Assembly (NCBI GenBank): GCA_918797485.1
Contig: CAKKNE010000002.1
Location: 5,422,501 to 5,486,500 of the forward strand
Origin: Pelagomonas calceolata
Taxonomy: Eukaryota > Sar > Pelagophyceae > Pelagomonadales > Pelagomonadaceae
Length of the DNA: 64,000 nucleotides
Direction: 5' to 3'
Below, in pieces: positions 1 through 64,000 of the stretch. Below the pieces are notes generated by a model. The model saw only the letters and a program-made list of their open reading frames with translations, did not search any database and was not told the origin of the DNA. A program made the translations under genes and the position numbers. Every line of letters starts with the position of its first letter. The first letter of the stretch is position 1.

Positions 1-962
1 CGACGGCCTCGTTCGCGCAGAAGTCGCGCCGCGGCGGCCGGCGGCCGGCGCCGGGCGCGCGCGCGGCCTGCGTCGATGCGTGTTGTGCGGGAGTCCTCGG
101 ACAAACAGCACGCCAGACCAGTGGGCTCAGCCACTGCGACAGAAGGACGAAGACAAAAACTAACAGGACGCAGGAAACAGACCCCGACGGCGAACTCGAC
201 GGTCGCGTCAGCATTTGTGCTGCCGCCGGCGACGGCGCGCCCGCGGACGACGTACCGCTCGACCGGCCCGACGCCCGGCGCGGGCGGCGGCGGCCGCCAG
301 CGGACCTCCACCACCCTCTCGCGCGCGTCGCCCTCGACGTACTCGGACAGCTTCGCCTCCACCCTCAACGGCGACCGCGGCAACAATTTGGGCGGCGCGG
401 CGAGGAGCTCGCGCATGGCCTCGCGCTCGGCGGCCGTGTGCCGGCCCGGCGGCGCCTCGACCTCCGTTGGGGCGGCGGCCCCCGCGCGCAGCAGCAGGCG
501 CGCGCTCGCGGCGTCTCCACACAACACCGCGCCGGCGAGCGGCGCCGGCCTTTCGTCGCCCGTCGCCGGCTCGGCCCCGGCCGCGAGCAGCAGCTCGACG
601 CACCGCGCGAAGCCACCGGGCGCGTCGGGCTCGGGCCGCCTTCTATACGCCTGCGCCGCGCCCGGCCCACCCGCCAAAGCGCAGCCCGCGGCGAGATGAA
701 GTAAACTCCAGCCCATGTGATGCAGCCGCGACGTCGCCGCCGGGTCGCCTCCATTTTCAAGGTAGGCCGCGAGCGCGCGCGCGTCGCCGTGCTCCGCCGC
801 CTCGAGCGCGTCCTGCGTCGACGGCGCGATCCGCCGCGGCGGCGCGGTTGGTGGAGGCTCCTCCGTCGTCGCGGACGCGCGCATGCGTTGCGCGTCGGGC
901 GACGCGTTGTCGCGGAGCCGGTCCGGTGGGGTTTCGTCGATGAGCTCGCTGAGGGATTGCAT
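1..962 (-). CDS. Ankyrin-repeat protein, partial (runs off left edge)
   Basis: The minus-strand frame opening at the ATG at 962-960 is uninterrupted to the window edge, so the gene is incomplete at its 3' end. The N-terminus is MQSLSELIDETPPDRL, followed by ankyrin-type helices: DALEAAEHGDARALAAYLENG, GWSLLHLAAG, CVELLLAAGAEPATGDE and ASARLLLRAGAAAPTE. Ankyrin repeats mediate protein-protein contacts and no catalytic domain is visible. From about 182 down to 68 the composition becomes T-rich and is bounded by GT and a CGACGCAG acceptor, so I infer an intron there; the frame also stays open without splicing. A second exon would begin at 67 and leave the window. The start is the first ATG after the promoter-proximal AT-rich stretch. 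Partner and role are unknown. Confidence 0.7.
   Translation of the reverse strand, partial: MQSLSELIDETPPDRLRDNASPDAQRMRASATTEEPPPTAPPRRIAPSTQDALEAAEHGDARALAAYLENGGDPAATSRLHHMGWSLLHLAAGCALAGGPGAAQAYRRRPEPDAPGGFARCVELLLAAGAEPATGDERPAPLAGAVLCGDAASARLLLRAGAAAPTEVEAPPGRHTAAEREAMRELLAAPPKLLPRSPLRVEAKLSEYVEGDARERVVEVRWRPPPPAPGVGPVERYVVRGRAVAGGSTNADATVEFAVGVCFLRPVSFCLRPSVAVAEPTGLACCLSEDSRTTRIDAGRARARRRPPAAAARLLRERGR
68..182 (-). other. Probable intron (introner-like acceptor) in the partial ankyrin gene
   Basis: On the gene strand the segment starts GTCTGTTTCCTGCG and ends CGCATCGACGCAG, about 115 nt, phase 0 on the exon-1 side. The acceptor-proximal GCATCGACGCAG resembles the end of other introner-like introns in this window (CGCAG acceptors after a CATCGACGC core). 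The interior is T-rich compared with the flanking GC-rich coding sequence. Confidence 0.45.
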
Positions 963-1178
963 GGCTGCTTATTTTTGACGATGTCGAGCTAGAGTATCAC
1001 CGCCCGACGGCTTATTATTTGATAGCCCTGGACCAGGGCAGCAGTGAGTGGGCAGTAGAGCTATTTCGACCGCGTAAAAATTGCCGTAGGGCTCGTGTCG
1101 CGTTGTGAAGAGCTCCAGAACGCACGCGTATCAACCCTTATGGCTGGGGGCCGACAAAAGCTGTTGGCGCAGGCACTA

Positions 1179-1200
1179 GCTAGCGGCAGTAAGATACTAG
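1179..1200 (+). promoter_or_regulatory. Recurrent intergenic motif, copy 1
   Basis: The segment reads GCTAGCGGCAG then TAAGATACTAG, a copy of the window-wide element GCTAGCG..CTGTAA..GACACTAGC. It lies 98 bp upstream of the ATG at 1298 in the same orientation. It sits in the 335-bp gap 963-1297, where I see nothing else beyond AT-rich sequence near the divergent ankyrin gene start. Confidence 0.6.
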
Positions 1201-1297
1201 CCAGCAAAGTGCACTGACTTTTGCTGAAATACAGCGCTAACTGGCCCCCTACAGACCTATATTTGTTGCTCAGACCTAGAACTGCGCCCAGGAAGTA

Positions 1298-3370
1298 ATG
1301 GACCGCGACGGCGCCCTGCTGGGGACGCTCCGAGAGCTGCTTGAGCAGCTCTTGCCCCCGAACGAACCGGACGCACCGACAGCGGACGAGCCGCGGGAGG
1401 AGGAAGACACCCCGCCGCCGGCTGAGGAAGACGCGGCCTCGGACACGGACAGCGTGCCGGACCTGGCCTCGGCCTCGTCGTCGTCGGACTCCGACGAAGG
1501 GCTGCCCCCTGCGCGTCGCCGGCCGCGCATGCCGGCGCTCGCGCCCGCGTCGTCGTCGGATTCGGAATCGGACGGCGACGCGCCGGAACTCGCCTCGGCG
1601 TCGTCGTCGGACGACGAGGCGGAGGCGCCGCCGCCTGCTGCGCAGCGCGCGGGCCCGCGCGTCGTACGCGTCGGCCGCCACGTGCTCGTCGTGGGCGGCG
1701 GCCCGGGCGAGGGTCGCCCGGATTTGGGGGACCGACCGGCCCGCGTGCGTACCGCGTTGGCGCTGATCCGCCACGTGATGCTCGCGAGCCGCGGCAGCGA
1801 CAGCCACGTGGACATGGCGGACACGCTGGCGCGGGATGGCGCCGCTAGATCACAGCACGTCGTCGCCGCGTTCCGCGCCATCGACCGTGCGCAGTTCCTG
1901 CCCGCGGACGCGCGCGCCGACGCGTACATCGACTCGCCCGCGAGAAGTGGCGTGTTTCACCAGTCTTCGCCGTCGATCTATGCTGCAGCGCTTGAAGCGC
2001 TCGACCTCGGCGGCGCCCGGCGCCGGAGCTTCCTCAACATCGGCTCCGGCACGGGCTACTTCTCGGCGCTCTGCGCCGCGGCCGCGGCCGCGGCCGGCGG
2101 CGAGCTGTCGCCGCACGTCGGAGTCGAGCGGCACGCGGAGCTGGTGGACTGGGCGCGCACGCGCACGACCACCGACCCGGCCGCGCGCATCCGCGCCGAG
2201 CTCGTTGCGTTTTCCAGTAGCTCGCTGGCAGATCACCTTGCGGACATCGCGCCCTACGCCGCGGCGCGCGGCGCGTCGAGCCTCGCCGAGCTCGCGGCGC
2301 TGCCCGCCGACACGCTGGACGACATGATTGCGAGCGCCGGGTGGAGTATTCTGAAGGCGGCAACCTTCCGGCGGCACCTGGCGCGCTACAACGACGAACA
2401 CGCTGGGCGCACCTGGCTACCGCCGCACGCGCCCGACGTCTTCTACGACGTGGGCGACGTCTTCGACGTCGTCGAGGCGCTGCGCGACGCGCACTCGCCG
2501 CTGCGGGGCCGCTTCGACCGCGTGTACGTGGGCGCCGGCGTCGACCGGTCTTCCTGCCGCGTGCTGCTCCGGCTCCTGGCGCCGGACGGCCTGCTCGTCG
2601 CGCCGCGCGACGACCGCCACGGCGAGGCGCAGCGGCTCGTGACCGCGGTCCGGCGCGGCGCCGGCGACGCGTACGCGATCACGGCGGGCGCGCGCGTCGC
2701 CTTCGCGTCGCTCGTGCGTCCGAGCGGCGGCGGCGTGGCGTCGCGCGCGCCGGCGCTGGCCGGGCCCGTCTGGGGCGAGGCGCGGCCCGGCGCATTTCCG
2801 CCGGCGTTCCGGGCCGCCGCCGCGACGCTCGCGCGCGGCGTCGCGCGGGGCGGCGGCGGCGCCGCGAGCGTGCCGTGGCACGTGTGGCGCGCGAAGATCC
2901 TCCCGTTCGTCCCGGCGCATTGGTTCGAGCGCGCGCGCGGCGACGATCTCGGCCCGCGGGCGTGCGCCCAGTGCGGCCTGCCGGCGCACGCGAGGTGCTC
3001 CTGCGGCGCCGTAGCGTTCTGCGGGCGGGACTGCCAGCGCGCGGGGTTCGACGCTCATGCTGCTGCCTGCACGGCGCGGCCCGCCGCCGGCAACGACGCC
3101 GGCGACGCTTCGGACGACGGGGACGAGCTCGGCGCGCTCTCGAGGCGGCTCCGAGCGGCCGTTCGCGCGGCCGAGGCGGCCGTCGCGGGCGAGGAGGCGG
3201 GACCGGCACCGGACGATAACCGCGCGGAGGCGCGGGCTCGCCGCGCGCGCTACCACTCCTGGTGGTGGGACGACGACGGTGCTGCTGACGACGAGGACGA
3301 CGGCGTCGGCGCTGCCGCCGAGGACGACGGCGCTTCTGCCGCTTCCTCCTCGGACGATGAAGACGGCTAA
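1298..3370 (+). CDS. PIMT-like methyltransferase fused to a MYND zinc finger
   Basis: 690 residues. Residues 1-120 are an acidic Ser/Asp/Glu-rich tail. From about 172 the sequence follows protein-L-isoaspartate O-methyltransferases: TLARDGAARSQHVVAAFRAI, then FLPADARADAYIDSP, then SAM-binding motif I FLNIGSGTGYFSAL near residue 245. The fold continues after an insertion to DRVYVGAGVDRSS and LLRLLAPDGLLVAPRDD. Residues about 556-591 are a MYND-type zinc finger (CAQCGLPAHARCSCGAVAFC..CQRAGFDAHAAAC), and an acidic C-terminus follows. In known PIMTs the domain repairs isoaspartate residues; the MYND finger suggests recruitment to protein partners, which is inference. The ATG follows the 1179-1200 motif. 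The stop is 38 bp from that of the convergent chorismate mutase gene. Confidence 0.75.
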   Translation: MDRDGALLGTLRELLEQLLPPNEPDAPTADEPREEEDTPPPAEEDAASDTDSVPDLASASSSSDSDEGLPPARRRPRMPALAPASSSDSESDGDAPELASASSSDDEAEAPPPAAQRAGPRVVRVGRHVLVVGGGPGEGRPDLGDRPARVRTALALIRHVMLASRGSDSHVDMADTLARDGAARSQHVVAAFRAIDRAQFLPADARADAYIDSPARSGVFHQSSPSIYAAALEALDLGGARRRSFLNIGSGTGYFSALCAAAAAAAGGELSPHVGVERHAELVDWARTRTTTDPAARIRAELVAFSSSSLADHLADIAPYAAARGASSLAELAALPADTLDDMIASAGWSILKAATFRRHLARYNDEHAGRTWLPPHAPDVFYDVGDVFDVVEALRDAHSPLRGRFDRVYVGAGVDRSSCRVLLRLLAPDGLLVAPRDDRHGEAQRLVTAVRRGAGDAYAITAGARVAFASLVRPSGGGVASRAPALAGPVWGEARPGAFPPAFRAAAATLARGVARGGGGAASVPWHVWRAKILPFVPAHWFERARGDDLGPRACAQCGLPAHARCSCGAVAFCGRDCQRAGFDAHAAACTARPAAGNDAGDASDDGDELGALSRRLRAAVRAAEAAVAGEEAGPAPDDNRAEARARRARYHSWWWDDDGAADDEDDGVGAAAEDDGASAASSSDDEDG

Positions 3371-3408
3371 GAAACTCCTACGTTATTGTCTTTACGCCGG
3401 CGAGGGGG

Positions 3409-4374
3409 TCAGTAGCCCAGCACCTGCTGCTCCTCCGTATCACCTAAAGCGAACGCCCTCAGATAAGGCGGCCAGTCCTCGGGAGCTTGCGGCACCTTGT
3501 CCGCGTGGCCGAGGCGCCTCAACAGATAAGTCACCTGGACCTGTTTCGTGAGAGGAATGATCATCGCCCGATACAAATTCGCAACCAAAGCGGGATCCAC
3601 CTTGTAGCCGGGCTTGTTGCCCGACAACGCATCTTGCCCAAACACCACGGCCTTGGTCATCGCTCGACGGACTACAGTGTCCTCGACGGGCACGTTTTCC
3701 AGTAAGGAGTGGATGCCCGCCACATCACCGGCGGCAGCGAGCTCCCGGAAGGCGCCTTCATCTTTCTGCGCCTTCGCCTCCGCCACAAATTTCCCATAGT
3801 GGACCCTTCGCGATAGAGCCTGCAATACCGCGATGTCCGCCAAAGCCGACGACCCGTGCTGGGCGTCGTCTCCGTCAGAACAGGTCCGAGGGACCACATG
3901 GTCCAAATAAGCTTGCAGGATTTGGGGGTTGATGTTTTGGTGATCATCAACCAACACTGGCGGATAATCAAGTTCTTGCAAAGCTGGTCGTGCTATATCT
4001 TCCGGAAAGAAAGCGTGCTCCTCGGGGCTCAGATATCTCCGAGCCCGCGCGTGGACCTGCTCCGTTTCGAACAGCATCGCTTCTAGGAATGAGACTTTTC
4101 TCCCTTGGAGTTTCGGGTGCAGGCGGTCTTTGTTCACATCTGTTGCGTACGCGTCGCGGTCGTAGATCTCCGCGTTCCTCGCGTATTGCGCTCTTTCTAT
4201 TAATGCGAAGATGATGGTCTCCTCCTGCCTGATTAATGAATCGCGGACACCATCTAAACTAAAGCCGGCGTCGCCCGTGGCTCGTCTGGCGGTCCAAGGG
4301 TTCGTTCTCGGCCGCGGCGCGACGAGGCCCGTTACGGACGCGCCGACGAGTAGCAGGGCGCCCGCGTGCCGCAT
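3409..4374 (-). CDS. Chorismate mutase, plastid-targeted (plant/fungal AroQ type)
   Basis: Converts chorismate to prephenate, the branch point to phenylalanine and tyrosine, presumably in the plastid. 321 residues from the chosen ATG. The leader MRHAGALLLVGASVTGLVAP is a signal peptide followed by a basic stretch, as expected for import into a complex plastid. Mature features match eukaryotic all-helical chorismate mutases: LDGVRDSLIRQEETIIFALIERAQ with the catalytic helix, FFPEDIARPALQELDYPPVL, and the C-terminal VDPALVANLYRAMIIPLTKQVQ helix. An upstream in-frame ATG at 4587 would add 71 residues without a targeting signal, so 4374 is preferred. A weak copy of the promoter motif (CACACTAGCG) lies near 4584-4595. 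Confidence 0.88.
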   Translation of the reverse strand: MRHAGALLLVGASVTGLVAPRPRTNPWTARRATGDAGFSLDGVRDSLIRQEETIIFALIERAQYARNAEIYDRDAYATDVNKDRLHPKLQGRKVSFLEAMLFETEQVHARARRYLSPEEHAFFPEDIARPALQELDYPPVLVDDHQNINPQILQAYLDHVVPRTCSDGDDAQHGSSALADIAVLQALSRRVHYGKFVAEAKAQKDEGAFRELAAAGDVAGIHSLLENVPVEDTVVRRAMTKAVVFGQDALSGNKPGYKVDPALVANLYRAMIIPLTKQVQVTYLLRRLGHADKVPQAPEDWPPYLRAFALGDTEEQQVLGY

Positions 4375-5139
4375 CTCGATCGCTGCCGATCCGGTTGCAG
4401 CCTGCTGCAGCTTGGTGCAGCGCTGTAAGCGCAGTGCCACTGGTTGCGTGCCACGGCCAAGGTGTGCGACGGCGACGGATCGATTCGTGCAAGGCTGCAA
4501 GACAGCGTTGTGCTGCGTTGCACAAGTAGGAGAGTTGCGGCAGGCTCGCAAAAGCTGCTCGACAAAAGCTCGAGTACCTAGGTTCACACACTAGCGAAAA
4601 AAAAGGTACCTCTACCTTGGCCTGCGCCGATGCATGACGCCGGAGCAGGGCTTTGGCCCGCAACTATGGCCATCGGGTACGCGGGCAACCGCGGAGATGG
4701 ACCGCGGCGTCGACGGCGCCGGGGCGGCGCACGTCTGCCGGCGCGTGGCCGTCGGCCGCGCGGCGCACGCCTCGGCGTCGATCGAAGAACGCCGGGACCG
4801 CTAGTCGCCGTCGTCTTGCAAAGCCTCGGACGCGCGTCGCGGCGGAGACGCGCGAACAGGACACGTCGACCGCGACGGACGGCTCGGAGCCGCTCCGGGT
4901 CGGCGCGGACCCCGTGGACCGATCCGGGACACGATCCCGAAATCCCCCGCGAGTCCAACGGGCCTCCCAGTTGGAGACGACGCGGCGCTGTGGTGCTTCG
5001 TCTCTCTCCGCCGAGCGGCGACGACGCGCCACGAAAACCAAAGCGCCAGGCGTCGAGGCGGTCGAGGCAGCCCCCGGACCACGTCGACACGGTCGGGCAG
5101 CGGAGGCGCTACACATCGCGCAGCACAGCATAGCACACG
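4375..5139. other. Gap without a clear gene
   Basis: Between the chorismate mutase start and the next plus-strand gene. The longest protein-like reading I favour is a 56-codon plus-strand frame at 4634-4804 (begins MTPEQGFGPQLWPSG, ends SIEERRDR), but nothing supports its expression. 4860-5110 is GC-rich with no domain-like translation in any frame. A weak promoter-motif half (CACACTAGCG) lies at 4584-4595. Confidence 0.4.
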
Positions 5140-6894
5140 ATGCCCGCGGCGCCGGGCAGCCCCCACAGCCCGGGCAGCCCGAGCAAAGCGCGAGGCCTGA
5201 AGGTCAAGGCCGTGATCAAGTTCGGTGATAGAACGTCGACGCTGACGATACCCTGTGGCGATGGCAAACGAACCGTAAGGTGGTTGGGCGTAGTAGCAGC
5301 ACAACGCTTCGTGCTCGACGGCGCGGCGAAAGGTAAAGTCCGGTCGAGGGAACGGGGCCACACCATGAGCAAAGCGCAAATACTCCCGCGGAACGTCTCC
5401 ACAAGTTCAGAGGCCTTCGCGCATCCGGACGCGCTGGTCAAGGACATTTGCGTTGACGGCGACGAGGTCTTCGTGGAGCTCGATTCCAAGGTTGTGATGG
5501 ACGCGGCCATGCGACCGATTCGGAGTAATTGGCAGGTCGTCGCGTTCCAGCGCAACAACGAAGATGGTCGAAGGCGAGCCTTAGCGGATGAGTTTTCGAA
5601 GCGAGAGCAGAAGAAGAGTGAGGCGTTGATGCGGGAGGCCACGGCACGAGGCTTGGTGGAGGACGCGAAGGGCGACAAGATGCGGAATCTCATCCATCCC
5701 CAACTGTTACAGACGCAGCATTTGGGTCTGGCGGTCGAGCAGCAGTGGGGCGAGATGGACCGCAACGGCTTGATGGGGCGCTGGATCCGCCAGGGCAAGG
5801 ACCAAGAGCGCGTGAAGAGGTGCCTCGCGAAGCACTACCTGCAGCTTTGTGAGCTATTTAAATTCTACGGCGCGTCGGTCGGCATGGCCGATCAACACTT
5901 AGTGGAGTTCGTGGAGTTCTCGGCGTTTGCGCGCGATGCCGGAGTGTACGGCGGCGCGCGGTCGCCCATCGACCATGCCTTGCTGACGGAGTGCTTCGCC
6001 GAGGCGTGTGAAATACCAGTCACCAATGTCGTGGAAGCACACATGGCTTTACCTCAATTCTTATCGGCCGTGATTTGGTTGGCCGAAGTCGTAAAACATT
6101 CGGGGCACACCGGTTCGCATCAGCGCGAGGAGTTGCAAGCCCTGACGGAGACGGCGAATCGGCAGCGGTCCCTGGCCATGCGGCGGGCCGTTGGAGGTGC
6201 TGGTGTGGGCGAGAAGCTTGAGAGGTTCCTCCATGAGGAGATTGATTCGTGTGTGCACAAACGCGCGACGCAGCTCATCGGCTTGGTGGCCAAACAGCAT
6301 TTAGGAGAACAAAGAGTCCTGGCGCGGTTCTGGGAAAGGCACCATGAACTGCGGGCTATTTATGCGACGTATGCTGCGGAAGCTGCTGATTGGGACCCGC
6401 GGGACTGCACGACGCATCGCCTATCGTTTGCGAATTTTCAACTGTTGGTGGAGGATTCTGGTTTGCTAGAGTCGTCCGGTCCGAAGGATGAGCTAACCAG
6501 AAGGGAGGTGCGCCGGGCCTTCGCGGGCGCTCGCACGGAAGTGGATCATGAAAGCGACCACCCGCTGCAGCCGAAGAAGGCGCCACAACCGAAGAAGAAG
6601 CCATCTTCTCTGGACGGCCGCGGCTCGATGGGCTCGCGCGGCTCGAAGAAGTCGCGCGGCTCTTTGACGAAGGCCTCGTCCGGCCGGAGGTCTAGAGATG
6701 AACCCCCAGTGGACGACTCGGAGATGCTCTCCTACGCCGAGTTCTGCGAGGCCGTGCTCCGATTGGCCATGCTCAAGTGGGAGGACGCCGGCCACGCGCT
6801 CGACGACTCCGTCTCGAAGGTTAGGGATGCGATCGCCCAGATTTGCCAACGGTGCACGAACGCCGCGTCTCCCACCAAACGCGGCCGCAAGTAG
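5140..6894 (+). CDS. Conserved helical protein with ubiquitin-like N-terminus, possibly axonemal
   Basis: 584 residues, single exon, no recognised enzyme motif. Residues about 18-120 look like a ubiquitin-like fold (LKVKAVIKFGDRTSTLTIPC, TVRWLGVVAAQRF, DALVKDICVDGDEVFVELD). After a charged helical linker comes LVEFVEFSAFARDAGVYG..LPQFLSAVIWLAEVVK, resembling a module in the protein at 31185 (SFFEVVCFARDFDIVPK..FDLEEFNMLLVRIALVAF). A second pair of EF-hand-like helices (SFANFQLLVEDSGLL and LSYAEFCEAVLRLAML) lacks calcium-binding loops. A basic Ser-rich linker (GSRGSKKSRGS) separates them. The shared module and neighbouring basal-body genes suggest a flagellar role, but this is inference. The start is the first ATG after an upstream stop. 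Confidence 0.6.
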   Translation: MPAAPGSPHSPGSPSKARGLKVKAVIKFGDRTSTLTIPCGDGKRTVRWLGVVAAQRFVLDGAAKGKVRSRERGHTMSKAQILPRNVSTSSEAFAHPDALVKDICVDGDEVFVELDSKVVMDAAMRPIRSNWQVVAFQRNNEDGRRRALADEFSKREQKKSEALMREATARGLVEDAKGDKMRNLIHPQLLQTQHLGLAVEQQWGEMDRNGLMGRWIRQGKDQERVKRCLAKHYLQLCELFKFYGASVGMADQHLVEFVEFSAFARDAGVYGGARSPIDHALLTECFAEACEIPVTNVVEAHMALPQFLSAVIWLAEVVKHSGHTGSHQREELQALTETANRQRSLAMRRAVGGAGVGEKLERFLHEEIDSCVHKRATQLIGLVAKQHLGEQRVLARFWERHHELRAIYATYAAEAADWDPRDCTTHRLSFANFQLLVEDSGLLESSGPKDELTRREVRRAFAGARTEVDHESDHPLQPKKAPQPKKKPSSLDGRGSMGSRGSKKSRGSLTKASSGRRSRDEPPVDDSEMLSYAEFCEAVLRLAMLKWEDAGHALDDSVSKVRDAIAQICQRCTNAASPTKRGRK

Positions 6895-6931
6895 TAGTGG
6901 CTCCCCCCTCTGAGTAAGACTGATGACACAT

Positions 6932-8032
6932 TTATGACACGGCGCTCAACGCGAGCCCCGCCGCGATGAGCGCGAAACTCACCAACTTCGTCCACACGTC
7001 CGTCACGGCCCGCCCGAAGCCGCAGAATGCGCGTAGTGATACGGCAAATAATAAGTTGAGGAGCTGCTGCACGCCGCCCTCGGCCGCATTGACGACCGCC
7101 GGCTCGTGAAAAGAAGCGTAGCTCAACATCACCACGGCCACGCCGATCACCGATAGACACTCTCCCAAAAACGCGATCAGCACGTAGCGCCTCCCACACC
7201 GTCGCACCCGTCGGATGTGGGAGAAGGACGGTATGAACAGTATAGCTACCAGGCAACCCAGCGCGTTGCCCGCCCGCGACGCGACGAAGAAGCGTAGGAC
7301 AGAAGCTGCCTGGTCCTCCCTCTTGAACGTACAAGCATGTAATAACGCGTTGTAGACACATATCAACAGCTCGCCGATGACGCAGCACGCGACGGCCTCC
7401 TGTTTGTAGAACGAACAGGTCCCGAACTTCCGCACGTCACCTTTGGCCGCCGGCAAAAAGCCACCGACGAAGATCAAAAAGATCGCGGCGAAATGGAACG
7501 GGTGCATCGCCGCCGTCGCGACGTAGAAATCAGTAGGCATTACTTCATCCATGGAACCACCTGCTGATGAGACCATCACTGCGGCCACGGGCTGGATGAC
7601 TCGTACTAATGTCATCCAGACCGCGCTTAGCTGTAAGAGTGGCGTGATGACCGTCGAGGAAGCCGTCCGAAATGCTCGGAGCTCCACGGCGTACGCGCAA
7701 AAGTGCACGGCGCCCGCGGCCATGGCGACGGCCGTGTCGCGATCAAAGGTCTGCGTTGCGCCCTTGCTTTTGAGCTGATACATGAAGAGAGCGCTACCGG
7801 CGGCGGCCGCTACTGACGCGGAAACGACGGCGTTCTGCTCGGGCGTGAGTTGCTCGTCGCCTTTGTCGGCCTCTCTCGTCGACATCTGGGGCGAGCGTCT
7901 TTCTTTATCGTCCGGGGGTGGTGGCGCGTCGTCGTCGTCGCCGCCGGCGATGGCATAGTCGCAGCAGACGTCGGAGAGGGCCCAGCAGCTCGTGGCCGCC
8001 AGCGTCGGGACGAGCCAGTGGACGTCCTCCAT
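6932..8032 (-). CDS. Multi-pass DMT/EamA-like membrane transporter
   Basis: 366 residues from the ATG at 8032 (MEDVHWLVPTLAATSCWALSDVCCDY), chosen because the hydrophobic first helix follows directly. An acidic, proline-rich loop (GGDDDDAPPPPDDKER) follows helix 1. About nine further hydrophobic segments alternate with short loops, for example AVVSASVAAAAGSALFMYQL, ASSTVITPLLQLSAVWMTLV, FHFAAIFLIFVGGFLPA and YVLIAFLGECLSVIGVAVVM. The early SCWALSDV segment and paired-helix layout are typical of drug/metabolite transporters. Substrate and membrane cannot be read from sequence. The gene is convergent with its 5140 neighbour, with 37 bp between stops. Confidence 0.65.
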   Translation of the reverse strand: MEDVHWLVPTLAATSCWALSDVCCDYAIAGGDDDDAPPPPDDKERRSPQMSTREADKGDEQLTPEQNAVVSASVAAAAGSALFMYQLKSKGATQTFDRDTAVAMAAGAVHFCAYAVELRAFRTASSTVITPLLQLSAVWMTLVRVIQPVAAVMVSSAGGSMDEVMPTDFYVATAAMHPFHFAAIFLIFVGGFLPAAKGDVRKFGTCSFYKQEAVACCVIGELLICVYNALLHACTFKREDQAASVLRFFVASRAGNALGCLVAILFIPSFSHIRRVRRCGRRYVLIAFLGECLSVIGVAVVMLSYASFHEPAVVNAAEGGVQQLLNLLFAVSLRAFCGFGRAVTDVWTKLVSFALIAAGLALSAVS

Positions 8033-8607
8033 GGTCGGCTCTGAGTTTTGTCGAGCGACGCGTGCTGCGTGGCGATGGGCGCGGCTCCGTGCGAGCACTG
8101 GCGCGGATCACGCAGCGGATTTGGGACCGATGTCTACGGCTGCCGCATCACCAAAAGATGTGACGCTTTTTACTACACGGCCCGGTTGCAGCTCGGGCGC
8201 GGTTTTCCTTGGCTTGGCAGTTCAGCGCCAAAAAATACTGATGCGAGTGTGGCGTAGCTATTGCGACAGCGCTAGAATTAATTGGCCTCTCGATGCGCTT
8301 TTTTTGGCTGCGACACGCTAGATGGAGACACTAGACTCGATGCTGACAGACGTCTACCGTCGACGAGCCCCACGCCGAGTACCTACGAGGACGTCTACGA
8401 GCCCAATTCGCACCGGGGCCGGCGGTGCGACCGTGGGCCAACGCGGAGCAGCGGCCGCTGCCCATTGGGGGCCGAGCGACGGGCGCCGCGACGGGCCGTA
8501 GTCCTGGAAACGCCGCGCGCCGGCGCTACAAACTACGGACGTCGTGAGCCGCTCCTACCGGCCGAGAAGTAGGGGCTGCCCCAGCCTTGGGCAGCCCAAA
8601 CAGCAGC
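8033..8607. other. Divergent gap between transporter and giant protein
   Basis: Holds the promoters of two divergent genes. Short translations at 8282-8572 look weakly protein-like in two frames but none has a convincing start and stop, so no gene is called. Degenerate motif pieces occur (CGACACGCTAGATGG near 8312 and GAGACACTAGAC near 8323). Confidence 0.4.
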
Positions 8608-11600
8608 ATGGAGAGAGACATGGCGCCCCAGGCCTGGTCCACGGAGATGCAGCTCGCCACCAAAACGATGTTAAGGTCCGTTAATAAGCAAAGGTTAGGA
8701 CGAGTCAAACGGCCGCGGAAGTTGAAAGACGCCCTTGCTCTGGAGTCGTCCCCAAGAGACGTGAAGCGGGCGTCGAAGCTCGCAGGGTTGCTCGGTCTCG
8801 GCCGCCGCCGCGACCGCCACTCGCAGGTGGAACGGGCCCCGGAGAAGCCCGCGGACTTCGACGAGAAAAAGTGGCCCCTTTGTAGCCAGTCGATCATCGA
8901 ACGGAAACGGCCGAAGGGGTCGCTGCCTCTACTCAAAGGTGCCTGCGTCGACGACGACTCTATACTGCAGAACGTGGATCTGGCGAAGACGACGGCGCAG
9001 CATCGGTTAGCTCGAGCGATTAAGCGGGACGTCGCTCGCCACGCGTCGGCGATCGATCTCGCATTGCAGCAGCGGAAGGAATTGCGCTTCGCGAAGGTCG
9101 AGGAGCAAAGTGCGCAAAAAGTCCAGTCGTTGCTGGGGTACGATGAATTACCATCGATCGGTTCCGTGGAGAAGACACTAGATAAATCGCGGGAATCAAT
9201 AGCTCAGAAGGCCAAAGCCGCGGCGATAGCGTTGGAGGAAGAAGCGACGCAAGCCCGAAGTCCCGTCAAATCGAAAATCCAGCCGCCGCCGCCGCCCTCG
9301 TCCAAGAAGAAGCGGCGACAACGCTTTCCGAAAAACGCCGAAGAGTGCTATGGGCGGGACCAGGCCGCGCCCTTGCGGACGCCTCGCAATGAACGGTCTC
9401 CGAGGCCCGTCTGGATCACTTTAGATGAGCTCGTGTCGTCAGAAGCGATCCACCGGACGTACCGCGACGAGGGCGAGAGAGAGAGGCGGTACGCGCTCCA
9501 GGCGCAGAAACAGCACGAGGCCGAAGTAGCGGCGAAGGAAGCGGGCGCTCCCGCGCCGCGCAAGGAGGTGTTTGTGAGGCATCCTGTTTTTAGCAAGGTT
9601 GTGGGTGTCGCGACGCGGGAGGTCGCGCGCGCGACGACGCACGCGCGCAATTTAAGGGGCGGCGCCCATTATGATGATATGCTCAAGGGCTTCGCGTTAC
9701 TCACAAAAAAGCTGCGGAAGCATTTGACCTTTGACCAAGGCTTCTACAATCTCACGGCGCAGGGCGGAGAAGCGGCGGAACAGGCGAAGAGGGACGTATT
9801 GGCCGTCCGGAATACGGAAGGCTTCGATCCCTTGCGGTGCGCTCCTGTCGTGTTGAATCCCGAGCCGGCGCCATTACTACCAGAGGTCGAAGCGCTCTGG
9901 AGCGGACTACTACCGATCGGTCGGGTCGAGGTGTCGCGGAGGCGGCGGAAACTGGAGCGGGGCTGGACGCCGTGGACGTGGCGGTTCTTAGTCTATGATC
10001 TTCAGAGTGGTCAAATCCGTCGATTGACCTGCGCGGAGGCTTGCTGTGTAGATGCTGCCGCGAAGCTCGTCGAGTGGAGAGACGAGGCGGCGCATTTCGC
10101 GAGAGATGCCGAAGCGTCCACGAAAAGGGCTTGTGATGAAGAAGAACATGAGAAGAAGCTCTTCGCGCTCCCGAACGACCCGGAACCTTTAGAACTGTTC
10201 GAGGTCGCGGCGGGCCCGGGCTTTGCGGCGCGACGAGACAAGTCGAGGGAGGTCCATCGGCGGGCGGCCGTCGAGGGGGCGCGAGCTGCGGGTTCACTTG
10301 AAAGGGCAGCACCGTTGGCGCCGGCGGCCGCGGCCTGCGCGTCTCTGTTGGAGATGGAGACGCGTTTGCATGGAGCGGACGACTTCGTGGCGCTTGCTAG
10401 ACGGGCGTATCGCGACGCTGCTGCTATGAGTGGTGGAGCCGTCACCTCGCACCATCTGGTCGAGGCGCTCTCCCAAAACAACGCGGAACTCGCAAGGGAG
10501 CTCAACTTTCCCGCGGAGGCGTTTTTGTCGGACGAGGAACGTAACAAACTCTTCGGGGCGAAAGCAGCTTCTGATGCGCCGCCGGCGCACCTACAAGCCG
10601 CGGCGCTCTTCGCGGGGTTACGGGGCGTGGTCCCGCGGCCGCGGAGCGCGCGCGTTCCGAGGAGAGGCGCCGATCGGTCGCTGCCCGACCAGCGCGACGA
10701 CTTCATTGTACAGAGACCATCGCATAAACTCGCTCTACGATTATACGCGGGCAAGGGCGGCGACGAGGCGCTTTCCTGGCGGCAGCTGCCGCGGCTGCAT
10801 TTACATCCAGACACGCCGCGCGACGAGGAAGGGAGGCGGCGCGACGCGCGCTTCCGGAGGAACGCCAACATGTCTCTGAGCGACTTCGAGGGTGATGCGG
10901 GCCACCCGCTCGCGGCGCACCCGCGGTTGGTGAAAGATAGGGCGTACGCGCGCGCGGCCGTCGACGCCGCGACGGCGCAGCTCGCGGCCGACGCCGCGAT
11001 CAAACGCGTGGCGGCGCGCGACCGCTTCCGCCGCGCGGCGCGCGCGGAGATCCGCGCGGCCCGCGCGGCGAAAGCTCCGGCCCTGAGCGCGGTCGTCGCG
11101 GCACCAGCGCCCGCCGCGGCGCCCGCCGGGGCGCCCGCGCCGGCGCCGGCCCCGGCGCCCGCGCCCGCGCCCGCGGCGCCCGCGGCCGCGGCCGACGACG
11201 CGTGGTCGCCGCCCGCGTCGCCGCTCGGCGACGACGGCGACGACGCATCACTGGATGCGTCCCAGAATGATGAAGACGACCGGTCGCTCGCGACGGCGGC
11301 GACGGCGCCGCAGGAGCCACCGAATGAATGGTTAGACGAGCGGTCCCCGCCCAAGAAACCTACTTACGCGCCCGGGACGCGGCCACCTTTACGGGAAACC
11401 GAGCCGCCGTGCCTGACGCAACCCCATTCATCATTCCAGCCGGACTTCCCCCAGAAGCTGCTCACGGCCCGCATCCCGAGGGAGGAGGCCGGCGGTGTAC
11501 CAAGGAGCGACTGCAACTCTTCCCGAATCATAGCGGAGAAGTCCTGGCTGCGCTGGATTATACAGAGAGAACGTCGTGTACGATCACAATGCCTCGACCA

Positions 11601-14478
11601 ATGTCGATTGGTGTTAGGACGAGGTTTATGGTCCAAAGCAAAGTGGCAGGTCGGGAATGACTGCGACGCCGGGCGAGATGGCCACAAGACGGCGTTAGAA
11701 CCGGCCTACTTGGGTATTGAGGGAAGAGGAAGTTTGGATGCGGATGGTTGTGAAGGCGACGGCGGTGCGGGCTGGGAGGATGCACTAGATCCGTGGGGGT
11801 TGGATCCGTTGTCGGTGCGCGTCTGCGAGATGGCCGGCGACGCGCGAGGGCGCCTGCCCGGTGTCGTGCTGGTGGGCGTGGCGCCTAAACCAGCGAACCC
11901 CGGCGCCAAAGTATCCTTTGAAACAGGACAGTGGGTCGGCGAGCGCGGCGACGCGTCGGACGTCGATCGCATTTTGAGATTGAGAACGAGAGCCGCGGGC
12001 CTCTTCCAGCAGTCTGAAGCTTGTAGTTCCACCGGTTCGATCACCGTGAGCATTGTCTTAGCGTTAGAGGATGCTGTCTTAGCGCCCTCGATGCGCGCGT
12101 GGCCACTAGAAGCACTTGTTGGTGAAAGCAAGCTACTAAACGAAGACTTCGGCATCGGCGTGCCGATAATCGTGGCCATCGTCGTGAAAGATGGCGCTTA
12201 TAAATTCGTCGATTTTGCGGAAATGGAGCGCCTCGCGCGAGCGACGACGGCCTCCATACTAGCGAAAAGGAAGCCCGCGCCGGGTCGTCTCGCTGATGGT
12301 CACAGGACGCAGTGTCGAGCGCCCATGGTTCTCAAATCAAAATCGAAGACCTCGCCACTCATTTACGGCACGGACAAGGTCGTCCTAGAGGACCCCGGCT
12401 GCGCGGAACGGTGCGTCGCGCACTCGTCCCAGAGGTGTGTGGAAGAATTAATAAGGAGACGGGACCCGTTGGACTATGCCTATGTGGCAGCTTCGACCAT
12501 GTTGCGACCGACGGGTTGCGGTGCTGCCGTGTTGGAGGTCGAAGATCGGCTGCCGGGCGAACCGGGTCCCGAGCTCGTCTTGCCGCCGACGGATTTACTC
12601 GAAGCTCGTTCGGCAAAACGGTACAACGAGTGCCAGATCATCGGGGCGCCGTCGAAAGCGTACGACGAGGACAACTATGCGGTCGGTCGCTTGCGGCGGC
12701 GGCCTCGAACGTTGTACGACGACGAACGGTTTGCAATAGAGGAGAAACGTAGATTAGCTGCTAATAGAGCCGCGGTGCGCGCACGCCTCGCGGAAGTGGT
12801 CCACGGCAACGCCTTCTTCTCCATGCGCCAGAAGCTGACGAAAAGAAAATTGAGGGCGAAGGCCTTACGACTCGCCGCGAAGCACGCCGTGGGCGGCCGG
12901 GGCACGGGCGATTCCGACGCCATCTGGCAGAAGCGTTTACAGTCATCAGATGTTGTTGAAGTGGTTGGGGATTGGGAGAAGCGGCGGCACTCGATCACAG
13001 GTGATTGTTTCTATCACAACACGGACCAGCTCGCCGAGCCGCCGCGACTGCGGTGGGACGCGCCGCGGGACGTCTGGACGCTCGAGGGTGATCTTGTGGA
13101 GGAGGAGAATGAAGCGCCGGCACCCATACTCGAGACTAGTAATAGTAGGAGGAGCGTCCGCTTTTTAGATGATGGAAGCGTGGCGCCCGATTTAAACCCG
13201 GGCGATGAGATGGATACGCCGGAAGAAGCCTACCAGCGAGGCGTCGGTAGTGAATTAATCGAGGACGAAGCGCTGATCCGGGACCTCGCCGAGAAGTTAG
13301 GTTCTCAACACCACGCCGACCGAGACGAGAGGCAGAAAGGTAGTGATGATTTAGATGACGGCCGTGGTGTAGTAGATGAAGACACGCCGTGGCAGCGAAG
13401 TGCACCCGCAGATTTGAGGGAGACCGAGTGGTGGTCCGACTCGTCAGAAGAGGCCGGCGACGACGAGGACTGGCTCGAGAAGCTCGAGGGGCGGGACCTG
13501 CCCCAGGATTCGCGAGATGCGAAGGACATGCGGACGATGGCCGTCGAGACTGATTTGCGACTGGACGCGTCGCCTCATCACGCGTATCAGGATACCCAGC
13601 CAGTGCATGGCGTCGGGGAGTTAGGCTGGTCGCCACCGCCACCGGTCTACGGTCACCAGCTCTGGCGGCGGTTGGAGTACCACTTGCGGGGCCGTTACTG
13701 GAAAGTACTACCTCGAGTGGTACCTAGAATAGACTTTCTAGAAAGAATCAGAACAGCTGTAACATTAGCGTCGGATGCCCGGTGCTGGGCCAACTCACTC
13801 ACTACCAATAGTTACCCTAGGATCTACCTGAGAGGTCTAGAGCGACATACACCGAACGAACGGTCCTGGGGCGAGAACCGGACGGACTGGCGCAAACCGT
13901 CGGACCGACACAGAGTCCTCCCGGTCATCTTCGTGGAAGACGTCATGGACGACCTCGAGGGCATCCTAGGTAAAAAGAGAAGAAGGAATGAGCGCGAGGG
14001 CGGCTACGCGGCACCGCTACAGATCGTCGAGTGCCTCGAACGGGGTCCTCGAGCCTTCACGACGGTCGAAGAAAAGGTCCAAGAGGACGAGCACGCGGCC
14101 CTGCTCAAGCTGCAAAGCCTGGACGTGGCCGAAGATAAATTACGCGAGAGAGCCATTTTTGCGGCAAGAACCGCAAATCTCGCGGAGTTGGAGGAGTGCC
14201 TCGACACCTTCGGCCTAGATATCGAGAGCAGGGACAACCAGGGCAACACGCTCTTCTGTTTGGTGGTCCAACAGAACGAAAAGACGGTGGCCAAATACTT
14301 GTTGAGGAGGGGCAGCGACATCAACGCCACGAACTTCAAGGGCAACGGGCCGCTGCACTTCGCCTTCGGCTACGGCTACGACGACTTGGGCGAGTATTTG
14401 TTGAGCAAGGGCGCGGACGCGTCGCTAATAAACGAGGCGGGGCACACGTGCTACGAGTTCAACAAGATGGACCGCTAG
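8608..14478 (+). CDS. Very large WW-like/ankyrin-repeat protein
   Basis: 1956 residues in one uninterrupted frame from the ATG at 8608. Most of it is charged, lysine/arginine-rich and probably disordered or coiled coil. A low-complexity proline/alanine run lies at residues about 826-865. Around residue 1453 there is a WW-like module (DWEKRRHSITGDCFYHNTD then W..P), and the last 120 residues are a clear ankyrin block: ERAIFAARTANLAELEECLD, LFCLVVQQNEKTVAKYLLRRG and GNGPLHFAFGYGYDDLGEYL. This architecture suggests a scaffold rather than an enzyme. No membrane segment or signal peptide is seen. The protein has no domain I can name between residues 1 and 1450. The next gene lies 353 bp downstream in the same direction. 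Confidence 0.7.
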   Translation: MERDMAPQAWSTEMQLATKTMLRSVNKQRLGRVKRPRKLKDALALESSPRDVKRASKLAGLLGLGRRRDRHSQVERAPEKPADFDEKKWPLCSQSIIERKRPKGSLPLLKGACVDDDSILQNVDLAKTTAQHRLARAIKRDVARHASAIDLALQQRKELRFAKVEEQSAQKVQSLLGYDELPSIGSVEKTLDKSRESIAQKAKAAAIALEEEATQARSPVKSKIQPPPPPSSKKKRRQRFPKNAEECYGRDQAAPLRTPRNERSPRPVWITLDELVSSEAIHRTYRDEGERERRYALQAQKQHEAEVAAKEAGAPAPRKEVFVRHPVFSKVVGVATREVARATTHARNLRGGAHYDDMLKGFALLTKKLRKHLTFDQGFYNLTAQGGEAAEQAKRDVLAVRNTEGFDPLRCAPVVLNPEPAPLLPEVEALWSGLLPIGRVEVSRRRRKLERGWTPWTWRFLVYDLQSGQIRRLTCAEACCVDAAAKLVEWRDEAAHFARDAEASTKRACDEEEHEKKLFALPNDPEPLELFEVAAGPGFAARRDKSREVHRRAAVEGARAAGSLERAAPLAPAAAACASLLEMETRLHGADDFVALARRAYRDAAAMSGGAVTSHHLVEALSQNNAELARELNFPAEAFLSDEERNKLFGAKAASDAPPAHLQAAALFAGLRGVVPRPRSARVPRRGADRSLPDQRDDFIVQRPSHKLALRLYAGKGGDEALSWRQLPRLHLHPDTPRDEEGRRRDARFRRNANMSLSDFEGDAGHPLAAHPRLVKDRAYARAAVDAATAQLAADAAIKRVAARDRFRRAARAEIRAARAAKAPALSAVVAAPAPAAAPAGAPAPAPAPAPAPAPAAPAAAADDAWSPPASPLGDDGDDASLDASQNDEDDRSLATAATAPQEPPNEWLDERSPPKKPTYAPGTRPPLRETEPPCLTQPHSSFQPDFPQKLLTARIPREEAGGVPRSDCNSSRIIAEKSWLRWIIQRERRVRSQCLDQCRLVLGRGLWSKAKWQVGNDCDAGRDGHKTALEPAYLGIEGRGSLDADGCEGDGGAGWEDALDPWGLDPLSVRVCEMAGDARGRLPGVVLVGVAPKPANPGAKVSFETGQWVGERGDASDVDRILRLRTRAAGLFQQSEACSSTGSITVSIVLALEDAVLAPSMRAWPLEALVGESKLLNEDFGIGVPIIVAIVVKDGAYKFVDFAEMERLARATTASILAKRKPAPGRLADGHRTQCRAPMVLKSKSKTSPLIYGTDKVVLEDPGCAERCVAHSSQRCVEELIRRRDPLDYAYVAASTMLRPTGCGAAVLEVEDRLPGEPGPELVLPPTDLLEARSAKRYNECQIIGAPSKAYDEDNYAVGRLRRRPRTLYDDERFAIEEKRRLAANRAAVRARLAEVVHGNAFFSMRQKLTKRKLRAKALRLAAKHAVGGRGTGDSDAIWQKRLQSSDVVEVVGDWEKRRHSITGDCFYHNTDQLAEPPRLRWDAPRDVWTLEGDLVEEENEAPAPILETSNSRRSVRFLDDGSVAPDLNPGDEMDTPEEAYQRGVGSELIEDEALIRDLAEKLGSQHHADRDERQKGSDDLDDGRGVVDEDTPWQRSAPADLRETEWWSDSSEEAGDDEDWLEKLEGRDLPQDSRDAKDMRTMAVETDLRLDASPHHAYQDTQPVHGVGELGWSPPPPVYGHQLWRRLEYHLRGRYWKVLPRVVPRIDFLERIRTAVTLASDARCWANSLTTNSYPRIYLRGLERHTPNERSWGENRTDWRKPSDRHRVLPVIFVEDVMDDLEGILGKKRRRNEREGGYAAPLQIVECLERGPRAFTTVEEKVQEDEHAALLKLQSLDVAEDKLRERAIFAARTANLAELEECLDTFGLDIESRDNQGNTLFCLVVQQNEKTVAKYLLRRGSDINATNFKGNGPLHFAFGYGYDDLGEYLLSKGADASLINEAGHTCYEFNKMDR

Positions 14479-14831
14479 TTGTAATTTGTGTTTAGTGAGC
14501 TATCTTGCGCTGGGTAGGGGTGCCTTGCTTCTAGACCTTGCTTCCAGCTATGCACCTTGCAGCGCGGCCCGAGCGCGGCGCGGGTAACTTTTAGGCCACT
14601 ACAACCGGGTTTTACCGCCGCAGTCGTCCTCGACGCGTGCGCTCGAGGCCGGACCAGTCGCTACGCCTCCGGACGCGTCCGCCGCAAAACCCGTCGCGGC
14701 GAAGGATCAAGTTGATTTCGGTGACGTGCAGCCGTGCGAAACCAATCGGAAACGCGCCCCCTCGGCCGCGACACACGCTCCACAGCAGCCCTAGCCCCCC
14801 GCCGACAGCCCTGCCGCCATCGCGGGCAGCC
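14479..14831. other. Gap upstream of the TauE/SafE gene
   Basis: Contains the 3' end of the giant gene and the 5' region of the transporter. An open frame upstream of 14832 is basic and proline-rich with no ATG-supported domain, so it is treated as 5' UTR. I see no good promoter-motif copy here. Confidence 0.4.
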
Positions 14832-16271
14832 ATGGCGGCCAGAAACCCCAAGCACGCGGACCCCAATGATACCAGTGACGCCGCGCCGGTCCGGAAGCGC
14901 ACTCCCAAAGAAAGCTGCCTGGCCTTCTGCTCGAAGTACTTCTGCGAGGGGCAGCGCGTCGAAAAGGAGCTGCAAGCAAAAATCGACGAGGGGACCCTGT
15001 CCTGGACGGAAAAGTGGCGCAAGCAGCTCGCCATGGCCGTACCATTCTTGCTCGTGCACATCGTCTGGTGGACGGCGATGATCCGCTGGAACTCGTGGCA
15101 CAAGTTCACGGACCGCATCGCGCAGCAACAAAGATTTAGGAAAGTTTTACCGAACGGCAAGTCCATCCGGACGATGCATTCGAATGTCAGGCCCTGGTAC
15201 ATGAGCGTGACGATGATTTTTGGTAGTATGGTCGCCGGCGCGACGTCGGAGGGCGGCGCTAGTATAGCCTTCCCCGTCATGACCCTGGCCATGGACGTCA
15301 AGCCCCACGTCGCGAAGCAATTTTCGTTCATGATCCAGTCCGTGGGCATGACGGCCGCGGCCTTCGTTATTTTGTACATGCAAGTGCGCGTGGACTGGAA
15401 GTCGATCACGTACTGTTCGCTCGGTGGTGCCTTTGGTGTTATTTTTGGGTTAGAACAAGTGGCACCGACACTCACCCCCCCCTACGCGAAGATGTACTTC
15501 GTGTGCTGGGCCGGGTCCTTTGCCGCATCATTGTACTTTCTCAACCGCATCCACGGGCGGAAAGTTTACTTAGTCGTAGACCCAAAACATTTGCCAGAAA
15601 TCTGGGCCATGGGCGACCTGACGCCCTACTGGCAGCTCAATTTGCTGCTGAACTGGAAGGCCATGATTTTGCTGGGTGCTGGTTTTATTGGAGGTATATT
15701 TACCTCTATTGCCGGTAGTGGTATTGATATATGCTCCTTCTCCGTCCTGACGTTGCTCTTCCGAGTGTCGGAGAAGACGGCCACGCCCACAAGTGTAGTG
15801 CTCATGGCCATCAACACGTTCCTGGCCATGTGCTACTGCAAGTGGATGATGCGCGAAGGGCTGGAACAGCTCGCGTGGGAGTTTTTCTGCGTGTGTGCTC
15901 CTATCGTCGTTGTGGGTGCCCCTCTTGGTTCCGTGCTCGGGTCGTATGTCCACCGCCTCGTATTAGCTGCGTTTGTGTACGCGACGGACTTCGTGCAACT
16001 GATCGGTGCGCTCATCGTCGTGCAACCGTGGTCGCGCGAGAAGTGCACCAAAGAGTTAGCGCCGGCCAAAGAAATGGCTTTAGGGCCGGAGACGTGCAAC
16101 CCGACGCATCTGTGCTGGTCGTCCGCGGCCATTTTTATTTGTGGTCTCGTCGCCTTCTGGGTGATGCAGTGGGCCGGCGAAAAACTCATCCAGAAAAACA
16201 CGGCGACGGAGAAGGAAGTGGCGGAGCGCGAGAAGCTCAAGAGCGCTGAGGATGTGGGGGACGTCGCCTAG
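14832..16271 (+). CDS. TauE/SafE (TSUP) family membrane transporter
   Basis: 479 residues from the ATG at 14832 (MAARNPKHADPNDTSD). TSUP proteins export or import sulfonates, sulfite and related anions; the substrate here is unknown. A cytosolic N-terminus with four cysteines (CLAFCSKYFCEGQR) precedes the first helix (LAMAVPFLLVHIVWW). The family's two-fold repeat is visible: repeat 1 holds GSMVAGATSEGGASIAFPVM and repeat 2 holds GAGFIGGIFTSIAGSGIDIC, each with the Gly/Ser-rich re-entrant signature. At least nine hydrophobic helices follow or separate them. The C-terminus is charged (EKEVAEREKLKSAEDV). The convergent chaperonin gene ends 83 bp downstream. Confidence 0.8.
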   Translation: MAARNPKHADPNDTSDAAPVRKRTPKESCLAFCSKYFCEGQRVEKELQAKIDEGTLSWTEKWRKQLAMAVPFLLVHIVWWTAMIRWNSWHKFTDRIAQQQRFRKVLPNGKSIRTMHSNVRPWYMSVTMIFGSMVAGATSEGGASIAFPVMTLAMDVKPHVAKQFSFMIQSVGMTAAAFVILYMQVRVDWKSITYCSLGGAFGVIFGLEQVAPTLTPPYAKMYFVCWAGSFAASLYFLNRIHGRKVYLVVDPKHLPEIWAMGDLTPYWQLNLLLNWKAMILLGAGFIGGIFTSIAGSGIDICSFSVLTLLFRVSEKTATPTSVVLMAINTFLAMCYCKWMMREGLEQLAWEFFCVCAPIVVVGAPLGSVLGSYVHRLVLAAFVYATDFVQLIGALIVVQPWSREKCTKELAPAKEMALGPETCNPTHLCWSSAAIFICGLVAFWVMQWAGEKLIQKNTATEKEVAEREKLKSAEDVGDVA

Positions 16272-16354
16272 TTGCTTTTTTCGTTCGTAAGCTCTAAGAC
16301 ATCGAAATCTGAGTTAGGGTATCCCTCCACGCCGTCGAGCAATACTAAAGCCAC

Positions 16355-17077
16355 TTACTCGGTCCACTTCGCGAGGCAGTCCGGCACGCGCACGACGATG
16401 TAGTCCTCGCCGTCCAACCTAATGTCCGCGCCCGCGTAGTCCTTGAACTTGACGCTCTCGCCCACTTCTACCGGTACGGGCACGGACGCACCGTCGGCCG
16501 CCACTCTACCCGTCCCGGTCTTCACGACAACGCCGGACGTCGTTCTAGTTTGCTCCGAGACGCCGGCCGCGAGAGCGATACCTGAGGCCGTCTCCTCCTC
16601 GACTTTCGTGACCTGGACGAGGACGTTGTCCGCGACGCACTTGACTTCTCCTAACGTCATGGAGGCGTCGCCGGCCCATGACAACAGAATGTCGTCGTCT
16701 TTGATTAATTGATGGTCCTCGCCGCAGTACTTGACTGAAGTGCCGTCGAACTTGCCATATAAAACGCGATCGCCCTCCGTTACCGGGTTGGGGACGACGA
16801 CGCCCGTGTCCGGGTGGGCCTTGCCCGCGCCCGCCGCGACCACAATACCAGCACTGGGTTTTTCCTTCGCTTGATCTGGGAGGAACACGCCTCCTTTCGT
16901 GGCGTCGATCCCATCGTCGATCTTGACGAGGATGTAGTTGGCCACCGGTTCTAAGGGTCCTCCGATGGGGGCGTCGTCTAACGTGTAGTCGCGCAGGCTC
17001 GTCTGTCGTCGCGGTGCAGTTGGGGCCACGAGGGCGAGGGTGGCTGGCAGCGCAGCGAGCAAGCTCAAGCGCAGCAT
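16355..17077 (-). CDS. CPN20: Plastid co-chaperonin 20 (tandem Cpn10/GroES domains)
   Basis: 240 residues. Caps the plastid Cpn60 barrel during protein folding. The leader MLRLSLLAALPATLALVAP is a signal peptide ending in the A(L/V)AP junction shared by other plastid proteins here, followed by a basic transit stretch. Two GroES units follow. Unit 1 (about 43-135) has NYILVKIDDGIDATKGGVFLP and a mobile loop, then VVVPNPVTEGDRVLYGKFDG. Unit 2 (about 145-235) has DNVLVQVTKVEEETASGIALA, VPVEVGESVKFKDYAG and DGEDYIVVRVPDCLA. Head-to-tail double Cpn10 is the hallmark of chloroplast Cpn20. A degenerate promoter motif lies about 115 bp upstream. Confidence 0.9.
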   Translation of the reverse strand: MLRLSLLAALPATLALVAPTAPRRQTSLRDYTLDDAPIGGPLEPVANYILVKIDDGIDATKGGVFLPDQAKEKPSAGIVVAAGAGKAHPDTGVVVPNPVTEGDRVLYGKFDGTSVKYCGEDHQLIKDDDILLSWAGDASMTLGEVKCVADNVLVQVTKVEEETASGIALAAGVSEQTRTTSGVVVKTGTGRVAADGASVPVPVEVGESVKFKDYAGADIRLDGEDYIVVRVPDCLAKWTE

Positions 17078-17589
17078 TTTGTGCGTCTTCGTTCGTCGCT
17101 ATGTATGTGCAGTTCTGAGCACCCTGCCTTGCGTGTGTTGGACGTTTAGCCTGCGTCGCTCTCAAGCTCAATTGCACACGATAATCAGCTACTGTGAGAG
17201 ACACTAGCAAAAACGAATGCGTCTGGTTGGCTCCGAGCCGGGGCTTGCACGAATGAACCGTCATTTTAAGCATACTCGTCCACCTAGGCATCCTCGTCTT
17301 GTGTACGGGTCCTTAGCAAAATCGTGAGCTTAAAAGGCCGCGGCTGCTGTCTGTGCGGAACCGTAGCACGGTACAGCCGCTGAAGAGTGCTTATATCGAT
17401 CGCAGCCGTCGCGCACGCAAGTTTCCGACGAGCCCGAAGGCTCCAGGACAGTCTGTAAGCTAGGGCTGCTAAAACAGTCGACGCGCGCGCCGCAGCCATA
17501 ACCGGCCGGTGGCGTTCGTCGTGGCCGACGAGAAGAAGTGCTGCGCGTGGGCCGACGCGAACGGCGTCTCGTACAAGACTCATAACACG
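17078..17589. promoter_or_regulatory. Divergent gap with degenerate motif copies
   Basis: CTGTGAGAGACACTAGC at about 17192-17208 matches the right half of the window-wide motif. CAGTCTGTAAGCTAGG near 17448 is a second partial match. The bZIP frame stays open upstream of its ATG to about 17509 (AFVVADEKKCCAWADANG), possibly a spliced or non-ATG-initiated extension; I do not call it. Confidence 0.4.
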
Positions 17590-18540
17590 ATGGACGCCGC
17601 CCTCTTCGACGACGAGATGTCCGACGTCCTCGGCCTCCTCGCCGCCCCGGATAGCAGTGCGGGCCTCGAGATGGACTGGCTGCTCGACAAGGGCCACAGT
17701 TCGTCCGCCGACGAGGGCAGCCCGCCGCGCAAGAACCAGCGCCTCGCGTCGCCCGAAAGACCACCAATGCTCCCGAACATGACCGAAGCCACGCGGAGCC
17801 TGGCCCAGACGAACGAGGAACGATTGATCAACGTCTCGAGCGTGTCGGGCTCGATGGCGCAGGGAAGGGCACCTCAGACGAAAGCTTTGGGGGATATGTC
17901 AACCATCTCCACGTCGCTCGCCCACCTGGGCATGCTGCGCCAGTGCAACCAGGCCGCGCCGCCGACGAACCCGCCGCAGCCGCCGCCGCCGAAGTCCCCG
18001 CGCCTCGCGAACGCCTCTACCATATCAAGGAATTTGGCGAGCGTGGGAGCCGCGCCGCAGTGCAACCAGCGCCACGTCAGTAACAATCAACGGCAAGACG
18101 TCGCGCGGGCCGACGCTGTGATTGGTGGTGGTGTCGTGGCCGAGGCCGTGCCGCTCGCGCCGGCGCGCGTCGTGGCCGCGCCGTCTACCGAGGAAGCTCA
18201 GGAAGTTGTTGCTGAGACGCTGAGTACGCGGCCGCCGCCGCCCCGACGGCGCGCCAACGACGAGGACGAGAAGCTGCGGTTGCGCCGCGCGCGGAACAGG
18301 GAAGCGGCCGAGCGCATGCGGCGGCGCCGCCGCGACGAACGCGAGGAGCTCCAGAAGAACGTGCGGGAATTGACGGCGCGCGTGGCGGACCTCGAAGTGA
18401 GGAACTCCGATCTGGAGGGGCGCCTCGCGGCCGCCGAGGCCGAGAACGCTCGGTTACGCGGTGGTCCGGCGCCGGGCGCGCAGGCCGTCGCAGAGGCACC
18501 GGCTCTCGCCGTGAAGCTGCGGCGGCGGGCACGCGGGTAA
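17590..18540 (+). CDS. bZIP transcription factor
   Basis: 316 residues from the ATG at 17590. The N-terminus is acidic (MDAALFDDEMSDVLGLLAAP) and the middle has two similar units, TISTSLAHLGMLRQCNQAA and TISRNLASVGAAPQCNQR, separated by a proline-rich linker, an internal duplication. Residues about 225-290 form the bZIP: basic region LRRARNREAAERMRRRRRDE with the N-x7-R signature, then heptads of leucine-zipper type (LQKNVRELTARVADLEVRN, LEGRLAAAEAENARLRG). It would bind DNA as a dimer in the nucleus. The stop is 12 bp from the convergent membrane-protein gene. An upstream in-frame extension without ATG exists and could belong to an unseen first exon. Confidence 0.82.
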   Translation: MDAALFDDEMSDVLGLLAAPDSSAGLEMDWLLDKGHSSSADEGSPPRKNQRLASPERPPMLPNMTEATRSLAQTNEERLINVSSVSGSMAQGRAPQTKALGDMSTISTSLAHLGMLRQCNQAAPPTNPPQPPPPKSPRLANASTISRNLASVGAAPQCNQRHVSNNQRQDVARADAVIGGGVVAEAVPLAPARVVAAPSTEEAQEVVAETLSTRPPPPRRRANDEDEKLRLRRARNREAAERMRRRRRDEREELQKNVRELTARVADLEVRNSDLEGRLAAAEAENARLRGGPAPGAQAVAEAPALAVKLRRRARG

Positions 18541-18552
18541 GTACGTAGTTAC

Positions 18553-19208
18553 TCAGTAGTACACGAGTACGGCGCGGCGGCCCTGCTGCTCGACCTCACT
18601 CATTCTCTGCCGGCCGATGGACTGGAGGAGCTGCGCGAACTTGCCGACCTGTGTGTGTGGACATCGCGTCGCGTCGATGGCGTCGCGAAATTTGACTCGC
18701 GCACTGGGCGTCGGACGATGTTCGCGATGAGGAGGCGCACGAGGGCCCAGAGCGCCTGCCAGAAGACGGAGAACCAAAACCACCCCGGCGTCACGTCGCT
18801 GACGAAGTAGCGGCGCCACTTGTCCGTGATGCCGAGGTACAGGAACCACCCGAACAACGCGACCGCGAAGAAGAACCACAAAATCGACGTGACCGCGTAA
18901 ATATTAACCAACGGCGGGTTCCAGTCCTTCGCGCCGAGCCAGCCGCAGAGGGGGCCGACTAGTAGGATGAGGTTCACCCACCAAAACACATAAGCGAGGA
19001 AGATGTTGAGGAACGCGAGGCAGGCGTCGAGGATCGCGTAGCACATCACAGAATGCCGCAGGTTGTAGCATAAAGCTTCCGCTTCTGTGATTGGCGTGCG
19101 CGGCGGCGGCGGCGCGGCCGGGATGGCCGCGACCGTCGGGATGGCCACGGGCACGGAGACCTCGAAGGTGTCGCCGGGCTTGAGATTGGCCGGGATGACG
19201 ACGTTCAT
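18553..19208 (-). CDS. Four-helix membrane protein with one introner, two exons
   Basis: Exon 1 is 19208-18705 and exon 2 is 18648-18553; the joined frame gives 199 residues. The N-terminus MNVVIPANLKPGDTFEVSVP has the P-x-x-x-x-P-G-x-x-F-x-V pattern found in many small algal proteins. A proline-rich stretch leads to four hydrophobic helices: SVMCYAILDACLAFLNIFLA, VNLILLVGPLCGWLG, NIYAVTSILWFFFAVALFGW and FWFSVFWQALWALVRLLI. Exon 2 encodes VGKFAQLLQSIGRQRMSEV and ends LVYY. Without splicing the frame continues into unrelated Ser/Arg-rich sequence. The family is not recognised. The start is the ATG at 19208, as upstream in-frame sequence offers only TTG. Confidence 0.72.
18649..18704 (-). other. 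Introner-like intron, 56 nt
   Basis: Gene-strand sequence begins GTGCGCGAGTCAAATTTCGC, contains GACGCCATCGACGCGACGCG, and ends TCCACACACACAG. It is phase 0 and GT-AG. The core is shared with the other introns of this window, and TCAAATTT near the donor recurs in the intron at 43670. Confidence 0.8.
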
Positions 19209-19349
19209 CCTGCGCGGGGAGCGCCCTGAGGATGCGCGGCTCAACGCGTGCCCGCCACTGCCGGCGCTTTTTGCTCTTGAAAGACGGCGTTAAGACGCGG
19301 CGGCGCTCACAGCTGGCCATTGATGTTGTACTGGACCGTGTCGCCGGGC

Positions 19350-19425
19350 GACCTGCGTGGAGATCAATTTTTCGGAGGGCGACGGCCCGCCATCGACGCG
19401 CCGCGTCCGATTGGCGCGGAGCAAA
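19350..19425. repeat. Introner-like relic outside a gene
   Basis: CTGCGTGGAGATCAATTTTT at about 19350 matches the start of the intron at 43670 (GTGGAGATCAAATTTC), and CGCCATCGACGCGCCGCG follows near 19390, matching the introner core. It lies in the 597-bp gap 19209-19805, with no coding sequence visible around it. Confidence 0.45.
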
Positions 19426-19580
19426 AAATCAGTAAACCAAGTCATTGATTGATTTCCGCACAGAATTGATTACGCCGTCGGCGGGACCTGAACGACGACC
19501 ATCCTGCGGTATTTTCCGCTCTGTTTCTCCGTGTTCTGGTGGCGGCGCGGCTTTCAGGGCTCGCGTTCAGGGAATCGCGA

Positions 19581-19603
19581 GCTAGCGGTCTGTAAGACAC
19601 TAG
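19581..19603 (+). promoter_or_regulatory. Recurrent intergenic motif, copy 2
   Basis: GCTAGCGGTCTGTAA then GACACTAG, a near-perfect copy, about 203 bp upstream of the bL27 start in the same orientation. A further GCTAGC follows a few bases downstream (GGATGCTAGCAAG). Confidence 0.7.
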
Positions 19604-19805
19604 GGATGCTAGCAAGCCAGCTTTCATGGACAAAATTGCTGGCGCAGCTCGCAATAGAACAGGCAAGCGCTCATATCGTCAACGGACAACAGCAGCACAG
19701 CCGTTTGCAGGCAGCTGCTCACGCCGTCGCGCCGATCCAGCGGCCCAATCAAGCCAGCGCTGGCATCAGCAAGCACAGCTCACGGCAGCGCCCCGAATCA
19801 AAGCC

Positions 19806-20138
19806 ATGCTCCGCAGCCTCGCCCTCCTGCTGCGACGGCCAGCGACGCGGCCACAAATACGAACCGCCACGAAGAAGGCTGGCGGATCATCGAAGAACGG
19901 CCGCACGAGCCCCGGCCAGCGCCTCGGCGTGAAGCGCTTCGGCGGCCAGAAAGTAAACGCGGGCGAGATTTTGGTGAGGCAGCGCGGTACGCGCTACGTG
20001 GCGGGCGACCAGGTCGGGCGCGGCCGCGACGACACGCTCTACGCGCTCGCGGCGGGCGTCGTCGAGTTCGCCAAACAGGGCAAGCGCGTCGGCGCGGCCG
20101 GGAAGTGGATTAGGAGGCAGCACGTGTCCGTAAGGTGA
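19806..20138 (+). CDS. MRPL27: Mitochondrial ribosomal protein bL27m
   Basis: 110 residues. Component of the large mitoribosomal subunit near the peptidyl-transferase centre. The leader [20 protein letters not shown] is arginine-rich, of mitochondrial type. The mature part is a textbook L27: [60 protein letters not shown] and [15 protein letters not shown]. The [13 protein letters not shown] start corresponds to the conserved N-terminus that reaches into the ribosomal active site. The mitochondrial rather than plastid assignment rests on the leader and on plastid L27 usually being plastid-encoded in related algae. A promoter-motif copy lies about 200 bp upstream. Confidence 0.92.
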
Positions 20139-20230
20139 TTCCATGTGTTCGACACTAGATGCAAAAAGACAGATGTCTAAAAACGGGGGGAGGGGGACGG
20201 GGTTCACAGGAAAATCTCTGCAAAATGCGA

Positions 20231-20363
20231 CTAGCGCGCGCGGCGGTTGCGCGCTCGGCGAGCGGGCGGCTCGACCACGGGCGGCGGTATCTCAATAGGA
20301 AGCTCCGCGCCGCCGGGGAAGCGCTCCGGCTTGCCCTTGTCAACGCCGTGCGACACGAACAAT
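20231..20363 (-). CDS. Possible C-terminal exon of an unrecognised gene
   Basis: On the minus strand, after a TAG acceptor at 20364, the frame reads LFVSHGVDKGKPERFPGGA, then ELPIEIPPPVV, and stops at 20231. This is more protein-like than the overlapping frames. Upstream minus-strand sequence (20364-20555) encodes LIVNHGFSQLTVAG and IPWPVEIIGVKFPRAP, then hits a stop. The stretch around 20365-20398 (GTGGAGATCATAGG, GTGAAATTTCC) resembles introner ends, so a spliced two-exon gene is possible, but I could not fix a donor in phase. I do not recognise the product. The rest of the 820-bp gap 20139-20958 shows nothing supportable. Confidence 0.3.
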
Positions 20364-20958
20364 CTAGGGGGCCGGCGCGCGTGGAAATTTCACACCTATG
20401 ATCTCCACGGGCCAGGGTATTTGCGCCGCACGCTGGCGAGCGCTCGCGTCGCTCACGGCCGCGTAAACACAGGATGATCCCGCCACGGTCAGCTGCGAAA
20501 ACCCGTGATTTACAATCAGTTTCGCGCGCTTTGGACGTGCCAGCGGTGCAGCCACTGCTACGAACCGCCGATTACACTCCTGCTCGGCTGAGTTTCATTA
20601 CTCGCGGTGTCTCGCGGCGGGCCCGAGCCGTCTGATAAGCGGGCAGGCACGCACGCTGCCTAGCCAAGTACGACGACGACGCGACCGGTGGGAGTGAACT
20701 CCAGGAGGAGCGCCACCCAGACACATCACCCGCCGCGCGCGGCGGCGGGCACGGGGACAGGGCTCAGGCCGAGAGCCGCCCGATGCTTCCACTCGTAGTC
20801 CCAGCCTTGAGACCTCCATTCTCCCCCTCCCAGCACTCAGAGGACCGCACACCGTGGACCCCCCCTTTCTTGCAGCGCCTCGTTGCGAAGCCTGGCATCG
20901 CGCTGTTGCGAGCGCCGTACCAACAAACGGCAGCCCAACGACCAGCGGCAGCACCACC

Positions 20959-22407
20959 ATGGGCGCCAAGGTCCACCCCGGCGGGAAAAAGCCGCCGCCC
21001 ATGACCGGCAACGAGGCCCACGTCTTCGTGAAGAGCCCCAACGCGGACCGAGCAAAACAGCTCTGCGCCATAGCCGAGAAGTGCGGCTTCGCGTCGTCGA
21101 TCCACCCGGACACGGACAAGTGCCTGGAGGAGCTCGGCCAGCTCATGAAAGACAATAGGGTATTACCATCAGCAATAATTGTGGACATCTACGACGAAAA
21201 TGGCGACGGCATGGTCGACGAGGACGAGATGTGCTGGCCCTTGTTGCGCATGGTCCAGCGGCCGCACGCGCCCTTCGACGAGCGGCTTAAAAGGGTGTTC
21301 GTTTGTGTCATATCGAGGGATGTTGCCGAATCACCAAGACTGACGCTGGACGCTCTTGGTGCGGGCGCCAAGATGGTCACGGACAACGACGACGCCGTCA
21401 AGGAAGCGCTGGATCTACTACGCTTGACATCGGTGAAAGGCAAGGGCGTGCGAGGTGAGAGTAGTGGTACCAAAAGAGGCGAGGTGAGATGCCCCGTGTG
21501 CCAACTACCTGGACTAAGTCCACCGTTACTGTATGGCCACTACTCGTTGTGTCATGTCACGGAGCCGGGGCCGGATGGGACCTGTCCGCTCTGTCCCCAA
21601 GTCTGCAGGGCAGGCCACGGCTTCACGCCCTTTGCCCGACACTTGGAGGACTGCCACGCTCCTGATGGTTTGGATGAGAACCAGGACGGTCACATCTCCG
21701 CCGAAGAATTGCGGAACTCCATGAAGAAAATGGTCAACACGAAAGCGGCCAAAAAAAACTTGGAGGAGATGTTCCGGGCTTCGGCCGTGACCATTGGTCC
21801 TGAAAAATACGCGGCCTACGCGTGGTTAGTTGTCCGAAGACCATCCGACGGCAAGTACCTCATGGTTTTAGAGTCAGCGCACACTTCTGGATGCCACGGC
21901 AAGCCGAGATATTGGCTCCCGGCCGGGAAATGCGATCCCGGGGAGACCCTCGTAGAAGCTGCCGTAAGATCCTGCGCCGAGGACACGCATGTTACGGTGA
22001 AGCCCATGGGCGTTCTCAGACTAATGTTGGAACCCTCGGCGAAGAAGTCGCTCCGAGTTATTTTATACGCCGAACCCGTGGACGATGACCCATCGATCGT
22101 AGTGCCAAAATCCGTACCGGACTTCCACTCGGTGGGAGCGATCTGGGTCGACCCCGGCGACCTGGAAGACCTCAACGAGAACGAGTACCGGAACCCAGAT
22201 CCCCCGAAGTTTTTTCCTGGGGTGGAAGAGGGCACGATCAAGGCGCACCCCTTGGATACCGATGCGTGGAACAATCTCGAAGGTATCGTGAAGGAGCTGA
22301 CGGCGTCTCCCGATCCTCAAAAACGCGATTCTCAAATACCGGCCGCGTGGGACGCGTGCGAGCGGACGTACAAGAGCGCGTGCCACATGGAGGCCAAGGC
22401 CAAGTAA
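20959..22407 (+). CDS. Receiver-like / EF-hand / zinc-finger / Nudix fusion protein
   Basis: 482 residues from the ATG at 20959. Residues about 15-160 follow a response-regulator-like alternation (HVFVKSPNADRAKQLCAIAE, AIIVDI, RVFVCVISRDVAES, LDALGAGAKMVTDND) with an EF-hand loop inserted after the third strand (DENGDGMVDEDE, about 78-89). Residues 176-234 hold two C2H2-type fingers (CPVCQL..GHYSLCH; CPLCPQV..ARHLEDCH). A second EF loop follows (DENQDGHISAEE, about 239-250). Residues about 286-397 are a Nudix domain; the box reads GKCDPGETLVEAAVRSCAED, keeping G-x5-E and R but with a variant REUXEE part. Nudix enzymes hydrolyse nucleoside diphosphate derivatives. Calcium control of the hydrolase is inference. 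GTG-initiated sequence upstream is not used. Confidence 0.72.
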   Translation: MGAKVHPGGKKPPPMTGNEAHVFVKSPNADRAKQLCAIAEKCGFASSIHPDTDKCLEELGQLMKDNRVLPSAIIVDIYDENGDGMVDEDEMCWPLLRMVQRPHAPFDERLKRVFVCVISRDVAESPRLTLDALGAGAKMVTDNDDAVKEALDLLRLTSVKGKGVRGESSGTKRGEVRCPVCQLPGLSPPLLYGHYSLCHVTEPGPDGTCPLCPQVCRAGHGFTPFARHLEDCHAPDGLDENQDGHISAEELRNSMKKMVNTKAAKKNLEEMFRASAVTIGPEKYAAYAWLVVRRPSDGKYLMVLESAHTSGCHGKPRYWLPAGKCDPGETLVEAAVRSCAEDTHVTVKPMGVLRLMLEPSAKKSLRVILYAEPVDDDPSIVVPKSVPDFHSVGAIWVDPGDLEDLNENEYRNPDPPKFFPGVEEGTIKAHPLDTDAWNNLEGIVKELTASPDPQKRDSQIPAAWDACERTYKSACHMEAKAK

Positions 22408-22428
22408 GTCCCGTAGATAACATAGTAC

Positions 22429-23256
22429 TTACAAACGGCGCTTCTTCGCCGGCGGTGCGGGCTCGCCGAACAACCTGGAGACGACCGCGAGGTCCTTGGC
22501 CGTGCGCACGCCCGGCGCCTCGACGAGCGGTCTTACGTCATGCTTCGCGTAGACGGCGAGTAATTGGCGCGTCACCCTTTCCGCCGCCTCGGGCCCCGAG
22601 AGGTACTCGTCGGACAGCGCGACGCCGTTCCACGGCCGGAACTTCTGCTGCGCGATCAGCTTCTTGGTGGGCAGGAACACCGACCCGACGAGCTCGAGCG
22701 ACGGAAATGAGGCTCGGAGCCAAAGGAGCTCGCGGTCGAGGTCCTCGAGGCGCACGCCGAACTGGAGCCAGACGGACGACACGCCGCCTCCCTTCAACTT
22801 CGCCGCCAGCGCCGCGCGCTCCTTTTCCATGTCGTCTTCATAAGGATTGAAGGCGACGCCGACCGGCGACGGCGGCGCATTTAGAGCGCCGGCGAGGTCG
22901 CTCGCAAAGTGGCCCTTTTTTCGCTTGCCCGAGCCCGACACCAAAAGCGTCGACAGCGCGACGCCCGACGCTTGCGACCGCGCGGCGAGGGCCGCTAGCC
23001 TCTCCGCGAGCGCCGGCCCGCCCCTCGCGTTGTACTTGCTCGAGAAGTGTGCGCAGACGTCGTCGCCGGGCCCGAGCTCCTCACAACAAACGTCGACCCA
23101 CGCGAGCATCGGGTCCTTCTTGTCCTTGTTCACGAGGTTGAACGACCGGTAGCCCGCGGCTGTCAGGTCGCGGAGGCGCTCCTTCAGTTCGGCCGGCGTC
23201 TTGAAGAACAGCTCGATGCGCGGCGGCCGCAGCGCGCCCGCGAGCTGCGCAGCCAT
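22429..23256 (-). CDS. MTHFR-like TIM-barrel protein, function unknown
   Basis: 275 residues from the ATG at 23256 (MAAQLAGALRPPRIELFFKT). The pattern of strands and helices suggests a TIM barrel like 5,10-methylenetetrahydrofolate reductase: RIELFFKT, AGYRSFNLVNKDKKD, VCAHFSSKYN, GVALSTLLVSGSGKRKKG, PVGVAFNPYEDDMEKE, SVWLQFGVRLEDLD, LELVGSVFLPTKKLI and WNGVALSDEYLSG. SGSGKRKKGHFAS resembles the loop where MTHFR-type enzymes contact flavin, but key catalytic residues cannot be confirmed by eye. The C-terminus is basic (KKRRL). The stop is 22 bp from the convergent Nudix gene. Assignment is by fold pattern only. Confidence 0.5.
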   Translation of the reverse strand: MAAQLAGALRPPRIELFFKTPAELKERLRDLTAAGYRSFNLVNKDKKDPMLAWVDVCCEELGPGDDVCAHFSSKYNARGGPALAERLAALAARSQASGVALSTLLVSGSGKRKKGHFASDLAGALNAPPSPVGVAFNPYEDDMEKERAALAAKLKGGGVSSVWLQFGVRLEDLDRELLWLRASFPSLELVGSVFLPTKKLIAQQKFRPWNGVALSDEYLSGPEAAERVTRQLLAVYAKHDVRPLVEAPGVRTAKDLAVVSRLFGEPAPPAKKRRL

Positions 23257-23515
23257 CAATAGCAGCGTCCAGTTAATGATTTTGTCGTCGTTTTGTTTGC
23301 GCTTCCGATGCGCTGGCAGAACAAAAGCTCTCGCAGCGATGGAAGTACGGGGATTTAAGCCCGGCCCGATCGTCGCAGTAGACTGATGGAGATTGCGCAC
23401 GCAATGTAGAGCAGCAATGCCCCTCTCTGTGTCGTGTGTAGCCCAAGGAGAGCAGAGCTTAGCCAGGCTCTGTCGAACCCGCGCGCATGCGGTGCGATCA
23501 ACGGATCACAATTAA

Positions 23516-24613
23516 TTACGCACTCGCCCCCAACGCCCTCAGCGCGGCGTCATCACTCGGCGGCTCCGCGAGGTCCACGTCTTCCACAACAACGGGCCGC
23601 ACGCGCGACGTATCAACAGAAGTACAAACTCTGTTGGAAGCGTCCCGAAACGGCGCGGGGTTCAGCTTCACGTCCAGAGACCCGTTTCGACGGAGCTCGA
23701 CGACGACGTACGCGCCGAAGCCCAGAGCCGGCTCCGCGTACTCGCTCAGGCCGAACGCAGCGAGTACCGAGAGGATGGAGTAGTCGTGGCCCGAGAAGAC
23801 TTTCAGAGGCCCACCACCGCTGTCGAAGAGCTTGCGCTTTAGGTGACCGCCAACGAAGCCCCTATGTTGTCCAACATCTAAAAACCGCGCGGCCCACGTC
23901 GCGCGCGCGTCCCGCTCGCACTCCCAGAGCTGCGCCCAGTCGAGGTTGAAGCGGAGGTTGTTGCGCCCCTTCGTCGCCGGGCATATAGATGGCTCCGGCA
24001 AAGCTTCACAATCATAAGCCTCGGCCTCGGCCAGGCAGTGTAAATAACAACTCCAATAAAGTAGCAAGGAATCGGGGACTTCCGTATGGTCTTCGTTCAA
24101 TTCCGCGTACATGTTTTCCAGCGACCGTCGCCGGCTCCGCGCTCGCATCGCGTGGGCCTCGTGGTCGCCACTTTTCAGCCCTTGGACACTGGCAAAGTAC
24201 GGCGTGCCGGTCTGGGCCCAGGCCTTGAACGTGACCATCCGTTGATTATCTTCTATTGGTTTTGATGGGACTTGACAGGACGATGCCGCTTCAAAGCCCT
24301 TCAGAAATAGCTTGCCGCTCTCCTCGCAGCGCTCGGCGGGCGACGACTCCCACCTCACGGATTCGTTTCCTAATAATTGAGCGTACTCTTCTCCAAAAAA
24401 CCGTCCTAACGTCTCCATCTGCTTCCTGCCGACGTCGCTCAGGTTGTTGTCGTCGTCGTAAAGTCGTTTGTCGCCGTCGTGCCACTGCGTGCGGATGTCG
24501 TTGCCTTCCCCAAATGCGGCCAGTTCGGCTTTATTGGGGTAGCGTGCACCGTGCCTAAATAGAACTCGTGCGGCTATGACCGGGTTGTCGGCGTCGACGA
24601 CGTGGGCGCTCAT
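23516..24613 (-). CDS. Histidine acid phosphatase family protein
   Basis: 365 residues. Branch-2 histidine phosphatases remove phosphate through a phosphohistidine intermediate; relatives include phytases and multiple inositol-polyphosphate phosphatases. The catalytic motif is VLFRHGARYPNK near residues 17-28 (RHGxRxP). The C-terminal proton-donor motif is KVFSGHDYSILSVLAAFG (HD pair). Supporting blocks are LSDVGRKQMETLGRFFGEEY and VRWESSPAERCEESGKLFLKG. No signal peptide precedes the catalytic motif, so a cytosolic location is likely, unlike secreted phytases. The ATG at 24613 is the first in frame. It is tandem with the MTHFR-like gene on the same strand, 259 bp apart. Confidence 0.8.
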   Translation of the reverse strand: MSAHVVDADNPVIAARVLFRHGARYPNKAELAAFGEGNDIRTQWHDGDKRLYDDDNNLSDVGRKQMETLGRFFGEEYAQLLGNESVRWESSPAERCEESGKLFLKGFEAASSCQVPSKPIEDNQRMVTFKAWAQTGTPYFASVQGLKSGDHEAHAMRARSRRRSLENMYAELNEDHTEVPDSLLLYWSCYLHCLAEAEAYDCEALPEPSICPATKGRNNLRFNLDWAQLWECERDARATWAARFLDVGQHRGFVGGHLKRKLFDSGGGPLKVFSGHDYSILSVLAAFGLSEYAEPALGFGAYVVVELRRNGSLDVKLNPAPFRDASNRVCTSVDTSRVRPVVVEDVDLAEPPSDDAALRALGASA

Positions 24614-25105
24614 GCTGCACCTAGCCTCTGCTGCTTTGGCAATGCAATGCGGTTTCGTGCCCGAGGCTGCAGCGCTGATGGCTCCAACCGAGACAGTAGA
24701 TAAAAATACGTTACTCCGCGACGCCTTACGGCTTGACGCGTGGACGAGCTGTTTAGCTGCGATTGCTTTGGTCTCCAGCTGTCCTTGTGAGATGCTGCTC
24801 TCCGGATGCGAGACAGTCCCTCCGACAAGACCCTTGCCGAAATTTTCGGGCCAGGAAGAATGGATCGCAGGGAGGAGAATTCAAAATCGTGCGGGTTCGA
24901 TGAAAATGCGTCACCTGCAAAACTGATACAAATTGTCTTGTAACACAGCGTGGTTGCAACACTGCTGACAGTTTCGGACTCTCTGACCTCAAGCAGTATT
25001 CCGAGCACCAGCACACGCAATTTGCATTGCATCTGTTGCCGCTGTCAGCCACGACACCATATCCCTCCGCGCTGCACGTCGTATCGGTGCAACGCAAGCA
25101 CAAAG
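24614..25105. other. Divergent gap, no gene seen
   Basis: Between the divergent acid phosphatase and Mpv17 genes. The sequence is less GC-rich than the genes, consistent with promoter/5' UTR. No convincing copy of the recurrent motif and no domain-like translation in any frame. Confidence 0.4.
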
Positions 25106-25702
25106 ATGACCTCACTCGCAGCGAGAATAGCGGGCTTCCCCAAGGCCCAGCCCTTTGTCTTTAACCTGGGCGTGGCCGCGGCCAAGACGTCCGCCGCCGA
25201 CTTGCTCACCCAAACCGTCGTCGAGAAGAAATCATTCCCCAACGGCATCGACTGGAAGCGCAACGCTTCTTTTACAGTATTCGGCTTCGCCTACTTGGGC
25301 GGGTTCCAGTACTGGCTCCAGGTCAACATGTTCCGGAAAATGTTTGTTGGCATGGACAAGGTCGCGGAGATGCCGCTTTCCAAGAAACTCGTGGACCCTT
25401 CAGCTCTCAGTGTCATCGCGAAGCAGATCGCCTTCGACATCGCGATCCACATGCCCTTCATGTACTTCCCTACCTTCTATGTCGTGAAGCAAGCCGTGCA
25501 GGGCCCGCCGGGCGGCAACGTCGTCGTGGACGGGTTGTCGAAGTACAAGGAGAACTGGGTCGTCGACCAGACGGCCATGGTCAAAGTATGGCTGCCCGCG
25601 GACGTCGTCTTCTTCTCGGGGCCGCTGTGGTTGAGATTGCCTTTGAGACACGTGGTCAGCTTCGGGTGGACGGCGTACGTGTCCTTCTTGCGGGGGGCCT
25701 AA
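25106..25702 (+). CDS. Mpv17/PMP22 family membrane protein
   Basis: 198 residues from the ATG at 25106 (MTSLAARIAGFPKAQPFVFN). Members are small four-helix proteins of the inner mitochondrial, peroxisomal or plastid membrane, thought to form channels. Visible landmarks are TSAADLLTQTVVEKK (early family motif), FTVFGFAYLGGFQYWLQVNM, KQIAFDIAIHMPFMYFPTFY, and the C-terminal signature MVKVWLPADVVFFSGPLWLR then VVSFGWTAYVSF. Length is typical for the family. Organelle cannot be decided: the short basic N-terminus would allow mitochondrion or peroxisome. The convergent CCDC61 gene ends 51 bp downstream. Confidence 0.82.
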   Translation: MTSLAARIAGFPKAQPFVFNLGVAAAKTSAADLLTQTVVEKKSFPNGIDWKRNASFTVFGFAYLGGFQYWLQVNMFRKMFVGMDKVAEMPLSKKLVDPSALSVIAKQIAFDIAIHMPFMYFPTFYVVKQAVQGPPGGNVVVDGLSKYKENWVVDQTAMVKVWLPADVVFFSGPLWLRLPLRHVVSFGWTAYVSFLRGA

Positions 25703-25753
25703 GTTATCAAGTATGTTACGCTGCCGTGGGGGAGGGGCGCGTTTCTACTGGAA

Positions 25754-27751
25754 TCAGAGGGGCTTGCTCTTGGCCTCCCTCAGAAAGGCCTTGAGCGAGT
25801 TGAGCCGCTTGTCGATGTCGCAGACGTCATCCGTCTTGACGTTCTCGGCGTTGCGGTCGCGCAGCGGCGACTTGGAGCGCTTCTTCCGGAGCGCGGCCTT
25901 TTTCGGGGGGCACGGCGACGGCTTCTCCGCGGCGGCCGCCGCGAGGTACTCGCGCGGCACGCTCTCGGCGGCCGGCGGCGGCGCGGCGCGCGGCGGCGGC
26001 GGCGCGGCCGGCTCCGGTTCTGGTGCAGCGGGCGGCGGCGGCGGCTTCGGCGGCGCTACGGTGCGGCCGAAGGCGGCGCGCGGCGGCGGCGGCGGCGCGG
26101 CGGCCGGCTCCGGTTGTGCCGGCTCCGGTTGCGGTGCCGCGGGCGGCGGCACGGTGCGGCCGAAGGCGGCGCGCGGCGGCGGCGCTGCGGCCGGCTCCGG
26201 CTCCGCGGGTGGCGGCGGTGCGGCGCGCGGCGCGGGCGCCTTGGGCGCGGGCGGAGCGGCCGCCGGAGGGTCGTCGGGCGCCGCCTCCTCGACGCGGGGC
26301 TCCGCGGGCGACGGCGGCGCCACGGCGCGGTCGGCCGCCGCGCGCGCCGCCGCGGCCTCGGCGCGCGCCTCCAGTACAGCGGGGGACGGCGCACGCCGTT
26401 GCGAAGACGGCGGCCGCGGCGGCCGCGGGCCCCGGCGGCCCGACGCCGAGCGGCGTTTTGGTACGCTGGCCTTGGGCGGCGGCGGCGGCGGGACCGACGT
26501 CCGCGACGCTCTAGAAGAGGTAGACCGGCGCGACGCGCAGGACCGCTCCGACCGCCGCGAGCCGGCACTGGAATAACCGCACGACGGCGAGCGCGAGCCC
26601 CAGGCGCCGCGGCGTGCCGCGAGCGCCGCCAGTCTGGCTTCGCGGTCGCGCTGGTACTGCGTCGGGTCGAAGCGGCCGCGCGGCGCGTACCAGACGGCGC
26701 CCGCCGGCGCCGCGCGCGGCGCCGGCGACCGGCCGCGCCGTTGAGAGGGAGGCGGCGGCGGCGTCCGTTTGACGGACTTCGACGATGAGCGGCGCTGGCG
26801 CGGCACGCTGGCCTTCCTTTGGGGAGGCGGCGGCGGCGGCGCCTCGCGCGACAGGTCCCGGGCCCGCCGTAAGCGCCGGCACTCGGCTCTTGATGAAGCG
26901 AGGTCGCGCCGTAAAGCTGCCGTAATTCTCCGCTCGGCCTCCAACTCCACGCCGACGCGGCGCGCGGCGGCGCGCCCGTCCGCAGAAGCAGAACGCGCCG
27001 AGAGCTCCCTCCTTAGTCGGGCGTTCTCCGCCCTCAACGCGCCCGCCGCGCGGCCCTTGACCGATCTTGATGAAGACCGTTGTCGAGGCGCCCTTTCCAA
27101 TTGCGCGACGCGCTCCCGCAACGCATCCGCCTCGGCTCTCGAAGCGCGCAGGCGCCGCGCGCACTCGGCCCATGGGACGTCGGCGTCGTCGCCCTTCGGC
27201 TGGTGCTGCCTTTCTTGTAACCGCGCGCGGCACCGCCGTAATTGTCTCGCCAGCGACGCTCTAGAAGGCTGCGTCTCGGCGTCCAGCGGTAAGGGGTAGT
27301 GCACTCTATCAAATTCCGCGGCATACGTCACGATCAGATAACGTCTATCACTGGGTAGCGGCGCGTCCGTGGGGACGGTGGAGCCCCGCTTCCGCGCTCG
27401 TAGTTGTTCCAAGTCTCGCGCCGTCAACAAATCAACGAAGACGGAGTCGGCCGTGCCGTCCAAAGCGCCGCTGAGCATCCGCGCGAAGGTGCCTAATGCC
27501 TTGTAGTTGCCCGTCTTCGACGTGAGGCTTTCGATGTAGTCCGCGGAGAAGGCGCCGGTCCAGCGCTCGCCCGTCTCGCACTCCACATCTACCACGAGCT
27601 CCGCCTCGTCATTAACACAGTCGGGCGCCCGCTTCCAGCTCGGCGCGCCATCTAAATCGCTCGCTTCCCTCCGCGCGCCGTCGCGGCACTCGCAGGCCAC
27701 TTCATACAGCGCGCCGTGGAAGTTGAGCGTGCGGCAGTACTCGAGGGCCAT
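25754..27751 (-). CDS. CCDC61: CCDC61/VFL3-like basal-body protein
   Basis: 665 residues. CCDC61 (VFL3 in Chlamydomonas) helps build and orient basal-body fibres. The head matches the XRCC4-like fold of this family: ELVVDVECETGERWTGAF, ADYIESLTSKTGNYKALGTF, ARMLSGALD, VFVDLLTARDLEQLRARK, RRYLIVTYAAEFDRVHYPLP. A coiled coil follows (about 160-300), then a long proline/alanine/arginine-rich region (about 320-620) with the repeated unit RAAFGRTV. The C-terminus DVCDIDKRLNSLKAFLREAK matches the conserved tail seen in CCDC61 proteins. The start is MALEY at 27751; the upstream extension begins only at GTG. It implies a flagellate organism or one retaining basal bodies. Confidence 0.86.
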   Translation of the reverse strand: MALEYCRTLNFHGALYEVACECRDGARREASDLDGAPSWKRAPDCVNDEAELVVDVECETGERWTGAFSADYIESLTSKTGNYKALGTFARMLSGALDGTADSVFVDLLTARDLEQLRARKRGSTVPTDAPLPSDRRYLIVTYAAEFDRVHYPLPLDAETQPSRASLARQLRRCRARLQERQHQPKGDDADVPWAECARRLRASRAEADALRERVAQLERAPRQRSSSRSVKGRAAGALRAENARLRRELSARSASADGRAAARRVGVELEAERRITAALRRDLASSRAECRRLRRARDLSREAPPPPPPQRKASVPRQRRSSSKSVKRTPPPPPSQRRGRSPAPRAAPAGAVWYAPRGRFDPTQYQRDREARLAALAARRGAWGSRSPSCGYSSAGSRRSERSCASRRSTSSRASRTSVPPPPPPKASVPKRRSASGRRGPRPPRPPSSQRRAPSPAVLEARAEAAAARAAADRAVAPPSPAEPRVEEAAPDDPPAAAPPAPKAPAPRAAPPPPAEPEPAAAPPPRAAFGRTVPPPAAPQPEPAQPEPAAAPPPPPRAAFGRTVAPPKPPPPPAAPEPEPAAPPPPRAAPPPAAESVPREYLAAAAAEKPSPCPPKKAALRKKRSKSPLRDRNAENVKTDDVCDIDKRLNSLKAFLREAKSKPL

Positions 27752-28155
27752 CGTTTGTTGGCTGCGCTGCTCTTCCAATTCAAACACGCGGTGGCTGCAG
27801 CGCCGTGGAATCAGTTCGCTGCCGTGCGGTCCTAAGGTGACAGCAGCCCTGAACGCGATAAACTCACGGCAAAAGAGCTCCTGTGCAGCTCGCACGGCCG
27901 TGCCAAATTCAGTTTTGTTTGAGCCGCCGTCTCTAGATTGACCTACTAGCGCGCAAAAGTATACATCCCATGACGTGTCATCCCTACGGAGGAGCCCCCG
28001 CGGAGAAGTCTAGATTCCGTTCACATTTCCGTTTCATCTCCATCAGTCCAACAGATCTCAAAACAAACCTGGCATCTCTGGCGCTGATCCGGCTGCGTGC
28101 TATTTCGAGCGGGGCAGCCATCGCTCGCAACATGCGCCAGTAATTCATTCTCGAG
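27752..28155. other. Divergent gap between CCDC61 and TIR-like gene
   Basis: About 400 bp shared 5' region. Only a partial motif (ACCTACTAGCGCGC near 27940) is visible. Translations here are low quality and no gene is called. Confidence 0.4.
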
Positions 28156-29595
28156 ATGGCAACCACAGCACCGGATCCGACCACGATTGATGTGGCACCT
28201 GATAGCCAGTCCGAGATACACCAGAAGCTGAAGAGAGCCAAGGCGGCCGGCGCGGCGGTGCGGGCGCGCATCTCGGTGACAATGGGACTGGCCGGCGGCG
28301 CGCTGGTGGTCGTCCTCGTCACTGCGATTGCCGACGCCGCTGATACGCTAAATTACGCATCGGCGTTCTACTGCATCGGCATCCCGGGGCCGCCGCTGCT
28401 CCTCCTTGCGGTGCTGCCTACCGACCGACTGGTCATTTACGGCGTCGCGGTGATTTGCTGTGGTGTGTCTCTCGTGTGTGGTTACTTTATAGCTGACGAA
28501 GCACAACGCCACGCGAGGCGGAAGCGGCGGCCGGACAAGGCGGACTGGACCGCAGTCCAGTACGTGTGGGTGGTGGGCTTTTTGTGCGTGGCCGCGGTGA
28601 TGAGCTCCGCGGCCGGGCTGCCGCCGCGCGCCGCTCTTCGACGGATGTGGATGTCCCTTGGCGCGGTGTACCTCGCCTCTGCTTTGATATGGGGGTACGT
28701 ATGTGTTACCTGCGTGAATGGCATGGAACGCGGCTCCCCGGAGCACCAATTCTTCTGGATCGCCACGGCAGAACTCTTTGTGCTCGGCGTGGCGAGCTCG
28801 ACGCCGTCCTTCCGCCAACGCATCCACGCCGCCCTGCTGGCGCGGGACGGCCAGATCTCCTCGGCGGCGTCCGTCGCCGCCCTGCTGGGGCGCAACGATA
28901 TTGATCATGTCAAGGCGGAGGCGCAACGAAAATTCTACGGCGTCGAGCTGTCGCAAGTGCGCCTGGAGGACCTACAACAGAGCACGCCGGACCCCGCCCT
29001 CTTCGCCCGGGCGAAGCACGCCCGGTTCGACGAGATCGATTGGTTCATTTCGCACTCGTGGCACGACTCGCCCGATGCCAAGTATAGCGCGTTGCAGGCC
29101 GCCCGATCTAAGTTCGTTGCGGCCAATAAACGAGAGCCTGTGGCGTGGCTCGACAAATTTTGCATCGACCAGACGAGTATCGCAGACAGTCTCATGTGTC
29201 TCCCGGTCTTCCTCGCGGGCTGCAAACAGCTCTACCTATTCTGTGGGCCCACGTTCTTGGAGCGGCTGTGGTGCCTGTTGGAGATTTTTGTGTATCTCGA
29301 GATGGGCGGTCGCGTCGATGACGTAACGCTGGTTCTGGCGCCGCCGGAGGGGACTGACGACGTCGACGCGTACTTCGAGGAGCGATTCGCGAGGTTCGAC
29401 GTGTCTCACGCAACATGCTTCGACCCCGTCGAGCGCGACCGGCTGCTCGCGACCATCGAGGCGGGCTTCGGCGGGCTCGACCAATTCAACGCGTCGCTCA
29501 AGGGCGTCGTCGCGGATCTGCTGAAGCGCGCCGCGGACACCCCGCGCGGCCTTGAGCGATCGTTCTCCGTGCGGGCGTCGACGCGTAATTTGTGA
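28156..29595 (+). CDS. Multi-pass membrane protein with cytosolic TIR-like domain
   Basis: 479 residues. After a soluble N-terminus there are about six hydrophobic helices: VTMGLAGGALVVVLVTAIAD, PGPPLLLLAVLP, LVIYGVAVICCGVSLVCGYF, VWVVGFLCVAAVMSSAAGL, LGAVYLASALIWGYVCVT and ATAELFVLGVASS. A linker with a small helix pair leads to a TIR-like domain from about residue 290: DEIDWFISHSWHDSPDAKYS, AWLDKFCIDQTSIADSLMCL, FLAGCKQLYLFCGPTFLERL and WCLLEIFVYLEMGG. Such FISHSWHD domains are numerous in microalgae; enzymatic NADase activity is not established. The glutamate in CLLEIF corresponds to the usual active-site region, but I cannot confirm it. Role in sensing or signalling is inference. Confidence 0.65.
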   Translation: MATTAPDPTTIDVAPDSQSEIHQKLKRAKAAGAAVRARISVTMGLAGGALVVVLVTAIADAADTLNYASAFYCIGIPGPPLLLLAVLPTDRLVIYGVAVICCGVSLVCGYFIADEAQRHARRKRRPDKADWTAVQYVWVVGFLCVAAVMSSAAGLPPRAALRRMWMSLGAVYLASALIWGYVCVTCVNGMERGSPEHQFFWIATAELFVLGVASSTPSFRQRIHAALLARDGQISSAASVAALLGRNDIDHVKAEAQRKFYGVELSQVRLEDLQQSTPDPALFARAKHARFDEIDWFISHSWHDSPDAKYSALQAARSKFVAANKREPVAWLDKFCIDQTSIADSLMCLPVFLAGCKQLYLFCGPTFLERLWCLLEIFVYLEMGGRVDDVTLVLAPPEGTDDVDAYFEERFARFDVSHATCFDPVERDRLLATIEAGFGGLDQFNASLKGVVADLLKRAADTPRGLERSFSVRASTRNL

Positions 29596-29821
29596 TCTGT
29601 GGTACTTGTCCTTTAGTTGTGTTGGGTGCACGGGTTTTACACCGCAATATTTTGCGACTGAGCGACATTCAGGCGGCGCGGCCACAAGCTACCGTGCCTA
29701 CACGCCCAGACAACGAGTGATTCGAGCGGAGAGCGAGGAAACGCCGCCGCAAGGGGGCACTGATCAATAAAAATAAAACATTACCTCGCCGCGGCCGGTC
29801 CGGAGAGGTGTGAAATTTGAC

Positions 29822-30429
29822 ATGGAGTACTCGGTGGACGCCCACGCCATGGCGTCGCTGATTCCGCACGACAACTATGATCTGGTCGTGGCCAATAGTG
29901 TTTTTGAGCACATGCGGCAGCCCTTCGTCGTCGCGTGCCGCGCGGCGTGGAAATCACAATAGCCAGTGGCGAGGTCGCGTCGATGGCGTCTCGGAGGGCC
30001 TCATTCCGACGCCGTTGACGCGCCGCGTCGACCGCCACGCCATCGCCGCGACGCGTTCGCACCGCGAGACGCGGCGTCACACGCAGGAAACAAATCTACC
30101 TCATCCTCAAGCCCGGCGGCTACATGCTCTGGCACACGCCGTTCATGTTTCCCTTCCACGGCGTGCCCGCGGACTATTTCCGCTACACGCACGCGGGCGC
30201 GGCGGCCGTCTGTGAAGACTCGGGCCTCGAAGTTATTGAAGCGGCGCCGGACGGCGGCTACGCGGCCGTGCTGGGCCATGTAGTAGGCATGGACACGCGC
30301 TTCTTCTCGGACGAGGAGATACACCGAGTGCATGAGCTGCCGCACTGGAAAGATCTGGACAACCTGCACCACAAGGTGTCCTACCACCTGTCGACGAAGC
30401 TCGTCGCACGGAAGCCCCCCTCGAACTAA
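29822..30429 (+). CDS. Class I methyltransferase-like protein lacking motif I, two exons
   Basis: Exon 1 is 29822-29946 and exon 2 is 30087-30429, phase 2, giving about 155 residues: MEYSVDAHAMASLIPHDNYD, LVVANSVFEHMRQPFVVACR, then LILKPGGYMLWHTPFMFPFH and GVPADYFRYTHAGAAAVCED. These are post-I, motif II and C-terminal blocks of SAM-dependent methyltransferases. The glycine-rich SAM motif I and its upstream helices are missing; the sequence before 29822 stays open only briefly (GVKFD) behind an AG, so either a first exon is lost or lies outside the readable pattern. An active enzyme is therefore doubtful. The stop is 2 bp from the next, convergent gene. Confidence 0.55.
29947..30086 (+). other. 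Introner-like intron, 140 nt, with inverted cores
   Basis: GT-AG intron starting GTGGAAATCACAATAG and ending GTCACACGCAG. It carries GTCGCGTCGATGGCGTC near the 5' side and CGCCATCGCCGCGACGCG near the 3' side, which are imperfect inverted repeats of each other, like the termini of a small DNA transposon. Splicing restores a methyltransferase reading frame. Confidence 0.8.
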
Positions 30430-30430
30430 T

Positions 30431-30910
30431 TCACTTACATTCTAAGAAGTCGAGCGCGTCGGCCTTGACTTTTGGTGGTGGCTTCTTCTCCACGGCGCGC
30501 CGGATGTAGCCGACGTTCGCGCGCAGCTCGTCGGCCGTGCCCCTTAACCCGACCGCGGCCAGGTCCTCCCGCAGCTCCTCCGTTGATATCGTCGTCGGCT
30601 TCGCTTCGCTAGTGTCGCTCGACGACGTTGATGATGCGGACGACGCGGACGACGCAGACGAGTCCGAGGACGCCACCGATTCATCGTCGGCAGCGTCCTC
30701 GGCGTGGTCGTCCGCGCGCTTGAGGGCCCGCTGCACGACGACCCTATATTCCAGCATGAGTTCGTTCGAGGGCTCGTATTTTAGTACTTTCTCGATGAGG
30801 GGCTGGGCCTTTGTATAGTCCGCGGCCTGCAATGCGGCCAGCAAGTCCATCACCAGCTCCTCGGGCGCATTGCTCGGCGTCCGCCGGTCGTCGCGGTCGT
30901 CGATGGGCAT
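30431..30910 (-). CDS. Small acidic protein, possibly ERICH2-like
   Basis: 159 residues. A helical N-terminal half, EELVMDLLAALQAADYTKAQ then PLIEKVLKYEPSNELMLEY, resembles the single TPR-like unit of ERICH2-type proteins (LL..DY.KA..L...L..EP.N). A long Ser/Asp-rich tract follows (SSDSSASSASSASSTSSSDT), then a helical C-terminus TEELREDLAAVGLRGTADEL. No catalytic residues are seen. Because ERICH2 is a cilium-linked family, the context with CCDC61 and the ASH protein is suggestive, but the match is short. It begins at the only upstream ATG. It is divergent from the ASH-domain gene, with a weak motif copy at 30988-31006 between them. Confidence 0.55.
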   Translation of the reverse strand: MPIDDRDDRRTPSNAPEELVMDLLAALQAADYTKAQPLIEKVLKYEPSNELMLEYRVVVQRALKRADDHAEDAADDESVASSDSSASSASSASSTSSSDTSEAKPTTISTEELREDLAAVGLRGTADELRANVGYIRRAVEKKPPPKVKADALDFLECK

Positions 30911-31184
30911 GGCTTAACACGATTGGCAGCCCCTTTGATAGTGCGGGCAGCCCTGCGCGTCGCACAAAACACAAAACCACCGGTTGCGCTAGTATGTCAA
31001 AGCTAGGCTTTAATTTGGCGTTGCACGCCGCCGGCGCTGCGTACTGACCCGCGACGTCCGCAGAACGGCAGCCAATCTTCCAGGCCGACAGACCCCCGGC
31101 CGACGCACGCGCGCAACGCCGCTCGGGCAGCGCGATCCGCAGCCCCAAGCACAACAACAAGCTAGTGTACAGACACTGACCACC

Positions 31185-32903
31185 ATGAGCAGCAGCAGCA
31201 GCAGCTCCAGCAGCTCCGATAGCGAGTCCTCGGACGACGAGGAGGTACCCGCTTTACCGGAAGCGGCCCTCGTGCCGTACGAGGACGCGGCGCCGGCACC
31301 CGCGCCCCGATACGCGCCCGGCCTCCCGCCCTCGCGCGCGTCGCTCAATTCATTGCTCCGCCAGAGTTTGGATCATCGCACGGAGGCCCGTGTCAAGTTC
31401 GAGGCGGCCAAGGATGCATTGCGAAGCCTCGCCAAGTCGCAACGAGACGGTACCATATATACGGCGCAAGACCCGCGCATGGCCATCAGCGCCGAGTACG
31501 ACATGAGGAGCGGATTGGAGCCCTGGGGCCAAGTCCGACGACGACCGACGGTCAAGCCGAAGACCGGACCCCTCACGCTCATCTTCGAATTTTACGCGCG
31601 GATGCAAGAGCCGGGCGCGCAGTTAGGTAAAGATAGGACGATGACGATGATCAAGGACTGCAACGAGCGGCTGTCGTTCTTCGAGGTCGTTTGTTTCGCG
31701 CGGGATTTTGATATTGTGCCGAAACTCATCACGAAGGCGACGCTCGCGTACCTCCACAAGGTGTCCTCGGCGCTGCCGAACCGGTCGGAAACGTCGCAAC
31801 GAGAAGGCCAGGATGTCCGAGATGCGGGCTTCGACCTCGAGGAGTTCAACATGTTGCTTGTACGCATAGCATTAGTTGCGTTTGCCGAACGGTCGGTAGG
31901 TGATCCGGAGATGGCCGTCCGTTGTATCATAAGATGGATGCATCTCGACGACCCGCCGAAGGTGAGACATGTCGTGCATACGAGAGGCAGGCAAACGCAA
32001 CGTCGAATCAACTTTCGCAGCAAGGGTGAAGTTGACAACACTGCTGCAAAACGCGCCTTGCGAGACAAGAAGGATGAAATGCTGCTGCGGTTGAAGGCTC
32101 TCAGCCCAAAGCATAAAGTAGATTATACGCGGAGCCAGGTGCAACGCGTCAAGGACTTCGACTACAAAGTCGACGACCTGACTAGAGTGAACAACTTGCT
32201 CCAAGTCAGTCAGCAGATTTTACTGGCTTCTTTTAAAAAAGATACGGCGAAATTACTAGATCCCTACGTGGCTTCTAAACCGGTTCATCATTGGTGCCCC
32301 TTCGACGACTGTGGCATTGATTGTGGTCGAGTGTTATCTAACATAACCTACGCTACAAGAATCCACGTCTGCAATCGTTCTGATGAGACTTTGACCGTGT
32401 GCGGGCTGGATATTAGCGGAGATGCTACAGATGCGCTGTCGGCTCGGTTCGACCCGCGGCCCTTCGCCCCGGGGATGACGCGCTTCGTCGAGCTGAATGT
32501 ACGACCGTCGAATACGATGGGCGAGTTCTCTTCTATGGTAGAGCTGAAAATTGGGAGAGATAAAGCCCCCTCGAAGAACGTGAACGCGCTCGGGTCGCAC
32601 GGCGACACTTATGTCGCGGTGCCCGTCTTCTACCGCGTGGGCGGCCCGGGCCACGCGCCGCGGCGGCGGCCCGCGTCGGCCGGCGCGATTCGCACGACGC
32701 TGCGCGTGCGCCGGTCCTTCAAGGCCGTCGTTCTAGATCTGCCCGACCGCGTCGCGGGCGCGATCAAGCCGCGGATCAAGGCGACGGACTCCCAGTCGTC
32801 GCGGTCCGCGTCGCCGTCCGGGTCGTCGTCGTCGTCGTCTGACGAGGACGACGAGCCAAGGCCGGCCGGCGGGCAGGTGCTGCTTAAGGACCAAATCTTT
32901 TAA
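31185..32903 (+). CDS. ASH-domain protein, probably ciliary/axonemal
   Basis: 572 residues. Starts with a serine run and an acidic stretch. The middle has LTLIFEFYARMQEPG, LSFFEVVCFARDFDIVPKLI and FDLEEFNMLLVRIALVAFAE, resembling a helical module in the protein at 5140. From about residue 365 an ASH/PapD-like beta domain follows: CGIDCGRVLSNITYATRIHV, CNRSDETLTVCGLDISGDAT, PFAPGMTRFVELNVRPSNTM and FSSMVELKIG. ASH domains are typical of centrosome, cilium and flagellum proteins. The C-terminus is a Ser/Asp-rich tail. A flagellar role is inference from domain and neighbours. The stop is 15 bp from the convergent ankyrin gene. Confidence 0.62.
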   Translation: MSSSSSSSSSSDSESSDDEEVPALPEAALVPYEDAAPAPAPRYAPGLPPSRASLNSLLRQSLDHRTEARVKFEAAKDALRSLAKSQRDGTIYTAQDPRMAISAEYDMRSGLEPWGQVRRRPTVKPKTGPLTLIFEFYARMQEPGAQLGKDRTMTMIKDCNERLSFFEVVCFARDFDIVPKLITKATLAYLHKVSSALPNRSETSQREGQDVRDAGFDLEEFNMLLVRIALVAFAERSVGDPEMAVRCIIRWMHLDDPPKVRHVVHTRGRQTQRRINFRSKGEVDNTAAKRALRDKKDEMLLRLKALSPKHKVDYTRSQVQRVKDFDYKVDDLTRVNNLLQVSQQILLASFKKDTAKLLDPYVASKPVHHWCPFDDCGIDCGRVLSNITYATRIHVCNRSDETLTVCGLDISGDATDALSARFDPRPFAPGMTRFVELNVRPSNTMGEFSSMVELKIGRDKAPSKNVNALGSHGDTYVAVPVFYRVGGPGHAPRRRPASAGAIRTTLRVRRSFKAVVLDLPDRVAGAIKPRIKATDSQSSRSASPSGSSSSSSDEDDEPRPAGGQVLLKDQIF

Positions 32904-32918
32904 TCACAAAGCTATTAC

Positions 32919-33605
32919 TCAGTAGTACCCCGCGTGGAGCCAAAACGCGAGGACCTTTCGGACGAGCTCCGGCGGGAGGAGGGGCGTCGCGAGGATCGAT
33001 GCGATCCGCGCGACGTGGGCTTGCGCGTATCTCTGGAATCCGCCCGCGTTTCTGACTCGTACGATGTACGGGTCCGTGTTATCTGTGGGGATCTCAGCGC
33101 CCGCGCGGAGAAATAACGGCCACGTACGGCGATACGGCCGTGTGATTGCAATGTCGAAGGGTCTCATCCCAGACGGGGACAGTCTTGCATCCAAACTAGC
33201 ACCCGCGGCCAGGAGCACTTCGACGCAATCGGCGGCCCCCCTGCGTCCTGCGAGGTGCAGCGCTGTGACACCACTGTTGCCTGCCGCATCCACATTAACG
33301 CGGGCTTGAACGAGCAGCGACACCAACTCGACACTTTTACTGCTAGCCGCACAGTGAAGTGGTCTCCACCCATTCCCAGTCGGACCAGTATCGGACGCTT
33401 CCAAATTTGCCCCCGCGTCGCGAAGGAGCTCGAAGCAGGCCGCGCGGTCACCGCCATTATTATTCCGGCACAAGCAATGAAGAGGCGTTTTTGTTATATA
33501 AAAAGCATGTTCATTATAGACTGCATCTGGCGACACACCTTCCGCAAGCAGTCGCCGGAGCTTCTCGACGTTCCCGGCGCGTGCGGCTTTGTGTATGGCT
33601 GCCAT
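32919..33605 (-). CDS. Ankyrin-repeat protein with C-terminal PELV helix
   Basis: 228 residues, intronless. Four to five ankyrin repeats: AAIHKAARAGNVEKLRRLLA, TPLHCLCRNNNGGDRAACFE, RPLHCAASSKSVELVSLLVQ, ALHLAGRRGAADCVEVLLAA. The C-terminus (ATPLLPPELVRKVLAFWLHA) resembles the short helical tail (PxELVxxVLxF) common on algal ankyrin proteins, sometimes annotated as F-box or SOCS-like. It could be an adaptor for ubiquitin ligases, but that is inference. The ATG at 33605 opens the frame. A well-formed promoter motif in the same (minus) orientation lies 157 bp upstream and is shared with the divergent Nit gene. Confidence 0.75.
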   Translation of the reverse strand: MAAIHKAARAGNVEKLRRLLAEGVSPDAVYNEHAFYITKTPLHCLCRNNNGGDRAACFELLRDAGANLEASDTGPTGNGWRPLHCAASSKSVELVSLLVQARVNVDAAGNSGVTALHLAGRRGAADCVEVLLAAGASLDARLSPSGMRPFDIAITRPYRRTWPLFLRAGAEIPTDNTDPYIVRVRNAGGFQRYAQAHVARIASILATPLLPPELVRKVLAFWLHAGYY

Positions 33606-33761
33606 AGGGTCAGACCAAGAGCAGCGCCCGGGTCAGCAAGAGCTTGAGGGTCAGACCAAGAGCGGCGGCCGTGAGAGGCGCTAGATATGGATGGGCCAGC
33701 GAAAAGGGGCAGCCAGAGACCGCACAATAGCGCCGCTGTATCAACACTCCGGTGCCAACTT

Positions 33762-33785
33762 GCTAGTGTCTTACAGCACGCTAGC
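33762..33785 (-). promoter_or_regulatory. Recurrent intergenic motif, copy 3
   Basis: On the minus strand: GCTAGCGTGCTGTAA then GACACTAGC, with both ends forming the inverted pair GCTAG/CTAGC. It lies 157 bp before the ankyrin gene start and about 103 bp before the divergent Nit gene. Confidence 0.7.
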
Positions 33786-33855
33786 ACGTCGACGCGTTGC
33801 GCAGATTTTGGGCCGTTTCGGCCATACCGGTGCAAGTCTAAGGCGCTCGGCGACA

Positions 33856-33899
33856 GCATTGACGCATGCGAGGAGCCGCATTGACGCATGCGAGGAGCC
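33856..33899 (+). repeat. Perfect 22-bp tandem duplication over a start codon
   Basis: Two identical 22-nt units (each begins GCATTGACGCATGCG and ends AGGAGCC) abut at 33877/33878. Each contains an ATG (33866 and 33888). As 22 is not a multiple of 3, only the second is in frame with the nitrilase; the first opens a different frame. Confidence 0.9.
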
Positions 33900-34856
33900 G
33901 TGCGACGCCTCACGCGGGTGGCAGCTCTGCATCGCGCCCTCACACGATCGACAGCCCTGCAGCACGCTGCACGACGCGCATCGATGGCGGCTGCAGCCGG
34001 CAAAGCGCTCCCGCGCGTGGCAGTGGGCCAACTCAACAGCACCGGCGACCACGCGGCGAACCTGGCGCAAGCAGAAAAGCTCTGCGCGGCCGCGGCCGCG
34101 GCGGGCGCCAATCTATTGTGCCTGCCCGAGGCGTTCTCCTTCATCGGCGCGAGCCCGCAAGAAACCATATCCCAGGCCGAAGCGCTGGATGGCCCGCGCC
34201 TCGAACAATATAGAACGCTCGCGCGGCGCCACGGCCTCTGGCTGAGCTTGGGCGGGTTCCACGAGGCCGGCGCGCCTGGTAATCGCGTCCACAACACGCA
34301 CGTCGTCGTCGACGCGGCGGGCGCCACCGTCGCGGAGTACCGCAAGATCCACTTGTTCGACGTCGACGTGCCCGGCGGCGCAACACTCTTGGAGTCTAAA
34401 AGTACGACGCCCGGGAAAGCAGAGGCCGTCGTCGTCGACGCGCGCGACCAGTTGGGCTTCACGTTCGGGCTGACGACGTGCTACGACGTGCGCTTCCCCG
34501 AGCTCTACGTGGCGCTGGCGCGGCGCGGGTGCGACGCGATCCTCGTGCCGTCGGCGTTTACCGTGCCGACGGGCGAGGCGCACTGGCACCTACTACTCCG
34601 CGCGAGGGCGGTGGAGTCGCAATCCTACATTTTGGCAGCGGCCCAATCAGGCGCGCATAATGAAAAGAGGCGGTCGTACGGCCACGCGCTAGCCGTGGAC
34701 CCGTGGGGCGTCGTGGTGGCGGACGCCGGCGACGCCGCGCCATCTCTCGTCACGGTGGACCTCGACCTGGAGAAGGTGAGGTCAATTAGAGAGAAGATGC
34801 CGATCCAGGCCCACCGGCGGCGCGACGTCGTGGAGTTGCTATTGGACGATGGATAA
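33888..34856 (+). CDS. NIT1: Nit1-type amidase (nitrilase superfamily), possibly dual targeted
   Basis: 322 residues. Nit1 hydrolyses deaminated glutathione, a metabolite-repair reaction. The catalytic triad is visible: Glu81 in LPEAFSF, Lys153 in YRKIHLFDVD and Cys198 in LTTCYDVRFPELY. Other family blocks are RVAVGQLNSTGDHAANL, GGFHEAGAPGNRVHNTHVV, LVPSAFTVPTGEAHWHLLLR, ARAVESQSYILAAAQSGAHN and GHALAVDPWGVV. The first 32 residues (MRGAVRRLTRVAALHRALTR..) form an arginine-rich mitochondrial presequence; initiation at Met33 (MAAAAGK) would give a cytosolic form, as in known Nit1 genes. The ATG used lies in the second copy of a tandem repeat. The promoter motif is about 103 bp upstream. Confidence 0.88.
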   Translation: MRGAVRRLTRVAALHRALTRSTALQHAARRASMAAAAGKALPRVAVGQLNSTGDHAANLAQAEKLCAAAAAAGANLLCLPEAFSFIGASPQETISQAEALDGPRLEQYRTLARRHGLWLSLGGFHEAGAPGNRVHNTHVVVDAAGATVAEYRKIHLFDVDVPGGATLLESKSTTPGKAEAVVVDARDQLGFTFGLTTCYDVRFPELYVALARRGCDAILVPSAFTVPTGEAHWHLLLRARAVESQSYILAAAQSGAHNEKRRSYGHALAVDPWGVVVADAGDAAPSLVTVDLDLEKVRSIREKMPIQAHRRRDVVELLLDDG

Positions 34857-34857
34857 G

Positions 34858-34986
34858 TTATTCGCTAGAGACCCCCTTCTTCTTCCCCACCTTCTTGAGG
34901 TGGTGCACGGCGCGCTCGGCCCGGGCGGCCGTGGGGTCGCGGCGGCCCCGTCCCGGCTTCCGCTTCGGCGGCGGCGGCGGCGCGTC
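34858..34986 (-). CDS. Possible 3' exon of a minus-strand gene
   Basis: After a CACACAG acceptor at 34987 the minus-strand frame reads DAPPPPPKRKPGRGRRDPTA, then ERAVHHLKKVGKKKGVSSE, and stops at 34858, 2 bp past the stop of Nit1. Such tight convergent ends are normal in this genome, which favours a real gene. The upstream exon cannot be identified because the other side of the intron carries a plus-strand zinc-finger relic. The product is basic and unrecognised. Confidence 0.3.
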   Translation of the reverse strand, partial: DAPPPPPKRKPGRGRRDPTAARAERAVHHLKKVGKKKGVSSE

Positions 34987-35092
34987 CTGTGTGGGATCGA
35001 CACCGTCGCGAAACGCTCTCATGAAGACGCCATCGCCGCGACCACATCGAGCCACGTTCTTTTTCACGCCGCGTCAGGACCTTCACGCGTAA
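34987..35092. other. Introner-like element, orientation uncertain
   Basis: Plus-strand reading begins GTGTGGGATCGACACC, holds GACGCCATCGCCGCGACC, and ends AATCGGTAAG. The minus strand also offers a CACACAG acceptor at its end. The core matches the introns at 53005 and 29947, so it is probably an introner copy serving either the minus-strand exon at 34858 or the relic at 35094. Confidence 0.5.
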
Positions 35093-35093
35093 A

Positions 35094-35270
35094 TCGGTAA
35101 GGGCCAGACGTGCTACATCTGCACGCAGGCCCTCCACTGGAGGACGAAGGAAGGCCTCGTGCGCATGTGTGCGTGCCGCGGGACGGCGGGCTTCGCGCAT
35201 GTGTCGTGTCTCGCGGAGCAGGCGAAGATTTTGTTCGCGGAGGCCGAGGAGAATAATTTGGGGGCCTCAG
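35094..35270 (+). pseudogene. Relic of a RING/MYND-type zinc-finger gene family
   Basis: Reads GQTCYICTQALHW, then EGLVRMCACRGTAGFAHVSC, then LAEQAKILFAEAEENN. The spacing CxxC..CxC..HxxC plus the RGTAGFAHVSCLAEQAK block is typical of a large microalgal zinc-finger family whose members continue into a second C-x-x-C half and tetratricopeptide repeats. Here similarity stops after EENNLG and unrelated sequence follows. The sequence before is introner-like. No start codon and no second zinc-binding half are present, so this looks like a truncated copy rather than a functional gene. Confidence 0.5.
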
Positions 35271-35345
35271 CGCCCGCGAGGCGGGGATTCCCTACGCGAT
35301 TAAACCGGTCTCATAGCTACTCTATTAGGCCACCGCCCAGGGAAA

Positions 35346-37448
35346 CTAGCGCGACGCCGCCATCTCCTTCTCCGCCGACACCGTGGATCCGGACGACGGC
35401 TGGAACGCCCCACCACCGCGCAACTCCGGCGACGGCGTCATCCCCGAGACGATCCCGCGGTAGAGCCACTGGAAGGGCCCCGGCGACAGGAACTTGTAGA
35501 GCGGGTCCTTCTTCGCCGTCTCCTCGAGCATGGCGATGTGCTGGTCGACGTTCACTATGGTGTTGGCCGCAATAACACCAGAAGCCGCGGCACTGGGCGT
35601 GCCGATGCCCGGGAAGCACGAGTCGCCGCACCGTAGTAGTCCATCGACCGGCGTCTTCAAATTAGGAAACGGGAACGGTATGGGCGTGAATTTGAGTAAT
35701 CCCGCGTACGGCGCGGACGTCCCCGCGGCCCAGGCCATGCCGTAAGTGCCCCTATCACGTCGTAGAAACGCCTCATGCGCCAGCGGCGACCCGACGATGT
35801 GGAATTCCGCCCGTTCCCGCGCGTCGGGGATGCAGTTCTCGAGGGCCTTCCAGAGAATATCTCCTCGTTCCTCCTTGTACGCCTCGTACTCGGCACTTCC
35901 AGGTTCTAGACTTTCCCAGGTCTCGTAGGGTTCCCCACCGGAAGAATAGACGTGGATCACGTGCTTGCCCTCGGGACACACACTTCTGTCTAGCAAAGAA
36001 GGGATGAAGAACGAACACAGGTTCTGCGAGTCCTGCATGCTTCGACCCCAGTCCTGCACGATGAGATGCGCGGGGTTCTTCGAGATCTCGTCCTCCGCAG
36101 CTCTCCAAGAAGCATGGTCGGCCAATTTTTTGCCGTTGACGACTTTCTCGGCGTCGACCGCGACGAACAGATGCAAAATCGCGCCGTGTCTAGGTAGAGT
36201 GCCTAACGTTTCCCGCCACTCCTTGAGCTCCGTGTAGCCCTTCATTTGCGGATCGAGCTGGTCTTGGGCCGGTAACAGCTTGACGGTGTCGAACGGCGTC
36301 GCGTTGCTGACAACCGCTTTTCTGGCGCGTATTATTTTACCATTCTTGAGCTTGACGCCGACCGCTCTCCCGTTCTCTACTAGGATTTCTGCCACATGGG
36401 TATTGAGGGAAATGTCCATGCCAAATTGAGCTCCGCCTCGGTGGATCGCGCGCGCGATGTTCTCCGTCCCGCCCTTCGGCACGGAATACGCGCAGCCCGG
36501 CTCGAAGAAGCGCTCGAGGATGTAGAGCATGTGCGCCGTCATGGCGCCCTTGGCCGGGAAGCCGCAGAAGATGCACATCGTGTCGATGAAGTTCCGCAGG
36601 AACGGCTCCGTGACCAATTGGTCCACCGTTTTGTGCAAGGAGTCGAACGTGAGAGGTAGGTCCGCGAAGACGTCGGGGTGGCTCAAGACGAACGGTAGCG
36701 AGCCAGCAGTCGTCGCGAGGAAGCCCGCATCTTGCCGTAAGTTTAGTAGCGATACGGCTGAGGTAGAGCCACCTAGCGTCTTGAGACGCGCCCTCAGTGC
36801 CTTAAATTCTTTGATAGCGAGCTCGCCGTCCTGGGCGTGCTCCCTTAAAGCTTCATAGAAGCCGCCCGGCGCTTCCGGATCGCCCAACTGAAAACGCCAC
36901 GACCGCACCGGCCCCGTCCCGTCGAAGTTCGAGGTCGGCACCCAATAAGCCAGACCCTGGTACGTCTCCACGGGTAGCTCGCTATCGAGAATATCGAGCA
37001 AGATGCGTAACGGGTTCAATGAAGGCTTGTCCAGCCCTTCGAAGATCGACGGCCCGACCTCGAACGAGTACTTGCCCCCATCGTGGCCATGAGTGAAGGA
37101 GTGGGCCGACCCGCCCATCTTGATGTGCGACTCCAAGACGATCGAACTTTCCCCATATTTCGCGCACATGGCTCCACAGGCCAGACCGCCCATGCCACTG
37201 CCGATGACGACGACGTCGTACTCGCCTTCGTCGCCCCCAAGACCGTCGCCCGTGCCCTTGTAGACGGGCTTCGCGTACTTCCGTTCCCGCTCCGTGTCAT
37301 AGCTAAAAGTCATGACCTTGTCGCGCGACGTCTCCTGCGTCTGCGCGACGTTTTCTGCGGTGGAATGCAGAGCCGTTGCGCGTCGTACGGGCCGCGCCAG
37401 GGGCGCCAGCGCCGCGGCGCAGCCGGCCAGCGCCACTATCCTCAACAT
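35346..37448 (-). CDS. CRTISO: Carotenoid isomerase-like (CRTISO family) flavoprotein, plastid
   Basis: 700 residues. CRTISO-type enzymes isomerise poly-cis carotenoids in plastids; paralogues act as related oxidoreductases. The leader MLRIVALAGCAAALAPLARP is a signal peptide ending in ALAP, then a basic transit stretch. The FAD-binding motif is YDVVVIGSGMGGLACGAMCA (about 78-97), followed by VLESHIKMGGSAHSFTHG. Other family blocks are FEVGPSIFEGL, FPAKGAMTAHMLYILERFFE, YSVPKGGTENIARAIHRGGA, RARKAVVSNATPFDTV and LLRCGDSCFPGIGTPSAAAS (C-terminal FAD block). Length slightly exceeds plant CRTISO. Whether it is true CRTISO or a paralogue cannot be settled by eye. Confidence 0.8.
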   Translation of the reverse strand: MLRIVALAGCAAALAPLARPVRRATALHSTAENVAQTQETSRDKVMTFSYDTERERKYAKPVYKGTGDGLGGDEGEYDVVVIGSGMGGLACGAMCAKYGESSIVLESHIKMGGSAHSFTHGHDGGKYSFEVGPSIFEGLDKPSLNPLRILLDILDSELPVETYQGLAYWVPTSNFDGTGPVRSWRFQLGDPEAPGGFYEALREHAQDGELAIKEFKALRARLKTLGGSTSAVSLLNLRQDAGFLATTAGSLPFVLSHPDVFADLPLTFDSLHKTVDQLVTEPFLRNFIDTMCIFCGFPAKGAMTAHMLYILERFFEPGCAYSVPKGGTENIARAIHRGGAQFGMDISLNTHVAEILVENGRAVGVKLKNGKIIRARKAVVSNATPFDTVKLLPAQDQLDPQMKGYTELKEWRETLGTLPRHGAILHLFVAVDAEKVVNGKKLADHASWRAAEDEISKNPAHLIVQDWGRSMQDSQNLCSFFIPSLLDRSVCPEGKHVIHVYSSGGEPYETWESLEPGSAEYEAYKEERGDILWKALENCIPDARERAEFHIVGSPLAHEAFLRRDRGTYGMAWAAGTSAPYAGLLKFTPIPFPFPNLKTPVDGLLRCGDSCFPGIGTPSAAASGVIAANTIVNVDQHIAMLEETAKKDPLYKFLSPGPFQWLYRGIVSGMTPSPELRGGGAFQPSSGSTVSAEKEMAASR

Positions 37449-37925
37449 GATTGCGGTTGATTACAGCCTGTTTGCTGCAATGACTGTGATTTGAGATCTG
37501 CGCTTCAGCGACACCTCGTTGCGTAAAAAATGAGGTGAGCGCGCTCGACGGTGTAGCAGTGATGCTGCTGCAGCGCAAGCCTCTTGTTGCTGGCCGACGA
37601 TAGAGATATCCGCTAGATCGCACGCTTGCTGTCCTGCAAATGAATCGGGTTTCAGCGTCATCAATTCAACTCCCGGCCGGGATCGATCCGTGCGTGGTCG
37701 GCAGGACGCGTTAATGCCCAGTCCGATTTGTCCGATAAAAACCCGTGGCGCTTTCACGCAGTGAATTGGGCAGTGGCAGCTAGCTGGCGGCGCAAGCACG
37801 CAGCCAAGCCGAGCCACGTTGTCGCTGTGGCACAAATTAATCGATGCTGCAATCCCAGTTAGCAAGAACGCCGTTACTGCAGCTGTCAGGCTGTGCAGTG
37901 CCTGCAGCCCTGACAGCCAGGTGCC

Positions 37926-38025
37926 GCAGCGATGCAAAACGTGACGCGTAGACACTGTGCTCATAGCTGCCAGCCTCTGCTGTGCAGCTCTCGTGTCGCA
38001 GCAATGCAAAACGTGACACGTAGAC
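37926..38025 (+). repeat. Direct repeat carrying two in-frame start codons
   Basis: 28-nt copies at 37926-37953 and 37998-38025 (core ATGCAAAACGTGAC) differ at two bases and are offset by 72 nt, so both ATGs are in frame with the methyltransferase. A second small repeat, TGCAGCTCTCGTG, occurs at 37984 and 38028. The 555-bp divergent gap 37449-38003 otherwise shows only a weak CCGCTAGATCG near 37607. Confidence 0.85.
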
Positions 38026-38894
38026 TTGCAGCTCTCGTGCCGACAATTGCTAGGACGCGCCGACATCTAGCCACGCAAAAACAAGGCGACTGGACAGCCG
38101 TGGCGGCGCGCGACTACGCCTCGCACCGCCAGACGTTCCAGGCCGACTACGCGCGCGAGTGCTGGCAGCGCCTCAGTTCCAGGCCGGCCGTCGCGCCCGT
38201 CGTCGCGCGGGCGGCGCGCGTCCTCGACGTCGGGTGCGGCTCGGGCGAGTTTACGCGGGAGCTGGCGAGCCATCTGCCGCACGCGTCAATCGTGGGCGTC
38301 GACATCTCGGAAGGCATGGTGCGGCACGCGGAACGGGCGAACGCCCACGAGCGCGTGAGCTACGCTGTGATCGATTTTGCGAACCAAGTCCCCTTCCGTG
38401 GCGAGAGCTTCCAGGTCGCGACGTCGACGATGGCGCTGCATTGGCCCGGGCCCGACGCAGCGTTCTTGGCCGGCGTCTCTCGTTTCATCGAGCCGGGCGG
38501 CGTCTTCTTGGCGGGCCTGCACGGCCAAGGCTCGTGTCAAGAAGGGGTCGACGCCTTCGAGAAGGTCGCGGGCCTAGACTTGGAGAGCCTCCCCACCATG
38601 TTCAAGCGCCGCTCCGCGGCTGCGTGGGAAAAAGCTCTGTGCGATGCGGGCTTCTTCGACGTCGAGGTAGAGGAGCGCACGGTCGCGACGCGCTACGCCT
38701 CGGTGGAGGATTGTCAAAGGCGCCTTGCCGCGGCCTGGCCCCCGATCTTAGCCGGACACGTCCCGGCCGCGGACGTCGACGCCCTCGTCGCGGCGGCGGC
38801 GCGGGCAATGATGGACGCCGGTGGAGTCATGACGAGCCGGCTGCTCGAGTTCTCGGCGTTCGACAGTGGTGTACCTGACGCTTTTCGACCTTGA
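38004..38894 (+). CDS. SAM-dependent methyltransferase, NDUFAF5/BioC-like, mitochondrial
   Basis: 296 residues from the ATG at 38004; an in-frame ATG at 37932 would add 24. The leader MQNVTRRLAALVPTIARTRR is a mitochondrial-type presequence. SAM motif I is ARVLDVGCGSGEFTRELASH, followed by IVGVDISEGMVRHAERANA, FRGESFQVATSTMALHWPGP (post-I/motif II, with the MALHW block of BioC and NDUFAF5) and RFIEPGGVFLAGLHG. NDUFAF5 hydroxylates an arginine of complex I, while BioC methylates malonyl-ACP for biotin synthesis; the mitochondrial leader favours an NDUFAF5-like role, but the call is only family-level. Confidence 0.7.
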   Translation: MQNVTRRLAALVPTIARTRRHLATQKQGDWTAVAARDYASHRQTFQADYARECWQRLSSRPAVAPVVARAARVLDVGCGSGEFTRELASHLPHASIVGVDISEGMVRHAERANAHERVSYAVIDFANQVPFRGESFQVATSTMALHWPGPDAAFLAGVSRFIEPGGVFLAGLHGQGSCQEGVDAFEKVAGLDLESLPTMFKRRSAAAWEKALCDAGFFDVEVEERTVATRYASVEDCQRRLAAAWPPILAGHVPAADVDALVAAAARAMMDAGGVMTSRLLEFSAFDSGVPDAFRP

Positions 38895-39022
38895 GGCTCT
38901 CAATGGCTCGCTGTGGTAGCAATTGTGCAATTGTGAAAAAACCGAGCTAGCGGCTAGTTTTGTAGAGTAGTTTCCTGTTGTACTACAATTATACGAGAAC
39001 CGAACGTTACACAAAGAGACAG

Positions 39023-40255
39023 CTACCTTCCAGCACACGAGCTCGCCCGCTCGGCCACGCCGCACGCCACGACGCGATCCGGGGCGACACCCTTCCCGTT
39101 CAAGTCGCCGCCGCTGGGCGTCGCATAGCGCGCGACGGTCACGGCGACGGCGCCCTCGGCGCCCGGCGGGTCGCCGAGCGGTTGGACGGTCTGGATCACG
39201 CCCTTGCCGTAGGTTCGTGAATCCGTACCTACCACGGACGCGGCCTTGTTGTCCTGTAAAGCTGCCGTGAGCACTTCCGCGGCCGACGCGGTCTGCTTGT
39301 TGACTAGCACCGTGAGCTTCCTCCCAGAAAACGCCCCGTCCTCGACGGCGTCGTAGGCGAAGGGCTGGCCGTTCGCGGCCGTGACCGTCGTGATCTTCGC
39401 GCCCTTCGGTAGAAAGAGCCTCGCTGTTTCGACGCCGCCCTCCAAGCTTCCACCAGGGTTGCCCCGCAGATCTAAGATAAGGGGTCCTGACACCTTGTCA
39501 ACGTTTTCCTTGACTTTTGCGGCCGTGTCCAGCTGGAACGCCTTGATACGTATCGTGGATTGATCTCGTCGCACGGTCGACAGCGGCACGACCGCCCTAC
39601 TAATATCGGCCTGATTATCTTTACCATCTCTCACGTAAGCCACTTTGACGAGCGACCCCTCCTCGCCCCTTAACTTTTGGGCCGTCGACGCCGCGTCTTG
39701 TACCTTACTGGAACCAACTTGCTGGATCTCGTCGCCCGCCCTTAACCCAGCTTTATCCGCGGGCGCGCCCGGCTCCACATCAACGACGACGACTTTCCCA
39801 TTGTCGCCATCCACGACCTGCACGCCGGCACCGGCGACGACGGCGGCGTCGCCGAGCGTCGCTGATACTAATGCTTCGTACTTTTCTGGTTCTACATAGC
39901 GCGTGTAGGGGTCGCCCAGCTTCCTGAGGAGGCTGTCGACGGCGCCTCTGGCGCTTTCCGCATCTGTCGCTTGCTGTATCAAGTCGCTGCGCGCTCGGAA
40001 CCAGTCGGCTCCACCGAACGTGCGCTCGTAGTACAACTTGTCCGTGGCGCGCCAGGCCTCGGCCGCGAACCGCTGCGCGTCCGTGAATTCCTTGGCTTGG
40101 GCCGTGGATGGCATTATCAACGCTAGTGCTACGGCTGCGGTGCCGAGCGCGCGTCGCAGCAATGGCTCCGCGTGTGCCGGTCGCAGCGCTTTGTGTTTGT
40201 GCGGCGCCAGTGCAGCACTGCCGAGCAGCATTGCTGCTGCGACGAGGCGACGCAT
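39023..40255 (-). CDS. ctpA: CtpA-type carboxyl-terminal processing protease, thylakoid lumen
   Basis: 410 residues. In plastids CtpA trims the C-terminus of photosystem II protein D1. The leader MRRLVAAAMLLGSAALAPHK is a signal peptide with the ALAP junction; a second hydrophobic segment (ALGTAAVALALIMPSTAQAK) ends in an AQA cleavage site, as for lumenal delivery. The protease core follows: KLGDPYTRYVEPEKYEALV, a PDZ domain (VVVVDVEPGAPADKAGLRAG, DEIQQVGSS), GPLILDLRGNPGGSLEGGV, and the catalytic region VNKQTASAAEVLTAALQDN (Ser) with RTYGKGVIQTV (Lys). Length and order match plant and cyanobacterial enzymes. Confidence 0.9.
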   Translation of the reverse strand: MRRLVAAAMLLGSAALAPHKHKALRPAHAEPLLRRALGTAAVALALIMPSTAQAKEFTDAQRFAAEAWRATDKLYYERTFGGADWFRARSDLIQQATDAESARGAVDSLLRKLGDPYTRYVEPEKYEALVSATLGDAAVVAGAGVQVVDGDNGKVVVVDVEPGAPADKAGLRAGDEIQQVGSSKVQDAASTAQKLRGEEGSLVKVAYVRDGKDNQADISRAVVPLSTVRRDQSTIRIKAFQLDTAAKVKENVDKVSGPLILDLRGNPGGSLEGGVETARLFLPKGAKITTVTAANGQPFAYDAVEDGAFSGRKLTVLVNKQTASAAEVLTAALQDNKAASVVGTDSRTYGKGVIQTVQPLGDPPGAEGAVAVTVARYATPSGGDLNGKGVAPDRVVACGVAERASSCAGR

Positions 40256-40422
40256 CAGTTTTGTTGCAGTCCTTGCTGTGTCTGTCAGTGGTCAAAGCAA
40301 TGCAGAAAATGCAGCAAGCGCGCAGCGATTGACGGATGTGGTCCAGTAGAGGCCTCTGTTGCCTCGCGTGCCTTGCAACTGCTGCGTTAGCTGCGAGGCT
40401 CGCGTGTGTCGAGGTGTGGACG

Positions 40423-40447
40423 GCTAGCGTCCTGTAAAGACACTAGC
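40423..40447 (+). promoter_or_regulatory. Recurrent intergenic motif, copy 4
   Basis: GCTAGCGTCCTGTAAA then GACACTAGC, with one extra A in the centre as in the copy at 61344. It lies 168 bp upstream of the minus-strand CtpA gene but points the other way, an exception to the orientation rule. It sits in the 397-bp gap 40256-40652. Confidence 0.6.
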
Positions 40448-40652
40448 AAGGCGAGATCTCTTGTGACCGAATTATCTTACTACGACGGGGCTGGGGGATG
40501 ATTGTAGTAGTGACATGACACGTGGGCGGACGGCTATCGCCGCGTTATTGTTGGAACGGGAATGCACGGCGCTATATACTGCCGCGACCGTGCTTGTAGT
40601 ACCGTACTAGTATGCCTGTGGGTGTACCGGCGACGTTCGGAGACGACAGCAA

Positions 40653-40724
40653 TGACCGATACGCGATTCGAACGCGTAACCTTCAGGACTGGAATCTGAC
40701 GCGCTACCGTTGCGCCAATCGGTC
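40653..40724 (-). tRNA. tRNA-Trp (CCA)
   Basis: A 72-nt cloverleaf reads on the minus strand from GACCGAT to ATCGGTC plus discriminator A. The acceptor stem pairs 7/7. The D-arm is TGGCGCAACGGTAGCGC, which is also a good internal A box. The anticodon loop is TTCCAGT with anticodon CCA; the stem pairs four of five. The T-arm has GCGTTCGAATCGCG (B box). It is intronless and CCA is not encoded. No clear T-run terminator follows within the next 40 nt. The D-arm and anticodon region agree with eukaryotic cytosolic tRNA-Trp. Confidence 0.92.
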
Positions 40725-40809
40725 GAAGGGTCAACCCAGGACGCCGCCGCGGTACGTCTCGAGGACGCCCTTGGGCAGGAAGTAGTGGTCGGAACGAGAA
40801 CGCGCGGCA

Positions 40810-41426
40810 CTATCGCCGCGCCCGCGCCCGCTCGAGGAACCGTATCGCGTCCGCATGGTTTAGGATCGTCGGCGAGGAAGTCCCGTCGTCGGTGAGCGAG
40901 GAGACGTCGCCCGCGTCGAGACCGGACGCCTGCCGCCGCGACGCCGCGGAGAGGTTCGGCAGCGTCCCGCCGCCGAAGCTTTGACCTGTGTGTGTTTTTG
41001 TCACCTTCCGGACCTCGATCCTCGGGCCAGTCAGTCATTATGTGCGAGACCTTTGGCGCACATAATGAAGACTGGCTTGCGGCTCGAACCCCGGCAAGCC
41101 ATCGCGGTACACAGACAAAGGTGAGTCGGGCTCGAATCTCGGGACTCGGGCGCCGACGGCGCGGCGATGTTGGCGTCAGTTCGCCGCCCCCAATCGAAAA
41201 CAAACCCGCGGTCCGTCGTGAGTCCTACATCAACTAAACTCCGCGCGATGTCCGACTTGATTCCTGAACTACGGTCGTAGCGGAAGTTCACCCTTTGGAG
41301 TTCGCCCTCGTCGAAGCGCAAAGCCGTCCGCACCTCGTAGATGCGGAGGCGCGTCGGGCGCGGGACGCCCTCCTGCGCGTTTGTGGTCGCTGCGAGGAGG
41401 GCCAGGAGCCCTCCTAGGCGCCACAT
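40810..41426 (-). CDS. Secreted or lumenal protein of unknown function, two exons
   Basis: Exon 1 (41426 to about 41111) encodes a signal peptide MWRLGGLLALLAATTNAQEG, then RLRIYEVRTALRFDEGELQR, NFRYDRSSGIKSDIARSLVD and GFVFDWGRRTDANIAAPS. After a hairpin-rich intron, exon 2 (40985-40810) encodes QSFGGGTLPNLSAASRRQAS, GDVSSLTDDGTSSPTILNHA and DAIRFLERARARR. Exon 2 is joined in phase 1. I do not recognise the family. The donor is ambiguous by 6 nt (41110 or 41116), because TGTCTGTGT offers two GTs in the same phase. A weak motif copy (GTAACATACTAGC) lies at 41646-41659 upstream. Confidence 0.55.
40986..41110 (-). other. Hairpin-rich intron, about 125 nt
   Basis: Acceptor CACACACAG as in the intron at 18649. 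It contains two strong inverted repeats: 41027-41046 with 41056-41075 (CATTATGTGCG paired to CGCACATAATG, extended outward by CCAGTC/GACTGG), and 41074-41080 with 41094-41100 (GGCTTGC/GCAAGCC). Only a weak introner core (CGCGATGGC) is present, so it may be a different element class. Confidence 0.6.
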
Positions 41427-41813
41427 CGGTGGCGTTTTATCTTCTTGCGCGTCCGCTTAATTACAATTCTCAGTGGGCCTGGACTGTCCTGAAATTTTTT
41501 TACGTCCGTGTTTTTATTCGGAGCGAGAGGACGAGCTCCGAGGGTCGTCAAGACCACAATCCTGATCGTCTTTCGTCGGCCAGGTCGCGCGTTCGCGCTT
41601 GCCGCGTAAGTCCCGACAGCTTTATGTTTGCCGAGCCTAAGCATAGTAACATACTAGCTTTTGGTCCTCCAGCTTTATAGGGCCACAGTGATGCGTGTAA
41701 GGCATTAAAATCGCTGTTGTTAAGGCATTAGAATCAGACACGATCGCTACGACCGCAGCCAGCAGCTCACGTCCTCTCGAGGCGTTGGTGAGCCGTGCCA
41801 CCGAGTGGACTCC

Positions 41814-42740
41814 ATGGCGTCCGTGCTGCGGCGCGCGCGGAGCACCGTGCGGATGAATGCGCGTCGAGCCCAAAGCACGGTCCGCATGAATAACTGGGCC
41901 CAGTTTTATTGGCTCCAGTCGCGCGGCTCGAAGGCGGGCGCGTTCGGCCCGGCGCTGCTCGACCAAAATCTACAGGAATGGGGCGGCCCCGTATCACTGA
42001 TAGAGAAATCCAAAAATCACACGCTCGCGACGGCGCGCCTCCCGCCCTGGTGCGCGCGAAGGGACGGGAGACCGCCGCTCGGCGCGCTCCTCGCGTTGAT
42101 AGATCAGGTGTCGACGTTCTGTGGGCAGGCGGAATTTGATGGCAGGGGAAGGCCGGGCGTGAGTTTGTTTCTGTCGGGCGAGGTTGTGGACGAGGCGCCT
42201 TCCTTGGAATCGGGCTGTGGGATTGAAATCTCGACGAGACTCCTCAAAGGAGGCCGGACGCTCGCGTGGCTCGCCTGCGAGGTGTATGCTGATGGGGAGC
42301 TCGTGGCGCGCGCGCGCCACGCGAAGTTTCTGAAAATTGACCCGTTGCACGATTTGCTGGTGCACTCGCCTCTACATAATGCGGCGCTTCCTATACTTTC
42401 GAGGTACTACGCAAGTTTGGAACCGCACCCGTACGTCGGCGACGATACGTGCTTGGACGCTATCTTCAAACCGCGCCGTATCCAGGAAAATGCCTTCGAG
42501 GTGGATATTACAAATGACCACTGCAACGGGCTTGGGGGGCTGCACGGCGGGGCGGCCTGTATTCTGGCGGAGCACGCCGCGGGTGATGATAAGCCCCTGG
42601 CGGCGATGCACGTGTCGCTGATGCGCGGGTTGAGAGCTGGCGCCGTCGCTCGAGTTTCTCAAGAAGCGGGACGCGTTTCGATCGTGGACGGCGCGACCGG
42701 CGCGGCCTGCTACGAGGCGACGGTCTCGCCGGCGAGCTGA
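41814..42740 (+). CDS. Double-hotdog acyl-CoA thioesterase-like protein, mitochondrial
   Basis: 308 residues from the ATG at 41814; a GTG three codons upstream is not used. The leader MASVLRRARSTVRMNARRAQ continues with a second STVRMN, a mitochondrial-type presequence built by an 18-nt duplication (41841-41858 and 41874-41891). Two hotdog-like regions follow: GRPPLGALLALIDQVSTFCG then VSLFLSGEVVDEAPSLESGC..RLLKGGRTLAWLACEVYADG; and NDHCNGLGGLHGGAACILAE then LAAMHVSLMRGLRAGAVARV. The GLHGGAACILAE block is typical of PaaI/ACOT13-type thioesterases, which cleave acyl-CoA. Catalytic residues of each half are not assigned. The 387-bp divergent gap upstream holds only a weak motif copy at 41646. 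Confidence 0.7.
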   Translation: MASVLRRARSTVRMNARRAQSTVRMNNWAQFYWLQSRGSKAGAFGPALLDQNLQEWGGPVSLIEKSKNHTLATARLPPWCARRDGRPPLGALLALIDQVSTFCGQAEFDGRGRPGVSLFLSGEVVDEAPSLESGCGIEISTRLLKGGRTLAWLACEVYADGELVARARHAKFLKIDPLHDLLVHSPLHNAALPILSRYYASLEPHPYVGDDTCLDAIFKPRRIQENAFEVDITNDHCNGLGGLHGGAACILAEHAAGDDKPLAAMHVSLMRGLRAGAVARVSQEAGRVSIVDGATGAACYEATVSPAS

Positions 42741-42765
42741 CGTCGCGTCGATGGCGTGAACTCGG
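42741..42765. repeat. Introner-like fragment after a stop codon
   Basis: GTCGCGTCGATGGCGTG directly follows the stop of the hotdog gene and matches the introner core exactly, yet no splice sites or reading frame surround it, so it appears to be a copy or relic in the 3' UTR. Confidence 0.5.
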
Positions 42766-42852
42766 CCTTAGTTGTTTAATTTGGTAGACTTGTGCTCGAG
42801 GCTATAAAACCCACCGGACGGGACCCCGTGGCGCGCTTCAGGGCTCCGCGCG

Positions 42853-42876
42853 GCTAGCGGCCTGTAAGACACTAGG
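42853..42876 (+). promoter_or_regulatory. Recurrent intergenic motif, copy 5 (best match)
   Basis: GCTAGCGGCCTGTAA then GACACTAGG, followed by CATCCTAGC. It is 172 bp upstream of the WW-AP2-HSF gene in the same orientation, in the 307-bp gap 42741-43047. Confidence 0.72.
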
Positions 42877-43047
42877 CATCCTAGCAGCCGGCGCGCGGGC
42901 TCGGCAGGCAGCCTCGGCCCAGCCTTGCGCACCGAGCAAGCACCTCGTTGATCTGTGGTCTGTCTTGCAACAAGACCGCGCAGCAAAGACCGCAGGCGCT
43001 GGGGGGTTACATAAATTTAAGGGCCTGCCACGGGAGAGCATAATATC

Positions 43048-46000
43048 ATGAATCCGCAGCAGGGCGAGCAGCAGGGCAGCGAGCCCCCCCTGCAGATCCC
43101 TCCCGTGCGCCAGGGCTACGGCCGGCGGCCCGCGCACCGCTCGCCGCCGCCGCCCGTGCGCAAGCGCGCCGCGGCCTACATGGCGCCGGCGCGGGCGGCC
43201 CCCCGCGTGCGCCAGGACTCGCTCACCACGCTGCCGCCGCCGGCCGCGGCCGCGCCAGCGCCCGCAAAGGACGCCTGGGTCCGCTACGTGCACGTGAGCG
43301 GCGACGCGTACTGGCACAACGCCAGTACAGGCGAGTCGCGCTGGACGGCGCCCGAGGAGGCCGCGGCGCCGGCGCCGGCCGCGCCTGAGCCCGAGCCGGA
43401 GCCGCCGCGGTCGCCGAACAACAACCGCGTCGCGCCGAAGGTCGTCCCGGTGGCCCCGCCGACGCTGGCGCCGGCGCCGAGCGTCGCCGAGATCCGGGCC
43501 GCGTACCGGCGCGAGCAGGCGGCGCGGCGGCCGACCAAGCCCGTCGTGCCGCCGGCGCCGCCGTCGCCGGTGGCCTGGCCGGCGCCGTCGCCGCCGCCGA
43601 CGGCCGTGACGGCGTCGCCGCCGTCGCCCCCTTCATTAACCGCGGACCCGCCCACCGGCGCGCGCCTGTGTGGAGATCAAATTTCGGGCGCCCCACGCTG
43701 TCCCCGTGACCCCGTCGGCTCGATGGCGTGGAGGTTCACTGGTTGATTTCCAACACAGGCGCCACCTACCGGGCTTCTAGGTTCGCGGGCTGCTGCTGGG
43801 ACGCGCGCATCCGAAAGTGGCGCGCGAACATCCAAGTCAAGGGCTACCGCATCCCCCTCGGCGACTTCGACGACGAAGCCGACGCCGCGCGGGCCTACGA
43901 CGCGGCGCGGACGAAGTGGAAGGCGCTCATGAAGAGCGTCAAGGTGCCCCTCAACTTTCCCAATTCTGGCATAGACGAAAAGACGCTCGCCGCGCTGCCG
44001 CCGCTGCCCGCCTCATTACGATCGGAACTACCGCCGCCGCCGCGCCGCCAAGTCCCAAACGTCGTGTTGGCGGCGCGGCCGCCGCCGCGGCCGTCCCCGG
44101 AGAAGGGGGCCTTCCCCCGGGAGTTGTTCGCTCTAGTCGCCGATGATGTGGATGCGGCCCTGTCCAACAACTTAGTCGCGTGGTCGAGAGATGGGCAAAG
44201 GGTCGTGTTCTTGGAGCCCCAGGCCTTCGCCGAGAAGGTCTGCCCGCGCGTCTGGAACCACAACAAGTGGGCCTCGCTCACGAAGCAGCTGAACATCTAT
44301 GGGTTTCGGGCGTGCGGCGACGCGCGCAATGCAACGGAGCCGGCGTCGTACGAGCATGAATACTTCAAGAAGGGCCGTGCTGATTTATTGTCGAAGGTAA
44401 AGCGCCCGTCGCAAGACAAGCCCGCAGCAAAAAACCGGGGCAAGCGGCCCTTTTATGGGAATCAGTTCACGCGCGAGGTCGACAATACAGCAGTGTTGCC
44501 GGAGCTCGGTGCTCCGTTGGCTGATGCGCCGCACGAGGCCATCACGGAAAGCGTGTTTAGTGATAAGCCGGCGAGACTGGGCGGCACGCACCCGCCCCGT
44601 TCTGAGGACGATGACCCATCGTCCTTCAAGGCGTCGCGAGCCATAGGAGATGCCGCATGCGCGGCCGCGTTTCTGAAGCGAGGCTCTCGAGTGAAGTCGG
44701 CGGTCTCAGAGATCGCCGCCGAGCTAATTAGTGAAGATTGTAGTAGAAGGGAAGCCACTGGAAGGGTGCTGAGGTACTACTACGCCTCTTTTAAAGCCTC
44801 GGATAAGTATCCGGCGGCGAAGGCGGCCTCTCGCGACGAGTTCGAGGAGGAAGATTCGTCTTCAGGACGGGGCATGCGTTTACGGAGGCGTCGTGAACGG
44901 TCGGAGTCGCCGGAAGTAGCTCCTACGAGGGAGAAGCGGATTGATCCCGTCAACGAATTGCGGAGGGCGCTCAAGAACTGCCGGAGCATGCGCGAGTGTT
45001 TGGATCGATTAGATACGCGGACGTTGCGGGCCGTGCGCAACGCGGCGACGCATTTACTAGATGCTCGTTTGGATGACGCCCTGGCGAAGCCCGAGCCGCC
45101 TCCGAGAAAGCGCGCGCGCCCGCCTCCCGAGCCTAGAAGGCGTGCCGTGCAGCGCTACGAGCCGGAGACGCCGGAGCAGGCTTCTCGCGCTGCTTTCGAA
45201 GCTTTGCGGAGCAAGCTGCGAGATCGCGGCCAGGCGGGCCGCGACGTCCTCGCGGGCTGGACGGCGACGCGGGAGCGGAGCATGCGCCAGGACGGCACGT
45301 CGAACGGGTTCTTATATCAGTTCACGGATCCCGATGGAGAGGCTTTTATTTCATTGTCGGCCGCGGCGCGCGGCGCTTTACGACGATTGTCGAAGTCGGA
45401 CTCCGAGTCCGAGGAGGAGGAGGAGGAACCGCCCCAGAAGCATCGGTTACTAGGCGCGGAGTTCGACTACCACGTCGCTGGTTTAGGATGGTGCCGCGGC
45501 CGCGTGGCCAAGGTCGCGCGGGGCGGTCTACTGGAGATCCACTACAAGGACCTGCCGTACAACGCCGGCCGCCCCCAGGCCGCGCAGCGGCACCTCGCCG
45601 CGCGCGAGGTCGACGCCGCCGTGTCCAGCAGCAAGCCCAAGGGCGCGTCCTACTACGTCGCGCCGCAGCGCACGTTCGCGACCGGTAGAAGGGGCAGCCC
45701 GGGGCCCAAGCTCGAGAAGCCCGAGATCTATAAGTGCGGCGGCTGCGATCGAGGGTTCACGACGCTGAGCGGGCGGTCGAACCACTACCGCTACTGCGAG
45801 GCCGGAAGGGCCTTCGCGGCCGCCGAGGCGGCCGCGCGCGCGCTCGCGGCGTCGGACGACGACGTCGCCTCGTCGGCGTCGCCGACGCCGACGCCGCCGT
45901 CCTCGGACTCGCCACGCGCCGTTGGTACAACAAAGCGGTTCCCCTGCCCGGCCGGCTGCGACCGCTTCTTCACGCACGCGCCGGCGGCCGTCCAGCACGG

Positions 46001-46223
46001 GAAGACGTGCGCCGCGAAGCAGAAGGCCGCGCGGGAGAGGGCCTTCGCCCACGAGGCGTCTCCACCTCCCCCCTTCACGTCGCCGCCCGAGACGCCGCTC
46101 GCCGACGCCGAGGCCCGCGTCCTCTCGCTGGCCGAGGGCCCGCCCGACTCGCCCCGTTCTTCCGAACCGGTTCCTCCTCCGCTTCGCCAGCCGAGTTGGT
46201 GGCCTACTAATAGTGGTTCTTGA
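43048..46223 (+). CDS. WW-AP2-HSF-Tudor-like-C2H2 putative transcription factor, two exons
   Basis: Exons 43048-43669 and 43759-46223 join in phase to give 1028 residues. Order: proline-rich N-terminus; WW domain about 74-105 (WVRYVHVSGDAYWHNASTGE, SRWTAPEE); AP2/ERF-like domain about 208-275 (ATYRASRFAGCCWDARIRKW, GYRIPLGDFDDEADAARAYD); HSF DNA-binding domain about 323-421 (FPRELFALVADDVDAALSNN, FAEKVCPRVWNHNKWASLTK, QLNIYGFRAC, EYFKKGRADLLSKVKR); long charged middle; Tudor-like barrel about 768-812 (LGAEFDYHVAGLGWCRGRVA); two C2H2 fingers (CGGCDRGFTTLSGRSNHYRYC; CPAGCDRFFTHAPAAVQHGKTC split across about 865-958). It should bind DNA in the nucleus. The combination is unusual. Confidence 0.8.
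43670..43758 (+). other. Introner-like intron, 89 nt
   Basis: Begins GTGGAGATCAAATTTCGGGC, contains GTCGGCTCGATGGCGTGGAG, ends TTTCCAACACAG. Splicing in phase 1 joins ..TGARLC to ATYRASRF, which completes the AP2-like domain. Confidence 0.82.
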
Positions 46224-46255
46224 CTTCGTCTTCTCCTGTTTTTTATGGGAATTAC

Positions 46256-46996
46256 TCAGCGCGGCGCCGGCGCGAGCTCGAAGCTCCCGAAAAAACCACC
46301 GCCAAACCTCTCGGACCGCACAACCCTCAGCCCCGCCGCGCGCGCGAGCGCCTCGACGTCCTGGTCGTAGCGGCAGCCCTTGCCGCCGTACTTCGCCACG
46401 GCGCCGGCCGTCGCGTCGACGTACGCGCCGAGGAGCGCGTTGGACGGCCGCGCGTTCTCCAATAGCAAAATGCGGCCCGCGGGCTTGACGACGCGGCCGA
46501 GCTCGCGGAGCACCGCGACGGGCGCGTCGTAGACGCAGAGGCCGAACGTGTCCACGACGCAATCGTAGGCGCCCGTCGACAGCGGGAGCCGCGCCGCGTC
46601 GGCCTCGACGACCTCCGTTTTGAACGGAAGCGGCGCGTTCGATAGCTTGGCGCGGAGCCCGTCGAGCATGCCGCGCGACGCGTCGACGAAGGTCACCTCC
46701 GTGATGTCTCTATTGGCGGCGTAGAAGGGCGCTTGGAGGCCCGTGCCCGCGCCGACCTCGAGCACGCGGCCCGCGCACCGCGCCGCGAGGTTCCGGCGCG
46801 CGGCGGCGATGCCGAGCGCCTTGGCGGCCTGGCCGCCGTCGAGGTCGTCGTAGGAGCCCGCGTAGCGGTCGTAGTTTGCCGCGTCGTAGGCTACGGCTGC
46901 CGTCGGGACGGTGGTGATGGCGCCCAGCGCGGCGCGGCGCGTCGTCGGCCGAATCGCCGTTGCTGTTGTTAGTAGCAGCAGAGCTTTGCTGCGCAT
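46256..46996 (-). CDS. Class I methyltransferase, probably thylakoid lumen or plastid
   Basis: 246 residues. The leader MRSKALLLLTTATAIRPTTR is signal-like, then RRAALGAITTVPTAAVAYDA holds a twin-arginine and an A-x-A site, suggesting Tat-dependent delivery to the thylakoid lumen. The enzyme core is ANYDRYAGSYDDLDGGQAAK, motif I GRVLEVGAGTGLQAPFYAAN, EVTFVDASRGMLDGLRAKLS, motif II AYDCVVDTFGLCVYDAPVAV and GRVVKPAGRILLLENARPSN. It resembles METTL7/OMS1-type methyltransferases. The substrate is unknown. The stop is 32 bp beyond that of the convergent transcription-factor gene. Confidence 0.72.
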   Translation of the reverse strand: MRSKALLLLTTATAIRPTTRRAALGAITTVPTAAVAYDAANYDRYAGSYDDLDGGQAAKALGIAAARRNLAARCAGRVLEVGAGTGLQAPFYAANRDITEVTFVDASRGMLDGLRAKLSNAPLPFKTEVVEADAARLPLSTGAYDCVVDTFGLCVYDAPVAVLRELGRVVKPAGRILLLENARPSNALLGAYVDATAGAVAKYGGKGCRYDQDVEALARAAGLRVVRSERFGGGFFGSFELAPAPR

Positions 46997-47026
46997 TTTG
47001 TCCTTTTGCTGTGCGTGCTAGTTGCT

Positions 47027-47096
47027 GTGCACCACTGCTCTCTGGTGCTGTTGCACTCTTTGCACTCTCTGTGTGCACCACTGCTCTCTGGTGCTA
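47027..47096. repeat. 24-nt direct repeat in a divergent promoter
   Basis: TGTGCACCACTGCTCTCTGG plus TGCT occurs identically at 47027-47050 and 47073-47096, 22 nt apart, in the 5' region of the plastid methyltransferase gene within the 398-bp gap 46997-47394. Confidence 0.85.
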
Positions 47097-47217
47097 CGCT
47101 AGCTGCACTGCTGGGTTACACTGTTGCGCTACTGCGTCGCTGACTAAGAAATTGATCGCTCGCGGTCCCGCGTTGCACCCTGTTTTGCTCACCTGCGCAA
47201 AAACGCCGGAGTGCGTT

Positions 47218-47241
47218 GCTAGCGACCTGTAACACACTAGC
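47218..47241 (+). promoter_or_regulatory. Recurrent intergenic motif, copy 6
   Basis: GCTAGCGACCTGTAA then CACACTAGC, with the C-for-G variant at the centre also seen at 50098, 54325 and 58729. It lies 154 bp upstream of riboflavin kinase in the same orientation and 222 bp from the divergent methyltransferase. Confidence 0.7.
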
Positions 47242-47394
47242 GCAGCGCAAGTTTTTGGGCTAAAAAAAAAGGCTGCCAACTAACCGATACTGATCGTTAC
47301 CACGCTCAGAACGAGACATCGATCCAGTGCGCCAGTGCCAGGATCGCTGCGATACGTACGCCGTCGTGCAGCCGGCAGCCAAGCCAGCCATCCG

Positions 47395-48050
47395 ATGGCC
47401 CAGCAGGTCGCGCGGACCCTCCGCCGGCTAGGGACGCCCGAAGCGCTGACGGGCGCCGTCGTCCACGGCTTCGGACGAGGCAGCGCGCAGCTCGGCTTTC
47501 CGACGGCGAACTTGGAAATCGACTGGACCGACGGCGCGAAAACGCCGGCCGCGGCCCGTATTCGGACCTTCGTGGACACGCACGACACGGGCATTTATGC
47601 GGCGTGGGCCCAAGTCGCGGACGGCCCTGATAGTGGCGTCTACAAGGCGGCCGTGAGCGTGGGCTGGAACCCGTGCGCCGGCGGTGTCCCGTCACTCGCG
47701 TCGGGGCGATGGCGTTTGGGGCCACGCGTACGCCGTCGACGCGCCGCTCGCATGCACGTCCGTCGCTTTCGACCCTTCGCGCGGCGTACGCCGTCGACGC
47801 GCCGCTCGGACGCAGGCACTTCGGCGACCTCGAGCGCAAGACGGTCGAGGCGTGGCTGCTGCACGACTTCGCGGCGGACTTTTATGGAAGGACCCTGCGT
47901 TTACTAATCGTGGGCTACGTGCGGCCCGAGCTCAAGTTCGACTCGCTTGATGGTTTGGTTGCCGCTATTCGTGCGGATGGTGATTTCGTTGAAAGAGAAC
48001 TCGGCGACGCGCCCGAGGATGATGGCGGGTTCTTCGTCGCGCCTGCGTAA
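47395..48050 (+). CDS. RFK: Riboflavin kinase, two exons
   Basis: Phosphorylates riboflavin to FMN. Exons 47395-47672 and 47816-48050 (phase 2) give 170 residues, the usual length for a stand-alone kinase domain. Diagnostic blocks are LTGAVVHGFGRGSAQLGFPT and ANLEIDWTDG (phosphate-binding G..LG.PTAN), TGIYAAWAQV, VYKAAVSVGWNPHFGDLERK then TVEAWLLHDFAADFYGRTLR (the NP..x..TVE..LLHDF..DFYG signature, completed only by splicing), and VGYVRPELKFDSLDGLVAAI. The splice fuses ..GWNP to HFGDLERKTVE. The unspliced frame runs into Arg-rich nonsense, which supports the intron. No targeting leader is seen, so cytosolic. Confidence 0.92.
47673..47815 (+). other. Introner-like intron, 143 nt, with internal duplication
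   Basis: Begins GTGCGCCGGCGGTGTCCC, contains GGGGCGATGGCGTTTGG, ends CGGACGCAG. A 25-nt unit (GCGTACGCCGTCGACGCGCC, then GCTCG) occurs twice at 47726-47750 and 47784-47808. The phase-2 splice restores the conserved riboflavin kinase core. Confidence 0.85.
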
Positions 48051-48089
48051 TAGATGTTGTATATGGACGGGTAGTAGACAAAAACACAC

Positions 48090-48938
48090 TTACGGGGACG
48101 ACTCCCGCTGCTTCTTCGCCGCCCGCCGCGCCTTGTCCGCGTCGATGGCGTCGCGGCGGCTGTTCCGATAGGCCCGGGGCAGCTCGACGAGGTCCGTGGC
48201 CGGCGCGGCGAGCCCGAGCACCGTCGCCGGGCGCGCGGCGTCGAAGGCGCGCGCGCACTCGCCCGCGAGGCGCGTGTAGCCGCCGCCCGCCAAAACGAGC
48301 GTCCGCGCGCGGCACATGTACGTCATGTCCGCGTCCGGTTCGCCGTCCGCCCGCTCGCGCACCTCGAAGCCCCGGGACCGTAACAACTGAATCGCCGCGG
48401 CGACGTAGGCCCTACTCCGCTCCGGCGGCGTTCTATGAGCATCCTTGCAGCCCGCGTGCTGCGTGGCGTAGATCAGCGTAATTACTGAACGCGGTTTGAG
48501 GCGCGCCGCGACGGCCTCGAAGAAGGGTCTTTGTAAAACGTACTTCGCGTTGCGCGCGCACGGCCGCTCGAACGCGTCGTCGCAATCCACAGTATCGCCC
48601 AGTCTCAAATGCCAGACGACCTCGTCGGCCGCCGGCGGCGCTTCCGGTGTGCGCGCGAGGCGCCTCCTAACGGCCGCGAGGAAGGCGTCCAGGTCTGATA
48701 GATGAGTCCGCTTGTGCGAGTAGTCGCACGCGAGGCTCCGGGGCCAGAAGCACGCATTATATGAAGACAGCGTGTGCGCGTAGACGTCGGAGAGGCGGTA
48801 GAAGCCCCAGCTCGCGTTGTCGCGCATGCCGACGCCCTCGACGCAAGGCTCGCAGGGGCAGGCCGCCGCGTCCCCGCCGACGACGACGCAGGGCATGCTG
48901 ACGAGGGCGAGGGCCAGGAGGGCTGTGCGCCTCCCCAT
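48090..48938 (-). CDS. Secreted or Golgi fucosyltransferase-like protein
   Basis: 282 residues. Signal peptide MGRRTALLALALVSMPCVVV precedes a cysteine-rich N-terminus (CPCEPCVEGVG). EVVWHLRLGDTVDC carries an H-x-R-x-G-D motif like the nucleotide-sugar binding H-x-R-R-x-D of alpha-1,2- and O-fucosyltransferases. Later blocks fit a GT-B C-terminal lobe: PRSVITLIYATQHAGC, AYVAAAIQLLRSRGFEVRER and YMCRARTLVLAGGGYTRLAG. The C-terminus SRRDAIDADKARRAAKKQRE is basic and its DNA matches the introner core, perhaps derived from an old insertion. Specificity is inference. The stop lies 39 bp from the convergent riboflavin kinase. Confidence 0.6.
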   Translation of the reverse strand: MGRRTALLALALVSMPCVVVGGDAAACPCEPCVEGVGMRDNASWGFYRLSDVYAHTLSSYNACFWPRSLACDYSHKRTHLSDLDAFLAAVRRRLARTPEAPPAADEVVWHLRLGDTVDCDDAFERPCARNAKYVLQRPFFEAVAARLKPRSVITLIYATQHAGCKDAHRTPPERSRAYVAAAIQLLRSRGFEVRERADGEPDADMTYMCRARTLVLAGGGYTRLAGECARAFDAARPATVLGLAAPATDLVELPRAYRNSRRDAIDADKARRAAKKQRESSP

Positions 48939-49067
48939 GTCTTGTGCTGCGCGCTGCCCGCGGCGCAGGCGTCGGTCAGGAGCCTAGATTGATGTCATGC
49001 GACCGCTTTGGGCTGCCCTGCCTCCCACGACGCCGTGCGAAGCAGCGTGCGCAAAAATTGATAGCTT

Positions 49068-49090
49068 GCTAGTGTCTTACTGCCGCTAGC
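49068..49090 (-). promoter_or_regulatory. Recurrent intergenic motif, copy 7
   Basis: On the minus strand GCTAGCGGCAGTAA then GACACTAGC, 130 bp upstream of the secreted glycosyltransferase gene in the same orientation. Confidence 0.7.
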
Positions 49091-49175
49091 CGCGCTGGAT
49101 TTCCTAGCGCGGGAGCCCACTCGTCCTAGAGGTGTGTGTTTGGATATTTTAAACACAATATAAATTAAGTACAGT

Positions 49176-49934
49176 CTACGGGGAACCACCATTGTGGATG
49201 AAGTCGTCTTCGAGGCCGTCAAACGCTGCCATGAGCTCAAGAACGTGGACGTGGGGAGTCTCCCAATCATTAAACTCACTCTCTTCCCAAACATAAATCC
49301 TTTGTCGTAATTCATCAAGGAAATAGGTCAGCTTGTTAAACTCATCCATCCACCTCGACCATTTGAGCTTCACTGCGCTGCTTGCCGTGTTTTGCTTATT
49401 TGCCGCACGTCCGCAATAGAATATATCTAATCGCAGATCGGGGTACATCTTCCTGAAAATGCGCGCAAAATCTTTGCACACCGGCCACCACGCGACAGAG
49501 CTTTGTACATCCTCGTAAAGCTTTTTCGCACAAACGTCCCCGTCACGTATCAAATCTAGGGCAAAAGACAGATGCTCATCACCGTCCTCATTTTCCTCGT
49601 CATCTTCGATTTCTTCAAGCAAATCGAACACCTCCCGTTGCATTTCCCTCACGTTTTCGAGGAAGCGCTGGGCGATGCCGTCTTGTTTCAAGACGAGGAA
49701 GCTGAGCACGTTTTGTAGCATATCCTCCGGCAGCCGCGAGAGCGCTCCCGTGGAGGCGCTCGGCTCCGCCAGACCGAGGGCCACGGCCTTCCCGCGCTTG
49801 AACTCGTCGTCGTCGACGACGCCGTCGTCGTGCAAGCGCTTCAATTTCCGCAGCGCGTCCTCGTCAATGGGGTAGGGACCCACCAGCGCGGAAGCGCTGG
49901 GCATGCCGGCGGCCGGCGGTCTCGTGTCGGCCAT
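49176..49934 (-). CDS. SHOCT-like protein of unknown function
   Basis: 252 residues from the ATG at 49934 (MADTRPPAAGMPSASALVGP). Residues about 30-65 are a SHOCT-like helix pair (PIDEDALRKLKRLHDDGVVD, DDEFKRGKAVALG), a short oligomerisation or nucleic-acid/protein-binding module. Next, LSRLPEDMLQNVLSFLVLKQ resembles an F-box-like helix start. The rest is helical and acidic (EVFDLLEEIEDDEENEDGDE), then WWPVCKDFARIFRKMYPDLR. No catalytic residues are seen. An SCF adaptor role is possible but unproven. A TTG-initiated extension upstream is not used. Confidence 0.55.
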   Translation of the reverse strand: MADTRPPAAGMPSASALVGPYPIDEDALRKLKRLHDDGVVDDDEFKRGKAVALGLAEPSASTGALSRLPEDMLQNVLSFLVLKQDGIAQRFLENVREMQREVFDLLEEIEDDEENEDGDEHLSFALDLIRDGDVCAKKLYEDVQSSVAWWPVCKDFARIFRKMYPDLRLDIFYCGRAANKQNTASSAVKLKWSRWMDEFNKLTYFLDELRQRIYVWEESEFNDWETPHVHVLELMAAFDGLEDDFIHNGGSP

Positions 49935-50097
49935 TTTTTTTGCAGCAGGGAGAGCACTGGTGTGTTTGAAGCTCAGCAATTTATTGCGCCGGTATCAATG
50001 GTTCCTATTGCTGTCGGAGGCCCTCGTGATCGCCTCCCCTTGCGCAAACGCTACCACTACTGCTCGGCACACGCGTGGTCAACCCTCGACCCAGCTT

Positions 50098-50120
50098 GCT
50101 AGTGTGTTACGGCCGCTAGC
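50098..50120 (-). promoter_or_regulatory. Recurrent intergenic motif, copy 8
   Basis: On the minus strand GCTAGCGGCCGTAA then CACACTAGC, 164 bp upstream of the SHOCT-protein gene in the same orientation; another GCTAGC follows (GCTAGCGCTAGCC on the plus strand). Confidence 0.7.
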
Positions 50121-50272
50121 GCTAGCCGTGGATCGGTCAGCGGTCACTCACGTATCGCATAACTCCGCATTGCGCTGCGTGCATCGCTGCGAAGCGCTCG
50201 CGCATCGCTGCTTGTGAAAAAACTTGCTACGTGCGGGTCTGGGCGCTCCTTCGAAGAACAAACAATCATCAA

Positions 50273-51480
50273 TTACACCTCCGAGTCCGTATGGAGCTCG
50301 TTCCACTCCTTCCGGTACTCCGCCATGGCCGACAGCGACTCCTCGGCCGGGCGGTACGTCGCGGACCGGACCGAGACGGCGACGGCGACGTCCTTGGCCG
50401 TCACGAGCGAGTACGCGTTGTCGAAGACCAGGAGCAGAGTCGTATGGTCTTTGGCGGTCCAGGCGCCGCCGAACTTGGAGCCCGCGGCGAACGTGGCCGA
50501 CGGCAGCAGCCCGACCTCGACGGCGCCGCCGCTCGCCATGCGCCGCTCGCTCACCGAGAACCGCACGTCATGCGCGCGGACGCAGAACTCCCAGCGTAGG
50601 ACGTCGTTCCCCTGCACGACGTAGGGCAGCTTGACGACGGCGCGCGGCCCCACGCGCACGCGGTCGCCGGCGACGGAGTTCCAGTCCCCAGCGTCGCCGA
50701 GCCGCGTCGCGAGCGAGTTCACGACGCGCGGAATCACTCGCTTATCGATGACGTCCGAGGCGCCGCGGAGCACCGAGTCGGACGCGAGGGCCGCGCCCGA
50801 CAGCGCGGCGAGCGCGGCCACGTCGGGACCTGCGTGGTTTTTTGGTCGTTGTCTTTGTTGACCTTCGCGGCGAACGATTGGTCTCTCGCACCACGTACTG
50901 ATGGTAGAGCCTCCTCTGACGCGTTGCTCTCCACGCCATCGACGAGACGCCGTCAAGAGTGTTTGACCACCAGCACGCCATCGCCGCGAAATGGAATCGG
51001 ACGCCGACCGGGACCCGCCACCGCGCCGGCCAGGATCGTCGCGCCCGCCGCGGCCACGCCCCGGAGCTGCGCCCCCGCGATGCCGTCACGTTTTTCCGCG
51101 GGTGCTTCGGGCGGCTTTCGGCGGCGCGGCGGTCGCGGCGGCGGCGGGCGCGCCTCGGCGGCGGCGCGGCGCCGCCGCCAGTCGTCGCGGAAGGCGACGG
51201 CCTTCTGGAGCGCGTCCTCGCGGTGCCGCGCGGCCGCGTCGTGCGACGCTTGTACGTTGTGCAGGAGGGCGCGCGACGGCTGTGACGGTGGCTCGTCTGG
51301 CTGCTTTTCTGCGGGCGACGGCTCGTCGACGCGCTGTTCTCGTGCTCGGTCCTGATCTGCCTCCTCGAGTGCTTGCGCTATGGTTCGGTCTAGGAGCGCT
51401 TCCGTGCCGGCTAACGCGGCTCCGAGGAGTTCGACTTCGTCTTCGACCGCGGCATCGGCAGCGTTCGTGAGGGCCGCCAT
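50273..51480 (-). CDS. GOLD-domain protein, two exons
   Basis: Exon 1 is 51480-51015 and exon 2 is 50829-50273 (phase 1), giving 340 residues. The N-terminus is helical and charged (VEDEVELLGAALAGTEALLD, ALEEADQDRAREQRVDEPSP), then a basic proline-rich stretch and a small hydrophobic segment (GVAAAGATILAGAVAG). Exon 2 continues PDVAALAALSGAALASDSVL, then a GOLD beta-sandwich from about residue 240: AVVKLPYVVQGNDVLRWEFC, VRAHDVRFSVSERR, WTAKDHTTLLLVFDNAYSLV and KDVAVAVSVRSA. GOLD domains are found in p24, Sec14-like and Golgi proteins and act in vesicle cargo or lipid contacts. A cytosolic Golgi-associated role is inference. Confidence 0.72.
50830..51014 (-). other. Introner-like intron with 7-bp target duplication, 185 nt
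   Basis: Gene-strand intron starts GTCCCGGTCGGCG and ends CCACGCAG. The heptamer GGTCCCG occurs at both borders: the GT of the first copy is the donor, and the second begins with the acceptor G, as expected when an inserted element converts its target duplication into a splice site. It contains CGCGGCGATGGCGTG and CGTCGATGGCGTGG cores. Confidence 0.85.
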
Positions 51481-51587
51481 GTTGGCGCACCGAGGGCAGC
51501 CCCCAAAACGTCGCGATGGTGGTCGGGGTGTCGTTTTCGTGCAAGGGGGGGTGAGCACGCGTCTCCGGAGCAAAAAAAACGGGACGC

Positions 51588-51732
51588 TTCGAGTCAATCG
51601 CCTTAACCACTCGAGTGTGCACCGAATCATCGGTGTGCCACAGTATCTAATCGGTTGAACGATACTGACAGGACTCGAACCTAGGTGCTACTCTTCGGTG
51701 AGAAGGAGTAAGCGCATCTGACGATAATTGAT
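51588..51732 (-). tRNA. Candidate circularly permuted tRNA-Ser (CGA)
   Basis: On the minus strand the 3' half comes first. From A38 at 51732 it runs TCAAT (anticodon 3' stem), a long variable region, T-arm TAGGTTCGAGTCCTG (51684-51668), acceptor CAGTATC and discriminator G (51667-51660). A 12-nt spacer (51659-51648) follows, then the 5' half: acceptor GATACTG (51647-51641), an extra hairpin, D-arm CGAGTGGTTAAGGC and anticodon arm ATTGACTCGAA to 51588. Acceptor strands pair 7/7 and the anticodon stem 5/5. The leader GGGACGC (51744-51738) pairs 7/7 with the trailer GCGTCCC (51587-51581), as needed for intron-type excision joining the halves at position 37/38. A T8 terminator follows at 51579-51572. 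About 45 nt exceed a normal tRNA-Ser, in two hairpins (D region and variable region), perhaps further introns. Confidence 0.75.
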
Positions 51733-51933
51733 CTCCGGCGTCCCAGTTCTGGGAGATATCGGTAAATCTTTCGGTTATATTTTGTTTGTAAAAAAAACCC
51801 TTTTTTTGAGATTTGCCCGTCTGTGGGCGCGCCAAGGCACCAAAAACTGCCGCCGGAGCTCTTCTGCACGCAACGACGCAGCACAAACGACCCCGCCCAA
51901 AACGAGCACCCGTAAAGGCCCTCCCAGAGCCCA

Positions 51934-52680
51934 ATGCCCACCAGCCCCTCCAGCACTGCCCGCAGCGCCGCGTCGCCGTCCGCGGCCGCCAAACCGCAGC
52001 GAAACGGGCCCACAGCAGCGCGCATCTCCCTGCTAGCGGTACCGCTCCTGGCCATCGCGCTCTCGCGCCGACGCGGACCGCGCGTCTTCACGAAAGCCGA
52101 GCTCGCCCAATACGTGGACATCAAACACGGCTTAAAAGTAGCGATCTGCGGCCAGGTCTTCGACGTCACGAAGGGCGCCGAGTTCTACGCCAAGGGCGCG
52201 GGCTACGGCTTCTTCGCGGGCCGCGACGCGTCGCTGGCGTTCGCGACCGGCAACTTCAAGACGAATTTGACGGACAACGTCAGCTCGCTGGCCGACGCGC
52301 AGCTCCTCGACCTCCAGAACTGGGTCAACGACACGTACCACAAGAAGTACGTCCACGAGGGCGTCGTCGCGGGCTACTTCTACGACGCGAAGGGCCAACC
52401 GACGGAAGCCCACAAAGACTTCGACGAACGCGTCGAAAAAGCAAGGGAGGCCGCCGCGCGGCAGGCGCTCGACGTCGAGAAGTACCCGGACTGCGCGTCG
52501 CGGCGGACGCAGACGGAGCGTTCGGTCTCGTGCAAGAAGGGCCGCGTGCCGATACGCCGTCGAACAGAAACCGGCACCGAACGATGCGCCTGCGTCCTGG
52601 AACGCGACGAGGGGCTCGGCGCCAAGTACGAGAATTGCACCGTGAGCGAGGGCGGGCGGACGTCGTGCGCGCTCGGGTAG
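51934..52680 (+). CDS. Neuferricin/MAPR-like cytochrome b5 heme-binding protein
   Basis: 248 residues. The N-terminus is basic with a hydrophobic helix (ISLLAVPLLAIALSRRRG) that probably anchors it in a membrane. The MAPR-type cytochrome b5 fold follows: RVFTKAELAQYVDIKHGLKV, AICGQVFDVTKGAEFYAKGA, GYGFFAGRDASLAFATGNFK and LLDLQNWVNDTYHKKYVHEG. The tyrosine-rich GAEFYAKGAGYGFFAGRD loop is where these proteins bind heme. The cysteine-containing C-terminus (YPDCASRR, SVSCKKGRV, CACVLERD, YENCTVSEGGRTSCALG) resembles CYB5D2 (neuferricin). Heme delivery or binding in the endomembrane system is the likely role; the substrate is unknown. Confidence 0.8.
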   Translation: MPTSPSSTARSAASPSAAAKPQRNGPTAARISLLAVPLLAIALSRRRGPRVFTKAELAQYVDIKHGLKVAICGQVFDVTKGAEFYAKGAGYGFFAGRDASLAFATGNFKTNLTDNVSSLADAQLLDLQNWVNDTYHKKYVHEGVVAGYFYDAKGQPTEAHKDFDERVEKAREAAARQALDVEKYPDCASRRTQTERSVSCKKGRVPIRRRTETGTERCACVLERDEGLGAKYENCTVSEGGRTSCALG

Positions 52681-52905
52681 CAGAGGGGCCGCTCGACGGC
52701 GTATCTGCTCGGACGCAGCGCTGGAGGACGCGCTTCGTGTCATTTTCGCGGCGATGGCGTCATCTGAACTGTTCCGTCGCGGAGGCAGCGCTGCCAGGAC
52801 GTGTGAGTCTTTCGCGCCGATGCCGCGGACCTGTCGCGGAGAACGCGCGGACGTCTGAATCTTCGGGGCAGTGTGTTGTTGTAAAGCGATGTTTCTGTAA
52901 GGAAA
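52681..52905. repeat. Intergenic introner-like relic
   Basis: Between two convergent stops. TTTCGCGGCGATGGCGTC at about 52743-52760 matches the introner core exactly, and GCTCGGACGCAG at about 52708-52719 resembles the 3' end of the intron at 47673 on the plus strand. No coding sequence surrounds it, so it is probably an insertion in a 3' UTR. Confidence 0.5.
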
Positions 52906-54095
52906 TTAGTAACTCTCCCGCACGCCACCAACAGGCTCGTGCATCGCCTGCTGCCCCTCGTGGAACCACCCCGCCAGCGCGAACCGCGGCGCGTCGCCCT
53001 CGACCTGCGGAGGGGTGCACGTCGCGGCGATGGCGTATATACGGGGTAGAAGGAAAAAACAAACGGGCGCGGGAGACGAACGGCCAAGACCTCGTGCGGC
53101 ACGGCCACCGAGTCGTACATCACGAGCCGCCCCGCGAGCGGCGCGACGTCGCGCGACTCGTACTCGCCCTGGATCGGCGGGTCGGGGTTGAGCGGCGTCC
53201 GCAGCTCCTCGAGCCGCTGGAACCGCTTCGCGAGCGACGCGTCGAGGAAGAGCGACTGGAGCACGAAGTCCGCGTTCACGTAGAGCGTCGGCGACGCGTG
53301 GAACGGCCGCGACACGACGGCGTCGCCGACGCGCAGCGCGCAGTTGCCCTCCTTGTCGTGGAGCCGCGACGCCAGGAACACGGGCCGTTCCACGGGGTCG
53401 GCCGCGGAGGCCCGGAGCCAGCCGACCTGCAGGTCGCCGTCGGCCGTGGCGCCCACCTGAGCGTCGCCCGCGATCGGCCGCCGCCGCTCGTACGCGCGGA
53501 GCCGCCCGCCGGCCACGTCCCGCTCGTTCAAATAAACGAGCCAGGTGACGCTCCGGCGCGTCGGCGCGCGCCAGCCCTCCGTGCCCTTGGTCTCCTCGTG
53601 GTGCTCGTCGACGTGCCGCGCGAGCGACGCGCCGGGCGCGAAGCGCGTGTACGAGAACTCGTGGCGCGCCGGCGGCGTCCTTTGTAGATCTGCGCGGCCG
53701 AGGCGCGCCGCGCAGGCGTCCCTTACTTTATCCATCGTCGCGGCGACGCGGCTCCGCGCGGTGCCTCTACCTACCCCGAAGTCGCGCCACACGCTCCCGC
53801 GCAGGACGAAGCGCTCGTTCCTCCGCTTGAGCTTCGTGTCGCGCGTCGGCGCCTGCGTTGTTGCGAGGGTCGCGGCGATAGGCGTGTACGGACGCTGGCC
53901 ACAAACGGAGTACAAGCCGGCGTCCCACAGCTCCTCGGCGTCGCCCCGCAGCGCGGCGACGACGTCGCGCGCCAGGAAGTTGTCGACGACCGCGACGTTG
54001 CCGCGCGCGACGCTCTGAAACGCGTCGGCGGGCACCGATTCGAGCGCGGCCGTCGCGCAGATGAGTGCGCACGCGAGTGCGGCGTGCAGCTTCAT
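52906..54095 (-). CDS. 2OG-Fe(II) oxygenase (prolyl 4-hydroxylase-like), secreted, two exons
   Basis: Exon 1 is 54095-53082 and exon 2 is 53004-52906 (phase 0), giving 370 residues. Signal peptide MKLHAALACALICATAALES. The double-stranded beta-helix is visible: FSYTRFAPGASLARHVDEHH (His-x-Asp iron ligands), SVTWLVYLNERDVAGGRLRA, YESRDVAPLAGRLVMYDSVA and VPHEVLA (distal His) continuing across the splice into VEGDAPRFALAGWFHEGQQA (2-oxoglutarate side). Such enzymes hydroxylate proline or other residues in secretory-pathway proteins using oxygen, iron and 2-oxoglutarate. Without splicing the conserved FALAGWFHE end is lost, which supports the intron. The start is the ATG before the signal peptide. 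Confidence 0.85.
53005..53081 (-). other. Introner-like intron, 77 nt
   Basis: Gene strand starts GTTCGTCTCCCGCGCCCG, contains TACGCCATCGCCGCGACG, ends CACCCCTCCGCAG. Phase 0 splicing restores VPHEVLA-VEGDAPRFALAGW. The donor GTTCG is atypical for the family. Confidence 0.8.
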
Positions 54096-54324
54096 TTGTG
54101 CAACGTGCAAACGTCGGCCTTCCGAGACGATCACTCGATCGCTGCGCGCCGCTCCGGTGCTCTCTTGCTTGCAGTCCGGAGCCGATCTAGTGTGCTGCTG
54201 ATGTGCGTGCAGTTTCGACGCGCGTGCGCCTCCACCGTCGTAATGCGACAAAAAGGGCTGTGCCGGAGCGCTGATAACCTAATATCCAGCGCTGTGGGTC
54301 GCAAGGCTGATCGTGCTGATCAAA

Positions 54325-54347
54325 GCTAGAGTGTTACAGGCCGCTAG
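54325..54347 (-). promoter_or_regulatory. Recurrent intergenic motif, copy 9
   Basis: On the minus strand CTAGCGGCCTGTAA then CACTCTAGC, 230 bp upstream of the oxygenase gene in the same orientation and 137 bp before the divergent membrane-protein gene, in the 388-bp gap 54096-54483. Confidence 0.65.
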
Positions 54348-54483
54348 TTACGCTGCCCACGAAGCTTGGGCAGCCTGCACACAAAGCAAACAAAGAAAAA
54401 CAAAGGACGAAAAGACACGCTCGGACGCTGCGAGTGAGACGCCGGAAGCTGGGCCAGGGGCAGCCCACACACAAAGAGGCAAA

Positions 54484-55125
54484 ATGCCCAGAAGAGGCCC
54501 GAGCGAGGCCGACCTCTACCTCCTCTACGGCTTCGCCTCGGCCCTGGTCTTCCTCATGGGCATCATCATCGTGATGCGGAGCCGGGGCCGGCGCATGTAC
54601 GACGTGGAAGCTCGAGGCGTCGCGCTCGACTGGGACGGCCTCAAGCATTTGTACCGGACGGGCACCTACGACGTGCGGGAGCGCGAGGCCTGGGACTCGC
54701 CGGCGGCGCGCGCGACGCTGACGGGCATCCCGCCGCTCAAGCGAGCGTCGAAGCAGCGCCGGGAGAGGCAGGAGCGGAAGGAGAGGAGAAGAAGGCGGCG
54801 CGAGGCGCGTGATACGCCACGGGATGACCTCGAAGCCGGCGTCGACGTCGCGGCGGCCGGCGGGAGCTGGGTGGAGGTGGAGCGGGCGCGCCGCGGGGCG
54901 GCGTCGCCCTGGGACTCGCCGCGCGCCACGGCGTCGGCGCCGGATCAAAACGGCTGGGGCCCGGACCAGATCGCCGACGAGATCCGGGCGCACATCGGCC
55001 GCCTGGACGCGGGGGCCCAGGCGACGTTCAGGCGGCGCCTGGGCGCCGCGGAGGGCGATATCGACGCGCTCGCGGACCTCAACGAGGCCGTCCAGGAGGC
55101 GGCGGCCGACTACGCGCAGGAGTAG
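54484..55125 (+). CDS. Small single-pass membrane protein, unknown
   Basis: 213 residues from the ATG at 54484. After a short acidic start (MPRRGPSEAD) there is one transmembrane helix, LYLLYGFASALVFLMGIIIV, with basic residues following (MRSRGRRM), so the C-terminus likely faces the cytosol. YDVEARGVALDWDGLKHLYR and GTYDVREREAWDSPAARATL are possible helical elements. A strongly basic coiled stretch (RASKQRRERQERKERRRRRR) and an amphipathic C-terminus (EIRAHIGRLDAGAQATFRRR then LNEAVQEAAADYAQE) complete it. I do not recognise the family. The upstream in-frame ATG at 54313 falls inside the promoter-motif copy, so 54484 is preferred. Confidence 0.6.
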   Translation: MPRRGPSEADLYLLYGFASALVFLMGIIIVMRSRGRRMYDVEARGVALDWDGLKHLYRTGTYDVREREAWDSPAARATLTGIPPLKRASKQRRERQERKERRRRRREARDTPRDDLEAGVDVAAAGGSWVEVERARRGAASPWDSPRATASAPDQNGWGPDQIADEIRAHIGRLDAGAQATFRRRLGAAEGDIDALADLNEAVQEAAADYAQE

Positions 55126-55516
55126 TGTGGATGTAACTTGTATGTGGTTTTAAGCCTAGGTTGCGTCGGTGGCGTACGTGCCTGTCTTCTGTTATGGGTG
55201 GTGCCGCGCGCCCGGCCGGCCCGCGGCCAAGTCCGTCTTCAATGAAAGACGGCCTGCCCTCTAGTTTCTAGTGCTACAATTCCCGCCGGAGACCTAGGCG
55301 ACGGGCAACGCTACCCACTCCACTAGCGTCCGCTAGAGTCGTTCACAGTTCGTCGAGCAAGCGCTGCGCGTAACGCGTCGACGCCACGGCGCACGCGGCG
55401 CGTGGAGACCGGTCGCTTGCTCTACACGAATCTACCACCGTCCACACGGGCGCCTGCGTCGAAAGGGCAGCCTCGGAACGCCCGGCGGCCGCGCACGAAA
55501 CGACACCACAACAAGC
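55126..55516. other. Gap with a perfect 7-bp hairpin
   Basis: Between two tandem plus-strand genes. CCGTCTT (55233-55239) and AAGACGG (55246-55252) form a hairpin with loop CAATGA, 107 bp after the stop; it may mark a 3' end. TTCTAGTGCTACAAT near 55266 is a weak motif copy. No gene is seen. Confidence 0.45.
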
Positions 55517-57892
55517 ATGCCGCCGGCCATGTTCATCAGCGACGCCGACCGCCAGCGGAAGAGGGACGCGCAGCAGAAGCAGCGCGCGTTCCTCGAGGAG
55601 CAGCTCGCGGACCGGCGGACCGAGCGCCGCGCCGAGACGCGGCGCGAGAGACAACGCGTGCGGTCCGAGCGCGAGGAGCTCGGCCTGGACGCGGACGACG
55701 CCGCGGATTTGTTGGATGCGCGCGACCGGCGGGCGCGCCGTAATCGTAGGTCGGCGACGCCGGAGGAGCCGCGGCGCCGCGGCCGCGACAAAGAGAACAA
55801 ATCACCACGCCGGCGTTATGAGGATGACGACGACGACGGGGGCCTCGAGCCGACGCCGCCCCGCCCTCGACGCCGCCGCCGCGAGACGCACAAGGGCGCG
55901 ATGCCTGGTTTAAAGCTGGGCCGGCGCCGCCGCCGCGACGAGGACGACGAGGACGAGCGACCGGCGGCGCCGCGCATCGCCACATACAACGACGATGATG
56001 ACGACGGCGCCGCGATCCCGGGCATTGGAAGGGGCAGCCGCCGCCGCCGCGAGCCGCGCATCGCCACGTACGACGACGACGACGACGGCGCGGCGATACC
56101 GGGCATCGGGCGCGGGAGCCGCCGCAGCCGCGACGACGAGGACGAGGACGACGCGCCGCCGCGGCGGCCGCGCCGGAACGCGAAGCCGCGACGGCCGCGC
56201 CGCGACGACGACGACCTCTCGTCGCTGGCGCAGGCGTCGTTCTCGGAGGCGCGCGACAACCTGTTCGACGAGCGCCCGCGGCGGCGCCGCGGCAAGGACG
56301 ACGACGCGCCGCGGCGCCGGCGCCGGCACCCCCCGGGGTGGCCGCGCGACGACGCTTCCGACGACGACGAGGCGCCGGCGCCGCCGCGCGTCGCCTCGTA
56401 CGACGACGACGACGGCCGGACGGCCACGCCGGGGACGCCCTCGCGGTGGTCGGGGAGCGAGCGGACGGCCGCGACGCCGGGCAGCCCGCGGCGGTCCTCA
56501 CAATCGCCGAAGGCCGACAAGGGCGGCACCTTCTACCCCTACTTCGGGGGCGGGGACGCGGTCGCCGCGCGTTTGTCGCACAACAAGTCCATGCGGGCCC
56601 TCGCCGAGCTCCAGGGCGACTCGCACGAGCAGCGGGAGGCGCGGCGGAAGAAGGAGGCGGACTTCCGGAGGTTGTTGGATGAGCAGCGCCGCCGCGATGA
56701 AAGACGAAAGAAGAAGGAGGCCGACGAGAAGCGCAAACTCGACGAGAAGGACGCGGCCGAGCTCTTGGCGGCGCAGCGCAAGTACCACGCGGAGACGGTG
56801 AAGAAGTCCGGCGTCCGGCGTGTCTCGCTCCCGCCAGATGACAAAGGAGAGGGTGCGGACGACGCCGAACCGGGGCCGCCGCCCGCGGAGCCGGAAGATG
56901 AAAAAGAGGCGACGTTCCGCGACCGCGACAAGCTGCCGCGGACGCGGGGCGCGCCCAAGCCCTGGACGCGGGGCGCGCCCCGGGCCGCCACACCTCATGA
57001 TGATTTGGAAGACAGCGGCGGCCTTGAGCCGGCGATCCCGGGCATCGGGCGGGGCAGCCGCGGCAGCCGCCCGTCGACCTACGACAACTACAGCGACGAC
57101 AACGAACCGCCGCCGCGGAAGCGCAGCACGCACGACTCGACCGCAGATTTGGAAGGCATGTACCGCGAGATGCTGCGGGAACAGCGCATGCTCCGCGAGC
57201 GCGTCGAGGAGCTCGCGCGCACTTCTAGGGAGGAGGTGCGTCTGAAGCGGCGCGACCGCCGACGACCGACGCCCGACAGCGCGCGGCCGTCGACGACGGG
57301 CTCGGTACAACCGCCACCGCCAAAGCGCGCGGGCCCGCCGCCGGACACGTGGCGGCCGCGGCGCGCGGGTAGACGATCAGGCACGGCGCCGGACGACCAA
57401 GAGTTCGGGCCGCGGCGCGGCGGGCGGCGCCGCGCGGCCGCGGCCGACCGCGAGTGGCGTCATAAGGGAGAGCCGTCCCAGACGAAGTGGGGCGGCACCA
57501 TCAGTCCGAAGAAGGACCCCTGGGAGTTCAAGAAGAAGAAGCCCAAAGGGGCCGCCTTCGCTCATCAACCGACGATCCCGCGCAAGCCGCGGCCGCGCGC
57601 CTTGAAACCGCCGCCCATCCCCTTTGAAGCTCGGCAGACCGACGCTCCCAGAAGAATACGTCGTCGGCGCGGTGCACCGCCGCCGCCGCCGCGCTTCGAC
57701 CCGCGCTACGACGACCGGCAGCCGTCGCCGTCGGCGCCGCGCTACGACCCGTCGCCGCCCAAGGAAGCGCGCCAGTCGCCGGCGCGCGGCATGCAGTGGG
57801 GCCCCGAGCTCAAGTCAACCTCCGAGTTTGTGGACGACGCGCCGTTTGCTTCTCCATCACCTCCTCGGCGGACGCTGGCCGACGACTTCTAG
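55517..57892 (+). CDS. Charged coiled-coil protein with PGIGRGSR repeats
   Basis: 791 residues, single exon. The N-terminus is a basic coiled coil (DADRQRKRDAQQKQRAFLEE, QLADRRTERRAETRRERQRV). Then come Arg/Asp-rich segments with a repeated unit of about 24 residues (RIATY..DDDDDGAAIPGIGR and GSRRRR), seen twice in tandem and once more degenerate (GLEPAIPGIGRGSRGSRPST). A second, clear coiled coil lies at about 370-440 (REARRKKEADFRRLLDEQRR, KKKEADEKRKLDEKDAAELL), preceded by TFYPYFGGGDAVAARLSHNK. No enzyme motif is seen. The coiled coils and charge pattern are compatible with centrosomal/microtubule-associated proteins, but I cannot name a family. The frame could be biased by low complexity, yet it is the only one with a start and a coherent C-terminus. 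Confidence 0.6.
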   Translation: MPPAMFISDADRQRKRDAQQKQRAFLEEQLADRRTERRAETRRERQRVRSEREELGLDADDAADLLDARDRRARRNRRSATPEEPRRRGRDKENKSPRRRYEDDDDDGGLEPTPPRPRRRRRETHKGAMPGLKLGRRRRRDEDDEDERPAAPRIATYNDDDDDGAAIPGIGRGSRRRREPRIATYDDDDDGAAIPGIGRGSRRSRDDEDEDDAPPRRPRRNAKPRRPRRDDDDLSSLAQASFSEARDNLFDERPRRRRGKDDDAPRRRRRHPPGWPRDDASDDDEAPAPPRVASYDDDDGRTATPGTPSRWSGSERTAATPGSPRRSSQSPKADKGGTFYPYFGGGDAVAARLSHNKSMRALAELQGDSHEQREARRKKEADFRRLLDEQRRRDERRKKKEADEKRKLDEKDAAELLAAQRKYHAETVKKSGVRRVSLPPDDKGEGADDAEPGPPPAEPEDEKEATFRDRDKLPRTRGAPKPWTRGAPRAATPHDDLEDSGGLEPAIPGIGRGSRGSRPSTYDNYSDDNEPPPRKRSTHDSTADLEGMYREMLREQRMLRERVEELARTSREEVRLKRRDRRRPTPDSARPSTTGSVQPPPPKRAGPPPDTWRPRRAGRRSGTAPDDQEFGPRRGGRRRAAAADREWRHKGEPSQTKWGGTISPKKDPWEFKKKKPKGAAFAHQPTIPRKPRPRALKPPPIPFEARQTDAPRRIRRRRGAPPPPPRFDPRYDDRQPSPSAPRYDPSPPKEARQSPARGMQWGPELKSTSEFVDDAPFASPSPPRRTLADDF

Positions 57893-57907
57893 CTAGATGG
57901 GTATAAA

Positions 57908-58441
57908 TTAGTACCTTGGCCAGACGACCTGCTCCGCGCCTATCCTCTCGAGGAACGAGAACCAGTCCAGCGTGGGTGCGCCGCGGAGGGCCCGGAACGC
58001 TAGTTTTGATGCCTCTGGACTGACCGGCTCGCGCGAAAGCTGGGCGTCGAGCGCCGGTCTTAGTGAGGTCGGAAGCGGCCCCGTCGGGTCGTTTTTGTTG
58101 TACAGCCGTCGCTGCTCGAGTTCGCGCATGTAGACCGCCGTCTCCGCGTTCTTGTTGATGGCCACGGTCTTGACGTTCGACGGCGACGCCGCGGTGCCGT
58201 AGGGCTTCAGCGGCCAGCGGAAGGGCAGCGCGGCGAGTCGTGCCTCGAATCCCGCCTCACTACTCACGTCGCCGATCGTCTCTCGTATCCGCGCCGCCGT
58301 GAGCTGGCAGGACGCGCCCGCGGCCGCCGGCACCGTCTTCCCGAAGCATTCCGGGCCCGCGAGCCGGCCGTAGACTTGCAAGACGTCCATGACGGGTACT
58401 GGCGACGTCGCAATCAAAACAGAGACGGCGAGGCCGATCAT
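57908..58441 (-). CDS. Plastid-targeted protein of unknown function
   Basis: 177 residues from the ATG at 58441. The N-terminus MIGLAVSVLIATSPVPVMDV is hydrophobic, resembling a signal anchor or lumenal targeting segment. The mature region has LQVYGRLAGPECFGKTVPAA, CQLTAARIRETIGDV, ARLAALPFRWPLKPYGTAAS, VAINKNAETAVYMRELEQRR and ALRGAPTLDWFSFLERIGAE. I do not recognise a domain; it is helical with scattered conserved-looking tryptophans. Length is short for an enzyme. It begins 14 codons after a TTG-initiated frame that is not used. The stop lies 16 bp from the convergent coiled-coil gene. Plastid location is inference. Confidence 0.5.
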   Translation of the reverse strand: MIGLAVSVLIATSPVPVMDVLQVYGRLAGPECFGKTVPAAAGASCQLTAARIRETIGDVSSEAGFEARLAALPFRWPLKPYGTAASPSNVKTVAINKNAETAVYMRELEQRRLYNKNDPTGPLPTSLRPALDAQLSREPVSPEASKLAFRALRGAPTLDWFSFLERIGAEQVVWPRY

Positions 58442-58728
58442 CTCGAGCCGCTCTTTGTACCGGACTCCCCAGACCTCTCGCAATCAATTATCTGCGATTC
58501 GTGTGCACTGTTCGACGCCGCCCTGCCGATGACACGAGGTATGCGCTACTCTCAGCACCGTACGCCCGCTCTGCGAGAGCACACTGCTGGCAGGCTGCCA
58601 ACAGAGTACTTAGGCGTCCCGGTGAGGCCTTCCGTTGCTGCGGCTGATAGATTCTGCACGAATGCTAATTCTCTGTGCAGTCGACAGCGTGCGTTTGCTC
58701 TGTGTGACTGCTGTGAGCTTGCTTGCGC

Positions 58729-58750
58729 GCTAGCGGCATGTAACACACTA
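58729..58750 (+). promoter_or_regulatory. Recurrent intergenic motif, copy 10
   Basis: GCTAGCGGCATGTAA then CACACTAG, about 204 bp upstream of the RRM-protein gene in the same orientation, within the 512-bp divergent gap 58442-58953. Nothing else in that gap is called. Confidence 0.68.
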
Positions 58751-58953
58751 GAAAGAGTAAAACAGCCATAACCTGGCGTTGCGCGCGCGCAGCGGCTGCA
58801 AAACGTCGCCCAAAACGTCGCCGTCAATAAGACACAGCATCTTCAATCTCGCAAGCGCACCGTCTAGCCAGCCCTAGGCGTACCTGAGAGCCGCCGAGCA
58901 AGAGCACCGCACCAGCACCGCCGCAGCGCCAGTAGACAGTAGAACCAAACAAA

Positions 58954-60042
58954 ATGTCCACGATCCACGTCGCCAACCTGAGCCCCGCCATACACGGCGA
59001 CATGCTGCGCTCCATCTTCGCCCACTTCGGCCCCATCGCCGACATCCGCCTTATCAGTGGACAGGGCCCCGCGTCCTACGCCTTCGTCGAGTTTAGTACG
59101 AGCGACGCCGCTGTCAAAGCCTTAGCCATGTCCGGGTCGGAATTCGACGGACGGGCCCTGCGCGTAGAGCTCGCGAACCAGAAGGGCGGGGGCGGCGCGG
59201 TCCCGCCCGCGAATCCGCAGGCCTTGTCCGCGGAGTTGTTTGTGGGGGGGTTGGCTCCCTCGATCACCGGCGACATGCTGCGGATGCACTTTAGTCGGTG
59301 GGGGGCTGTCCAAGAAGCCAACGTCATGACCCATCGCCAGACGGGCGTCAGCAAAGGCTTCGGGTTCGTTCGATTGCAGTCCCACGATCAAGCTTTGGCT
59401 TGTGTGGGTGGCGCTCCGCACATCATCGAGGGCCGGACGCTCAACGTCGAGCTGTCCAATTTAGGCAAGAACGCGGCTGGCATGCCTCCCCAAGCGCCGG
59501 CGCCCCGAAAACGCAAACACAGTGTCGATACAGGAGAGGGCGACGGTCGGGGGTTGTGCGTCCAGCAGCTGTTCGACGCCGCGCCGGCGCTGGAAGCCTA
59601 CGCCCAGAAAGTGGAAGCGGACACGCATGCGACCTGTGGCGCCTTTGGTAGTATCAGGAGCATCGGCGTCCCGCGACCGAAAGTCTCCGGTTTAGCTGTG
59701 TGGGTCGAGTTCGACGAATCGAGAGCAGCGAGGGCGGCGGCCGCGTCGCTCGCCAGTCGTACGTACGACGGGCGGACGCTCGGCGTCCGCGTTGTAGATA
59801 GTGGCGCGGCGCGGCGCGGCGCGGCCGAGGCCGCGGCGCCGTCGGATGGCGATACCGAGCGTTTGAGAGAAAAAGCGCGCTTCGAGGCCGACCAAAGTCG
59901 CCTGTTGCAGCGCCGCGTCGAGGACCTCGAATCTGAATTAGAGTCCGTCCGAGCGTCGGCGAAGAAGGACCGGGACTTCCAGAAGCAGCGCATCCAGGCG
60001 CTCGTACAACGCGTCGCCGCGCTCGAAGGGGGAGGTATTTAA
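58954..60042 (+). CDS. Three-RRM RNA-binding protein with C-terminal coiled coil
   Basis: 362 residues, intronless. RRM1 (3-75) has RNP2 IHVANLS and RNP1 ASYAFVEF. RRM2 (about 85-170) has RNP2 LFVGGL and RNP1 KGFGFVRL, both canonical. RRM3 (about 190-285) is atypical, with GLCVQQLFD and SGLAVWVEF and a longer insert, like the UHM-type RRM of splicing factors, though the usual R-x-F is not obvious. The C-terminus is a coiled coil: ERLREKARFEADQSRLLQRR, VEDLESELESVRASAKKDRD and RIQALVQRVAALE. It likely binds pre-mRNA or mRNA; partner and step are unknown. The stop is 4 bp from the convergent glycosyltransferase stop. Confidence 0.85.
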   Translation: MSTIHVANLSPAIHGDMLRSIFAHFGPIADIRLISGQGPASYAFVEFSTSDAAVKALAMSGSEFDGRALRVELANQKGGGGAVPPANPQALSAELFVGGLAPSITGDMLRMHFSRWGAVQEANVMTHRQTGVSKGFGFVRLQSHDQALACVGGAPHIIEGRTLNVELSNLGKNAAGMPPQAPAPRKRKHSVDTGEGDGRGLCVQQLFDAAPALEAYAQKVEADTHATCGAFGSIRSIGVPRPKVSGLAVWVEFDESRAARAAAASLASRTYDGRTLGVRVVDSGAARRGAAEAAAPSDGDTERLREKARFEADQSRLLQRRVEDLESELESVRASAKKDRDFQKQRIQALVQRVAALEGGGI

Positions 60043-60045
60043 TGA

Positions 60046-61203
60046 TCATGTACTTAGGTCGCAGTCGTGGTCCGCCGCGCCCCTAGCTTTCGCCAGGTGC
60101 CCGGGGCAGACGTCGCCGAACGACCGCCTAACACCGTTGAAGAGGAGCTTTGTGGCGGCCACTTTCTCAAGGGCGTCAACCGTCTGCGCGGTCCGACACC
60201 GCTTCCACCACGTCCGAGCTTCCATCAGCAAATGGTGCCTCTTCCCGCCCCCGTTGAAGTGGAAGACCGCCGGCGTACTTCCAGTCAAAGTGTTGCGCCA
60301 CACACCGTCTACTTCCCGCAAGTGGGGCCTGGGATCACAGTTCGGCACCAGCGTATCGTCGTTGATGGAGTGCATCGCTTGAAACAATTTCGCGTGGTGG
60401 TCTAGTTGGAGGCCCGGGAAGCCCCGTCTCAAATACAATTCGGAGGCCAATTCCTGGTCATTTAATTTGTGGAAATCTACTGATGTAGCATCGGCGCCGA
60501 TGGCTCTGAGAAATTTGGCAGCTACGGAAGCTCTGCCGGCCCAACTCCCGCTATTTAGGTAGCGGTAGGGCGTTGGAGATGGTGGATATTCGTCTCGACA
60601 CGTTTTGCCCCGATCCCTCGTGACCTGCGGCCAGCACCCACATTCCGCCGAGAACACTAAGTCAGCTTTGATGGCGTCGAAGGCCTTTCGCATGGCTGAT
60701 TCCCCTTGCGTGAAGAGCACATCATAGGCGTCCGTGAACACAACAGGGCAGTCGGCCGGTAATTCCTCGACGGCTCGTAACGCCGCTCCGAGCTTTTGAC
60801 TGAGACCCTCCCACTTGACGCCCCAGCCGAGCACTCTGAGGTCCAGGCCGTTTCTTATAGCACTCTCTAGACTTCGACAGAAGCGGTCGTCCCGGCCCGG
60901 GTGCGACGCGTACGTTAATGCTACAATACCATGAGCGCACGTGTCGTTGCGGCTCGGCGGCTTCGGTGCGGGCTTTGCGGGTGGCGCGACGGTCGTTTTT
61001 TCGGAGAGCTTCGCGAAGAGGCCGCTGCTGTGGTGTGCCACGGGCTCGGGCGCGATGACGGGTTCCGGCGCGCGCGCGGCCCTTTGTGCTTGTTGCGTGA
61101 GTGCGAACTGGTAGTGCATGAAGCACCACAGGCCGACGCCTATTGCTACGAGCGCCGACACCGCGCGGCGTATGCTGCATGGTCGAGCCTGGCGCTGCCG
61201 CAT
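60046..61203 (-). CDS. LH3/PLOD-like glycosyltransferase, type II membrane protein
   Basis: 385 residues from the ATG at 61203. A short basic cytosolic tail leads to a transmembrane helix (AVSALVAIGVGLWCFMHYQF), so it is probably a Golgi or ER enzyme. The catalytic domain follows the GT fold of collagen lysyl hydroxylase glycosyltransferases: GIVALTYASHPGRDDRFCRS, CPVVFTDAYDVLFTQGESAM (DxxD metal-binding site), DLVFSAECGCWPQVTRDRGK, YRYLNSGSWAGRASVAAKFL and FHKLNDQELASELYLRRGFP. It likely transfers sugar from a UDP-sugar to a secretory protein or glycan; the acceptor is unknown. A longer in-frame ATG at 61341 lies only 2 nt from the promoter motif, so 61203 is preferred. Confidence 0.78.
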   Translation of the reverse strand: MRQRQARPCSIRRAVSALVAIGVGLWCFMHYQFALTQQAQRAARAPEPVIAPEPVAHHSSGLFAKLSEKTTVAPPAKPAPKPPSRNDTCAHGIVALTYASHPGRDDRFCRSLESAIRNGLDLRVLGWGVKWEGLSQKLGAALRAVEELPADCPVVFTDAYDVLFTQGESAMRKAFDAIKADLVFSAECGCWPQVTRDRGKTCRDEYPPSPTPYRYLNSGSWAGRASVAAKFLRAIGADATSVDFHKLNDQELASELYLRRGFPGLQLDHHAKLFQAMHSINDDTLVPNCDPRPHLREVDGVWRNTLTGSTPAVFHFNGGGKRHHLLMEARTWWKRCRTAQTVDALEKVAATKLLFNGVRRSFGDVCPGHLAKARGAADHDCDLST

Positions 61204-61343
61204 GGTCCTAGACCGCTGCCATTGCTCTTTTGTGTCGCTTCGCCCCGAAGGCGTATGGTAGAGCGGTTGATTCAACGGCCCTTGATCGAGCAATAGCGCG
61301 TCAAACGAGGCTGCCCAACCTTTTTTCCTGTTAATCCGCATAC

Positions 61344-61369
61344 GCTAACGTCCTGTAAAGACACTAGCA
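61344..61369 (+). promoter_or_regulatory. Recurrent intergenic motif, copy 11
   Basis: GCTAACGTCCTGTAAA then GACACTAGC, 89 bp upstream of the ankyrin/IQ gene in the same orientation and 141 bp from the divergent glycosyltransferase (from its ATG at 61203). Confidence 0.7.
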
Positions 61370-61457
61370 AGAGATTAGCAAGCTCGAAACGGTTGACTGC
61401 GCGAAGGCTCACGTATACGCCGTCGGGCAGCCTCATTCCTGCGCACGCAGCACCGAC

Positions 61458-63617
61458 ATGGACCGCCAGGCCGCCGCCGACTTCTGGCAGCGGCCGCCGC
61501 CGCCGCCCGAACCGACGCATTCGCGCATCTATGGCGGCCGATCAGCAGGGCTGCCGGGCACGAACTCCTACTGGGACAACGAGGCGCAGCGCGATCTAAC
61601 ACCACCTCCACAAAAGCTCTACCACTCGGAGACCGAACAATTCCTGCGCTGCGTCGAGGCCGTCGTTTCAGCATCGGACGCCGAAACGGCAACCTTATGC
61701 AGCTCATTACCTGACGGGGCGGCATCCAGAGACGTCTGGCAGCCTGTTGGCGACATGAGCCACGACGCAACAAAAGCATGGTACAATGAACGCCCCTTGC
61801 AGAACGCGCCGCAATTACCGAGAGACGCGACGACGCGTTTGGGAATCAGTCACGCGCGGCGCAAAGGCCTGGCGGTCGTGCCATGTGGTGGAGGCGAGTA
61901 CCGCCTACCATGTACAGCGACGCCCGAGCTCTCGCGGTTACTGGCGACGCCGCAGAACTCTCTCCTCCACATCGCGGCGTGCCGCGGGTTGGTGGCGACG
62001 GTCTCCACCTTACTTTCCAAGGGCGCGGCGCCGGATTCAAGAAATGCGGCCGGCGAGACGCCGCGCGACGTGGCACATGCGGCCGCTGCTAAACGGACGG
62101 CGTCGTCGAACGCTTTGAGTATCGTGGAAAAATTAATGAAGGCGGCGACGCCGAAGAAAGTAGAAGGGCGCGCGCGGCCGACGTGGACCGACGCGTGGTT
62201 CGCGGTCCGCGACGCGCCCGACGAGGAAGCTCGAGCCGTGTTGGTCGAGTGCCTCGGAATGGACGGTAATTTGGAGAGGGGCTACGCGGCGGAGACGGTG
62301 CGGCCGGCGTTATCGGTGGAGGACAAGCGGAACATGAAGCTCATGCAGGACCGCGCGACGGCCACAACGAGGGCGCGGCACCTCGCCGCGCGCCTCGCCA
62401 AAAGGTTGGAGGAGCCTGATAGGGACGCTATTCAATTGAAAGCTGCGCTCAAACTCCAGCGCGCTTATAGGGCAAGGCACCGTCTCAAAAACGACGCCGC
62501 GGCGTCACAAAGAGCCCGGTCCCACTGGGCGACGGCGGCGCGGAAGAGCAAGGCCCTGACGGGCGACGCCGCGGCGCGTAAAATGAGAGACGGGAGAGAA
62601 GCGCTTGTGAATCGAAGGCGCCTCGGCCAAAGGGAATGGTACGACTTCTGCGGCGCGACGGTCGGGTTCACGCTGGCGCACCTCGCGGCAGCTAGGGACA
62701 AGCCGTTATGTTTGGCGTTGTTGGTGAAGGCCGGGGCCGATCCCGACGGCCCGGCCATCGCGGCAATTCAAAAACGCGACGAGGTCACGCCGCGGACGCT
62801 CGCGCGGGACGCAAATTCAAGGCGCTGCCTCGCTGTTTTAGGTGAAAGCTTAGATGTGCCTCCCCCGCCGCCGCACCCGAACCGGTGCCCCCATTTGGGG
62901 GGAGCGACGATGCGTTCTGTATTAGGACCGCCGCCCCAGTTTAGGAAAGCGGCGCCGAGGGATGTGTGGTACCGGACCTTCGACGACGTGCGGGACTCTC
63001 CGGACGAACAGGCGGCCCAAGCCATTGAAGCTTTTGCGAAGAATGCATCGGGCCGCTGGGGCCTCGACGCGCGGCGCTTGGACGGCTACGGGCCCGACGC
63101 GGCTCGTACGTTGGCGCACGCCGCCGCAGCTAGAGGCAAAGTTCGAACAATCGCCGCGCTGCGCGACGCCGGCGCGAATCTTGAGCTGCGGGACGTTAAT
63201 GGATTCACGTGCTTCGATTTGCTGGCGCGCGCGGCCGCGACAACCGCGGACTTCCACAGCGTCGCGGCCGCCGTCGGCATCCAAATACCGGAGGTGGCGC
63301 CGCCGCCTCAAAAGCGCGACCCGCGGCTCGCCAAGGACCGGTGCTGGCAGGCGTTGGTGGATGCGCTGCGCGACCCCGAGCGGAAGGAGGCCGCGTGCCT
63401 GCCTTTGGCTCATGCTCTCGCGGGCTACGGCGGCGCGGACGCCTTCGGCCGGACGGCGTGGCACCGCCCGCACGGCGACTCGCGCACGGTGGTAGCTCTG
63501 GCCTCGGGGCGCGGGTTCCGGAAGGTCATGGGCATGCTTGGGCGGACTGGCGTCGCAGCCCGCGACACTGGGGAGCTCGGCGTGCCAGGCGCGGGGGGGC
63601 TCGTGGCGGCGCGATAA
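61458..63617 (+). CDS. Ankyrin-repeat protein with IQ motif
   Basis: 719 residues, intronless. The N-terminus (MDRQAAADFWQRPPPPPEPT) is proline-rich, then a low-similarity region (GGRSAGLPGTNSYWDNEAQR). Ankyrin repeats are visible at LLHIAACRGLVATVSTLLSK and AHLAAARDKPLCLALLVKAG, and again at LAHAAAARGKVRTIAALRDA, with a NAAGETPRDVAHAAAA variant. An IQ-type calmodulin-binding helix (ALKLQRAYRARHRLKNDAAA) sits between the two ankyrin blocks. Similar phrases repeat (ARPTWTDAWFAVRDAPDEEA and RDVWYRTFDDVRDSPDEQAA), indicating an internal duplication of a longer module. A cytoskeletal or ciliary scaffold is plausible but unproven. Confidence 0.72.
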   Translation: MDRQAAADFWQRPPPPPEPTHSRIYGGRSAGLPGTNSYWDNEAQRDLTPPPQKLYHSETEQFLRCVEAVVSASDAETATLCSSLPDGAASRDVWQPVGDMSHDATKAWYNERPLQNAPQLPRDATTRLGISHARRKGLAVVPCGGGEYRLPCTATPELSRLLATPQNSLLHIAACRGLVATVSTLLSKGAAPDSRNAAGETPRDVAHAAAAKRTASSNALSIVEKLMKAATPKKVEGRARPTWTDAWFAVRDAPDEEARAVLVECLGMDGNLERGYAAETVRPALSVEDKRNMKLMQDRATATTRARHLAARLAKRLEEPDRDAIQLKAALKLQRAYRARHRLKNDAAASQRARSHWATAARKSKALTGDAAARKMRDGREALVNRRRLGQREWYDFCGATVGFTLAHLAAARDKPLCLALLVKAGADPDGPAIAAIQKRDEVTPRTLARDANSRRCLAVLGESLDVPPPPPHPNRCPHLGGATMRSVLGPPPQFRKAAPRDVWYRTFDDVRDSPDEQAAQAIEAFAKNASGRWGLDARRLDGYGPDAARTLAHAAAARGKVRTIAALRDAGANLELRDVNGFTCFDLLARAAATTADFHSVAAAVGIQIPEVAPPPQKRDPRLAKDRCWQALVDALRDPERKEAACLPLAHALAGYGGADAFGRTAWHRPHGDSRTVVALASGRGFRKVMGMLGRTGVAARDTGELGVPGAGGLVAAR

Positions 63618-63738
63618 GGTTTCGTTTTTGTACTAGTGCGTGAATGGACCGCCGTTGTAGACACCCTCTGCGGATATTATTTATACGAGGCTATGAAAAA
63701 TGTACTAGTAGGCGAGCGCTGAGACGCGCGCCACAAGA

Positions 63739-64000
63739 TCAGAGCTCCATGAACTCGGGCTTGCCGCCGCGCCGCCTCAACTTCTTGCGCCGCTCGCGGT
63801 CCGCCTTGCGCGCCCACATCTTGCAGGGGTGGGACTCCGCGTTGCCCTCGACGGCGCAGAAGCTGTCGTGCATTTTCGTCACTTCGTCCCTGTTGCCGGC
63901 GTCACGAATGCGCGGCATCGGCAATGGATTGCCGGCCTCCAGCGCTGCGCGGCGCTCCGCGATCTCGACGCAGAGCGGCGTCTCTGCTTTTTCGGAATCG
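63739..64000 (-). CDS. Basic C-terminal end of an unrecognised protein (partial)
   Basis: The minus-strand frame runs from the right edge to a stop at 63739. It reads SEKAETPLCVEIAERRAALE, AGNPLPMPRIRDAGNRDEVT, KMHDSFCAVEGNAESHPCKM and WARKADRERRKKLRRRGGKP, ending EFMEL. The N-terminus is outside the window. The HPCKMW and CAV cysteines might bind metal, but no domain is recognised. It is convergent with the ankyrin/IQ gene, 121 bp apart. Confidence 0.55.
   Translation of the reverse strand, partial: DSEKAETPLCVEIAERRAALEAGNPLPMPRIRDAGNRDEVTKMHDSFCAVEGNAESHPCKMWARKADRERRKKLRRRGGKPEFMEL

Follow-up and report, generated by a model that had tools for sequence, protein, structure and literature searches.

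The DNA analysed here is a window of 64,000 nucleotides of the genome of the open-ocean alga Pelagomonas calceolata (C2:5422501-5486500), taken from an assembly whose 8 contigs total 32,445,274 bases; the published description of the RCC100 genome gives 32.4 Mb in six nuclear contigs, plus one plastid contig (90 kb) and one mitochondrial contig (39 kb) (PMC9481584). On the minus strand of this window, positions 51744-51572 contain a circularly permuted tRNA-Ser(CGA) gene, in which the 3' half is followed by a 12-nt spacer, the 5' half and a run of eight T residues (T8) (Table 1). Judged by its letters, the identification as a permuted tRNA gene is convincing. The elements listed in an earlier sequence-only reading are all present: the acceptor strands CAGTATC and GATACTG pair 7/7 across the spacer (51659-51648), the anticodon strands TCAAT and ATTGA pair 5/5, leader and trailer pair 7/7, and T8, which we take to be an RNA polymerase III terminator, lies 3' of the 5' half, while the spacer between the halves contains no T run.

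The neighbouring listed ORF, on the plus strand, starts at 51934 and encodes a cytochrome b5 domain, whereas a minus-strand ORF (50953-51630) that has no Pfam match is overlapped at its start by the permuted gene; its true start may be an ATG near 51480. In Cyanidioschyzon merolae, most permuted genes are described as having a TATA-like sequence less than 50 bp upstream of the 3' half (PMC3978253).

Table 1. Features of the permuted tRNA-Ser(CGA) locus, in the order of transcription (positions are those of the window)
Feature	Position	Strand	Evidence and remarks
TATA-like element TATAA, putative	51775..51779	-	Sequence; 31 nt 5' of the leader, 43 nt 5' of the 3' half
Leader arm GGGACGC, outer helix of the junction BHB	51738..51744	-	7/7 pairing with 51587-51581; pair probability in precursor fold 0.99-1.0
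Leader remainder CGGAG	51733..51737	-	3/4 nt of the central-helix 3' strand, and 3' bulge
3' half, first exon	51712..51732	-	Nucleotide 38, anticodon 3' stem, variable arm, T-stem nt 1-2 (A38 TCAAT, T, ATC-GTCA-GAT, GC, GC); ARAGORN cloverleaf of rejoined sequence
T-stem intron, 29 nt, position 50/51, relaxed BHB	51683..51711	-	Motif parse and restored T stem
3' half, second exon	51660..51682	-	Remaining T arm, acceptor CAGTATC, discriminator G (AGG TTCGAGT CCTGT CAGTATC G)
B box / T-arm word GGTTCGAGTCC	51671..51681	-	
Intervening sequence between tRNA 3' and 5' ends, 12 nt	51648..51659	-	Spacer TTCAACCGATTA
5' half, first exon, nt 1-11	51637..51647	-	GATACTG TG GC; ARAGORN cloverleaf of rejoined sequence
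D-stem intron, 23 nt, position 11/12, strict BHB fit	51614..51636	-	Motif parse
5' half, second exon, nt 12-37 with anticodon CGA	51588..51613	-	C GAGTGGTTAAGGC G ATTGA CTCGAA
D-arm word GAGTGGTTAAGGC	51600..51612	-	
Trailer arm GCGTCCC	51581..51587	-	Pairs with leader GGGACGC; then a single G before T8
T8, RNA polymerase III terminator-like	51572..51579	-	Sequence

The rejoined tRNA, its introns and the precursor fold

When both introns are taken out and nucleotide 37 is joined to 38, the sequence becomes an 81-nt tRNA-Ser(CGA) in which ARAGORN finds all stems, with 7 acceptor, 3 D, 5 anticodon and 5 T pairs (one G-U) and a short variable arm. This cloverleaf, together with the pairing of the elements, bears out the earlier assignment to tRNA-Ser(CGA) permuted at junction 37/38. 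Versions retaining either or both introns gave no tRNA in ARAGORN (three of three). The rejoined molecule is of the tRNA-Ser type, with a class-II variable arm, discriminator G and a serine body that is equal in length to the genome's own Ser(TGA) body and identical to it at 66 of 81 positions.

The two introns interrupt the gene at 11/12 and 50/51 rather than at the canonical eukaryotic position 37/38, which is here the permutation junction. The BHB of the D intron consists of bulges GC-A and CT-C, a central helix TGTG/CACA with 4/4 pairs and a 6-bp hairpin (CACCGA/TCGGTG), with an exon-side helix of just 1 bp. No other site in the 5' half combines 4 central pairs with a hairpin of 3 bp or more; four plus six pairs arose somewhere in 2.4% of 1000 shuffled 5' halves, and at this fixed site random 23-mers gave 4 + 6 bp at a frequency of 0.00016 (0.016% of 200,000). 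The T intron has a relaxed motif (bulge GC-T, central helix ATGC/GCAC with 3/4 pairs, 5-bp hairpin, bulge CT-A), its central helix falling short of the strict 4 bp. The motif alone permits other borders with 3/4 central pairs, and these fit the stem less well; position 50/51 was chosen because removal of the intron there restores the T stem GCAGG/CCTGT, the stem of Ser(TGA). For the same reason, a long variable arm, which by eye would leave a T stem of four pairs (one G-U), was rejected as a reading of the extra sequence in the 3' half. The additional introns that the sequence-only reading had suspected can thus be placed, whereas its long variable region resolves into a short class-II arm (ATC-GTCA-GAT) and the 29-nt T-stem intron. 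The junction BHB is likewise relaxed, with bulges AA-G and AG-A and a central helix CTCG/CCGG of 3/4 pairs; its outer helix comprises, in register, 6 bp and one G-U, and its inner helix the 5-bp anticodon stem and a G-U.

The minimum free energy of the precursor was -58.2 kcal/mol, as compared with -46.64 (sd 3.74) for dinucleotide shuffles (z = -3.09), one of 200 of which folded as well. In the predicted ensemble, the leader/trailer (0.99-1.0) and acceptor (0.79-1.0) helices are formed and the T-intron hairpin mostly so (0.51-1.0), whereas the variable arm stays unformed (about 0.05) and the probability falls to 0.50 and 0.17 at two pairs of the anticodon stem. The D-intron hairpin is present in the drawn structure; the central helix of its BHB has a probability of 0.00-0.02 in the ensemble of the whole precursor, and this BHB is thus not favoured, since nucleotides 6-7 are shared with the acceptor stem, which competes for them.

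A scanner demanding a T loop, 7/7 acceptor, T8, 5/5 anticodon stem and a leader/trailer helix of at least 5 bp in BHB register returned exactly one place in the window, the permuted Ser gene, and none in 150 first-order Markov windows; when the leader/trailer criterion was dropped, the real window gave two places and the 150 Markov windows together 61 chance matches. ARAGORN and Rfam (gathering cut-off) reported a tRNA-Trp at 40653-40724 as the only tRNA of the window and missed the permuted gene, indicating that ordinary tRNA finders overlook such genes. A model built with the window tRNA included (R1), and therefore circular as evidence, misplaces the anticodon and D stems in its printed alignment. 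A second model from which this tRNA was left out (R2) matched the same coordinates with 25.3 bits and an E value of 1.4e-6, ninth of 28 matches; among its four printed matches, L125 and L130 bridge neighbouring ordinary tRNAs. Both models therefore support the T-arm and acceptor core alone.

Serine decoding and other disrupted tRNA genes

Genome-wide searches with the D-arm word, the whole body and the anticodon word found no intact Ser(CGA) gene, as the sequence-only reading had proposed to check, although an isoacceptor with a very different body, or one broken at the search words, could be missed by them. The D-arm word occurs exactly at seven places in the genome, namely the six Ser(TGA) genes and the permuted gene, while the rejoined tRNA as a DNA query matched six places, all Ser(TGA), at 78-80%. 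The anticodon word GACTHGAAATC was found at 24 places, five of them with a CGA anticodon, none of which was tRNA-like on reading. In eight ORFs with a Pfam match (seven of the ten scanned ORFs of the window, the three without a match being excluded, and RtcB), TCG accounts for 106 of 270 serine codons and is the commonest overall, if not in every ORF. Ser(TGA) might read UCG by wobble, and thus the permuted gene need not be essential. The spacer region had no exact copy in viral and prokaryote contigs, as expected of collections that are not algal.

The P. calceolata genome seems to use BHB introns outside 37/38, as strict BHBs are found in Ser(TGA) at 53/54 and in the D and variable arms of other tRNAs. 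All six Ser(TGA) copies contain a 25-29-nt intron with a strict BHB at 53/54, and in one copy the intron hairpin is altered on both sides by paired changes. Among ten further intron targets, picked by eye and so giving no rate, strict-BHB removal yielded a tRNA with 7 acceptor pairs in five (Leu(AAG), Ala(CGC), Val(TAC), Leu(TAG) and Leu(TAA), isotypes as named by ARAGORN) and one with 5 acceptor pairs in Lys(TTT), whereas no such removal gave a tRNA at the other four (L118, L132, L157 and L096). Taken together with those of Ser(TGA), the strict-BHB introns sit in the D, T and variable arms. ARAGORN is permissive, accepting the Leu(AAG) and Ala(CGC) loci even unspliced. The Lys(TTT) gene (L050, C2 about 5803274-5803369, minus strand), which has its strict-BHB intron in the variable region, also shows by eye an insert in the acceptor stem, and the D-arm intron of Val(TAC) (L127) includes a run of seven T that might stop RNA polymerase III. 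Two PF01974 endonuclease genes are encoded in the genome, and the best solved chains for their proteins bear the names EndA-like or tRNA-splicing endonuclease, while Sen2 and Sen34 rank lower; RtcB ligase is encoded by one gene. The ligase family PF09511 gave no match in the genome, and its positive control also gave none.

Several other tRNA-like arrangements were observed. Just upstream of each Ser(TGA) gene lies a conserved element resembling a tRNA 3' half (GGACTGGAAATCTGAAGG, T arm, ATCGGTC or similar) with no visible 5' half (L051 about 1419-1465 and from 2528 on, L053, L054, L055 and L057). From copy to copy its T stem varies on both sides (GCGGG/CCCGC, CCGGG/CCCGG, ACGGG/CCCGT, ATGAG/CTCAT), and the element may be either a tRNA fragment or one of the halves of a split tRNA. 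Related nuclear tRNA-like sequences at L161 (184-255, minus strand), L144, L163 and L174, to which ARAGORN assigns CTA and TTA, anticodons that would decode stops, may be tRNA-derived repeats, since three of them share flanking letters. On contig C5, two tRNA-Sec genes adjoin tRNA-Trp genes (L172 131-217, L173 130-216).

Further permuted genes were sought with five B-box patterns (seven exact words), and all 174 exact nuclear places (54, 12, 40, 52 and 16) were examined, 62 of them in loci studied earlier and the others across 109 further regions; the resulting count is a lower bound, as 788 one-mismatch places and all other B-box words were left out. Of 182 distinct nuclear B boxes in the loci examined, three are followed within 30 nt by a 7/7-pairing 5' acceptor and then by T8: that of the window gene and those of L112 and L115, L120 being a near copy of L112. 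With shuffled flanks, a mean of 0.388 B boxes passed, and at least three did so in 10 out of 2000 rounds of shuffling; taken by itself, a pass of the acceptor test is thus no more than moderately rare.

L112 and L115 are candidate permuted genes for Arg(CCG) and Ile(UAU). At L112, with spacer GAAAC and junction 30/31, the rejoined 73-mer has all stems paired, and the junction BHB comprises TG-G, four pairs of CGTT/GACG (one G-U), CT-C and 6 bp. The locus reads with two introns, a 15-nt one at 37/38 and a T-stem intron of 24 nt, the latter with a BHB that is poor by eye. The second Arg copy, L120, is one base short near the junction, with 3/4 central pairs in its best register, which does not yield the 3' half of L112. 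L115, with a 3-nt spacer and its junction at 29/30 or 28/29, gives a full 72-nt cloverleaf, with no good junction BHB and no T run or terminator near by. Brute-force parsing of the Arg(CCG) and Ile(UAU) candidates produced loose ARAGORN matches (1354 of 10314 and 110 of 150) and no sensible answer; the parses reported here were made by hand and then checked, and had more freedom than that of the window gene.

Proposed processing of the precursor and alternative explanations

The locus at 51744-51572 is very probably a permuted tRNA-Ser(CGA) gene with two introns that is processed to a working tRNA, and we infer its expression, circle formation and splicing. Cutting at the junction and ligation of 37 to 38 would generate an RNA circle, from which the D intron (11/12), the T intron (50/51) and the 12-nt spacer would be removed by further cuts to leave the mature 81-nt tRNA. 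The RNA would have to be circularised and cut at several places in the cell, and the PF01974 endonuclease subunits and RtcB ligase are encoded enzymes that would fit such processing. Circular intermediates of permuted tRNAs are reported as found experimentally in red and green algae (PMC3978253). Use of the D BHB would presumably need the acceptor end to be opened, or cutting to take place before the acceptor closes, and our confidence is slightly lowered because this BHB is hardly formed in the predicted fold.

The same feature would suit a dead relic, neither expressed nor processed now, with UCG read by Ser(TGA) through wobble, as would the 3/4 central pairs of the junction and T-intron BHBs and the six Ser(TGA) copies in the genome. 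Such a relic nevertheless appears improbable, given that the stems of the mature tRNA all form, that helices of 7/7, 5/5 and 7/7 pairs persist between separate segments, that T8 and the TATA-like box are both in place, and that UCG is overall the commonest serine codon in the eight ORFs.

The remaining alternatives concern the order of the halves. Misassembly or rearrangement could have cut a tandem copy, or a pair of adjacent ordinary tRNA-Ser genes, into 3'-before-5' order. Tandem copies could give rise to permuted genes, and in the tandem array L016 a 3' acceptor is followed after 90 nt by the 5' acceptor of the next gene; however, such an event would not yield the 12-nt spacer, the leader/trailer helix in BHB register or T8, and the genome-wide searches found no ordinary Ser(CGA) as the source to be cut. 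As the layout is also seen at two other loci, and long- and short-read polishing and a Hi-C check are described for the assembly (PMC9481584), an artefact is very hard to credit. An equally slight chance is given to adjacent halves of a trans-spliced (split) tRNA, joined between RNA molecules with no single circle. Archaeal split tRNAs do share the BHB chemistry, including junctions at 37/38, 29/30 and 30/31 according to the available part of a review, but the 12-nt spacer has no T run, and the acceptor helix closes across it in the predicted fold.

A permuted gene with two ectopic introns in a stramenopile nucleus, together with other such introns in the genome, suggests a third lineage of algae in which relaxed BHB recognition originated or was kept. 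A broader interpretation, to which we give an about even chance, is that disrupted tRNA genes of archaeal style form an entire repertoire in this stramenopile nucleus. Several would be permuted and hold as many as two additional introns apiece, new junctions would lie within the anticodon stem (Arg(CCG) at 30/31; Ile(UAU) at 29/30 or 28/29), and BHB introns would occur in the D, T and variable arms. The endonuclease serving this repertoire would have been freed from the eukaryotic 37/38 ruler. The repertoire would have originated independently of red and green algae, with repeated permutation of Ser(CGA) at 37/38 in the course of evolution. With this case one can test what has relaxed the splicing endonuclease of eukaryotes, whether the recurrent permutation of Ser(CGA) is due to convergence or to common descent, and how the A and B boxes function when their order is reversed, the B box being upstream.

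Comparison with known permuted and intron-rich tRNA genes

In the literature searched, with most subscription journals outside its scope, no permuted tRNA gene was found among the papers listed for a stramenopile nucleus, a diatom, Aureococcus, a pelagophyte or Pelagomonas, none with two additional introns, and nothing on non-canonical tRNA introns in stramenopiles; the word 'tRNA' is absent from the main text of the genome paper in its available form (PMC9481584). A 2014 table lists 34 permuted tRNA genes from a single red alga, green algae, one nucleomorph of green origin and a single archaeon; their junctions are at 15/16, 20/21, 37/38, 50/51 and 59/60, and none has more than one intron (PMC3978253). 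Auxenochlorella (2025) and another chlorarachniophyte nucleomorph, that of Amorphochlora amoebiformis, were added in later accessible reports. The known cases named in the sequence-only reading did not include these two or Thermofilum pendens.

The closest counterparts, likened here by table description and not by letters, are the Ser(CGA) genes permuted at 37/38 that are listed for four prasinophytes and the Bigelowiella natans nucleomorph (PMC3978253). As in P. calceolata, the junction in this group (Ostreococcus, Micromonas and B. natans) is mostly 37/38 (type II), one O. tauri copy being of type V, and the spacers of 5-28 bp compare with 12 here; these genes are listed with no intron, as opposed to two in the present case (PMC3978253), and the present host is a stramenopile nucleus. 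C. merolae resembles P. calceolata in having several permuted genes, D- and T-arm introns, an upstream TATA-like sequence and a downstream T run, although its permuted genes have at most one intron and its three-intron Ile(UAU) is not listed as permuted (PMC3978253). In the archaeon T. pendens, permutation is combined with one intron and a junction at 59/60, rather than with two and 37/38 (PMC3978253). The green alga Auxenochlorella has reversed halves as here, reportedly found after tRNAscan-SE had left the tRNA set incomplete, while the cryptophyte nucleomorph and Crenarchaeota have D- and T-arm introns, two or three per gene, in genes that the accessible accounts do not describe as permuted. 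Permuted tRNA genes are thus already known, whereas the combination with two introns and the lineage in which it occurs are, as far as searched, new.
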